Shown here piece after piece: positions 1 through 41,099 of a stretch of 41,099 bases of DNA (within the stretch, counting starts at the first letter, position 1; each line of letters starts with the position of its first letter). The DNA comes from Clostridia bacterium. GTDB lineage: Bacteria; Bacillota; Clostridia; Christensenellales; DTU072. The notes beneath the pieces are model-generated. The model ran no database searches and had not been told where the DNA came from. It saw only the letters and a list, made by a program, of their open reading frames with translations. The stretch covers positions 1-41,099 of the forward strand of contig JAIKVY010000189.1 of the NCBI GenBank assembly GCA_024685275.1, in the 5' to 3' direction. A program made the translations under genes and the position numbers.

Positions 1-68
1 ATCTTTAAATTGCAAAATGTATTTATTTAAAGAAATTTTTGGAAACAAAAATTGGGGGAAGAAAATTT

Positions 69-887
69 ATGAGTAATGCAAATACACAAAAGAAAGAAAA
101 GAAAAAGATATTAAATGATAAACAAAAAAAGATTGTTGATATAATAGTTACTGTAGTTCAGGTTATCGTAATTATATTGGCAATCGCTATTAGTATTATC
201 GTTATTGTCAATCCAATTGGATCAACCAATAATGTAGCTAGTGGCAGTATTAAATTATTACCTGTTTTATCAGATTCTATGAATGGCGCAGATGCATATT
301 ATACAAATAATCAATATGGCGTTACATTTGATATTAAAACTAGATTTAAAACTGGTGATTTAATTATTGCAAAAAATCCATATACTAACTATAGTGACTA
401 TAAGGTTGGAGACATTATTACATACGTAGGAAATGTTAATGGCCAAAGTGCTTTAATAACCCACAGAATTGTAAAAATTAATACATTCCCAGATGGATCT
501 GTAAATAGTTTTGTAACTCGTGGTGATGCTAATAATGCTGAAGATGCTGTTGTAAACCCATCTACAGTAAAAGCAGTATATAAGTCACACTTGAAAGGTG
601 TTGGTAATGCAATTAATTGGTTACAAAATTCAACTAACTTCTTATTAGTTATAGTACTACCTCTAGTATTATTATTCATATATAATATAATACTCGTTGT
701 CAGAATGATTATGGCTAATAAACTTGCAAAGGCTCAAGCTAGCGCAGCTAATAATGAAATCAATGAAGAAGAGATTAAGAGAAAAGCTGTTGAAGAATTC
801 CTAGCTCAACAAAAAGCAAAAGAAGAAGCTGAAAAACAAGAAACCATATCTGAAGAAAATAATGATTCAGATAATGGAGAAAACTAA
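69..887 (+). CDS. SipW-type signal peptidase I (Ser-His type)
   Basis: This is a membrane signal peptidase of the S26 ER/SipW type, expected to cut signal peptides outside the membrane. Numbered from the ATG at 69, there is a basic N-terminus, a hydrophobic segment at about 22-48, catalytic Ser70 in LSDSMNG, His132 in LITHRIV in place of the bacterial Lys, and the TRGDANN box (Asp153). A second membrane segment at about 191-216 precedes an acidic, Glu/Lys-rich cytoplasmic tail. The Ser-His pair is the hallmark that separates SipW/Sec11 enzymes from ordinary LepB. The frame stays open to a TTG at 39, but GGGGGAAG at 54-61 sits at proper spacing before the ATG at 69, so that start is preferred. 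It lies just upstream of three secreted proteins, two with SipW-type signals, which are its likely substrates. Confidence 0.88.
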   Translation: MSNANTQKKEKKKILNDKQKKIVDIIVTVVQVIVIILAIAISIIVIVNPIGSTNNVASGSIKLLPVLSDSMNGADAYYTNNQYGVTFDIKTRFKTGDLIIAKNPYTNYSDYKVGDIITYVGNVNGQSALITHRIVKINTFPDGSVNSFVTRGDANNAEDAVVNPSTVKAVYKSHLKGVGNAINWLQNSTNFLLVIVLPLVLLFIYNIILVVRMIMANKLAKAQASAANNEINEEEIKRKAVEEFLAQQKAKEEAEKQETISEENNDSDNGEN

Positions 888-905
888 TTTAGAAAACAAT
901 AAAAT

Positions 906-942
906 ATTAGATTGTAGTATTTTGTTATACTACTATTCTAAT
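906..942 (+). terminator. Hairpin between signal peptidase and substrate genes (terminator or attenuator)
   Basis: GTAGTAT (914-920) pairs with ATACTAC (927-933) around a 6-base loop. An outer ATTAGA/TCTAAT pair extends this to 13 base pairs with a small internal loop. It is followed by CTTTT, too short a T-run for a sure terminator. It could uncouple signal peptidase expression from that of the downstream genes. TTGACA at 946-951 follows directly and could start a new transcript. Confidence 0.5.
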
Positions 943-983
943 CTTTTGACAAATTTACGAAGGATTATAGATAGAAAAAGATA

Positions 984-1955
984 ATGGCAAAAAAGAAGAA
1001 GCTTGAGACAGAATTAGAAGAAACAGGAACTTCCCCTACTGTAAGTTCTAGTCTATCTTCAGATCAAAAACAAGATAAATATAGATACGTTATTAGAAAT
1101 AAACGTGCTAGACGTGAAACTAAAACTAAACGTATCGTTATTATCATTATAATTATTCTTCTTATACTTTTACTCGTTGGTGGAGCTGTATATGGCTTTT
1201 TATCAGCTGTAAGAGTAAATAATTATACTATCCAATTAACAGATTCTGTTACTGGAACATTATCTCTTTCTCAAGAAAAAGATGTAAATGCTGGAGCTAC
1301 GTCAGTTTTAGAAGTTGTAGGCCCAGAATTAATGGATAATACATCTTTATCAAAAACACACAATCTTTCTACAAATAGTTCTATTGAAACTGTACTTGAA
1401 GATATTATGAATAATGATGGTCAATATACAACTTCAAAGGATTGTTATATTGCTACCACATTCTATTTAACAAATACTTCAAGTGATGCAAAAATATATA
1501 GCGAATATCTTGAATTGATTGAAGCAACTAATGGAATTGAAAATGCTTTAAGAGTTATGCTTATTGAAGATGATTTGATTACCATATATGGAGCAGCTAA
1601 ATCAGTTTCTACTACTGATGAAAATGGCAATCCCGTTACTGTAAAGGAAAATGAAGAAGTTGTTCCAAAGATTAATTACCCTACTCTTTCAATTCAAACA
1701 GATGAAGATGGTACTCGCCATATCGTTAAAGATACAAGTAATGTATGGCTTTGTGAAGATTTTTATGGACAAGATGAAGATTCAAAAAGATATCTTATCT
1801 ACAATAAAAATATAAACTTGCCATCAAATACAACAAAGAAATATTCTCTTATTATCTGGCTTGAAGGAAATGATCCTGATTGCGTTAATAAGATCATAAA
1901 CGGAAAAATTAGAATCCAGTTCTCATTTACTGGTTCTGTAGATTTAAGTAATTAA
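984..1955 (+). CDS. Membrane-anchored TasA/camelysin-like surface protein
   Basis: A 323-residue protein with a Lys/Arg-rich cytoplasmic N-terminus (about 1-48), one very hydrophobic segment of Ile/Leu (about 49-72), and an extracellular domain. The ectodomain has YIATTFYLTNTSSDAKIY and, near the end, LIIWLEGNDPDCVN followed by a strand-rich close. That WLEGxDPDC-like ending resembles TasA/camelysin-type proteins, which are secreted through SipW. The long charged N-terminus before the hydrophobic part is unlike a simple signal peptide, so it may stay anchored. It sits between the SipW-type peptidase and two further substrate-like genes. I see no strong ribosome site; TTGACA at 946 and TAGATA at 968 would give a very short leader. 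The TasA relation rests on motif memory, not a search. Confidence 0.6.
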   Translation: MAKKKKLETELEETGTSPTVSSSLSSDQKQDKYRYVIRNKRARRETKTKRIVIIIIIILLILLLVGGAVYGFLSAVRVNNYTIQLTDSVTGTLSLSQEKDVNAGATSVLEVVGPELMDNTSLSKTHNLSTNSSIETVLEDIMNNDGQYTTSKDCYIATTFYLTNTSSDAKIYSEYLELIEATNGIENALRVMLIEDDLITIYGAAKSVSTTDENGNPVTVKENEEVVPKINYPTLSIQTDEDGTRHIVKDTSNVWLCEDFYGQDEDSKRYLIYNKNINLPSNTTKKYSLIIWLEGNDPDCVNKIINGKIRIQFSFTGSVDLSN

Positions 1956-1965
1956 GTAGGTGCAA

Positions 1966-2784
1966 ATGGCTATTAGTGCAATAAAAACTACAACTAGAAC
2001 CATATATAAGTTAACAAGTGGAATTATCCTCATTGTCGCCTTAATTATTGTCCTTTCCACAGCCACATATGCTTGGTACTCTACTTCTAATTTTTTAACA
2101 GCTAGTGACGTTATGTTCACTGCTTCTAGCAAGGATGCTTCAAACACACTAAGTATTGGTTGGGATCCTGATGAACGAGAAACTTCCATTTCTTTTGCTA
2201 ATATAAGTGGATCTGGAATTCATCCTATGATTCCAAAATATAATGGTATTTTAGGGACAACTACATACAATCAATTTATTAATTTCTGTAATGCTACAAG
2301 TAGTTTCGTTAAAGAAATTACTTCTGTAACTGATACAAACCCTGCTACTCTAACCAATCCAACAAATAATAAAAATACATTTTATTTGATAAATGGGCAA
2401 AATGAACCTTTATCAGTTTTACTTGGATATAACATCTCATACATTTTAAAAGATGGTGATTCATATGATGAAGAAGATAACCATTATTTAGATTCATACA
2501 AGTGTGCTCTATTTGCATCTGATTCTGAGAGTGATATTCAAAAATTAATCGGAATACTAAGTACTGATTCAACTATTCATTATGGCAATCTTGAAGTAGG
2601 ACAATCAGTAGAAAATACATCTGTAATGTTAGATGGTATATATAAGAAAAGTGGACAATTAGTAATTATCGTGCCAGCAAGTTCATATTTAAAAATGAAA
2701 GCAGTTGTTTGGTTTGATGGAGTAAATATGCTTGATACAGACCAAAATAAAACTATCTCGTTTTCTATGAACTTTACTGCTTAG
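1966..2784 (+). CDS. Secreted protein with SipW-dependent-type signal peptide, paralogue A
   Basis: A 272-residue exported protein of unknown function. Its N-terminus is a positively charged stretch, a hydrophobic core and the motif LSTATYAWYS, which is typical of SipW-dependent signal peptides and marks the probable cleavage region around residues 30-35. The rest is a strand-rich domain that ends with VVWFDGVNMLDTDQN, shared in form with the next gene. The start at ATG 1966 is chosen over the in-frame GTG at 1960 because AGGTG at 1957-1961 is the only ribosome site and overlaps the GTG. It follows the previous gene by 10 bases and is followed 9 bases later by its paralogue, so it is part of one operon. 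A fibre or matrix subunit role is inferred from the TasA-like context only. Confidence 0.7.
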   Translation: MAISAIKTTTRTIYKLTSGIILIVALIIVLSTATYAWYSTSNFLTASDVMFTASSKDASNTLSIGWDPDERETSISFANISGSGIHPMIPKYNGILGTTTYNQFINFCNATSSFVKEITSVTDTNPATLTNPTNNKNTFYLINGQNEPLSVLLGYNISYILKDGDSYDEEDNHYLDSYKCALFASDSESDIQKLIGILSTDSTIHYGNLEVGQSVENTSVMLDGIYKKSGQLVIIVPASSYLKMKAVVWFDGVNMLDTDQNKTISFSMNFTA

Positions 2785-2793
2785 GAGGAATAA

Positions 2794-3603
2794 ATGAAAG
2801 GAAATGGAAGAACTGCTATTAAATTAAACACATCTATCGTTATGACAATTTTACTTGTCGTTCTTTGTGTCGCTGCTCTATCAACAGCAACATTTGCATG
2901 GTTTTCATCAAATAGTACTGTTAACTTAACGCAAATTGAATTTACAGCAGCAACAAACTCGGAAATTGGAAATAGTGATTTATATATCTCATGGAACAAC
3001 AATGATATAGATGGAAAATATGAATTATCATTTGCTCCAGTCACTACTACTCTAGTTCCTATGATGCCAAAAACACAACTTGAAGTTGGAATGTCATATG
3101 AAGATTTTATCGCAAATTTCAATACCGCAGGTGTAACAGTTACGGAAGATGATTCAATATATGTTTCAAATGGCCGTAGCATTACACCATATACATGTTC
3201 TAATCCAACTAATATAGAACAAGGATATTTCTTCGTAAAAAATGGAAAAACAACTGATGCTGGAAATTCAAAATATATAATTAGTATAAAATATGAAATG
3301 ACTGGTGATTTACAAGATTTATTAAAAGTAGCTGTATTTAATAATGAAGAACTTGTAGGAGTTTTAACAAACAATGATACAGTTTACTATGGCAATATTA
3401 CTGCAGGCACTTTAGTTTCTGAAACTGAAGCAGATCATGATATTGCATTTTTATCTGATGAATTATCATTCGAAGTAACTGAAGGATTTACAAACTCAGT
3501 TAGATTTGTAGCTTGGTATGACGGCGTTGATTTACAAGATGATGACGCTAGCAAAACTGCTACTTTAACAAACATTATATTTGTTGGAACACCAACATTC
3601 TAA
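2794..3603 (+). CDS. Secreted protein with SipW-dependent-type signal peptide, paralogue B
   Basis: A 269-residue exported protein, a clear paralogue of the gene before it. It has a short basic N-terminus, a hydrophobic core and the motif LSTATFAWFSSN, then an ectodomain starting VNLTQIEFTAA. Near the end comes FVAWYDGVDLQDDD, matching the WFDGVNMLD motif of paralogue A. The two share layout and end motifs but differ in most positions between, as expected of an old tandem duplication. TAGGAGG at 2783-2789 joins the upstream stop codon and the ribosome site, so translation is probably coupled. Function is unknown; subunits of a surface filament or matrix, as for TasA, is the favoured guess. 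Confidence 0.7.
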   Translation: MKGNGRTAIKLNTSIVMTILLVVLCVAALSTATFAWFSSNSTVNLTQIEFTAATNSEIGNSDLYISWNNNDIDGKYELSFAPVTTTLVPMMPKTQLEVGMSYEDFIANFNTAGVTVTEDDSIYVSNGRSITPYTCSNPTNIEQGYFFVKNGKTTDAGNSKYIISIKYEMTGDLQDLLKVAVFNNEELVGVLTNNDTVYYGNITAGTLVSETEADHDIAFLSDELSFEVTEGFTNSVRFVAWYDGVDLQDDDASKTATLTNIIFVGTPTF

Positions 3604-3623
3604 TATAAAGAGGGATAATAATA

Positions 3624-5192
3624 ATGGGGTCGTTTGCTAACTTTTTTAAAGAATTTTGTAAGGTCTTTTTTGGAGGAATATTAGGTTTCTTCTACTCTGA
3701 CACTACTGTCGGAAATAAAGGCGGGTTAATTGGTGGTATTGTTCAAATGTTCAATATTCCACAGTACATTACTTTATATAACACATATAAAGATAATTTA
3801 TCGACTGGTGAAATTGTCGGAGCTGTTGCTTGTTTTATACTTGTTGCCTTAGTCTTTTTAGCCGCTATATTTTGTATTTTCTTTTTCGGTAGAAAATTAA
3901 TTAAGAAATTATTCGGTTCAAAAGTATTAAACGATGATTTAATTGCTGAAATTGATCAATTAAGAAAAGAATTAGTTAAGGTAACAAAAGAAAAAGACAG
4001 AATTTTAGGACTTAAAATTGCTTATCAAGGATATGATGTTTTAGAAGGTGAAAATGGTGAAGACACCAGCAGTGAAAAGAAAGAAGGTGAATCAAGATTC
4101 TATAAACTTACAGAAGTTGATAATATATACCTTAATCCAGAGTTTGTTCCAAAGGAATATCATTGTTATGATTACGACTTAGAAAAGTTATGTGACACAT
4201 TTAGATTTTATGCAGCAAACAACCCAGATCGTCCGTGGCGTAAACTTTATTATGATATCAAAACGATTCGTTTATTCTTCGCCTCATTTGCCACTACTAG
4301 ATTACTAATTTTACAAGGTATCTCAGGTACAGGTAAAACATCTCTTCCTGAATGTATTGGGCACTTCTTTAAGAATCCAACTACTATCGCTTCTGTTCAG
4401 CCTTCTTGGCGTGATAGAACAGAATTGTTTGGATACTTCAACGAATTTACTAAACGTTTTAATGAAACAGAAACTTTAAGAGCAATGTACGATGCTACAT
4501 ATAACAAAGATATATATATAACGGTATTGGACGAAATGAATATCGCCCGTGTAGAGTACTATTTCGCTGAAATGTTATCAATACTAGAAATGCCTTCAAG
4601 AGATCAATGGGTAGTTGACTTGGTTCCATCTGGTTGGCCTAGCGATCCAAAGCATGTTGAAAAAGGAAGATTTAGACTTCCAGAAAATATGTGGTATGTA
4701 GGAACAGCTAACAACGATGACTCAACATTCGCTATATCAGATAAGGTTTACGATAGAGGTATGCCTATTAACATTAACAGTAAGGCTGATCCGTTTGATG
4801 CTCCTTTAACAGAAGCATTACCATTCGACTATACTCACCTTGAAAAATTATTCAAAGAAGCACAAGAAAAATATAAGGTTTCTGATGAGAATTTACAAAA
4901 GTTTGAAGATATGGATAAATACGTTATAGAACACTTTAGATTAGCGTTTGGTAACCGTATTGTTAAACAATTGCGTGAATTCGTTCCTGTATATGTTGCT
5001 TGTGGTGGTACTGAAATTGATGGTCTTGATTACGTTTTGTGTAACAAAATTTTACGTAAATTTGAATCATTAAACTTAGCATATATTCGTGATGAAGTTG
5101 ATGATTATATCAAATACTTAGACGACCATTTTGGACCAGAAAACATGGGTGAATGTAAAGAATACTTAAATAGATTGAAGAAGTTATTCTAA
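3624..5192 (+). CDS. Membrane-anchored McrB-family AAA+ ATPase
   Basis: This 522-residue AAA+ NTPase has the McrB signature. The P-loop is GISGTGKT (232-239, Lys238). The Walker B stretch is VLDEMNIARVEYYFAEMLS (301-319), close to the DEMN.ARVEYYF consensus of McrB-type ATPases. Sensor 1 is GTANNDDS (360-367), and Arg378 in DRGM is a candidate finger residue. Unlike restriction McrB, the N-terminus holds a membrane segment at about 64-88, preceded by another moderately hydrophobic stretch (about 8-23), then a charged helix at 104-128. No DNA-binding domain is seen. GAGGG at 3610-3614 serves the ATG. The next gene encodes a DUF2357-like partner, the usual McrC-side neighbour. The motor probably works at the membrane on its neighbours' proteins rather than on foreign DNA; that role is inferred. 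Confidence 0.82.
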   Translation: MGSFANFFKEFCKVFFGGILGFFYSDTTVGNKGGLIGGIVQMFNIPQYITLYNTYKDNLSTGEIVGAVACFILVALVFLAAIFCIFFFGRKLIKKLFGSKVLNDDLIAEIDQLRKELVKVTKEKDRILGLKIAYQGYDVLEGENGEDTSSEKKEGESRFYKLTEVDNIYLNPEFVPKEYHCYDYDLEKLCDTFRFYAANNPDRPWRKLYYDIKTIRLFFASFATTRLLILQGISGTGKTSLPECIGHFFKNPTTIASVQPSWRDRTELFGYFNEFTKRFNETETLRAMYDATYNKDIYITVLDEMNIARVEYYFAEMLSILEMPSRDQWVVDLVPSGWPSDPKHVEKGRFRLPENMWYVGTANNDDSTFAISDKVYDRGMPININSKADPFDAPLTEALPFDYTHLEKLFKEAQEKYKVSDENLQKFEDMDKYVIEHFRLAFGNRIVKQLREFVPVYVACGGTEIDGLDYVLCNKILRKFESLNLAYIRDEVDDYIKYLDDHFGPENMGECKEYLNRLKKLF

Positions 5193-5217
5193 TAAACTTA
5201 AGACAAGGAATTATTAA

Positions 5218-7455
5218 ATGGCAGTTAATATTTACGAGAAAATTGTATACGAGATTAATAACCTCATTAAGCAAGAAGATATATACCCTAAATATGTAGA
5301 AAGTATATCTTCTGGTAAAAATGATTTTAAAATCTCACAAGTATACTCTAAAAAGAATTATTCAAGTGATTGGATTGCAACAATTGAAGATTGTGTAGTT
5401 TCACTTGATAACATCGTAAGAAATCCTCGTAAATTCATCGTTATTGAAGAAGATATCGTTGATATAAGTTTGGCTAGATCAATATCAGTTGAATCTGTTA
5501 AACACTTATCACAACATACAAACTTAATTTCTTCAGTTGATAAAAATGGTACAGTTATTCCTTCTAAAATCCTTAATACAAGTAAAGAAGAATCTTTCGA
5601 TATTTATGAAAATAGATTTATCTACACTCTTCTACTTAAGTTACGTGATTTTATTGAAAGAAGATTCCAGATTATGCAAAATGCTGCTTTGCAAAGTGGT
5701 GAACTTGGAGTTGAAATCCAATCTGATTTCTCTTTGAATAGAGATAATAAGGTTTCATTTAAACTAGAGTCTAATGCTAAATTCCCTTTCAATGAATTTG
5801 TTAAAAAGAAATCTAATAATGCTCAACCAACAGATATTGAAAGAATTTCTCATATTAAGATGGTTATTTCTGACTTCTTAGGTAGTCCGTTTGCTAGAGA
5901 AATGAGATCTTGCGCTCTTGTAAGACCACCTATTCAAAGAACAAACGTAATTTTGAAAAACCCTGACTTTAAAAAAGCATTAGTATTGTGGCAGTTTATA
6001 GAAACAGCTGAAAACATGGAGTTCAGTATTGATTCAATTACTGAAACTGTAGAATTACCTGATAATTTAGCTGATAAATATCGTGGTATTATTTTCCTCA
6101 ATACTGTTTTATTACAATCTATCGCTAGTACAAGAGAAGAAACAGAAAGTGTTGCTGAAGCAGAAAAACGTGAGAAAATCGAAGCTGATGAATATATTAC
6201 TAAGAATATTGATAATTTCGTTCCAGATGACTATCCTCTCTTAAAACTTGAAATTAATGAAATTAGATATATATATCAAGCTCTAACTTCTACTGATAAA
6301 GCACTCTCTCCTTTTGAAATAACAAAGATTAATTCTGCTATTGATAGAGTTTTGAGACAATATAATATTAATAAACTTGAAAAGAATGACTTAAAGAAAA
6401 AGCAATTAATCCTACAACAGCAATTAGATGAGAGAAAAGCAAAAGTATTAGCCTTAAGGGAAAAACGCGAATTAGAGCGTAAAGAAAGAGCTGAGAAAGC
6501 ACTTGCTAGATTTAAATTAAAACAACAAGAATATCATAACCAATTAGAAATAGATAAACTTAAAGAATTGCAAAGATTAGAAGCTGAAGAAAAAGAAAAA
6601 CAAATGGAATTAGAGCTTCAACGTCAAAAGGAAGAAAAAGAAGCTTCTATTAAAAGAGCTAATGAAGAATATGATAGATTGTCAAAAGAACAAGATGAAA
6701 AATCTAGATATTTAACTGAATTAAAAGAGATTCAAAAACAAAGAATTGAACATGAAAATTATTTATTGAATGAGAAAAATAAAGAACTTGTTGCTATAAA
6801 TGAAGAAATGACAAGACAAGATGAAGAAGCATCAACTAGACTTGCTAAAAAACAAGAAGAATATGATTTAGCAATTGCAGCATTTAAAGCTGAAGAAGAT
6901 AGACTTGAAGAAGAAAGAAGAAAACACGTAGAAGAAACTGCTTTAAAAACAGCTGAATTAGTTGAATTAGAAAAACGTAATAAATCATTAGATGATTTAG
7001 CTCACGAAAAAGATCAAAAAACACAAGATATTCATGATTCAATCTCTGCTGATTTAATTAAATTGAAACAAGAAAGTGATAAGTATTGGGCAGACCAATT
7101 AAAACTTTTAACAGATAATGAAATTGAAATGCGTGTAACTGCTATTCAAAATTATGAAGATACACAAAGAGTTCGTATTATTCAAAGACATCAACAAGTT
7201 ATTAAATACTTTAAATTAATACAAGCAGAACTTCAAAAGAATATTACTACATACAATATTGAGTCATTACAAGCTATTGTTGATATTCTTGCTAAAGATG
7301 TTACAAACAAACAAGCTATCGATGCAGCTATAAGCTATGATAAAGCAAGAAGAAAGAGAATGAGAAGATTATCAAAACGTCAACTCAAAAAACTTAGACA
7401 AGCTCAAGAAGAAGCAAACGAAAATCTTCCTGAAGCAAATAAAAAGATAGATTAA
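5218..7455 (+). CDS. DUF2357-like (McrC-side) protein with long coiled coil
   Basis: A 745-residue cytosolic protein with no signal or membrane segment. The N-terminal third resembles the DUF2357/DUF524 family found beside McrB-type ATPases: FDIYENRFIYTLLLKL at 127-142 and RTNVILKNPDFKKALVLW at 241-258. In relatives a PD-(D/E)xK nuclease would follow. I find no such motif here; from about 380 to 660 the chain is a charged coiled coil rich in Glu, Lys, Gln and Arg. The C-terminus is strongly basic (RRKRMRRLSKRQLKKLR). It lies 25 bases after the AAA+ gene with AAGGAA at the start. An adaptor or scaffold reaching from the membrane motor to a partner fits the architecture. The family assignment is from motifs and context. 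Confidence 0.65.
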   Translation: MAVNIYEKIVYEINNLIKQEDIYPKYVESISSGKNDFKISQVYSKKNYSSDWIATIEDCVVSLDNIVRNPRKFIVIEEDIVDISLARSISVESVKHLSQHTNLISSVDKNGTVIPSKILNTSKEESFDIYENRFIYTLLLKLRDFIERRFQIMQNAALQSGELGVEIQSDFSLNRDNKVSFKLESNAKFPFNEFVKKKSNNAQPTDIERISHIKMVISDFLGSPFAREMRSCALVRPPIQRTNVILKNPDFKKALVLWQFIETAENMEFSIDSITETVELPDNLADKYRGIIFLNTVLLQSIASTREETESVAEAEKREKIEADEYITKNIDNFVPDDYPLLKLEINEIRYIYQALTSTDKALSPFEITKINSAIDRVLRQYNINKLEKNDLKKKQLILQQQLDERKAKVLALREKRELERKERAEKALARFKLKQQEYHNQLEIDKLKELQRLEAEEKEKQMELELQRQKEEKEASIKRANEEYDRLSKEQDEKSRYLTELKEIQKQRIEHENYLLNEKNKELVAINEEMTRQDEEASTRLAKKQEEYDLAIAAFKAEEDRLEEERRKHVEETALKTAELVELEKRNKSLDDLAHEKDQKTQDIHDSISADLIKLKQESDKYWADQLKLLTDNEIEMRVTAIQNYEDTQRVRIIQRHQQVIKYFKLIQAELQKNITTYNIESLQAIVDILAKDVTNKQAIDAAISYDKARRKRMRRLSKRQLKKLRQAQEEANENLPEANKKID

Positions 7456-7462
7456 TCTTTTT
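7441..7462 (+). terminator. Weak AT hairpin at the end of the cluster
   Basis: AAAAAGAT pairs with ATCTTTTT around AGATTA, followed by more T residues. It overlaps the stop codon of the coiled-coil gene. The stem is nearly all A-T, so terminator strength is doubtful, but it sits between convergent genes where one is expected. Confidence 0.35.
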
Positions 7463-7526
7463 TTACTTAACATCCTGAATATTGATTATTTTTAAATTGA
7501 ATGAAATCTTTCGTTAAGATATTCTA

Positions 7527-8276
7527 TTATTCTTTTTTGTCTTTATTTTGGTTTTCTAAATACTCTTTTATTGCTTGTTCAGTTAATTCTCTTATACGTT
7601 GTTCTTTCTCTTCTTTTGTTAATATCTTATTGTCATTACTATCTTCAGTTTCTTTAGGAGTTTCTTTATACCCTTTAATCTTAATTACTAATTGATATAT
7701 AAGTGAAATAAATACAAGTGCTAATGGGATTATAATAAGAGTTGAAATACCTGCTGTTGTACTTAAAAAGTTATATAATTTTGATACTATACTAGCTTTT
7801 CTAACCATTTTAGCTTCAAGATTGATTATTGGTACAGGTTCATCTATTGTAGCGCCCTGTTTATCCCCTTTTGTTTTTATACAATATGTACCCTTTTCTG
7901 CATCAAAATAAACATCCTCAACAACTCTATGTGTATTTTGTACTACTTTTCCATCGAGAATCATCTTAAATGTAACTATATCTCCAACATCAATTTGAGC
8001 ATCAACTTTAGCATAATCATTGGTATCCGTTATTGATTTTGATATAATCATATCTTTTTCATTTAGCGTTGGTTCCATACTATCAGTTAGAACATAATAA
8101 AGTCTATATCCAAAAAGTGTTGCTTGATTTCCTCTTGTTGTTTGAATAATTACATATACAAAACAAACAAGTACAAATATAAATGCAGCTAACAATAAGC
8201 CAGAAATTACATAACTAAATATTTTTAATGCTTTAGGTCTTTGTTTTATTGTTTTCTTTTCTTCATTTTTAATCAT
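7527..8276 (-). CDS. Second SipW-type signal peptidase I (Ser-His type)
   Basis: A 249-residue signal peptidase with the same plan as the one at the start of the window. It has a basic N-terminus, a membrane segment at about 18-45, Ser66 in LTDSMEPTL, His116 in VQNTHRVV, and TKGDKQG (Asp138). A second membrane segment at about 174-200 is followed by a charged tail (EQRIRELTEQAIKEYLENQ). The SDSMEPT form is closer to canonical S26 peptidases than the first copy, which lacks the Pro. It points toward the cluster from the opposite strand. There is no ribosome site before the ATG at 8276; instead a TATAAT lies 6 bases upstream, so the mRNA is predicted to be leaderless. Having two such enzymes suggests separate substrates or a pro-peptide relay. 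Confidence 0.87.
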   Translation of the reverse strand: MIKNEEKKTIKQRPKALKIFSYVISGLLLAAFIFVLVCFVYVIIQTTRGNQATLFGYRLYYVLTDSMEPTLNEKDMIISKSITDTNDYAKVDAQIDVGDIVTFKMILDGKVVQNTHRVVEDVYFDAEKGTYCIKTKGDKQGATIDEPVPIINLEAKMVRKASIVSKLYNFLSTTAGISTLIIIPLALVFISLIYQLVIKIKGYKETPKETEDSNDNKILTKEEKEQRIRELTEQAIKEYLENQNKDKKE

Positions 8277-8282
8277 ATATCA

Positions 8283-8291
8283 ATTATACCA
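8283..8291 (-). promoter_or_regulatory. Extended -10 promoter giving a leaderless mRNA (signal peptidase)
   Basis: On the minus strand TGG-TATAAT (8291-8283) ends 6 bases before the ATG at 8276. Transcription would begin at or next to the start codon. I find no good -35 box; the TG extension may compensate. Confidence 0.6.
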
Positions 8292-8373
8292 TATTTATCT
8301 AAAACATATAACTCATGTAAATTATTTAAGATTATATAAATAAATATATCTTATCCTCTATTTTTAGTTAGTA

Positions 8374-8402
8374 TTGACAATTATTCATTATTACAATAAA
8401 TT
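8374..8402 (+). promoter_or_regulatory. Promoter of the uridine-kinase-like gene
   Basis: TTGACA (8374-8379), a 17-base spacer and TAAATT (8397-8402). The start codon at 8430 follows with a GAGGTG ribosome site, giving a normal short leader. Confidence 0.7.
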
Positions 8403-8429
8403 AGAAATATTGATAAGTTGAGGTGACAA

Positions 8430-9350
8430 ATGGAAAATATTACTGGTGTAACAAAAACTCAATTAGATTTAACTGATATTAATAGACTTTCAAAAGAAAA
8501 CCTAAAATTTTTAATTGAATTTTCTGCAAGAAAATACGATTGTGAAATTGAAGTTATTGCTAATAATATAATATACGGAAATAGACGTTTTGTTTTACTT
8601 TCTGGTCCCTCTTCTTCTGGAAAAACCACAACATCACTTAAATTAAAAGAAGCACTTGCAAAACAAGGTAGAGGTTGTGTAACAATTTCTCTTGATGACT
8701 TTTTTATCAATAGAGATAAAATTCCAAAATTAGAAGATGGAATGTATGATTTTGATAATTTTGATATATTAGATAGATTTACATTAAATAAATGTATTAG
8801 TGAATTAATGGATCAATATAATACATATTTACCAACCTTTGATTTTATATACGGCAAACGAACAGATGATTACAGACATATAAAAGTATCCGATAATGAT
8901 GTAATTATTATAGAAGGAACACATGCTCTTAATCCCAAATTGCTTAAATTAGAACATGATTTGTTTTATAGAGTCTATGTTTGTGTCTACTCTAATTTCC
9001 AAATCGATGGAAACACTGTTATTCCAGCTAAATTAGTTAGATTTATGCGTAGATTGATTAGAGATGTACAAGCGCGTGGAACTTCGATTGAAGAAACATT
9101 AGCTATGTGGAATCATGTATGTGAAGGTGAAGATAAATATATAAAGCCATATAGAGTTCTTGCTAACTATTTACTTGATACAACTCATATGTATGAACCT
9201 TTGTTATATCGTACATACTTAGAAGATTCTCTTAGACACTCAAAGAATAGTTATGGTATTGAGTTATATAATAAACTACAACACTGTGAATATCTTGATG
9301 AAAGCATATTACCAGATGATTCATTACTTTGGGAATTCTTAGTTAAATAA
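8430..9350 (+). CDS. Uridine kinase-like P-loop kinase
   Basis: A 306-residue nucleoside kinase of the uridine kinase/phosphoribulokinase family. GPSSSGKT at 59-66 is the P-loop, followed by ISLDDFF, the strand and acidic residues that bind sugar hydroxyls in Udk, and VIIIEGTHAL, typical of the family. About 50 residues precede the P-loop; the longer relatives in Firmicutes carry a TGS-containing N-terminal half (over 200 residues) that is absent here. The likely reaction is ATP-dependent phosphorylation of uridine or a related nucleoside, but substrate cannot be read from the sequence. It has its own promoter and ribosome site and is followed 54 bases later by a glycosyltransferase gene with a separate promoter. 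Confidence 0.8.
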   Translation: MENITGVTKTQLDLTDINRLSKENLKFLIEFSARKYDCEIEVIANNIIYGNRRFVLLSGPSSSGKTTTSLKLKEALAKQGRGCVTISLDDFFINRDKIPKLEDGMYDFDNFDILDRFTLNKCISELMDQYNTYLPTFDFIYGKRTDDYRHIKVSDNDVIIIEGTHALNPKLLKLEHDLFYRVYVCVYSNFQIDGNTVIPAKLVRFMRRLIRDVQARGTSIEETLAMWNHVCEGEDKYIKPYRVLANYLLDTTHMYEPLLYRTYLEDSLRHSKNSYGIELYNKLQHCEYLDESILPDDSLLWEFLVK

Positions 9351-9368
9351 GAGATAACTTTTATTTTC

Positions 9369-9397
9369 TTGATTTCTACTCGTTAAAAAGATAAAAT
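9369..9397 (+). promoter_or_regulatory. Promoter giving a leaderless mRNA (glycosyltransferase)
   Basis: TTGATT (9369-9374), a 17-base spacer and TAAAAT (9392-9397). Tandem ATG codons follow at 9402 and 9405; the second lies 7 bases after the -10 box, where transcription should begin. No ribosome site is present. Confidence 0.6.
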
Positions 9398-9404
9398 CTA
9401 TATG

Positions 9405-10580
9405 ATGTTAGAAGCCAATAAGAAGATTAGAGTTTTAGAAGTTGTTGATAATTATTATCCAAATACTGATGGCGTAGTATTAGTTGTTGATAATTATGCT
9501 AAATTATTAAATAAAGAAATAGAGTGTAGCGTTTTAGCTCCAAAATATTCTAAAGCTCCAAAACAAACAGAATATGAATTAATTGAATGCATTTCTTTAA
9601 ATGGTGGTATATTCGGACCTAGATTAGCTTTACCTCATTTTGATATTAAATTACATAAATATTTAAAAACTCACACATTTGATCTTATTCATGTTCACTC
9701 ACCTGCTACTCTAGCTAAGTATATAATTTCATATGCTAAGAAACGTAACATACCAATTGTTTTTACTGCTCATACAAAATATCATGTAGAGATAAATAGA
9801 TTTTTTAAAACTAAATTTTTCCAAAAATTATTCTTGAATTATACTATTTCTGCAGTTAGAAAATCTGACTATATTTGGGCAGTATCTGATGGGGTCAGAG
9901 ATGTATTCAAAAATGAATATTTGATAGATAAGGAATACAAAGTATTTAGAAATGGTACCGATATGGATATTTCATATATCGATGATCGTAATATTTTAAA
10001 AATTAAACTTAGATATAATATCAATGAAAATGACTTTGTTATAGTCACTGCTGGCAGAATAGTAAGTATTAAAAATTTCCAAATTTTAGTTGAAGCTGTT
10101 CATCTATTACATGATACATGCCCAAATGTTAAGTTAATTATTATCGGTGATGGAAACTACAAAAAAACACTTGAGAATATGGTGAAAGAATACAACTTAG
10201 AAGAAAATATTTTCTTTGTTGGTAAAACAAATGATAGAAAAGAACTTGCTACCTATTATTATTGTTCTAATATTACAGCACTTGCCTCTACATTTGATAC
10301 ATCATCATTGATAATAAAAGAAGGATTTGCATTTAGTAAGCCAACCTTAGTTGTTGCTAACTCAGCACCAGCTGAAGGAATTATAGATAATCAAAATAGT
10401 TATCTAGCAGAATGTGATGCAAACTCTTTTGCTGAAAAAATTAAATATATCATTAGCAACCGTGACAAATACAATGAAGTATGTGAGAATTGTTATAATT
10501 CCCTATATACACCTTGGAAAAAAATAACACCTGAAGTATTAAAAGAATATCTTAATATAATTGAGGAAAAGAATAATTAA
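9405..10580 (+). CDS. Glycosyltransferase family 4 (GT-B)
   Basis: A 391-residue retaining-type GT4 glycosyltransferase. The N-terminal domain begins with RVLEVVDNYYPNTDGV, the usual acceptor-side loop of GT4 lipid glucosyltransferases, and has DLIHVHSP. The C-terminal nucleotide-sugar domain has VTAGRIVSIKN, LIIIGDG and IIKEGFAFSKP, the region equivalent to the EX7E motif. The protein is soluble, probably peripheral to the membrane. Related enzymes make diacylglycerol glycolipids or cell-surface glycans; the acceptor cannot be told here. The neighbouring PlsC-like acyltransferase, convergent on the other strand, would fit a lipid role. Two ATGs in a row (9402, 9405) are possible starts; the second suits the leaderless promoter. 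The stop overlaps the stop of the convergent gene. Confidence 0.83.
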   Translation: MLEANKKIRVLEVVDNYYPNTDGVVLVVDNYAKLLNKEIECSVLAPKYSKAPKQTEYELIECISLNGGIFGPRLALPHFDIKLHKYLKTHTFDLIHVHSPATLAKYIISYAKKRNIPIVFTAHTKYHVEINRFFKTKFFQKLFLNYTISAVRKSDYIWAVSDGVRDVFKNEYLIDKEYKVFRNGTDMDISYIDDRNILKIKLRYNINENDFVIVTAGRIVSIKNFQILVEAVHLLHDTCPNVKLIIIGDGNYKKTLENMVKEYNLEENIFFVGKTNDRKELATYYYCSNITALASTFDTSSLIIKEGFAFSKPTLVVANSAPAEGIIDNQNSYLAECDANSFAEKIKYIISNRDKYNEVCENCYNSLYTPWKKITPEVLKEYLNIIEEKNN

Positions 10581-11407
10581 TTTTCTTCCTTCTTTTCTTC
10601 TTTATTTTCATTATCTTTTTCTTCTGATTGTTCGACTTCGAATTTAGACCAATATTGTTTCATATTATTAACATTTTCTGTATTTACATCATACCATTCA
10701 TCAGCTAAGAAAGGTACTCCTTCGTGTTCTGGTAAAGATCTTGCTACTCTATCAATATTGTCTCTAACATATTCACTAATTATTTTTTTTGCATCTTCTT
10801 CACTCCACTCTGGGTTATATTGAATTGGTTTTGATATAACCATTTTATGAAGTTTATTTTCAACATACATTGGATAAAATTTAATACATTTTCCGCAATG
10901 CTCATAATATAATTTACCTAATCTTGTAAAACCAGTGTACATGGTATTAACAAATTGTGAATACTTTTTAGGCGATTCAGCAAATAAAACTACGTTTCTG
11001 CCTTGATCAAGTGTTTCCATACTCATATTAAATGGAATATCTCTTCTTTCTTCATCATGATATACTGGAATTGGATTTCCTAAATCAAGTAAAGGTCTTA
11101 ATGCTTTTGCAACAATCCAAGAAAGCATTCTCCATGATTTTTTATGTTTCTTTGAATCTCCTGAAAAGAAATCATGATATATAAAATTAGGAGCTAATTC
11201 CTTTTCTAATACATAATGAACCATCCAAGTATCATGTGGTCTATCAAACCAAAGTGTTAGCATCGCTGGGCCATTAGCTTGTCCATGATTTGGGCAATAT
11301 ATACCTACTTCGTTTTCTTCTGGCATTTCTTCATATATTACTTCAGGTTTCTTGAAAATCATTTTTGCAATAATACTCATAAAACCAATATAAGCTTTTT
11401 TACACAT
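10577..11407 (-). CDS. Divergent PlsC-like acyltransferase
   Basis: A 276-residue protein resembling lysophosphatidic acid acyltransferases. GIYCPNHGQANGPAML takes the place of the NHxxxxD catalytic box but has Gly where Asp is expected. NVVLFAESPKKYSQ takes the place of the FPEG-type glycerophosphate motif. The N-terminus is moderately hydrophobic, and the last 25 residues are a Glu/Lys-rich tail. If active it would acylate a lysolipid or other membrane acceptor, but the altered box makes activity uncertain; it may be a sub-family with shifted catalytic residues. AAGGAAAG before the ATG is a good ribosome site. It is transcribed alone toward the glycosyltransferase, and both genes stop within a shared TTAA. 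Confidence 0.55.
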   Translation of the reverse strand: MCKKAYIGFMSIIAKMIFKKPEVIYEEMPEENEVGIYCPNHGQANGPAMLTLWFDRPHDTWMVHYVLEKELAPNFIYHDFFSGDSKKHKKSWRMLSWIVAKALRPLLDLGNPIPVYHDEERRDIPFNMSMETLDQGRNVVLFAESPKKYSQFVNTMYTGFTRLGKLYYEHCGKCIKFYPMYVENKLHKMVISKPIQYNPEWSEEDAKKIISEYVRDNIDRVARSLPEHEGVPFLADEWYDVNTENVNNMKQYWSKFEVEQSEEKDNENKEEKKEEN

Positions 11408-11436
11408 ATCTTTCCTTATTCCATATATCTATATTT

Positions 11437-11463
11437 ATTAGTGCTTGATACTCTCTCACACCA
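11437..11463 (-). promoter_or_regulatory. Possible second, degenerate CIRCE-like site
   Basis: Read on the minus strand, this site contains GAGAGTATCAA (11455-11445), identical to the spacer plus two bases of the groES CIRCE element, followed by a half-site AAGCACTAA that matches GAGTGCTAA at 6 of 9. The left half is poor. It lies 30-56 bases upstream of the acyltransferase start. A shared origin is likely; function is uncertain. Confidence 0.3.
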
Positions 11464-11582
11464 AAATTAGGTTAGCACAATAAATATTCATAGTCAAACA
11501 AAAACAATTCTATAAGAATTCCCCTTAATTTTATAAATCATACAATAATCCTTGTACCTATTCATTGCATACATCAACCATT

Positions 11583-11620
11583 TTCGGTGTTTTGAAAGAA
11601 AATGATTCGGTGTTTTGAAA
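11583..11620. repeat. Two 15-base direct repeats, 23 bases apart
   Basis: TTCGGTGTTTTGAAA occurs at 11583-11597 and exactly again at 11606-11620, in the 400-base gap between the acyltransferase and groES starts. The 23-base period is about two DNA turns, as in paired binding sites. Apart from these repeats, the promoter and the CIRCE sites, I see nothing else in this gap. Confidence 0.6.
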
Positions 11621-11724
11621 AAATTTCAAATACTCATACACTATTTAAATAATGATAATTTTGTCTAAAAATTACTGTTACTTTTTATCCTTTTCTTAAT
11701 TTAATATTAAATAATAAAATTTAC

Positions 11725-11752
11725 TTGCTTATTTTGTTTTAAATGATATAAT
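11725..11752 (+). promoter_or_regulatory. groESL promoter
   Basis: TTGCTT (11725-11730), a 16-base spacer and TATAAT (11747-11752), with TG one base upstream of the -10 (TGA-TATAAT). The CIRCE element begins 5 bases after the -10, so HrcA bound there would block transcription start. Confidence 0.8.
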
Positions 11753-11756
11753 TATT

Positions 11757-11783
11757 TTAGCACTTGAGAGTATCAATTGCTAA
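11757..11783 (+). promoter_or_regulatory. CIRCE operator (HrcA site), imperfect
   Basis: TTAGCACTT-N9-AATTGCTAA, compared with the consensus TTAGCACTC-N9-GAGTGCTAA: left half 8 of 9, right half 7 of 9, spacer exactly 9. It covers the expected transcription start of groES. This is the classic heat-shock operator bound by the HrcA repressor, whose activity depends on GroEL. HrcA itself is not in the window. Confidence 0.85.
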
Positions 11784-11808
11784 AAATGTGTTTTTATGGG
11801 AGGACAAT

Positions 11809-12096
11809 ATGAAGTTAAAACCATTATTTGATAAAGTTGTTATTAGAGAAGAAGAATTAAAAGAAACAACTGCTAGTGGAATTATTTTAACTGGTAATGC
11901 AAAAGAAAAACCAGTTATGGCAACAGTTATTGCTGTAGGCCCTGGCGGTATAGTTGACGGAAAAGAAGTAAAAATGGAAGTAAAAGTTGGAGATAAGATT
12001 CTATATTCAAAATACGCTGGTACAGAATTCAAACTTCCAGATGAAACTGTTACTATTCTTCGTCAAAGTGATATTTTAGCTATTGTTGAAGATTAA
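11809..12096 (+). CDS. groES: Co-chaperonin GroES
   Basis: A 95-residue GroES, the lid of the GroEL folding chamber in the cytosol. It begins MKLKPLFDKVVIREEE and has the mobile-loop region KETTASGIILTGNAKEKP, then VIAVGPGG and VGDKILYSKYAGTEFK, all standard. The frame is open to 11764, but GGGAGGA at 11798-11804 fits the ATG at 11809 and the length then matches the family. The gene lies under the CIRCE operator and promoter described above, with groEL 22 bases downstream. Confidence 0.97.
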   Translation: MKLKPLFDKVVIREEELKETTASGIILTGNAKEKPVMATVIAVGPGGIVDGKEVKMEVKVGDKILYSKYAGTEFKLPDETVTILRQSDILAIVED

Positions 12097-12100
12097 TTAA

Positions 12101-13744
<1,644 letters not shown>

Positions 13745-13776
13745 AATATTAGGTAATTTTAAATAATCTAATTAAG

Positions 13777-13807
13777 GGTTGTCGCTTTTTAGTGGCAACC
13801 TTTTTTT
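13777..13807 (+). terminator. groESL terminator
   Basis: GGTTGTCGC pairs with GTGGCAACC (9 pairs, two of them G-U in RNA) around TTTTTA, followed by seven T residues. A textbook intrinsic terminator on the plus strand. Confidence 0.9.
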
Positions 13808-13816
13808 AAATGGGAA

Positions 13817-14335
13817 TTAAATGAATTTCTCCATCCAAACCATATTGAAATATGTATTGAATTTCTTAGCACAATTATGTGCTTGTCCAATAATTTTATA
13901 CCCTAGATGTTCATGAAATGATACGCTTGAATTATCTAAATACTTATTAACCATTTCACTCGTTGCAACCAATGCATATAGGTTTGTAATATTCTTTGTT
14001 TTTAATTCTTCTTCTAGTTTAGAATACAACAACTTTCCTATTCCTAGTTTTGTATATTCTTTATCTATATATATTGTTGTTTCAACAGCATGATCACAAG
14101 CGTTTCGTGCTATAAATTTATTAGCATACGAATACCCAATAATTTTGTCATTTATAACCGCAACTAAATATGGTAAATCCAAATTATTAATATTTTTAAT
14201 TCTCTCAGTAAATGATTCTAAAGACGGAATCTCTATTTCAAATGTTATTGCTGTGTTTAATATATAATACTTATATATCTCAAGTATTTGTTTTGCATCT
14301 TTTTCTGTTGCTTTTCTAATTATTACTTTTTCCAT
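13817..14335 (-). CDS. GNAT acetyltransferase, phosphinothricin-acetyltransferase-like
   Basis: A 172-residue GNAT-fold N-acetyltransferase. VIIRKATEKDAKQILEIY opens it, then TTIYIDKEYTKLGIGKLLYSK supplies the acetyl-CoA loop (motif A), and SVSFHEHLGYKIIGQ is the motif B helix seen in the Pat/Bar group. Members acetylate small amines such as phosphinothricin or methionine derivatives; the natural substrate here is unknown. The frame opens at GTG 14341, which overlaps the upstream stop by one base; ATG 14335 is preferred because the family starts with this Met-Glu-Lys-type end. It is the last gene of the P-type ATPase-PHP unit. Confidence 0.8.
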   Translation of the reverse strand: MEKVIIRKATEKDAKQILEIYKYYILNTAITFEIEIPSLESFTERIKNINNLDLPYLVAVINDKIIGYSYANKFIARNACDHAVETTIYIDKEYTKLGIGKLLYSKLEEELKTKNITNLYALVATSEMVNKYLDNSSVSFHEHLGYKIIGQAHNCAKKFNTYFNMVWMEKFI

Positions 14336-14340
14336 ATTCA

Positions 14341-15177
14341 CTATTTTAAGTTCAATATTTCTTTCATTGGTTTGAATTCATCTTCATTTAAAGTTGATGA
14401 ACCAATATCTCCATGCTTTTTTTGTGATTCAGTTGGAGAATGAAAATCACTTCCAGCTGAAAATAATAGGTTATATTTTTGCGCAATTCCCTTAAAATGC
14501 TGTTCATCGTTGTATATATATGAATATTTTACTTCTATTCCATCAAATGTTGATAATTTTATTATTGTCTCAACTATTAATTGGTTTTTAACTAAACAAG
14601 GATGAGCAAATATTACAAAAAAATTATTCTCTTTTAATAGTCTTGTTCCATCTTCAACTTTTATATATTTTGTTGGGACATATGCTTTAGAATCTAAACT
14701 AGTTGATATTCTTAATACTTGTGGATCAATATTACTATTTTCCTTAACTAAATGATCAAGCATACTTTTTCTTGTAATAACTGAATTCGTTTTGCTTATT
14801 TCATCTAAATTAACTGTATATCCATATATATCATGAATTCTAGATAGCATTTCAAGTGCTCTATTTTTTCTCTTTTTATTTATTTCTTTTAAATAATTAC
14901 TTAGCGAATCTTTTTTAGCGTCTTTTTTTGCTAATCCAACACAATGAATATGTTCTGTTTTTCCATTATCATTGTAATATGTTGTTAGTTCTATTCCCTC
15001 TATTGTATTTAGGTTTAATTCTTTACCTGAATTCATGAAGTCAGGTAAACCAAGTAATGTATCATGATCTGTTAAAGCTAAATAATCAACATTGTTTGCT
15101 TTTGCTCTTAATACTAATTCTCTTGGGGTTAATACTCCATCTGAAAATGTTGAATGACAATGTAAATCAATTTTCAT
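14341..15177 (-). CDS. PHP-domain phosphoesterase
   Basis: A 278-residue metal-dependent phosphoesterase of the PHP family. The metal ligands are visible: His6 and His8 in DLHCHST, Asp13, DHD at 37-39, Glu in EGIELT, His in HIHCVG, FAHP and GSDFHSPTE near the end. The closest known group is the RNase AM/3',5'-nucleoside bisphosphate phosphatase type (YciV, TrpH), which acts on short 5' ends of RNA or on pAp. The start lies one base after the P-type ATPase stop and the end touches the acetyltransferase, so the three form an operon. Confidence 0.85.
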   Translation of the reverse strand: MKIDLHCHSTFSDGVLTPRELVLRAKANNVDYLALTDHDTLLGLPDFMNSGKELNLNTIEGIELTTYYNDNGKTEHIHCVGLAKKDAKKDSLSNYLKEINKKRKNRALEMLSRIHDIYGYTVNLDEISKTNSVITRKSMLDHLVKENSNIDPQVLRISTSLDSKAYVPTKYIKVEDGTRLLKENNFFVIFAHPCLVKNQLIVETIIKLSTFDGIEVKYSYIYNDEQHFKGIAQKYNLLFSAGSDFHSPTESQKKHGDIGSSTLNEDEFKPMKEILNLK

Positions 15178-15178
15178 A

Positions 15179-17617
15179 TTAATTTGCTATCTTCTTTTTA
15201 TGGAATAATTTTTTCTTAATCTCACTATATGGAGGTAGTATTTTAAATATATAATTTGAAAGGAATGTTAATCCAGCAAATAATGGAATTGAACCACCAC
15301 CAACTGTACCAATTAATATCCACATAAATGTATTAAAATCTCTTTCTAATCCAAAGAATCTAGTTACACTTATTTTTCCAAAATCAGCAAAGAATGCGCC
15401 TACAAATAAAAGGATTAATATGACTAATAAGCCAATTCTTAACCAATTTAGTGGCCATGAAATCTTTATTATGTGTAAGAATCCAATTATTCCTGCTACC
15501 ACTACGCATACCGTTGCTATCTGTCCATCGGTTAAATTACCATATATTTTTGATACTGCTGAAATAGTGACAATTGAAACAACTATAGTGACTGCAGTTG
15601 GCAGTGATTGAGATATGACTTTCCTAAAGAAACTACCTTTGACCAATTCCTTATTAGGTTCAAGAGCAAGAATTACTGATGGAATTCCAATAGTTACTGT
15701 TCCAATAAATGTCATATGCTTTGGATCAAATGGTAATTTAAAGCTTATTATCATAAAGATTATTGCAAATAATAAATTGTAAAGGGTCTTAACAAAGAAC
15801 AATGCAGCACTTCTTTCCAAGTTGTTAATTGTTCTTCTACCCTCTGCTACTGCCTTTGGTAATGATGCAAAGTTATTATCAAGTAAAACTAATTGCCCAA
15901 CATTTTTAGCAGCATCGCTTCCTGAAGCCATAGCAATTGAACAATCAGATTCACGTAATGCTAAAACATCATTTACACCATCTCCAGTCATAGCAACAGT
16001 GTGTCCATTAGATTTTAATATCTTAACAAGTGAGAGTTTTTGATCTGGAGTTGTTCTTCCAAATACAGTATATTTTTCTGCTGCATCTCTTAAATCTTCT
16101 TCAGTTTTAAGAGTTGATGCATCTATATATTTATCATAGTTTTTAACACCTGTTCTTTCTGCAATTTTGCTAACTGTAACAGGATTATCTCCACTAATAA
16201 TTTTGATATTAACACCTTGTTCATCAAAGAATTTAAGAGTTTCTTTTGCTTCCTCTCTGATTTTATCGCTTATAATAACTAAACCAATTAATTCAACATC
16301 ACCAGTTATAACATAATTGTCTATAGTTTCTGTTTTAATTAGAGCTAATACTCTCATTCCCTTTTTAGTATATTCTTCAATTTCTTCACTAATTAAAGAT
16401 ATTTTATCTTTCAAAACGAATTCTGGAGCGCCAAAAACATAGTAGCTATCTTTAACTTTAATTCCACTGAATTTATATTTAGAAGAAAATGGTATTCCCT
16501 CTATAATATTTTCAATCATAGGTGAATCATTAACTTTTTCAATAATTGCTTGAGCTGTAACATTATTATCTTTATTATATTCAACTATCGAATGTAATAT
16601 TGATTCAATATTTTCATTCTCTTTTTTAGCAATTATATCTTCAACAAGCATTGTCCCTTCTGTCAAAGTTCCTGTCTTATCCAAGCATAACGTATCTACT
16701 CTAGCCAATGTTTCTACACAATATAAATCTTGAGCAAGTGCATTATATTTCGATAATCTAACAACGCTTACACAAAAGATAGCGCTAGTTAAAGTAACTA
16801 ATCCTGATGGAATCATTCCAATTAAATTACCCATAACGGATTTGATTGTTGCAACCATTTCATTACCTTGGAAAAAGTGTTTAACGCAGAATAATGCTGC
16901 TCCTAATGGGACTAAAATAATACCCATGAAACGAATGAATTTTAATAATACTCTTCTTATTTCAGATGGATAATCTTTAATATATTTAGCACCGATACTA
17001 ATTTTGGTTGCATAATTATCTTTTCCAACTCTAATTACTTTTACTTTTGCTGTTCCACTAACAACAAAGCTTCCACTTAATAATTCATCACCTGGATTTT
17101 TTGATATTGCATCAGGTTCGCCTGTAATTAATGATTCATTTACTTCAATAAACCCATCTACAACAACTGAATCTGCACATATTTGTCTGCCAGCAGATAA
17201 CACCATAATATCATCCATGACAATATCTTTAAGCATTATTTCTTTTTCTTTGCCATTTCGAATTACAGTTACTTTTGGAGTTGATAAAAGTGATAACTTA
17301 TCAATTGTCTTTTTTGCTCTTAATTCTTGAATTATTCCAATTAATGTATTTGCTAATAATACACCTAAAAAACCAAAATCTGAAAAATCGCTAATGGTGT
17401 ATCCACTCTTTTTTGTGGTAAATAATGTAACAAGAAGTATTGCTGCAATAGCCAAGAAAATAATATTAAATAAAGTAAAAATATTAGTAAAAAGTATTTT
17501 TCCAACACTTTTTGTCTTAATATCTTGATCTCCGTTTACTCTTCCATCTTTTTTTCTTTCTTCTACTTCTATATCAGAAAGGCCTAATTCACTTTTATTA
17601 TCTATCACTTCTTCCAT
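15179..17617 (-). CDS. Cation-transporting P-type ATPase, CtpE-like
   Basis: An 812-residue P-type ATPase that couples ATP hydrolysis to cation movement across the membrane. Asp313 in DKTGTLTEG is the phosphorylated residue; ITGEPDA is the actuator loop; TGDGVNDVLALRESDCS is the hinge. The membrane motif is IGMIPSGLVTLTSA in place of the PEGL of Ca and Mg pumps. Two helices precede the actuator, two flank the core and about six follow. The sequence around NALAQDLYCVETLARVD resembles the CtpE group, for which calcium has been proposed. There is no heavy-metal-binding domain. No ribosome site is present; the promoter predicts a leaderless mRNA. It leads the ATPase-PHP-GNAT operon. Confidence 0.85.
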   Translation of the reverse strand: MEEVIDNKSELGLSDIEVEERKKDGRVNGDQDIKTKSVGKILFTNIFTLFNIIFLAIAAILLVTLFTTKKSGYTISDFSDFGFLGVLLANTLIGIIQELRAKKTIDKLSLLSTPKVTVIRNGKEKEIMLKDIVMDDIMVLSAGRQICADSVVVDGFIEVNESLITGEPDAISKNPGDELLSGSFVVSGTAKVKVIRVGKDNYATKISIGAKYIKDYPSEIRRVLLKFIRFMGIILVPLGAALFCVKHFFQGNEMVATIKSVMGNLIGMIPSGLVTLTSAIFCVSVVRLSKYNALAQDLYCVETLARVDTLCLDKTGTLTEGTMLVEDIIAKKENENIESILHSIVEYNKDNNVTAQAIIEKVNDSPMIENIIEGIPFSSKYKFSGIKVKDSYYVFGAPEFVLKDKISLISEEIEEYTKKGMRVLALIKTETIDNYVITGDVELIGLVIISDKIREEAKETLKFFDEQGVNIKIISGDNPVTVSKIAERTGVKNYDKYIDASTLKTEEDLRDAAEKYTVFGRTTPDQKLSLVKILKSNGHTVAMTGDGVNDVLALRESDCSIAMASGSDAAKNVGQLVLLDNNFASLPKAVAEGRRTINNLERSAALFFVKTLYNLLFAIIFMIISFKLPFDPKHMTFIGTVTIGIPSVILALEPNKELVKGSFFRKVISQSLPTAVTIVVSIVTISAVSKIYGNLTDGQIATVCVVVAGIIGFLHIIKISWPLNWLRIGLLVILILLFVGAFFADFGKISVTRFFGLERDFNTFMWILIGTVGGGSIPLFAGLTFLSNYIFKILPPYSEIKKKLFHKKKIAN

Positions 17618-17624
17618 GGGTATT

Positions 17625-17653
17625 ATTGTATAACTTTAAAGCAATAATATCAA
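17625..17653 (-). promoter_or_regulatory. Promoter giving a leaderless mRNA (P-type ATPase)
   Basis: On the minus strand TTGATA (17653-17648), a 17-base spacer and TACAAT (17630-17625). The ATG at 17617 begins 7 bases later, where transcription should start. Confidence 0.65.
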
Positions 17654-17714
17654 ACAAACAAAAATAATTTAATATTTCTAATATTAAAAATTTAAGGATT
17701 TTTATAAAAATTAA

Positions 17715-17736
17715 AGTTTGCACGTTAATGCAAACT
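17715..17736 (-). terminator. Terminator of the beta-helix lipoprotein gene
   Basis: AGTTTGCA pairs perfectly with TGCAAACT (8 pairs) around a 6-base loop. On the minus strand it is followed by TTAATTTTTAT. Confidence 0.75.
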
Positions 17737-17773
17737 CTAATATTTTTTGTAATTATTACTTCAAATCTCTATA

Positions 17774-19642
17774 TTAACTAGCTGTTGCAGTATATTGAGT
17801 TGATCCATTTGTAATTGTTATATTTCCACTTTGAATACTATCTGAATACACTGTACAACCATAATAGGTACTAGTTAAAGTAGCTTCAAATAATTCTGGA
17901 TTTGAACTTAAATACCATGTTCCGCTGCTGAATGTATATGAGCTACTACTGCTTGATTGGCTACTTCCAGGTCTTCCACCATCCATAAAGCCACCGCCAA
18001 AGCCAGATGAACTTACTCCAAAACTTGCCTTATACACATTTGAAGATTTTGTTAATGTCGTTTCAACTGATCCAAATTGAACGAAAGTTCCTCCAGTAAT
18101 TCTAGCAGTGCCATCACAATCTAATCCTGTTGCCATACTATTAGTTCCATTTGGAGCTCCTCTGGTTATAACGATACCACCAGTTTGAGTGTATGAACCA
18201 TTAGAATCAATTCCATCAATATCGCCACTACCCATTGTTATATCTAAGTATCCACCTGAAACAGTTACTGCTGGTGTTTTTTCAATTTTATTTGCTGCAT
18301 TAACACCATCATCGGTTGAATAAATTTTAGTAGAACCTCCAGATATATTTACAAAATTTGCTTCAATACCTTCATAAGCTGTATCTATAATGATAGTTCC
18401 GCCAGAAATATTGATTGTATTATCCGCATGTATTCCATCAGCCCCTGATACACTTGTTTGCATAGATGATCTAGGGCCCCAATTACCCATTCCAGTTGAA
18501 TTATTTTGTGAATAAACTCCAATATTTACAACTCCTCCAGAAATAGTTATTATTCCAGTACTGGTAGATCCATTATCTAACGTAACACCATAATTAGCAT
18601 GTAATCCATCATCATACGATTTAATATCTATTTGCCCACCAGTAATATTTATTTCATTATCAGCTTTAACTCCTTTAAATGAATCACAAGTACTTGATTT
18701 TGAAGTATATCCGCTATATGAACCCGTATAAATAGTTACTAATGGTTTTGTTTCTTCATCTTCACTTAAATTAAAGTTGTATGCTGCTTGAATTCCATCA
18801 CCTGCTGCGTATATAGAAATATTTCCATCTAATATATCAATATTTCCTCTTTGTTTTCCTTTACTACTTAAATCAGTATTTGATGTTTTCATTCCATCTC
18901 CACAAGTAGATATTAAAACAATGTTTCCGCTTTGAATTGTTATAGAATCATTTCCTTTAAGAGCATTATCAATTGCAGTTACCTTTAAAGAAAGATTCTT
19001 AATCTTTAAATCGCCTTTTGTATGAATACCATTATTATACCCAGCTTCAACTACTAACACGCCTTTACCTTGAATATCTAAATCTGAAACAGCATATATA
19101 GCCCCTTCTCCTACAGAATTATCATCAACAGTCTTTACGCTTCTTGTGTCTTTGATAACATTCTCTGTATCATTTTTAGCAGATATTGTTAATTTGCCAT
19201 CGCCAATACTTTTAATCGGAGAATCTAATGAATAACTAATAGTTGTATTAGATAAATTGAGTACAACTTCATCTTCGCAATCAACTAAAATTTGTCCATT
19301 TAATGATCCAGATAAGGTATATTCTCCAGCAACAGTAATTGTATATATGTTTCCTTCAACAGTATATCCATCCTCAACTTCTGTAACAATTGAAAATTCT
19401 TCCGTTGTTTCTTCAGCTTCTATTGTTTCATCTGTAACTGGATTAACCGTAATCTCTTCTGATGTATTTGTATTGTTATTATTCGAACCATCATTAGATT
19501 GATTATTCGACTCACTGCCACTATTTTGCTCATTTGGGATACTATTGTTGGTAATTAAATTATCCATTCCGCATGCAACTAGTGAAAATGATAAGACTAC
19601 AATTAAGATAACTAAACAAACCAATACTAATTTCTTTTTCAT
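17774..19642 (-). CDS. Cthe_2159-type beta-helix carbohydrate-binding lipoprotein
   Basis: A 622-residue surface lipoprotein. The signal peptide ends in a lipobox (SFSLVACG), followed by a Ser/Asn/Gly/Thr linker. The body is a repeating parallel beta-helix with many copies of ISGG and DGI/DGV turns (such as DGIHADN, DGVNAAN, EGIEANF), as in the Cthe_2159/DUF4353 family, whose founding member binds acidic plant polysaccharide and looks like a pectate lyase. No catalytic residues can be assigned. A Gly/Ser-rich stretch near 555-575 precedes a small C-terminal sandwich-like part. AAGGTGG before ATG 19642 decides the start over GTG 19651, which overlaps that site. It is a single-gene unit with its own terminator. 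Confidence 0.82.
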   Translation of the reverse strand: MKKKLVLVCLVILIVVLSFSLVACGMDNLITNNSIPNEQNSGSESNNQSNDGSNNNNTNTSEEITVNPVTDETIEAEETTEEFSIVTEVEDGYTVEGNIYTITVAGEYTLSGSLNGQILVDCEDEVVLNLSNTTISYSLDSPIKSIGDGKLTISAKNDTENVIKDTRSVKTVDDNSVGEGAIYAVSDLDIQGKGVLVVEAGYNNGIHTKGDLKIKNLSLKVTAIDNALKGNDSITIQSGNIVLISTCGDGMKTSNTDLSSKGKQRGNIDILDGNISIYAAGDGIQAAYNFNLSEDEETKPLVTIYTGSYSGYTSKSSTCDSFKGVKADNEINITGGQIDIKSYDDGLHANYGVTLDNGSTSTGIITISGGVVNIGVYSQNNSTGMGNWGPRSSMQTSVSGADGIHADNTINISGGTIIIDTAYEGIEANFVNISGGSTKIYSTDDGVNAANKIEKTPAVTVSGGYLDITMGSGDIDGIDSNGSYTQTGGIVITRGAPNGTNSMATGLDCDGTARITGGTFVQFGSVETTLTKSSNVYKASFGVSSSGFGGGFMDGGRPGSSQSSSSSSYTFSSGTWYLSSNPELFEATLTSTYYGCTVYSDSIQSGNITITNGSTQYTATAS

Positions 19643-19755
19643 AATTACCACCTTTTTAAATTAAGTATTGTTCATATTATAAAATTGATTTATTGAAGAA
19701 TTATTGAAAATATTTAAAAATTAAATTATTAAGATTTCTTTAGTGATAGATTTAA

Positions 19756-20736
19756 TTATACAATTTTTCCGCCACTGCTTTTTAAAATTCTATTCATTAT
19801 ACTTTTTTCTATTCCTGTATCACCTAGTGCTTGGACTATGATATATCCATATTTCTTTTCACATTCTCTTAACATCTTAAATATGTTATGAGCATATTCA
19901 ACATACGTTTCTCCTAATGAAATAGAATTAATATTATTATCTTTAAAATATTGTGCTTCTGTGTTTATTGCTAGAATAACTGGATTGTTTTCTTTTTGTT
20001 TTATATATTCTTTTATTGCATTATCTCTATTTGAATAAAGTACACATGGAACCGTTGGACAATAATGTGTATATTTCATTCCCGGACTTTGTGCTACTTT
20101 AACTACTCCAGTAAAACCTTTAACATTTGGTAACACTTTAGATAATTCTTCTATCGTTATTCCACCTGGTCTTAAAACTATTGGAGTTTCCCCTGCTAGA
20201 GAAATTACTGTTGATTCTATTCCAACTTCACAATCACCGCCATCAATAATTGCTGCAATTTTCCCATTCATATCTTCATATACATGTTTAAATGTAGTTG
20301 GACTAACTTTTTTTGAAATGTTTGCTGATGGCGCTGCTATTGGCAATTTACACTCTTTTAAGAATTCTTGGCAAATAGGATGACTTGGAATTCTAATTCC
20401 AACTGTATCCAAATTAGCTGTTGCTCTATCAACTATACAGCTTTTCTTTTTTAAAACTACTGTTATAGGGCCTGGAGAAAATCTATCAAAGATCTTTAAT
20501 GCATCTTCAGTTACTTCAGCATATTTCATTGCTTCTTCAACATTTGGAACATGGACTATAAAGGGATTATCTGCTGGTCTATTTTTAGCAATATATATTT
20601 TTTCAACAGCAGAATCAGAAAGAGCATTTCCACCCAAGCCATATACTGTTTCTGTAGGGAAAGCTACAATCTCACCCTTTTGAATTAATTTAGCGCATGT
20701 GTCTATTATTTCTTCTTTTCCAACTAATGTTTCCAT
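19756..20736 (-). CDS. L-threonylcarbamoyladenylate synthase (Sua5/TsaC)
   Basis: A 326-residue enzyme that makes threonylcarbamoyl-AMP from threonine, bicarbonate and ATP for the t6A37 modification of ANN-decoding tRNAs in the cytosol. VAFPTETVYGLGGNA, the KNRPADNPFIVHV loop, PSHPICQEFL and APSANISKKVSPT are the YrdC-domain core (about 1-205). The remainder is the C-terminal Sua5 domain, so this is the long form, not the short TsaC. SPGMKYTHYCP is the linker typical of Sua5. It follows the lipoprotein gene by 8 bases, so both are probably on one mRNA. The ribosome site is weak. Confidence 0.93.
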   Translation of the reverse strand: METLVGKEEIIDTCAKLIQKGEIVAFPTETVYGLGGNALSDSAVEKIYIAKNRPADNPFIVHVPNVEEAMKYAEVTEDALKIFDRFSPGPITVVLKKKSCIVDRATANLDTVGIRIPSHPICQEFLKECKLPIAAPSANISKKVSPTTFKHVYEDMNGKIAAIIDGGDCEVGIESTVISLAGETPIVLRPGGITIEELSKVLPNVKGFTGVVKVAQSPGMKYTHYCPTVPCVLYSNRDNAIKEYIKQKENNPVILAINTEAQYFKDNNINSISLGETYVEYAHNIFKMLRECEKKYGYIIVQALGDTGIEKSIMNRILKSSGGKIV

Positions 20737-20744
20737 ATTAATCT

Positions 20745-22571
20745 CTATCTATATGTTAATTCTTTTATTGTCGTTATATTTCCTACTAATGTTGTTACAT
20801 AACATTTTAATAATCTGTTTGTTTTTGTTGATAAATATACTGACATTCCATCGAATTCTGCATCAAGTATAATATCTCCACCATATTTTTTTATACCAAA
20901 TTTAGTAACATTTTCACTATTAGTGTTTTTAAACACATATGCTCCTTCTGTTATTATATCAATATCTTCAACTTCTTTAACTACTTCAAAATTTGAATTA
21001 AATAAATATGTTCTGTATTTTCCATTAAATAATTTAGTCGCTAAAATATATCCTTCATACATTGGCGTTAATTCCATATACTCAAAAGGAATCTTTGTTT
21101 CTAAATTCCAATTAATATATCCATATGTATAATCAGTAGATTGTAATTCTTCTTCATCTTCGTTTTCATCAGTTTCTTCTTTCTCTTCTATTAGTCTAAC
21201 AACACAGCCATATTTGTTTGCATATGTTAAAACATATTTAGATTCTCCATCTTTATAACTTACTTTGCTCAAATTTAAATCGTATATATAGTTACCTGCA
21301 TATGCTTCCAAACTAAATGATGGATCTGCTGTGATAATTCCTTTACCATCTTGGTATATAATTGGCATTAATGTTTCTGAAACTAATGAAACATTCAAAT
21401 TATCATCAAGATAACAGAAAGTTGCTTCAGCATACATTTTTAGCTCATCTTGAGTTTCAGTTGTTAAATAAGGTTTGAAATAATAATAAATAAGTGTTTG
21501 ATTATTTGATATAACCTTATATGGATCAATAAAGGGATAATCATATTCGCTTCTGTATAACTTTGAATTATATGATTTGTAGTTATTAAATTGACTAGAT
21601 AACTTAGAATATTCTTTGTTGTATTTATTTACAACTCCATCAATGTATGAGATTTGACCAATTACTTTGCTCTCTCCTGTTTTTACATTAAAGAAACTAC
21701 ATTTTGATCTAACATACTCAAATGTATCATCAATATATCTTGTAAAGTTATAGTCAAAAGTGCTCGTTGTTGTGTTTGTGTATATGTATGGATTTAAAAC
21801 AAACCAACCGTTACCAATATAGAATACAGACATCTTTTCAGTATAATCTGTCTCAGAATTCCAAGCATTATATCTGTGTCCTGGCTTAGGTTTTAGGTAC
21901 CCATTAACAATAATTGTGTTATCTAAATCATAAAAATACGCATCATCATCGTCATATGAACAAACATATGAATCGCCTATAACAATTGAATAATTATAGT
22001 CTTGTTCTATTTTATATAATTCAAGTAATCTATCTGTTTGAGAAAAATCATATATCGTTTTGTATTGAGCTATTGATGACATATTTCCACCAACCTCTCC
22101 ATTAACAACAATATAATCTCCTTTAAAACACATTTGATCGTATGTGCCAACATATACATCTTCAAAAGAAGAAACTCTTATTGGGTTATCTTCTACATTT
22201 TTGCCTTTAAATTTAATTACTCCCATTTTATTATTTAAATCAACAACTATTGCATAATCTCCATTTATCTCAAGTATTTTAGAATATTGAGGAACTACAT
22301 ATTCTTTATCAAATCCAGCAATACCATATGCTGATGTATTATTTGTATAGTTTTTAAAAGTAATAAATAAATCATTTTCTTCATCATATGAATAGATAAG
22401 TGTTCCACTTGATAACGATATTCCATCTTTAACACCTGTTATTTCTCCTGTAACAAAATTATTAAAGTATTTAGATGATATTGGGTCGTTTTTGCAAGAT
22501 GATAAGAATAAGCATAGGATTATTATGCTTAAAAATACGCAAATTGCTAATCTATTTTTTATTCTTTTCAT
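20745..22571 (-). CDS. Lipoprotein of unknown function with WG-like repeats
   Basis: A 608-residue predicted lipoprotein with a signal peptide ending LFLSSCKND. The rest is strand-rich and full of Tyr and Asp. Parts of the C-terminal third look like WG repeats (YGYINWNLETKIPFEYMELT; FGIKKYGGDIILDAEFDGM), which form small repeated strands in surface proteins. No catalytic motif is seen. It is the first gene of a two-gene unit with sua5, with no obvious functional link. There is no ribosome site before the ATG; the -10 box is 6 bases away, so the mRNA is predicted leaderless. Confidence 0.65.
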   Translation of the reverse strand: MKRIKNRLAICVFLSIIILCLFLSSCKNDPISSKYFNNFVTGEITGVKDGISLSSGTLIYSYDEENDLFITFKNYTNNTSAYGIAGFDKEYVVPQYSKILEINGDYAIVVDLNNKMGVIKFKGKNVEDNPIRVSSFEDVYVGTYDQMCFKGDYIVVNGEVGGNMSSIAQYKTIYDFSQTDRLLELYKIEQDYNYSIVIGDSYVCSYDDDDAYFYDLDNTIIVNGYLKPKPGHRYNAWNSETDYTEKMSVFYIGNGWFVLNPYIYTNTTTSTFDYNFTRYIDDTFEYVRSKCSFFNVKTGESKVIGQISYIDGVVNKYNKEYSKLSSQFNNYKSYNSKLYRSEYDYPFIDPYKVISNNQTLIYYYFKPYLTTETQDELKMYAEATFCYLDDNLNVSLVSETLMPIIYQDGKGIITADPSFSLEAYAGNYIYDLNLSKVSYKDGESKYVLTYANKYGCVVRLIEEKEETDENEDEEELQSTDYTYGYINWNLETKIPFEYMELTPMYEGYILATKLFNGKYRTYLFNSNFEVVKEVEDIDIITEGAYVFKNTNSENVTKFGIKKYGGDIILDAEFDGMSVYLSTKTNRLLKCYVTTLVGNITTIKELTYR

Positions 22572-22577
22572 AGTCTA

Positions 22578-22605
22578 ATTTTACCACAATTATTTGTTCT
22601 TGTAA
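22578..22605 (-). promoter_or_regulatory. Promoter giving a leaderless mRNA (WG-like lipoprotein)
   Basis: On the minus strand TTACAA (22605-22600), a 16-base spacer and TAAAAT (22583-22578) with a TGG extension just upstream. The ATG at 22571 begins 6 bases after the -10 box. Confidence 0.6.
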
Positions 22606-22690
22606 TCTTATTAAATTACTTCTCTACTCTTTTTTCTTTATATATTATGTAAAAATTGTTCAGTTTTATGGTTTTTGAATAATTAATAGT

Positions 22691-22719
22691 TTGATAATGA
22701 TTAATGTAAGTGATATAAT
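22691..22719 (+). promoter_or_regulatory. Promoter of the Lrp-aminotransferase operon
   Basis: TTGATA (22691-22696), a 17-base spacer and TATAAT (22714-22719), with a TGA extension. The divergent leaderless promoter is about 90 bases away, so one regulator could act on both. Confidence 0.75.
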
Positions 22720-22746
22720 TTTTTTAATAAATTAAAGGGGTTGAAT

Positions 22747-23238
22747 ATGGCTGATATTGAAACACAAATTATTAATTTACTTAAAAAAGATTCAAGATTA
22801 ACTCATGCAGAAATTGCAAAGATGCTTAATGTTGAGGTTGATGAAGTTATAAAAATTGTAACTGATTTAGAAAACAGAGGTGTAATTGTTAAATATACAA
22901 CAATAATTAATACTGAAAAGATATCTGAAGAATACATCGATGCTTTAATTGAAGTAAAAGTTACTCCACAAGCTAGATCAGGTTTTGATAAGATGGCTGC
23001 TGAAATATCCAACTTCCCAGAAGTTAAAGCAGTTTATTTAGTTTCTGGAACATATGATTTAGCTATTACTCTTGAATGCAAAACAGCAAGAGATATTTCT
23101 TTATTTGTAAGTGATAAACTTGCATCTATTGAATGTGTTGTAGGAACTACTACTCACTTTATTATGAAACAATATAAAGAAAGTGGCGTCATTATGAATA
23201 AAGATAATGACAAAAAAAGGATGATTATTCACGAATAA
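22747..23238 (+). CDS. Lrp/AsnC family transcriptional regulator
   Basis: A 163-residue Lrp-type regulator. The N-terminal winged helix (ADIETQIINLLKKDSRLTHAEIAKMLN) binds DNA. The C-terminal RAM domain (IEVKVTPQARSGFDKMAAEI through FPEVKAVYLVSGTYDLAI) binds an amino acid and drives oligomer formation. A short charged tail follows. ATG 22747 is preferred over TTG 22741 because AAAGGGG ends just before 22741. The aminotransferase gene starts one base after its stop; this pairing is common, and the regulator is likely to control that gene in response to its amino-acid substrate or product. Confidence 0.92.
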   Translation: MADIETQIINLLKKDSRLTHAEIAKMLNVEVDEVIKIVTDLENRGVIVKYTTIINTEKISEEYIDALIEVKVTPQARSGFDKMAAEISNFPEVKAVYLVSGTYDLAITLECKTARDISLFVSDKLASIECVVGTTTHFIMKQYKESGVIMNKDNDKKRMIIHE

Positions 23239-23239
23239 T

Positions 23240-24415
23240 ATGGACTATTCAAAATATTTAAACAAAACCATCACTGATATAAAACCATCAGGAATTAGAA
23301 AATTCTTTGATATTGTTGCTGAGCAAAAAGATGCGATTAGCTTAGGTGTTGGTGAACCAGATTTTGATACTCCATGGATTGGAAGAAACGAAGCTATAAA
23401 GAGTTTACATAATGGATTAACTAGTTATACTTCCAACTGTGGAATGATCGAATTAAGAGAATTAATTTCTCAATACTACAATATTAGATATAACCTTTTA
23501 TATGATGAAAAAGAAGAAATTATTGTAACCGTCGGTGCTAGTGAAGGGATTGATTTAGCTATTCGTAGTTTAATTACTCCAGGAGAAGAAGTATTAATTC
23601 CTGATCCATCATATGTTTCATATGCTCCATGTGTAAAATTTGCAGGTGGTACTCCTGTTTCAATTCACTGTACAAATGAAGATGGATTTATTATTACTAA
23701 CGATGAACTTAAAAAAGTTATAACAGATAAAACAAAAGCAATAATTTTACCATATCCTAATAATCCAACTGGTGGTATTATGACCGAATCTCAGCTTGAA
23801 GATATTCGTCAAACCATTATTGATAACGATTTAATAGTTATTTCTGATGAAATATATAGTGAATTAACATATGGAAGCAAACATGTATCAATTGCTTCAT
23901 TAGATGGTATGAAAGAAAGAACAATTGTTATTAATGGATTTAGCAAAGCATATTCTATGACTGGATTTAGATTAGGATATTGTTTAGGGCCTAAAGAAAT
24001 TATTTATTCTATGTATAAGATACATCAATATACAATAATGTGTGCTCCTACAACTAGCCAATATGCTGCTATTGCTATTTTAAAGGATGAATTTAAAAAC
24101 AACTTTAGTTCTCTTAAAGAAATGAAAGATGAATACTTTTTAAGAAAAAAAAATGTATATAACTCATTAATTAATATGGGATTTGATGTATTTGAGCCAA
24201 ATGGTGCTTTCTATGTTTTCCCATCAGTTAAAAAATTTGGTCTTAACGGTGAAAAATTTGCTGAAAAACTTTTATATGAACAAAAGGTTGCTGTTGTTCC
24301 TGGTAGTGCATTTGGTAAATCTGGTGAAAACCATATAAGAATAAGTTATGCATATAATATGGATAATCTAACAAAAGCTCTTGATAGAATTAAGAAATTT
24401 GTTAATTCTTTATAA
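23240..24415 (+). CDS. PLP-dependent class I/II aminotransferase
   Basis: A 391-residue fold-type I aminotransferase. Lys236 in NGFSKAYSMTGFRLGY is the PLP lysine. LPYPNNPTGG, SDEIYSELTY and the C-terminal HIRISYA (Arg for the substrate carboxylate) complete the active site. It belongs with the aspartate/PatA-like group that transfers amino groups between amino acids and 2-oxoacids; aromatic or aspartate substrates are both possible. It is coupled to the Lrp-type gene with a 1-base gap and has no separate ribosome site, so it relies on translation from upstream. Confidence 0.9.
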   Translation: MDYSKYLNKTITDIKPSGIRKFFDIVAEQKDAISLGVGEPDFDTPWIGRNEAIKSLHNGLTSYTSNCGMIELRELISQYYNIRYNLLYDEKEEIIVTVGASEGIDLAIRSLITPGEEVLIPDPSYVSYAPCVKFAGGTPVSIHCTNEDGFIITNDELKKVITDKTKAIILPYPNNPTGGIMTESQLEDIRQTIIDNDLIVISDEIYSELTYGSKHVSIASLDGMKERTIVINGFSKAYSMTGFRLGYCLGPKEIIYSMYKIHQYTIMCAPTTSQYAAIAILKDEFKNNFSSLKEMKDEYFLRKKNVYNSLINMGFDVFEPNGAFYVFPSVKKFGLNGEKFAEKLLYEQKVAVVPGSAFGKSGENHIRISYAYNMDNLTKALDRIKKFVNSL

Positions 24416-24453
24416 TTTATATAATTATCTTCAAAAAATTTAACTATTCCCTT

Positions 24454-24482
24454 TTGCTTTATACGAAGTTTTCTTGTATAAT
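24454..24482 (+). promoter_or_regulatory. Promoter of the thiT riboswitch transcript
   Basis: TTGCTT (24454-24459), a 17-base spacer and TATAAT (24477-24482). Transcription would begin about 15 bases before the conserved riboswitch core. Confidence 0.75.
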
Positions 24483-24502
24483 ATATTTATTAATAAAACT
24501 TA

Positions 24503-24575
24503 CTAGGGGTGACAAAATGTCTGAGATTATACCCTCCGAACTTGCTCGTGAACCGGGAAAGGAAGTAGAGAAATT
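24503..24575 (+). promoter_or_regulatory. TPP riboswitch (THI element)
   Basis: The aptamer has GGGGTG (24506-24511), CTGAGAT (24521-24527), ACCC (24531-24534), GAACTTG (24538-24544) and GTAGAGAA (24565-24572) in the right order and spacing. The optional P3 arm is absent or minimal, so it is compact. The P4/P5 side (CTCGTGAACCGGG) is less usual than the common GATCTGG...CCAGC form. The next gene is a thiamine transporter subunit, as expected. Thiamine pyrophosphate binding should shut off its synthesis. Confidence 0.85.
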
Positions 24576-24581
24576 TTATAT

Positions 24582-24611
24582 GTTTGCCATTTCTAGTCTA
24601 TGGAGGCAAAC
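24582..24611 (+). promoter_or_regulatory. Ribosome-site-sequestering hairpin of the TPP riboswitch
   Basis: GTTTGCC (24582-24588) pairs perfectly with GGCAAAC (24605-24611). The right arm overlaps the ribosome site GGAGG (24602-24606). When it forms, initiation at ATG 24615 would be blocked. No T-run follows, so control is probably at translation. Confidence 0.7.
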
Positions 24612-24614
24612 AAA

Positions 24615-25622
24615 ATGTATGAAAGTTTAACACACACTCAGTTTTGGCTTCTTATTTCATTCTTTATTGTTGTAGGCGTATTTTCGATATTGTCTATAAT
24701 TCTAACTTTGAATAATAAGTCAAAACAAACAAAATTAGTTAATTTTTGTGGCATTATTGCTGGAGTAGGCTTGTTAATAGCATTGCTTATTGTAAGTTTA
24801 GTGGACAAAAACTATGTTGGATATATCGCTGTAAGTGATTTCTGGCATGAGTTTGGTTTATATATTCTTGCAGCAGCAATTCTAGTTATCTTAGTTCTAC
24901 TATACTTCTTATGTGGTAAAAAGAAAGAAACAGATACTACTAAAGAAATATCTTTTGCAGCGATAACTTTAGCCCTTTCTTTTGGTTTAGCTTATGTGAA
25001 ATTATTTGCTCTACCTCAAGGTGGATCAGTAACTTTATTAAGTCTATTACCAATTATGATTTTCTCTTATTCATATGGTATTAGAAAAGGTATGACACTT
25101 GGCTTTATCTTTGGCTTTTTGATGTTTATCCAAGAACCTTGGTTCTGCCATCCTGTTCAATTCTTACTCGATTATCCATTTGCATTCGCTTCAATTGGAT
25201 TAGCTGGAATCTTCCATGAATTTAAACTTCTTGAAAAGAAACCAATTAAAACTATTAAAGCTGAAACTACTGATTCAACTGAGAATGCTGAAGAAACTGA
25301 AAATCAAAATGTTAATGATGGAAATACAGTAACAATCGAGAAAAAGTCTGGATTCACATTTGAACATGCTGTTCAATTTTTATTAGGCGGAATCCTTGCT
25401 GTTATTTTAAGATATGTTTGTCATATTATATCTGGTATATTTGTTTTTGGTTCAGGGGATCCTACTATGTACTCTGCTGTTGCTTGGAGCTTTTTATATA
25501 ACTCGTTTGCGATAGTTGATATGTCATTTAATTTAATTGCCGGTTGTGCTTTGTTATCATCTAATCAAATGGTAAAATTAATTTTGAGTGCATCAAAGCC
25601 AAGAAAACAAAAAATTAATTAA
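24615..25622 (+). CDS. thiT: Energy-coupled thiamine transporter S component (ThiT) with N-terminal extension
   Basis: A 335-residue membrane protein. The C-terminal two-thirds match ThiT, the thiamine-binding S subunit of an ECF transporter: EISFAAITLALSFGLAYVKL, ALPQGGSVTLLSLLPI and FGFLMFIQEPWFCHPVQFLLDY are the family motifs, the last being part of the thiamine pocket. It must work with EcfA/EcfT, which are not in this window. Usual ThiT proteins are under 200 residues; here about 105 extra residues with three membrane segments come first, and a charged loop (about 215-245) sits between later helices. ATG 24615 is chosen since GGAGG lies 8 bases upstream; the ATG at 24600 would overlap it. 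It is controlled by the TPP riboswitch. Confidence 0.88.
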   Translation: MYESLTHTQFWLLISFFIVVGVFSILSIILTLNNKSKQTKLVNFCGIIAGVGLLIALLIVSLVDKNYVGYIAVSDFWHEFGLYILAAAILVILVLLYFLCGKKKETDTTKEISFAAITLALSFGLAYVKLFALPQGGSVTLLSLLPIMIFSYSYGIRKGMTLGFIFGFLMFIQEPWFCHPVQFLLDYPFAFASIGLAGIFHEFKLLEKKPIKTIKAETTDSTENAEETENQNVNDGNTVTIEKKSGFTFEHAVQFLLGGILAVILRYVCHIISGIFVFGSGDPTMYSAVAWSFLYNSFAIVDMSFNLIAGCALLSSNQMVKLILSASKPRKQKIN

Positions 25623-25650
25623 GCAAAATTATTTACTAGTTTTTTAAAAT

Positions 25651-25686
25651 AATAATCCCTATTCTTATTAAAGTTTAGGGATTATT
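25651..25686 (+). terminator. thiT terminator
   Basis: AATAATCCCTA pairs perfectly with TAGGGATTATT (11 pairs) around a 14-base loop, followed by TTTATG. The T-run is short. Confidence 0.7.
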
Positions 25687-25721
25687 TTATGTGTATTTGA
25701 GTAAAAAAAGACAATAAAAAT

Positions 25722-25764
25722 AAGACAAAATTACTTTTATCTTTCAATAATTGTAATCTGTCTT
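25722..25764 (-). terminator. rpsT terminator
   Basis: On the minus strand AAGACA-ATTAC pairs with GTAAT-TGTCTT across a small bulge, followed by T-rich sequence including a T7 run. It faces the thiT terminator, as expected for convergent units. Confidence 0.6.
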
Positions 25765-25802
25765 TATCTTTATTCTATATATTAATCGGTATTAATAACT
25801 AA

Positions 25803-26075
25803 TTATTTGCTTTGTTGTAATTGATATAATTTAGATGCAAGTCTAGATTTTTTTCTAGCAGCATTATTTTTATGATAAATTCCATCAACTTCAGCAGCAT
25901 CAATAACTGAGAAAGCTTTGTTTAATAATTCTTTAGCTGATTCAACGTCTCCGTTTGCAACAGCAGCTTCAAATTTCTTAATAACGTTCTTAACTTCAGT
26001 CTTTCTACTATTATTTCTAGCGTTTTCATCTTTTGTTACTAAAACACGCTTTTTTTGTGACTTAATAATTGGCAT
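25803..26075 (-). CDS. rpsT: 30S ribosomal protein S20
   Basis: A 90-residue S20 protein that binds 16S rRNA early in 30S assembly. MPIIKSQKKRVLVTKDENARNNSRKTEVKNV matches the family start in form, and GIYHKNNAARKKSRLASKL is the conserved end motif. Length is normal. It has a GGAG ribosome site, its own promoter and a terminator, so it is a single-gene unit. In many bacteria S20 represses its own translation; nothing here shows that directly. Confidence 0.96.
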   Translation of the reverse strand: MPIIKSQKKRVLVTKDENARNNSRKTEVKNVIKKFEAAVANGDVESAKELLNKAFSVIDAAEVDGIYHKNNAARKKSRLASKLYQLQQSK

Positions 26076-26120
26076 ATCTATCTCCTTATTTTCTATTAAT
26101 AACTTTTAAAATGCTTAAAT

Positions 26121-26149
26121 ATTCTATCATACCAAAGTTATATTTGCAA
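26121..26149 (-). promoter_or_regulatory. rpsT promoter
   Basis: On the minus strand TTGCAA (26149-26144), a 17-base spacer and TAGAAT (26126-26121) with a TGA extension. It lies in the 82-base gap after serA. Confidence 0.7.
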
Positions 26150-26157
26150 TTTAAAAT

Positions 26158-27246
26158 TTATATATTTCTTGTTTTTATTGCAAAATCAACATTGATATAA
26201 TTATCATCATCAACAATTGCATAACCAAAATTACCTTTAGTTGCTACAACTGCATTTTTAATTGATTCTATTTTACTTAAATCTGATGCTTTAAATAAAA
26301 CACAAGTTCTCTTTTTGCCAGCTACTCTTTCCTTTACTAATCTAGGATAGTTTACTGAATTAACAATGTTTCCATTTTCAATGTAATCTACTAATTGTTT
26401 TCCTGCCATAACAGCACAATTATCTTCAGCTTCTTCTGTGCTAGCTCCTAAATGTGGTAAAACAATAATGTTTTTAGAATTAATTACATTCTCTGATGGG
26501 AAATCAACAACATATTTTCGAACCTTTCCAGTTTCAATAGCTGCTTTTAAATCATCAACATTAACTATTTCACCTCTAGCCATATTTAATATAATTACAC
26601 CATCTTTCATTGAATTAATAACATTGCTATTAATTAAATTCTTTGTTGATTCAATATATGGAACGTGAATAGTAATGTAGTCAGCGTTTTTAACTACTTC
26701 ATCAAAAGAAGCTACTTTAACTTTGCTATTTAATTTTGAAGCATCTGGTAAAAATGGATCATATCCAATTACATTCATTCCTAAATTCACAGCAGCATCA
26801 GCAACCAATCTTCCAATAGCGCCTAAACCAATAACACCTAATGTCTTTCCAAAAATTTCTGTTCCAGCAAATTGGCTTTTCCCTTTTTCAGCAGTTTTAG
26901 CTGTATTTTCTGTAACTGTATTTATCCAATTGCTTCCACCAATGATATCTCTACTAGCAATGAACAATCCACAAATAACTAATTCTTTAACTGCATTAGC
27001 GTTTGCTCCTGGAGTATTAAATACAACAACTCCACTTTCAGCCATTCTTTCAACGGGAATATTATTAACTCCAGCTCCAGCTCTTGCTATTGCAACTAAT
27101 TTATCATTAACTTCATATTCTGCCATTTGTGCACTTCTAACTAAAATACCATCTGGATTAGTAAATTCTTCTCCTAATTGATAATTTGAGTTAAACACTT
27201 CTTCTATTTTTGCACTTATTTTATTTAATTTTTTGATTTCGTACAT
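26158..27246 (-). CDS. serA: D-3-phosphoglycerate dehydrogenase
   Basis: A 362-residue NAD-dependent 2-hydroxyacid dehydrogenase that oxidises 3-phosphoglycerate in the first step of serine synthesis. GAGVNNIP is the substrate-side loop; VIGLGAIGRLVAD is the NAD-binding glycine loop; ILNMARGEIVN carries the catalytic Arg; VLPHLGASTEEAE carries the catalytic His. It is short: after about residue 285 only some 75 residues remain, a reduced regulatory end compared with ACT-bearing enzymes of 390-530 residues. It is 21 bases after serC with GAGG as ribosome site, so the two steps are co-expressed. Confidence 0.92.
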   Translation of the reverse strand: MYEIKKLNKISAKIEEVFNSNYQLGEEFTNPDGILVRSAQMAEYEVNDKLVAIARAGAGVNNIPVERMAESGVVVFNTPGANANAVKELVICGLFIASRDIIGGSNWINTVTENTAKTAEKGKSQFAGTEIFGKTLGVIGLGAIGRLVADAAVNLGMNVIGYDPFLPDASKLNSKVKVASFDEVVKNADYITIHVPYIESTKNLINSNVINSMKDGVIILNMARGEIVNVDDLKAAIETGKVRKYVVDFPSENVINSKNIIVLPHLGASTEEAEDNCAVMAGKQLVDYIENGNIVNSVNYPRLVKERVAGKKRTCVLFKASDLSKIESIKNAVVATKGNFGYAIVDDDNYINVDFAIKTRNI

Positions 27247-27267
27247 TTTTTGCCTCTAAATAAATTA

Positions 27268-28359
27268 TTATTTGTTTTCCATTTCGAATTTCTTCATGAA
27301 TGAAATTAATTTTTCAACACCTTCAACTGGCATAGAGTTATATATACTTGCTCTTAAACCACCAACAAGTTTATGTCCCTTTAATGAAACTAATCCATTT
27401 TGTCCAGCTTCTTTTACAAATTTAGCGTCTAAGTCAGCATTTGGAGTTACGAATGTAACGTTCATTATTGATCTATCTTCTTTTCTAACAATATTTGTAT
27501 AGAAGTTTGAGTTATCAAGATAATCATATAATAATCCAGCTTTATATTTATTTTGTTTGTAGATTGCTTCAACACCACCAAATTTCTTTAAATATCTAAA
27601 GTTGAGCATTGCAATATATGTTGAATAAGTACATGGAGTATTGTATAAACTATCTTTAGATGCTTGTGTTCTATATTGCATTAAAATTGGTGTAAATGGT
27701 AATGGTTCACAATTATCTACTGCATCTTTTCTAACAACAACAATTGTTAATCCGCTTGGTGCAACATTCTTTTGTGCTCCAGCATAGATAAGCTTAAATT
27801 TATTAACATCAACTGGTTCACTTAAAATATTACTACTCATATCAGCGACTAAGTTATTTACATTTGGGAATTTTGTATATCTTGTACCAAAAATTGTGTT
27901 ATTTGATGTGATATGAACATAATCTGTATTTTCTCTATATTCAAGTGTATCAACATCTGGAATATATGAATATTTAGATTCTTTTGTGTTAGCTAAACAT
28001 TTAATATCTCCATATCTACATGCTTCTTCATATGCTTTTGAAGCAAAGTTTCCTGTAACAATATAATCTGCTTTCTTTCCATTCTTTTCTGTTAAAAGAT
28101 TAAGTGGAACTGCTGAAAATTGTGTTGTAGCACCACCTTGTAAGAATAAAACATAATATTTCGAATCATCAACATTGAATAATTCTTTGAATAAAGCGAT
28201 AGCTTCATTATGAATAGCGTCATATGTCTTGCTTCTATGACTCATTTCTAAAGCTGACATGCCACTACCTAAACAATTTAACATTTCTTTTTGAGCTTCT
28301 AATAAAACTTCTTCTGGTAACATTGATGGACCAGCAGAAAAATTGAATACGTCTCTCAT
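27268..28359 (-). CDS. serC: Phosphoserine aminotransferase
   Basis: A 363-residue PLP enzyme that converts 3-phosphohydroxypyruvate and glutamate to phosphoserine, the second step of serine synthesis. NFSAGPSMLP opens it; MSHRSK is the phosphate-binding stretch; LFLQGGATTQF and YAGAQKNVAPSG with the PLP Lys197 are diagnostic. Length is normal. AAGGAG at a good distance precedes the ATG. It leads the serC-serA unit from a strong promoter flanked by two palindromes. The third enzyme, SerB, is not in the window. Confidence 0.96.
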   Translation of the reverse strand: MRDVFNFSAGPSMLPEEVLLEAQKEMLNCLGSGMSALEMSHRSKTYDAIHNEAIALFKELFNVDDSKYYVLFLQGGATTQFSAVPLNLLTEKNGKKADYIVTGNFASKAYEEACRYGDIKCLANTKESKYSYIPDVDTLEYRENTDYVHITSNNTIFGTRYTKFPNVNNLVADMSSNILSEPVDVNKFKLIYAGAQKNVAPSGLTIVVVRKDAVDNCEPLPFTPILMQYRTQASKDSLYNTPCTYSTYIAMLNFRYLKKFGGVEAIYKQNKYKAGLLYDYLDNSNFYTNIVRKEDRSIMNVTFVTPNADLDAKFVKEAGQNGLVSLKGHKLVGGLRASIYNSMPVEGVEKLISFMKKFEMENK

Positions 28360-28387
28360 TTTAATCTCCTTGAAAACCTTTTTTACT

Positions 28388-28405
28388 TTAGTAATTTATT
28401 ACTAA
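28388..28405 (-). promoter_or_regulatory. Palindrome in the serC leader
   Basis: TTAGTAA-N4-TTACTAA, a perfect 7-base inverted repeat just after the expected transcription start. It could be an operator or a leader hairpin. Confidence 0.55.
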
Positions 28406-28419
28406 CTTTTAGTTAAGTG

Positions 28420-28448
28420 ATTTTAGCAAATTGACATATTGATGTCAA
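28420..28448 (-). promoter_or_regulatory. serC promoter with overlapping palindrome
   Basis: On the minus strand TTGACA (28448-28443), a 17-base spacer and TAAAAT (28425-28420). The -35 lies inside TTGACAT-N4-ATGTCAA (28448-28431), a perfect inverted repeat that could bind a repressor. Confidence 0.8.
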
Positions 28449-28505
28449 ACAAATAGGCCTTTATTTTGAAGTTTTAAATATGAAATATTTAATATATTAT
28501 ATGAT

Positions 28506-29426
28506 TTAATCTATCTCAGAATTAGTTATCAAAAGCTTTAATTCTTCTATTGAATTTGTTTTAAAAACTAGATCTTTAAACTGCTTTGAATTTCTCTTTC
28601 CTTTAACATAATGAGAAATTTGTGCTTTCATTTGATTAAGTTGTACTTTAGCTGGCAAGAAGGAAATGAAATCTATGTGTTTTAGGATTAGTTCTTTTAT
28701 CGAAACTTCAACTTTTTTACCTTGAAGCTCAGCAAAGATTTGTGGGTTACCTATTGCTCCTCTAGCTATAGTAACATAATCAACTCCAGTATCTAACATA
28801 TTTTTGTATGAGTCTTTATTAGTTACATCTCCGTTCCCAGAAACTGGAATAGTTAAAGCTTGTTTTAGAAGTGCAATTGATTCTAAATCTACTTTTCCTG
28901 AATACATTTCTTCTCTTGTTCTACCATGAAGAGTCACTAAACTAGCTCCACTTTCTTGTGCCGCTAACCCACATTCAATATAGTTATTTCTTCCTTCTGA
29001 TCCTTTACGTAATTTAACTGTAACTAGTTTTTCAGGAGTTGATTTTTTTATCGCTTTTACTATGTCGCTTATTTTTTCCGGTGTTTTCATTAATGCACTT
29101 CCGTCACCATTTTTATATACTTTGGGAACCGGACAACCACAATTTATATCAATTATTTTAAACTTTGAAAGTATTGGAAATTCTACTACTTCACTAAATA
29201 CACTTGGATTAGAACCAAATAATTGAACACCTGTATTCATTTCATCTTTAGATAAAGTTAGAAGTTCCTCTGTTTGTTTATTCTTATAGTGCAATGCTAA
29301 AGCTGATACCATTTCTGTAAAGCATAGTCCTGCTCCAAAATGTGTTGAGAGACTTCTTAATCCACAATCTGAAAACCCTGCTATTGGAGCTAATATTAAT
29401 TTACTATTATTTATTGTTAAATCCAT
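28506..29426 (-). CDS. tRNA-dihydrouridine synthase (Dus)
   Basis: A 306-residue FMN enzyme that reduces uridine to dihydrouridine in tRNA. LAPIAGFSDCGLR is the FMN-binding start; DINCGCPVPKVYKNGDGSAL contains the catalytic Cys; VTVKLRKG, LHGRTREEMYSG, VSGNGDV and IARGAIGNP complete the barrel motifs. It resembles the DusB group of Firmicutes. It follows MazG with only 4 bases between, so both are in one operon. Confidence 0.93.
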   Translation of the reverse strand: MDLTINNSKLILAPIAGFSDCGLRSLSTHFGAGLCFTEMVSALALHYKNKQTEELLTLSKDEMNTGVQLFGSNPSVFSEVVEFPILSKFKIIDINCGCPVPKVYKNGDGSALMKTPEKISDIVKAIKKSTPEKLVTVKLRKGSEGRNNYIECGLAAQESGASLVTLHGRTREEMYSGKVDLESIALLKQALTIPVSGNGDVTNKDSYKNMLDTGVDYVTIARGAIGNPQIFAELQGKKVEVSIKELILKHIDFISFLPAKVQLNQMKAQISHYVKGKRNSKQFKDLVFKTNSIEELKLLITNSEID

Positions 29427-29430
29427 ATTG

Positions 29431-30423
29431 TTAGTTATCTTTCTTTAATAGTTCTTTTGCTTTATTGTAATATTCATCTAAGGTTTTTATATCCAATGAC
29501 TTTATATCAAGATTATCTTCTTCTATTAGTTTATATAACAATCTAAATCTTTTTTCGAATTTATCGATTGTTTTACATAAAGCTACTTCTGGATCGATAT
29601 TTGCTCTTCTTAATATATTTACTACACTAAAAAGAATATCTCCTGCTTCATTTTCTTTTTCATTGCTTTGTGCTTCTTCAAATTCCTTTATTTCTTCATA
29701 TATTTTTTGTATTGTTTCTTCTTCATTAGGAAATTCAAAATTAACTTTTGCGACGTATTTTTGAATCTTAGCTGCTCTTTGAAGTGCTGTAAAATTTCTT
29801 GGAACTTTATCTATTTTATCTATAACTGTTTTTTGTCCCTTTTCTTTCTCTTTTGCTGCTTCCCAATATATGAGTGCTTCTTGAGCATTATTTGCTTTAT
29901 CTAAGCCAAATATGTGCGTATGACGAGTAATTAATTTTTTACATAAATTTGTAATTACATCAATATGATTAATCGAACCAGCTTGCTCAGTCATTATTGC
30001 TGTAAATACACTTTGAAGTAATACATCTCCACACTCTTCTTGAATAGCCAATTCATCTTTAGAATTAATAGCATCAACTAATTCGTAACTCTCTTCAATA
30101 ATGTTTGTTCTTATAGTTTCTGGTGTTTGTACTTTATCCCAAGGACAGCCATCTTCATCACGTAATCTTCTAATTATTTCAACTAGATCACAATACCCAT
30201 ATCTTGTTTTCTCTGTTAATGATTTTGGTATTATTTCTATCGTTGTTGAATCTAATTCTTCTTTTTTTACATCGCCAAAAAACATATTTATTTTTTCAAG
30301 TACTTTTTGTTTTTCATCTGGCTTGATATCTACTATACGTAAAGAAAGATTAGTATCAAAACTATTTGCTTTCCTATCTAAAAAATATGCTGAATCTATT
30401 ATTGTTATATTTACTGTTTTCAT
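29431..30423 (-). CDS. mazG: MazG nucleotide pyrophosphohydrolase with short N-terminal addition
   Basis: A 330-residue MazG that hydrolyses nucleoside triphosphates to monophosphates and pyrophosphate, a housekeeping role. Two MazG repeats are seen: EESYELVDAI with EECGDVLLQ, and EEIKEFEEAQ with EAGDILFSVV, each with the EExxE/ExxD magnesium sites. CPWDKVQTPETIRTN is the usual start of the first. About 75 residues precede it; in many Firmicutes this place holds a methyltransferase-like YabN domain, which is not present. The frame opens at 30528, but GAGGAA just before ATG 30423 and a hairpin upstream favour 30423. Confidence 0.9.
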   Translation of the reverse strand: MKTVNITIIDSAYFLDRKANSFDTNLSLRIVDIKPDEKQKVLEKINMFFGDVKKEELDSTTIEIIPKSLTEKTRYGYCDLVEIIRRLRDEDGCPWDKVQTPETIRTNIIEESYELVDAINSKDELAIQEECGDVLLQSVFTAIMTEQAGSINHIDVITNLCKKLITRHTHIFGLDKANNAQEALIYWEAAKEKEKGQKTVIDKIDKVPRNFTALQRAAKIQKYVAKVNFEFPNEEETIQKIYEEIKEFEEAQSNEKENEAGDILFSVVNILRRANIDPEVALCKTIDKFEKRFRLLYKLIEEDNLDIKSLDIKTLDEYYNKAKELLKKDN

Positions 30424-30442
30424 ATTCCTCTTTTTAAAATAA

Positions 30443-30474
30443 AATTCATATCCAGTTTGTGCTAAATATGAATT
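30443..30474 (-). terminator. Hairpin between yhhN-like and mazG genes
   Basis: AATTCATAT pairs perfectly with ATATGAATT (9 pairs) around a 14-base loop, followed on the minus strand by TTATTTT. It may stop part of the transcription from upstream before mazG. Confidence 0.5.
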
Positions 30475-30508
30475 ATATTTATTTTTTCTTTTTAATTTTT
30501 TCCTTTTT

Positions 30509-31252
30509 TTATTGCATAAAAAATACAAATGTAGCTATACATATTTGAGCAGCATAGTATAAAAGATGATTAATTACGCAAAGTGTATTATCTTTTCCTC
30601 TACCGCCAAAATACATTGTTGTTAAAACTAAATCAGATAATAAGAATAGGATGTAGCCAATTGATAATAATGGAATATTATTCAATTCATTCTTCTTTGC
30701 TACTGCCCATAAAGCGATGCTTATTGCTGTCATGAATAATAAAACGAAAGCATAAATGATAGAGATAATGGTAAATTTACCAAAATTCAATTTCATAAGT
30801 TTTTCGCCTAATATTATCATTAAAAATGCTACTACTGCTGATACAGCTAAACAAATTCCTATCATTGACCAACTAATAACTGCTCCACCAAAGAATAGTA
30901 TTAATGCAACAAAATAAAGAATATGTCCTAAACCAAATGAGATCATTCCACCATATAAATATGCGCCTTCTTCTGGAGTCTTTAAATAAACAACTTTTAA
31001 GTCTAAAACGATATCTCCAATTAAACCAAATATTAATCCAGCGACCATAAATATGGCTGTTCTATTTGTTCCAACGCCAGTTTTCCCACCAGCATAAATT
31101 GCGGTAACAGCGATAGCAATAACTGCACAAGAAGCTGCTGCTTTAATTAAAGTTGTAATAACGCCCCATGTGTTGTTTTTATTAGCTAGCATAACTCTAA
31201 AGCCTAAAAATACAACAACTAATACGGATGCAATAATAATTGAAACAACCAT
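30509..31252 (-). CDS. YhhN family (lysoplasmalogenase-like) membrane protein
   Basis: A 247-residue multi-pass membrane protein of the YhhN/TMEM86 family, some members of which hydrolyse the vinyl-ether bond of lysoplasmalogens. GLIFGLIGDIVLDLK and, near the end, YILFLLSDLVLTTMYFGG carry the two conserved Asp residues of the family active site. About eight helices fill the chain. Its start overlaps the stop of the acyl-CoA-ligase-like gene by one base (TAATG), with AAGGAG as ribosome site, so the two are translationally coupled. Confidence 0.75.
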   Translation of the reverse strand: MVVSIIIASVLVVVFLGFRVMLANKNNTWGVITTLIKAAASCAVIAIAVTAIYAGGKTGVGTNRTAIFMVAGLIFGLIGDIVLDLKVVYLKTPEEGAYLYGGMISFGLGHILYFVALILFFGGAVISWSMIGICLAVSAVVAFLMIILGEKLMKLNFGKFTIISIIYAFVLLFMTAISIALWAVAKKNELNNIPLLSIGYILFLLSDLVLTTMYFGGRGKDNTLCVINHLLYYAAQICIATFVFFMQ

Positions 31253-32895
31253 TATTTATTTTCTCCTTTTTCTTCTAACTCTTCATAGTATCTATAATTT
31301 GTTTTACCAATACCATTTAACTCTAATTTATCTACTTGGATTATCTCCTTTGGAACAGCGTAAGGTAATATACCTGCTCTTATAGCATTTTCTATTTTTT
31401 GTTTTAATCCCATTGTTAAAGTTAGTCCTTCATTAAGTATTACAAGTAATTTAAGGCATGGCTTTTTCCTATTAGTAACAGTTCTAACCGCACAAGCATT
31501 AACTACTTCTGGAACTGAAACAGCGACAGCTTCAACTTCTTGTGGATATATATTTACACCACCTATTATTATCATTCTCTTTACTCTTCCACGATAATAT
31601 AAGTATCCTTCTTCATCAATAATCGCTCTATCACCAGTTTTAATCCAAACATCACCATTTTCATCTGTTATTAAAATATCATTTTCAACTTTACTCTTAT
31701 AATATCCAGACATAACTGAAGGTGTACATATATATAAATCCCCTTCTGTATTTGGTGGAACTTCTTTATTATCAACCATAATTTTTTCTCTTACATTACA
31801 AATAGGTTTTCCAACCGTTCCGCCTGGTTTACATTCCAAATTAATATTTGTAACAGATGATGTTTCGCTTAATCCAAATCCTTCACAAACTATACAATCT
31901 GAACCATTTCTTCTTAATATTTCATTACTCTTTTCAAGTAATGTTTCATCTAATTTATCACCGCCTATAAACATAGCTTGAAGTTTTTTAAGGTGAGCAC
32001 CATTAAAATTAGGAGAATTAATAACTTTTCTTAGCATGTTAGGAACAAGGCAAATCAAAATATGATCCCCTTTAAATTGCCTAATGATTTTTGCTGTTTG
32101 AAATGGATCAAATGCAATTTGTAAATGTGCTGAACCAAAATACATCATAAAATGAACACATACTCCTAATCCAAATCCATGGAATAATGGTAAACTCATT
32201 ATCATTCTGTGATCTGGCATAAAGTTAAGTACTGGATCAACTGAATTATATATATTTTGTGATAATTCATTAAGTGCTCTATTTGATAAAATAACTGTTT
32301 TAGGTTCTCCTGTCGTTCCGCTTGAATGCAAGTATACAGCAGGGTCATCCCCTGTAATATTTCTTGAAGAAACAGGTGTAGATAATATACTATTTGAACC
32401 AAATGTAATTGCTTTAGAATAATTTACAACATTCAATCCATGGAAATTTCTTGGCTCAGTAAACCAAACTAGTCTTAAGAAACCTCTAACATAATGACTA
32501 ATTGAACAACCAATTACCATGATGTTTAATCCTTTAAGAGTTTTTTCATGGTTCTTTATGAACCTATCAAACATAAAGATTATTTTTGTGTCTGATTCCT
32601 TAACTATTCTAACCAATGCTTCTGGCCCAATTTTAGGATGAACAATATTTGCAACCGCACCAACGGTATTTATTGCATATAAAGCAACTATTGCTTCTGG
32701 CATGTTAGGCATGCAAATAATAATACTATCACCTTTTTTTACATCAACTGCTCTTAAATATTTTGCAATTTTCTGAATATCAGAAAAAAACCTTTTTGCG
32801 TGTATAACTCTGTTATAATATGTAAGCTTAACTTGGTTAGGATTAATATTATTTGAGAGTATATAATTAATCATTGATTGATTAGTGTTAGCCAT
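31252..32895 (-). CDS. AMP-dependent acyl-CoA synthetase/ligase
   Basis: A 547-residue adenylate-forming enzyme expected to activate a carboxylic acid, likely a fatty acid, as acyl-AMP and transfer it to CoA. YLHSSGTTGEPKTVILSN is the P-loop-like motif A3; EGFGLSETSSV is A5; IKTGDRA and YYRGRVKRMIIIGGVNIYP are A7 and A8. The catalytic C-terminal Lys is GKTNYRYYEEL near the end. It sits between a PAP2 phosphatase and a YhhN-type gene, which points to membrane-lipid turnover. The true acid is not readable. Confidence 0.87.
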   Translation of the reverse strand: MANTNQSMINYILSNNINPNQVKLTYYNRVIHAKRFFSDIQKIAKYLRAVDVKKGDSIIICMPNMPEAIVALYAINTVGAVANIVHPKIGPEALVRIVKESDTKIIFMFDRFIKNHEKTLKGLNIMVIGCSISHYVRGFLRLVWFTEPRNFHGLNVVNYSKAITFGSNSILSTPVSSRNITGDDPAVYLHSSGTTGEPKTVILSNRALNELSQNIYNSVDPVLNFMPDHRMIMSLPLFHGFGLGVCVHFMMYFGSAHLQIAFDPFQTAKIIRQFKGDHILICLVPNMLRKVINSPNFNGAHLKKLQAMFIGGDKLDETLLEKSNEILRRNGSDCIVCEGFGLSETSSVTNINLECKPGGTVGKPICNVREKIMVDNKEVPPNTEGDLYICTPSVMSGYYKSKVENDILITDENGDVWIKTGDRAIIDEEGYLYYRGRVKRMIIIGGVNIYPQEVEAVAVSVPEVVNACAVRTVTNRKKPCLKLLVILNEGLTLTMGLKQKIENAIRAGILPYAVPKEIIQVDKLELNGIGKTNYRYYEELEEKGENK

Positions 32896-32923
32896 TGAAA
32901 ATTATTTCCTTTTATCTTTTGTA

Positions 32924-34036
32924 TTAGTCTTTGTTATCTTCCGTGTTTTCTATTTTTTCTTCAACTACTTCTTTATTTTCAGTTTCTGCTGTAGAATCCT
33001 CAACTACCTCAGAAGTTGTTTCTGTTTGTTCTTGAATTACTTCATTATAGGCGCCCATACAAACAAATACTTTGCTCATCTTCTTTCCTTTTGATGCAGC
33101 TTTTCTAAAGGCATTTACAATAGCAAATGAAGCGAAGCAACTTAATGTTCCGATTGTTGCACCAAATAAAACGTCTGATAAGAAATGTGCTCTATTAACT
33201 ATTCTTGAAATACCAACTAGAACTGTAAATGCTGCTGCAACAAGAATATATATAATCTTGTGTTTCTTTAACTTTTCAAATAATTCTGGTAAATACAAAA
33301 TTACAAATGATAAAGCAGCTGAACATGTATGTCCACTTGGGAATGACTTGAATGCATCAGATTCTGGAGCGCCAGCACTATCTGGTACATAATAGGTATA
33401 ATAATCTGGATTATTAGCATTCTTATTTTTACCCAAATTAGGCATCCACCAAGGAGTAAATCCAGAAGCATCTTGGTCTCCATTACCAATTGGCATATTT
33501 CTAAATCTTTGTCTTGTCCATATACGTTTTAAAACTTCTGTAACAGCCATGCTAATAGCCAAAGCTAAGAGCATAACTACTGCTAAAATAGCAAGTTTTG
33601 CTAATACTTTCTTATCCATTTTTGAAACTGCAAATAAAGACATTCCTGTTAAACCTAAAGCAAAGATAACAGAATATAATGTTAAGAATCTGTATGGAAG
33701 CATATCTGCTGGGAATCCATATGATGTTCCACTAAATTGTCCCATTGTATAACGACATACTAAGAACCAACCTACAAATGTTGCTATTCCCCAAAATATC
33801 TTTAATACAATTCCAACCTTATTATCAATTGTGCATGCGCCGAATAAGAATGCACATGCTACTGGAATAAAGAAATACCCCCAGAATTCGCCAAAAAATC
33901 TAAAGAATTGTCCGAACACACTGTTAGCATTTCCGATTGCTTTATTTAATTCTAAATCATAAAATGATGCAAGCGTTAAAATTACAGCAAACAATACAAC
34001 CCAAACAATAATACCAATTAGCGTTTGTTTTTTCAT
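32924..34036 (-). CDS. PAP2-superfamily membrane phosphatase
   Basis: A 370-residue integral membrane phosphatase. The three PAP2 motifs are visible: K170-x6-R177 (with Phe where Pro is usual), PSGH at 233-236 with the proton donor His236, and SR-x5-H-x3-D at 277-288. At least six helices surround them. About 60 acidic residues form a cytoplasmic tail at the C-terminus. Typical substrates are phosphatidic acid, phosphatidylglycerophosphate or undecaprenyl pyrophosphate. AAAGGAGG gives a strong start. It is followed 28 bases later by the ligase gene. Confidence 0.9.
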   Translation of the reverse strand: MKKQTLIGIIVWVVLFAVILTLASFYDLELNKAIGNANSVFGQFFRFFGEFWGYFFIPVACAFLFGACTIDNKVGIVLKIFWGIATFVGWFLVCRYTMGQFSGTSYGFPADMLPYRFLTLYSVIFALGLTGMSLFAVSKMDKKVLAKLAILAVVMLLALAISMAVTEVLKRIWTRQRFRNMPIGNGDQDASGFTPWWMPNLGKNKNANNPDYYTYYVPDSAGAPESDAFKSFPSGHTCSAALSFVILYLPELFEKLKKHKIIYILVAAAFTVLVGISRIVNRAHFLSDVLFGATIGTLSCFASFAIVNAFRKAASKGKKMSKVFVCMGAYNEVIQEQTETTSEVVEDSTAETENKEVVEEKIENTEDNKD

Positions 34037-34096
34037 TGTTAAATCCTCCTTTTTCCCTTACCTTATATATATTTAGCTTTAGTAACAATTTTTTTA

Positions 34097-34912
34097 TTAT
34101 TTTTTCATTATGCAATTTTTATAAAACTCATCAAAGCCATCTATTGAAATTTCATCTATCTTTCCTTGATCACATAATTTTGCAACATCTGGAATAATTG
34201 GTAATTCAAACACATTTTTAATATCAAATTCACTAGCAATTTTCTTTATATTGCTATCACCAAAAATATAATGTTTCTCTCCACATTTATCACATACATA
34301 ATATGAAAGATTTTGAATTACACCAAGAACTGGAATATCAAGTTCTTTTGCCATATTAACACCTTTAGCTACAATATCTGATACTAAATCTTGTGGACTG
34401 GTAACAACAACTATTCCTCTTATTGGGAATGATTGGAATATAGTTAAAGGAACATCTCCTGTTCCTGGAGGACAATCTACAAACATTGTATCAACATTCC
34501 CCCATTTAACATCTGTCCAAAATTGTTTTACTGCTCCAGCAATAATAGGACCACGCCAAATAACAGGTGCATGCTCATCTTCTAATAAGATGTTCATACT
34601 CATAATCTTTACGCCATTATTTGTTTCAACAGGATAAATTAATTCACCATCTGAATTTGCTTTATCATATACTCCGAAAATCTTTGGAATTGATGGGCCT
34701 GTGATATCTGCATCTATTATACCAATATCTTTATTTTGTCTTTTTGCACTACAAGCTAAAAGGCCTGTAACTAGAGATTTACCTACTCCACCTTTTCCAC
34801 TAATAATTGCAATAACATCTTTTATATCAGAATACGCATTTTGTTTTGCAATAAAATCTTCTTTTCCACATTTAGTTTCACAGCTATCGCATTTTCCATT
34901 ACAATCAGTCAT
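34097..34912 (-). CDS. Mrp/NBP35-type iron-sulfur cluster carrier ATPase
   Basis: A 271-residue P-loop ATPase of the Mrp/ApbC family that carries Fe-S clusters to apo-proteins. SGKGGVGKS is the deviant Walker A, DADITGPSIPKIFG and VDCPPGTGD are diagnostic, and YYVCDKCGEKHYIFG has the CxxC that holds the bridging cluster. The N-terminus adds CNGKCDSCETKCG, a four-Cys motif like that of NBP35 proteins. Length is typical. TTAGGAGG precedes the ATG. It lies between the giant lipoprotein and PAP2. Confidence 0.93.
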   Translation of the reverse strand: MTDCNGKCDSCETKCGKEDFIAKQNAYSDIKDVIAIISGKGGVGKSLVTGLLACSAKRQNKDIGIIDADITGPSIPKIFGVYDKANSDGELIYPVETNNGVKIMSMNILLEDEHAPVIWRGPIIAGAVKQFWTDVKWGNVDTMFVDCPPGTGDVPLTIFQSFPIRGIVVVTSPQDLVSDIVAKGVNMAKELDIPVLGVIQNLSYYVCDKCGEKHYIFGDSNIKKIASEFDIKNVFELPIIPDVAKLCDQGKIDEISIDGFDEFYKNCIMKK

Positions 34913-34930
34913 AAATCCTCCTAATTACGC

Positions 34931-34966
34931 AAAAGGTCGCCATACATTTATATTTATATGGCAACC
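34931..34966 (-). terminator. Terminator of the giant lipoprotein gene
   Basis: On the minus strand GGTTGCCATA pairs with TATGGCGACC (9 of 10), followed by TTTT. It separates the lipoprotein from mrp. Confidence 0.75.
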
Positions 34967-34985
34967 TAATGATTATTGTTTATTA

Positions 34986-37900
34986 TTATTTCTTTTTGCT
35001 TTTGTATTTGTGAATAACGTTTGTATTAGTATTCTTTTTTTCTTTTGGCTTCTTTGGAGCTTTTGGTTGAGTGTTTTTAGCTTCAGCAGCAGCCGTATCT
35101 GAATACTCATCGTCTTCAACAACTTCTTCTTTTCCAGCTGATGTTTCCTCGATCTTTATATCTTTTTCAGTCTTAACATCATTTTGGAATTCTTGTTTCT
35201 TTGGATGTCTCTTCTTCCAATTTCTAATTACTACAACTATAACAACTATGATAATTACAAGAGCAATTACGAAACTTGAGATATATAACCAGAAATATTG
35301 ATTATTTACTAATCTTGTCCAGAAGCTATCTTCTTGCGTTTCTTCTTCTGGGTCCTTTTCTGGTTCAGTTTCTTCTTCAGTTGCTTTGTATTCGTAATTA
35401 ATCGAAGTAGCTTCTTCATCAATGTTAGCTACAGCTGAGTCGTATCTTTCTTTCGTTATTTCTTCACAAGAAACTAAATCTACTGACATTAAACCAACTA
35501 TTAATTGATTCAAATCTTCATCAACTTTATCTTTATTATCATCATTAATAGTTACTGGATTGTTTCCTAAATAGAAACTCCAAGAAATATTCTTATCACT
35601 TTCAGTAGGATTGTATAAATATACTCTATATGTTACTGCATCATATGCACTTGAACCATATTCTAATGAACTAATTTTTGTTGAAATTGTTTCATCTTTA
35701 TCTGAATCTGGTGTAACTCTAAATTCACCATATGCTTTTTCTGTAGAATATGTATATTGTTTTGTTTCTGTACCATCTTCAGCAGTAGTTGTAGTTGTTG
35801 TAACTCCAGCAATTAAGGTTCTAGCTGTAAATGTAATTACATAATATTTACCCGCAGCAGCCTTTGGACGATATGAAGAAGAAAGAGAATAATATCTACT
35901 ATATCCGCCTTCAGCTTTATTACTTAAAGCTAAAACGTTTTGTCCACCATAATAAATAATATCGCCATCTTCGTTCTTTCTATTAACGCTTAGGAATTCT
36001 TTTAAGAATTCATTCCACTCTTCATCTTCCCAATCTTTAATACCTTTATCATTAAACTTTACATTTTCAAATTTATCAGCAAAGATATCATTATATGAAT
36101 AAGTAACATCAGATGAACCGCTCTTTGTAGAGTATAAGTATTTTAATGCTCCTACCATATTTTCAGAAGAATCAGTTACATTATATACACCATATGTTGA
36201 ATAAGATGTTCCGCTTGATAAACTTGTTTCATAACCAGCTGAATAATTTGAAGGAACATTTCCTAATTCAGTAGCACTGCTTGTTGGAGCTGTGAAAGCA
36301 TCAAACGAATCAACAATATAGTTCATTGTATAAATGTAATAAGGTGTTATTGTGTATAAATATTTATGATAATCAGATGCATATTTAGCATCGCCCTTAT
36401 TATCATTTAATTCTTTAGCATCAATATATTCTTCTTCATCTATTGCAGTAACTCTTGCAGCATCAAAATAAGCTGTTCCACTGCTTAATTCATTTGAATT
36501 ATAGTATGTTGAGTCACTATCACTTCCCTTTAATTTCTTTGCATTTGGATTACCTAATGTAAATTTAATGTACATTGAAGTAGAGAAATTAGAAGTTTTG
36601 ATAAAGAATGAATATTCTACCCATTTACCAGCTGTATCGACATTAACAAATCCTAAATTTGTATCATCAGTTTCAGCAATTAAAGAACCAGATGTTCCAC
36701 CTAAAACTATACTTGCTTTAGTTCCAACTTCAGTTTTTGCCCATACAGAAATCTTATAATATCCATCAGCTTCTAATGAAACTGAACTACTATGTAAACC
36801 ATATGCAACTTTATATGGAGAAGTTATTTTCAAAATTGTTGGATATGCTGAAACATAGTCAACACCTGTTTCTGGATTAGCTCCAAAAATATTATCAGCT
36901 TGGTGATTGCTTACAACAATTGCTCCAGCTTCTGCTTTACTTGCTTTTTCAGCGGTAACTGGTTCAAGTATTACATCAGATTCATTAGAACCAATATAAT
37001 TGCTTGTATATGTTGAAAGTGATGAAATACCATCTGAGCCTACTGCTTTTACAGCAAAACGAGTTTCTTTGCATGCTGTATCTGGTAAATTATATTCATA
37101 TACTTTATCAGTACTATCTGTATCTTGAACCATGATGATATCATATAATTTTTCAACTTCTTTGTTATCATCACCAATATACTTCATCCAAATTTCATAT
37201 TTAACTGGTTTAACTTTAGCTACATCTAATGTTCCTGTGCTTCCAGTAGAACCTTTAAACTTAAATACTTTATTTGCAGAATCTAAAGTAACTTCTGTTG
37301 GAGTATCATATGTATTTTGAATTTCAGAATCATATGTCCAACTATTAATACTTCCAATACCAGTTAATTGGTTATTTTCGTCAAATTCATCTTTTGAAGT
37401 CTTTTCATAATTAATATCTGAATAATGAGAATTAGTGAATAAAATTGAATCACTATCTATTCCATATGTTGCAGCACTTATAGAAACGCCTTTAACGATC
37501 TTGTCTCCTGTGCTTGCAGAAGAATATTCATCATATTCAATTTCCATTAAGTTGAATGCTTTTAAGTATGTTGTTCCTTTTACATATTTAGAAATATCAA
37601 ATCTGTTTCCATCGCCCATATTAACTTTAATTGTCATGTAATAGGTATCAGCGATATCACCTTTGATATAATAAACAACTTCAGCCCATTCACTGTCAGT
37701 TGAATATGCTGTTATAGAACTATCTAAAGCAGTTTCAATATTTGATTTATCTTTTCCACTTAAAAGTGTAATTGAAATACCAAGAGTTGAATCAACATCA
37801 ACTGTCTTAACCATAAATCCAAATCTATAGAATTTATTTGAAGCGATAGTTAATACATTTTCACCTTGATATGATACGCTACTAGCAGTAGCAACCGCAT

Positions 37901-40484
37901 TATTGAATTTTAATGTTGATAATTTAACTTGATTTCCTGAAACAATAATTTCATCAACAGTTTCTTCTAATGTAACTGTAACGTTTGCTGCATCGTTAGT
38001 TGCAGTATCTTCATTTAATTTATTAACCCAACCAGTTTGATCTACATCATGGATATCATCTTCATATAAATCACCGAATTGAACTTGTCCAACTTCATTA
38101 ATAACTGAAATATTTTCAAATTCAACTGCTGGTTTATTATCTTCATTGTATCTCTTTATGCTGATATCATTAAAGAATACACCACCTATCATCTTATTAG
38201 CATAATCATCACCTGTTCCTAAACAGAATTCAAGATTTAATTTTCTTGATGTTAATTGGCTTCCTGCTACATAGAATGTAATTTTTTGCCATGAACTTAA
38301 AGTTGTTGTATTTTTGGTTAAGCCATCATCAACACCAGTTAATTTAACTGTTGCGTATGGAATTGTATTTCCAGCATTAATCCATGAATTATATTTAGCA
38401 TTATATGCTTCTTTATCACTTAAGTATTTAACATTTTCTTCTTCATAATCTTCAACGTCTTTATTAAGTTTTGCTAATTTTGAAATATTTTCTTTTCTTT
38501 GGCTTAAATAAGCATTTTCAACAGCAGTTTTAACAGCATCATCAACTGTATTATCATCTTTGATTGTGTTATATACATAATAATAATAGAAGTATTGAAC
38601 ATCAGCATTTGTTATAGAATCAGCAGTTATTGTTAAATCAAGAGCATTAATAATAAATGCTTTTGTACCATTCATCATATCTGCAAAGTTTGCACCATCA
38701 TTATATTCATATACTCCACAGTTATCGCTGTTAAATGCATTAGCTTTTGTTTTTTCTTCATCTGTTAAATCATTAAAATATGTTGTTGAGAATTTTTCAG
38801 CATTATTTAATTGACTAAGTTTATATACATATTTTTCATATGAAGACCATTTTTTATCATCAGTTCTTGGATCCTTTGGTGCACTTGTTCCAAAGTCTGC
38901 AAAATATGTAAAGTCTCCATTGTATTCTTTAGCCCATACATATGCCCATACTGAGATTTCATAATATGAGTTATCTTCAATAATGATATCTTCTTTTGAT
39001 TTGATTGAATTTGCTTGTAAATCTTTGTTGTAGATCATTAGAGCATATGTAGAATCTAATTCGCTTATCTTATGATTATTTGAATTCATAACTACATCGA
39101 GCCATTCATCATAACTCATCATATTAATGTTATATGAAGAACCACCAATTAAAGATGTATAATTATCAGTAATTGTTGATGTATCTTCAACTTCTTCTCC
39201 AGCAATATCATATAATAAATCTAAATTTACATATCCATAATATCTTGCATTTAAAGAAGATTCACTTGTTGTCATAGAATATTTATCAAGGTTTGAGTTC
39301 TCATAGTCTTCTCTGAAAGAATAGAAATATTTACGGTAACTGTTGGTGGTATAACTTGTTACGTGTTTTCTATTTGATAAATCAGCACCTTCCATGTAAT
39401 AAACACTCTTAGCTTGAGCATATTTATAATTGTTTGAATCTTTTCCTGATGTTAAATTTGCTTTTAATGAAGCAAATCTATCAGCTGAGAAAGCATAATT
39501 ATCTAAATTAGCATCGAATTCTCCAAAGCTAATTCCATTTGCAGTTTTATCAGCATCACTTATTAATTCATCGCCTTTTGCTAAATCAACTTCTTCGCAA
39601 ATAACGTTATCAAATAATGCAACTCCTCTAACTGAATATATATCTTTCTTATCATTCTTATATGTATCAGAAGAAGCAATTCCTGGTCCATATCCAAGCC
39701 ATAATTCAATATCAATCTTTACATCATTAGTTTTGTTTGTTTCGATAAATAAATAATATGTTTTCCATTCACCATTTGTATTGATGTTTGGAACAACATA
39801 TTCAACGTCACCCTTCATAACGAACCAAGCACCGCCGACATTATAACTTTCTGCTGTATAAATTTTTGAACAAACAGAAAATTGGAATAAATATGTTTTA
39901 TCTTTCTTTAAAGTATATTGGCTTTTATTCTTAACAAAATGAGAACCAGCTGTTTCAACATTTGCCAAAACTAAAACATTTGTATCTTCTTTTTGTTTTT
40001 TATATGAATTATCTTCATTTTTAACCTTATTGCCATCTTCATCTAAAACATATTGTTCTGGAGTATGGGCAGTATCTAAACCAGGATAATCAAGAGTAAC
40101 ATAATTTTCTGCTGTCAATGCCTCTCCAGATTCATCTGTCGTGATTGTTAAATACTTTTCTTTAATTAAGTTGTAATCACTTTCATTAGCAATGTTAATG
40201 ACAGCTGACATAACTCCACCAGATCCATTTGCTGATGTAGTTTTGCTTGCACTTGATTGTGTGAAATCTGAAATCTCATCTAAAATGCTTGTGTCCCCAC
40301 TAGTTGAAGTGCTGGTTGTTTTAGCATTATAGAAAGTTCCGTTTGCGATTGTATGAGTATAAGTTGGAGTGCTTTCGCTCTTACTTTCATCCTCATTTTT
40401 CGTGTAGTCTTGACATGCGACTAACATAACCGCTACAAGTAATACCATTATTACTGTAAGTATTGAAAATAACTTTTTCTTCAT
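34986..40484 (-). CDS. Giant surface lipoprotein with CBM-like modules and C-terminal membrane anchor
   Basis: A 1,832-residue predicted surface protein. The signal peptide ends in the lipobox VMLVACQ. A Ser/Thr-rich linker follows. The long ectodomain contains several modules with a shared pattern of carbohydrate-binding (CBM4/9-like) jelly rolls: an aromatic-rich strand such as YYKISVWAKT or FYRFGFMVKT, a W-x-x strand such as GKWVEYSFFIKT or SEWAEVVYYIKG, and an ending around L-x-F-x-LG...FDxI. I count at least five. A membrane segment (about 1730-1755) and a basic, Lys/Pro/Glu tail close it. Having both a lipid anchor and a C-terminal helix is unusual. ATG 40484 is chosen over GTG 40493, which overlaps AGGTGG. 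Function is unknown; glycan binding is inferred. Confidence 0.8.
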   Translation of the reverse strand: MKKKLFSILTVIMVLLVAVMLVACQDYTKNEDESKSESTPTYTHTIANGTFYNAKTTSTSTSGDTSILDEISDFTQSSASKTTSANGSGGVMSAVINIANESDYNLIKEKYLTITTDESGEALTAENYVTLDYPGLDTAHTPEQYVLDEDGNKVKNEDNSYKKQKEDTNVLVLANVETAGSHFVKNKSQYTLKKDKTYLFQFSVCSKIYTAESYNVGGAWFVMKGDVEYVVPNINTNGEWKTYYLFIETNKTNDVKIDIELWLGYGPGIASSDTYKNDKKDIYSVRGVALFDNVICEEVDLAKGDELISDADKTANGISFGEFDANLDNYAFSADRFASLKANLTSGKDSNNYKYAQAKSVYYMEGADLSNRKHVTSYTTNSYRKYFYSFREDYENSNLDKYSMTTSESSLNARYYGYVNLDLLYDIAGEEVEDTSTITDNYTSLIGGSSYNINMMSYDEWLDVVMNSNNHKISELDSTYALMIYNKDLQANSIKSKEDIIIEDNSYYEISVWAYVWAKEYNGDFTYFADFGTSAPKDPRTDDKKWSSYEKYVYKLSQLNNAEKFSTTYFNDLTDEEKTKANAFNSDNCGVYEYNDGANFADMMNGTKAFIINALDLTITADSITNADVQYFYYYYVYNTIKDDNTVDDAVKTAVENAYLSQRKENISKLAKLNKDVEDYEEENVKYLSDKEAYNAKYNSWINAGNTIPYATVKLTGVDDGLTKNTTTLSSWQKITFYVAGSQLTSRKLNLEFCLGTGDDYANKMIGGVFFNDISIKRYNEDNKPAVEFENISVINEVGQVQFGDLYEDDIHDVDQTGWVNKLNEDTATNDAANVTVTLEETVDEIIVSGNQVKLSTLKFNNAVATASSVSYQGENVLTIASNKFYRFGFMVKTVDVDSTLGISITLLSGKDKSNIETALDSSITAYSTDSEWAEVVYYIKGDIADTYYMTIKVNMGDGNRFDISKYVKGTTYLKAFNLMEIEYDEYSSASTGDKIVKGVSISAATYGIDSDSILFTNSHYSDINYEKTSKDEFDENNQLTGIGSINSWTYDSEIQNTYDTPTEVTLDSANKVFKFKGSTGSTGTLDVAKVKPVKYEIWMKYIGDDNKEVEKLYDIIMVQDTDSTDKVYEYNLPDTACKETRFAVKAVGSDGISSLSTYTSNYIGSNESDVILEPVTAEKASKAEAGAIVVSNHQADNIFGANPETGVDYVSAYPTILKITSPYKVAYGLHSSSVSLEADGYYKISVWAKTEVGTKASIVLGGTSGSLIAETDDTNLGFVNVDTAGKWVEYSFFIKTSNFSTSMYIKFTLGNPNAKKLKGSDSDSTYYNSNELSSGTAYFDAARVTAIDEEEYIDAKELNDNKGDAKYASDYHKYLYTITPYYIYTMNYIVDSFDAFTAPTSSATELGNVPSNYSAGYETSLSSGTSYSTYGVYNVTDSSENMVGALKYLYSTKSGSSDVTYSYNDIFADKFENVKFNDKGIKDWEDEEWNEFLKEFLSVNRKNEDGDIIYYGGQNVLALSNKAEGGYSRYYSLSSSYRPKAAAGKYYVITFTARTLIAGVTTTTTTAEDGTETKQYTYSTEKAYGEFRVTPDSDKDETISTKISSLEYGSSAYDAVTYRVYLYNPTESDKNISWSFYLGNNPVTINDDNKDKVDEDLNQLIVGLMSVDLVSCEEITKERYDSAVANIDEEATSINYEYKATEEETEPEKDPEEETQEDSFWTRLVNNQYFWLYISSFVIALVIIIVVIVVVIRNWKKRHPKKQEFQNDVKTEKDIKIEETSAGKEEVVEDDEYSDTAAAEAKNTQPKAPKKPKEKKNTNTNVIHKYKSKKK

Positions 40485-40518
40485 TTTTACCACCTATAAA
40501 CTTCTTTATATTCAGTTT

Positions 40519-40538
40519 TATTATTATATATAATAATA
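40519..40538. repeat. Perfect 20-base A/T palindrome
   Basis: TATTATTATA followed by its exact reverse complement TATAATAATA, about 35 bases upstream of the giant lipoprotein start. It includes possible -10 boxes. A/T-only palindromes arise easily by chance, so meaning is uncertain. Confidence 0.3.
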
Positions 40539-40715
40539 TTATATACAAAAAATACTAAAATATAATATCATAGGAAATAGCAAAAAACAACTTAAAATAC
40601 ATAATTGATAAATTGTGATAGTATATTTCCATTTACAATGCAATCTTGTTATATTTTAATCCTTAATTTAAAGAAATGATTTTTTAAAAAACAGTGATTT
40701 TTGCTGTGTTCTATA

Positions 40716-40747
40716 AAACAGTTTTGGCGTTTTTATAAAAACTGTTT
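40716..40747. repeat. Inverted repeat 1 (AAACAGTTTT)
   Basis: AAACAGTTTT (40716-40725) and its exact complement AAAACTGTTT (40738-40747) around 12 bases. It is one of two adjacent hairpins in the 343-base gap between the ATPase end and the lipoprotein start. Apart from these repeats and the 40519 palindrome I see no gene in that gap. Confidence 0.6.
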
Positions 40748-40754
40748 CGTATCA

Positions 40755-40789
40755 CGAGACACTTTTACATTTTTTAAAAAATTGTCTCG
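40755..40789. repeat. Inverted repeat 2 (CGAGACA)
   Basis: CGAGACA (40755-40761) and TGTCTCG (40783-40789), with further A/T pairing inside after one mismatch. It lies 7 bases from inverted repeat 1. A terminator for the upstream gene is possible, though neither repeat has a clean T-run directly after it. Confidence 0.55.
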
Positions 40790-40827
40790 TTTGTTGGAGC
40801 CATAAAAGATAATTCCTTATTCTATTT

Positions 40828-41099
40828 TCAATCGAGATTCATCAAATAGTCTTCAACGTTTATATAATTAATTGTGCCTACTCTACGTGTTCTTCCGCGA
40901 TAAAGCACATATTTCTCTATGATTTTGCCATATATTCGTTCAACAGTAGCACATTTTTCAGCATTATTTAGATATTTTGTTTGATCTTTAGTTGCTTTAT
41001 CACTATGTTTAACTTCAAAAATAGAACAGCTATTTGTCTCGCTATCATATATGACCATATCAAATTTGCCACCTTCCACAAAACGATATTGAAATGCTT
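40828..41099 (-). CDS. C-terminal fragment of a probable DUF4143-type AAA ATPase
   Basis: The last 90 residues of a gene cut by the window edge; its start lies outside. AFQYRFVEGGKFDMVIYD followed by CSIFEVKHSDK resembles the C-terminal domain of the ATPases with a DUF4143/restriction-enzyme-like end: an Asp in a strand, then EVK on the next, as in PD-(D/E)xK folds. TERIYGKIIEKYVLYRGRTR and a short closing strand follow. Such ATPases are often encoded alone and vary between strains. With only the end visible, the family call is tentative. Confidence 0.5.
   Translation of the reverse strand, partial: AFQYRFVEGGKFDMVIYDSETNSCSIFEVKHSDKATKDQTKYLNNAEKCATVERIYGKIIEKYVLYRGRTRRVGTINYINVEDYLMNLD

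Follow-up and report, generated by a model that had tools for sequence, protein, structure and literature searches.

A predicted CoCoPALM-type operon of Clostridia joins a membrane-anchored McrB-like NTPase to SipW-type signal peptidases and probably TasA-like exported proteins

Why would a relative of the McrB restriction motor be encoded among signal peptidases and the proteins that these may cut? The locus analysed here raises this question, and its initial annotation answered it with a surface-fibre assembly or secretion machine driven by a repurposed McrBC-like motor. The window, i.e. the whole stretch of DNA under study, is one entire contig of 41,099 bases from a draft genome that is 89% complete with 5.6% contamination. 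All seven ORFs that had been placed together were confirmed at their positions between 69 and 8276 (Table 1). The cluster starts 69 bases from the left end of the contig and, as the contig begins at window base 1, genes upstream of SipA may be missing. The six plus-strand genes are tightly spaced as first described, with successive gaps of 96, 10, 9, 20 and 25 bases. The widest of these, annotated as a hairpin gap, does fold better than shuffled sequences, yet no terminator was called there; promoter-like and terminator-like sites across positions 1-9000 were no commoner than in shuffles. Elsewhere in the window, the minus strand holds an ORF of 1835 aa (34986-40493) that, judged by eye, resembles a lipoprotein; its C-terminus has a membrane helix and a lysine-rich tail.

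Table 1. Features of the cluster, in window coordinates
Feature	Position	Strand	Description	Match or alignment
SipA (P0001)	69..887	+	SipW-type (Ser-His-Asp) signal peptidase A	TIGR02228, E 1e-15
Gap SipA-ExpA	888..983	+	96-base gap with RNA hairpins, no terminator call	Fold z -2.67
ExpA (P0002)	984..1955	+	Membrane-anchored exported protein	A4, family of 37
SubB (P0003)	1966..2784	+	Exported protein, STATYAW SipW-type signal	A3
SubC (P0004)	2794..3603	+	Exported protein, STATFAW SipW-type signal, beta-rich model	A3
NTPase (P0005)	3624..5192	+	Membrane-anchored McrB-like AAA+ NTPase, NxD branch	
Walker A	4317..4340	+	GISGTGKT codons of the NTPase	A1
NxD+D motif	4710..4721	+	Codons of N363-N-D365-D366	A1
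DUF2357 protein (P0006)	5218..7455	+	DUF2357 (McrC N-terminal domain) and long coiled coil	PF09823, E 8e-9
SipB (P0007)	7527..8276	-	SipW-type (Ser-His-Asp) signal peptidase B	TIGR02228 and PF10502, above cut-off

The two Ser-His signal peptidases are borne out. Both pass the TIGR02228 cut-off of 51.85 bits (58 bits for SipA, 54.7 for SipB) and carry Ser, His and Asp at the aligned catalytic columns, which among 151 peptidase relatives hold Ser in 146, His in 145 and Asp in 121. Against the SipW model NF046067, with its cut-off of 190, both scored below threshold (56.8 for SipA; 64.3, E 1e-17, for SipB). SipA has a transmembrane (TM) helix at each end and a charged C-terminal tail.

P0005 was likewise rightly recognised as a membrane-anchored ATPase of the McrB family. 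It matches the McrB model (E 3e-5), McrB structures (E 4e-5) and, under the cut-off, AAA_5 (E 7e-4), and it has a single TM segment, located at the N-terminus and followed, by eye, by a coiled-coil-like stretch in alignment A1. A TM segment precedes Walker A in all 93 complete ATPases of SipW-linked loci and in none of 15 comparators. Walker A and NxD residues are invariant in 19 of 19 sequences of A1. The window's own motif, GTANNDDST, is ambiguous when taken singly, as NNDD could also pass for NxxD; in the aligned columns, all 140 ATPases have N and D, and the next residue is D in 120 of them and E in the other 20, while two McrB rows with NxxD (L084, L086) show S and A at these columns. Since the NxD motif is present in all 140, an McrBC origin of the motor is supported at the level of sequence. 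Pfam reported AAA_5 and an insignificant coiled-coil match only, though an undescribed DNA or RNA specificity domain could escape such a scan.

Next to the motor, P0006 was correctly described as a DUF2357-like coiled-coil protein: its PF09823 match lies above the cut-off, the coiled coil follows the domain, and the profile of the DUF2357 alignment (A2) retrieved coiled-coil proteins only from among solved structures. The PD-(D/E)XK nuclease (PF04411) was found in none of seven proteins at the DUF2357 position, namely P0006 and six SipW-linked relatives, two of which have DUF2357 itself below the reporting limit; it is present in four of four comparator DUF2357 proteins. A repeated domain of about 100 aa, delimited by eye, recurs in DUF2357 proteins, a pseudo-EAL protein and a 2-TM protein (L055:11029-14067, L056:6014-8881, L031:2815-4623, L048:11977-14403), with no convincing Pfam match in the three proteins scanned.

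For the three exported proteins, the assignment of SipW-type motifs to two of them stands, whereas the label 'TasA-like', initially given to one, does not single it out: ExpA, SubB and SubC are members of one superfamily, probably distantly TasA-like, and so the label is not confined to any of them. Profiles seeded with mature SubC and with mature ExpA converge on 246 and 217 proteins, 215 of them in common, and a comparison of the two alignments gives a match of 98.8% (98.1% without the signal segments). ExpA, a candidate base or anchor, has a basic N-terminal tail, a TM helix and a C-terminal WLEG-DPDC motif, and is without the SipW motif. When ExpA was compared by hhalign with a Peptidase_M73/TasA family built from PF12389 (TasA/camelysin) places, it matched at 83% (E 9e-6), with reversed controls reaching 0.5% at most. 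On the other hand, SubC alone reached only 11.5% against that family, which counts against a fibre reading, as does the absence of the SipW motif from 140 of 245 superfamily members examined, ExpA-kind anchors included. PF12389 itself had no match in the three proteins or in the window's own genome, and SubC matched TIGR04088 under the cut-off (E 0.0068). AlphaFold2 models are beta-rich (pLDDT 79.6 for SubC, 77.8 for ExpA). Foldseek returned nothing at E <= 1e-3 for either model; the archaeal bundling pilus 7ueg was the top hit for SubC, at E 0.018, and ranked twelfth for ExpA, at E 0.021, both short of significance. A search of solved structures gave no match for A3 and only two receptor chains for A4 (E 0.6 and above), and there were weak matches only in Pfam and NCBIfam scans of A3 and a Pfam scan of A4. 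Taken as a name for the superfamily, 'TasA-like' is likely to fit, short of proof. Besides, larger exported proteins of about 300 to more than 2,500 aa, several with SipW-type signals, lie downstream of many operons (L102:13593-14468 and the loci of components 6, 8 and 11); these are possible tip proteins or adhesins.

The initial annotation knew of no described system that joins such genes. This was wrong, as CoCoPALM systems had already been named in 2024 (Bell et al. 2024, eLife, PMC11090510; preprint PMC10542128). The main text of that paper describes an NxD motif, usually followed by E or D, in an NTPase fused to an FtsB-like TM and coiled-coil domain, with signal peptidase family genes nearby and an McrC homologue (DUF2357) bearing a coiled coil. 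The window has the counterparts in its NxD McrB-family NTPase with a membrane-anchored N-terminus, its DUF2357 coiled-coil partner and its signal peptidase genes; on the features tested, the predicted proteins make it a CoCoPALM-type operon. The passages on CoCoPALM in PMC11090510 give no substrates, EAL gene, structure or mechanism, and the words TasA, SipW, EAL domain and cyclic di-GMP are absent from its main text, although its supplements may hold more. Among open-licence literature, with the other hits judged by title, CoCoPALM in this sense led only to Bell et al. and the preprint; a search from 2023 onwards for McrBC with signal peptidase, pilus assembly and coiled coil found nothing beyond these two, and SipW together with McrB retrieved only an unrelated strain list. 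What is new here is the exported superfamily, probably distantly TasA-like, the absence of the nuclease from the DUF2357 partner, and an often degenerate EAL gene upstream.

How regularly do these genes travel together? Among 200 genomes of the host's order, P0005 has matches in 56 (81 places, E <= 0.001). Linkage was counted at 71 of the 81 places, ten weak ones of 67 bits or less being omitted, against 126 TIGR02228 places (down to E 4.3e-11) over the 200 genomes. A SipW-type peptidase lies within 10 kb of 26 of 27 ATPase places scoring at least 450 bits (25 genomes), against 0.86 expected under uniform placing, and two or more peptidases lie near 14 of the 27. The single unlinked place starts at base 2 of its contig. 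Linkage among weaker ATPase places was 2 of 22 at 300-450 bits, 3 of 6 at 200-300, 0 of 10 at 100-200 and 0 of 6 below.

Searching contigs with the ATPase alignment gave at least 587 relatives, of which the best 80 were taken as named loci; the depositors' names for these 80 include Christensenellaceae, Oscillospiraceae, Ruminococcus, Lachnospiraceae, Clostridia, Bacilli and others. Where at least 4 kb are available on both sides (44 of the 78 loci scored), SipW-type genes are present in 44, DUF2357 in 44 and the exported kind in 43, with two or more SipW-type genes in 25. Over the 78 named loci scored (L091 and L133 were dropped, no ATPase being called, and the ORF caller favours long ORFs), the counts are 71 for SipW-type genes, 35 for two or more of them, 73 for DUF2357 and 68 for the exported kind. 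These exported-kind counts come from profiles that include the membrane segment, those for strand and superfamily from mature-part profiles. Every core gene called in the 78 loci shares the strand of the ATPase (exported 202/202, peptidases 108/108, DUF2357 74/74, EAL 39/39); the window's SipB, inverted and convergent, is an exception. Immediately upstream of the ATPase stands a SipW-type peptidase in 53 of the 78 and an exported-family gene in 13; DUF2357 follows immediately downstream in 67. The cluster is real and conserved, and the co-occurrence across genera that had been set as a test is clearly positive. At the level of sequence, an NxD NTPase, a nuclease-less DUF2357 coiled-coil protein, one or two SipW-type peptidases and paralogous exported proteins are inherited together on one strand.

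Comparators came from 299 genomes drawn from the phylum, in which 42 besides the window's own match the ATPase profile, with no score above 146 bits. In 20 of their loci with flanks, the same profiles detected no SipW-type, exported-family or EAL gene; the ATPase was called in 15 of them, and the DUF2357 profile finds 7 genes. A tree of 83 ATPase domains (named loci randomly sampled to about one third, duplicates L087, L088 and L097 omitted; a quick method that leaves several forks open) puts the window inside a clade of 40 rows (SH-aLRT 95), 36 of which are SipW-linked, and the SipW-link label changes 7 times on the tree, compared with 27.9 in shuffles. L032/L087 was scored there as lacking SipW, though a TIGR02228 match missed by the ORF caller exists. 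It had been proposed that ATPase/DUF2357 pairs lying elsewhere, away from SipW and TasA genes, would speak against the joint reading. Given the clearly positive co-occurrence, this does not hold for the window's branch; it does for a sister clade (2 of 22 places linked) and for the 20 distant loci (none linked). That the sister clade is mostly without SipW counts against a fibre reading.

The sister clade (15 rows; L051, L053, L054, L057, L058 and L060-L064, e.g. L053:4615-19998 and L054:1-16168) often has its ATPases as tandem pairs that enclose a DUF2357 gene. Giant 1-TM proteins are encoded next to them, and one of these proteins (L053:13056-16322) contains a transglutaminase core (E 2.8e-23). 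The same profiles found no SipW-type genes at these loci, which may represent a second surface system that uses the same motor. At L051:7489-12444 and L054:7827-12656, the AAA domains of the two tandem ATPases are the same within each genome, whereas the two genomes differ, a pattern suggestive of gene conversion. A third architecture is seen at L065, L066 and L067, where a multi-TM form of the ATPase (607-613 aa) adjoins a SipA-like peptidase and a partner of 428-431 aa.

With these counts at hand, a chance or hitch-hiking neighbourhood of genes that have no joint function seems very improbable to us. The inverted SipB of the window would fit it, as would the SipW-type genes that occur elsewhere too (13 of the 53 peptidase places in the 25 carrier genomes are unlinked, 40 linked); the near-complete linkage within the order and among the well-flanked named loci, the clustering of the label on the tree and the common strand in the named loci all argue against it.

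Many relatives have a further gene upstream of the operon, which encodes an EAL domain (Pfam E 5e-21, 1e-33 and 2e-45 for the three upstream ones tested). Of the 35 named loci flanked by 6 kb on either side, 24 have such a gene; its absence from the other 11 counts against a fibre reading. Of the 39 EAL genes in named loci, 38 are upstream. Among 58 aligned EAL domains from named and order loci, 8 retain at least seven of the eight active-site residues and 50 no more than four, a split that is firm even though some domains may be misaligned and single residue losses are therefore unsure. Within the order, carriers of the ATPase (at least 450 bits) differ from other genomes in having EAL (23/25 vs 50/175, Fisher p 1e-9), GGDEF (4/25 vs 74/175, p 0.015) and EAL without GGDEF (19/25 vs 2/175, p 2e-19), the tests being read with the caution that related genomes are not independent, drafts can miss genes and the counts were compiled by reading. 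As EAL occurs mostly in carriers without GGDEF, the domain in most carriers is probably not responding to c-di-GMP made by a canonical cyclase. In the window's own draft genome there is no match to EAL, which likewise counts against a fibre reading, or to GGDEF, and c-di-GMP control is unsupported there; the contig ends just left of SipA, about where the EAL gene would be expected. In some lineages (L049, L055, L056, L163), the operon is followed downstream by genes for membrane proteins whose EAL active site is intact; the two of these that were scanned (L056, L163) also match GGDEF weakly.

What, then, might the motor do? Its ancestry lends itself to a membrane-bound anti-phage system derived from McrBC, in which the surface proteins would sense attack and the NTPase would trigger a response without a nuclease of its own. 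Such a system, which we regard as distinctly unlikely, would be in line with the match of P0005 to the PADLOC candidate-defence profile PDC-M26A (E 2e-37) and with the uneven divergence from the near relative L031: in this one comparison the NTPase is 81% identical, DUF2357 53%, the peptidases 61 and 49%, and the exported proteins only 40, 29 and 29%. It sits poorly with the lack of a nuclease match in P0006 and its six relatives and with the constant pairing with peptidases and exported proteins. The neighbourhood was considered as a defence island by running padloc on 80 of 245 non-core neighbours. A few gave strong matches (MzaA, E 2e-74; RT_UG29, E 4e-56; AbiQ, E 5e-31; ToxN), and among the matches listed (25 of 32 families) no family occurs in more than two neighbours; with so small a sample and no control set, the result weighs little for or against a defence island. 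Carriage as plasmid or phage cargo was unsupported, with 259 matching plasmid records, none covering more than 80% of the query and all below 60% identity, and two phage records.

Alternatively, the NTPase might serve membrane quality control. Membrane-anchored AAA+ proteins are often dislocases, and the ring could pull uncleaved or jammed SipW substrates, or the peptidases themselves, from the membrane by handles such as the charged tails of SipA, SipB and ExpA, while fibres form without it. We consider this fairly unlikely, because its partner is a DUF2357 coiled-coil protein rather than a protease and the upstream EAL gene suggests regulation.

Taken together, we lean slightly towards reading the locus as a CoCoPALM-type operon in which a restriction motor has been turned into a membrane engine that assembles or handles SipW-processed surface fibres. 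Of the surface-fibre machine first proposed, gene linkage and McrBC ancestry hold up; that the motor drives fibre assembly is plausible from the predicted proteins, with weak matches to donor-strand families, and the peptidase-substrate pairing is likely. To our knowledge, the Bacillus TasA operon needs no such motor, which we count against the fibre-motor reading. As in the TasA-TapA-SipW system of Bacillus subtilis, there is a SipW-type peptidase, exported beta-rich proteins with SipW-type signals and a distant profile similarity of ExpA to TasA/M73; the window differs in having a pair of peptidases and several paralogues, in encoding a membrane NTPase together with a DUF2357 protein, and in giving no significant structural match. 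With McrBC and its nuclease-bearing NxD relatives, the operon shares the AAA+ core, the NxD motif (in the comparators) and the DUF2357 partner, but it differs in its TM anchor, its missing nuclease and its other neighbourhood.

In the mechanism that we favour, SubB and SubC would be exported by Sec and then held by their signal helices until SipA or SipB cuts before the aromatic residue. As summarised in one account of the Bacillus operon (tapA, sipW, tasA), TasA subunits join by a donor-strand mechanism (PMC9674648). The freed N-terminal strand of SubB and SubC would allow donor-strand exchange of this TasA/AbpA type, with growth starting from ExpA, an uncleaved membrane protein, as the base. 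The membrane NTPase ring would be activated through the DUF2357 stalk, in the way that McrC activates McrB, and would act on cytosolic tails of ExpA, the peptidases or the precursors; it would thereby drive, gate or order the release of subunits and the growth of the fibre. As for the pseudo-EAL protein, it might be a cytosolic adaptor or a former c-di-GMP receptor, comparable to FimX for the pilus motor PilB. In the type IV pili described in the cited accounts (PMC8389850, PMC5595344), an EAL-type protein likewise stands beside a surface-fibre motor; motor and fibre are unrelated to those considered here, and the parallel is one of analogy only.

In its boldest form, which we hold tentatively and at somewhat less than an even chance, the proposal is that a DNA or RNA restriction motor was domesticated as the engine of a new class of surface fibres in gut and rumen Bacillota. 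It would have lost its nuclease, gained an anchor, acquired dedicated SipW-type peptidases and fast-diverging TasA/AbpA-type subunits, and retained a pseudo-EAL adaptor even where no GGDEF was found. If true, we know of no earlier example of a donor-strand fibre system with a cytoplasmic NTPase of its own. In the open-licence literature, CoCoPALM has so far been a name and a few sentences, without substrates or function; the likely substrates, the missing nuclease and the EAL-type partner make it a testable machine. Should fibres indeed be assembled, an immunity motor would have been recruited to build the cell surface of gut and rumen bacteria that are uncultured and about whose surface structures little is known.
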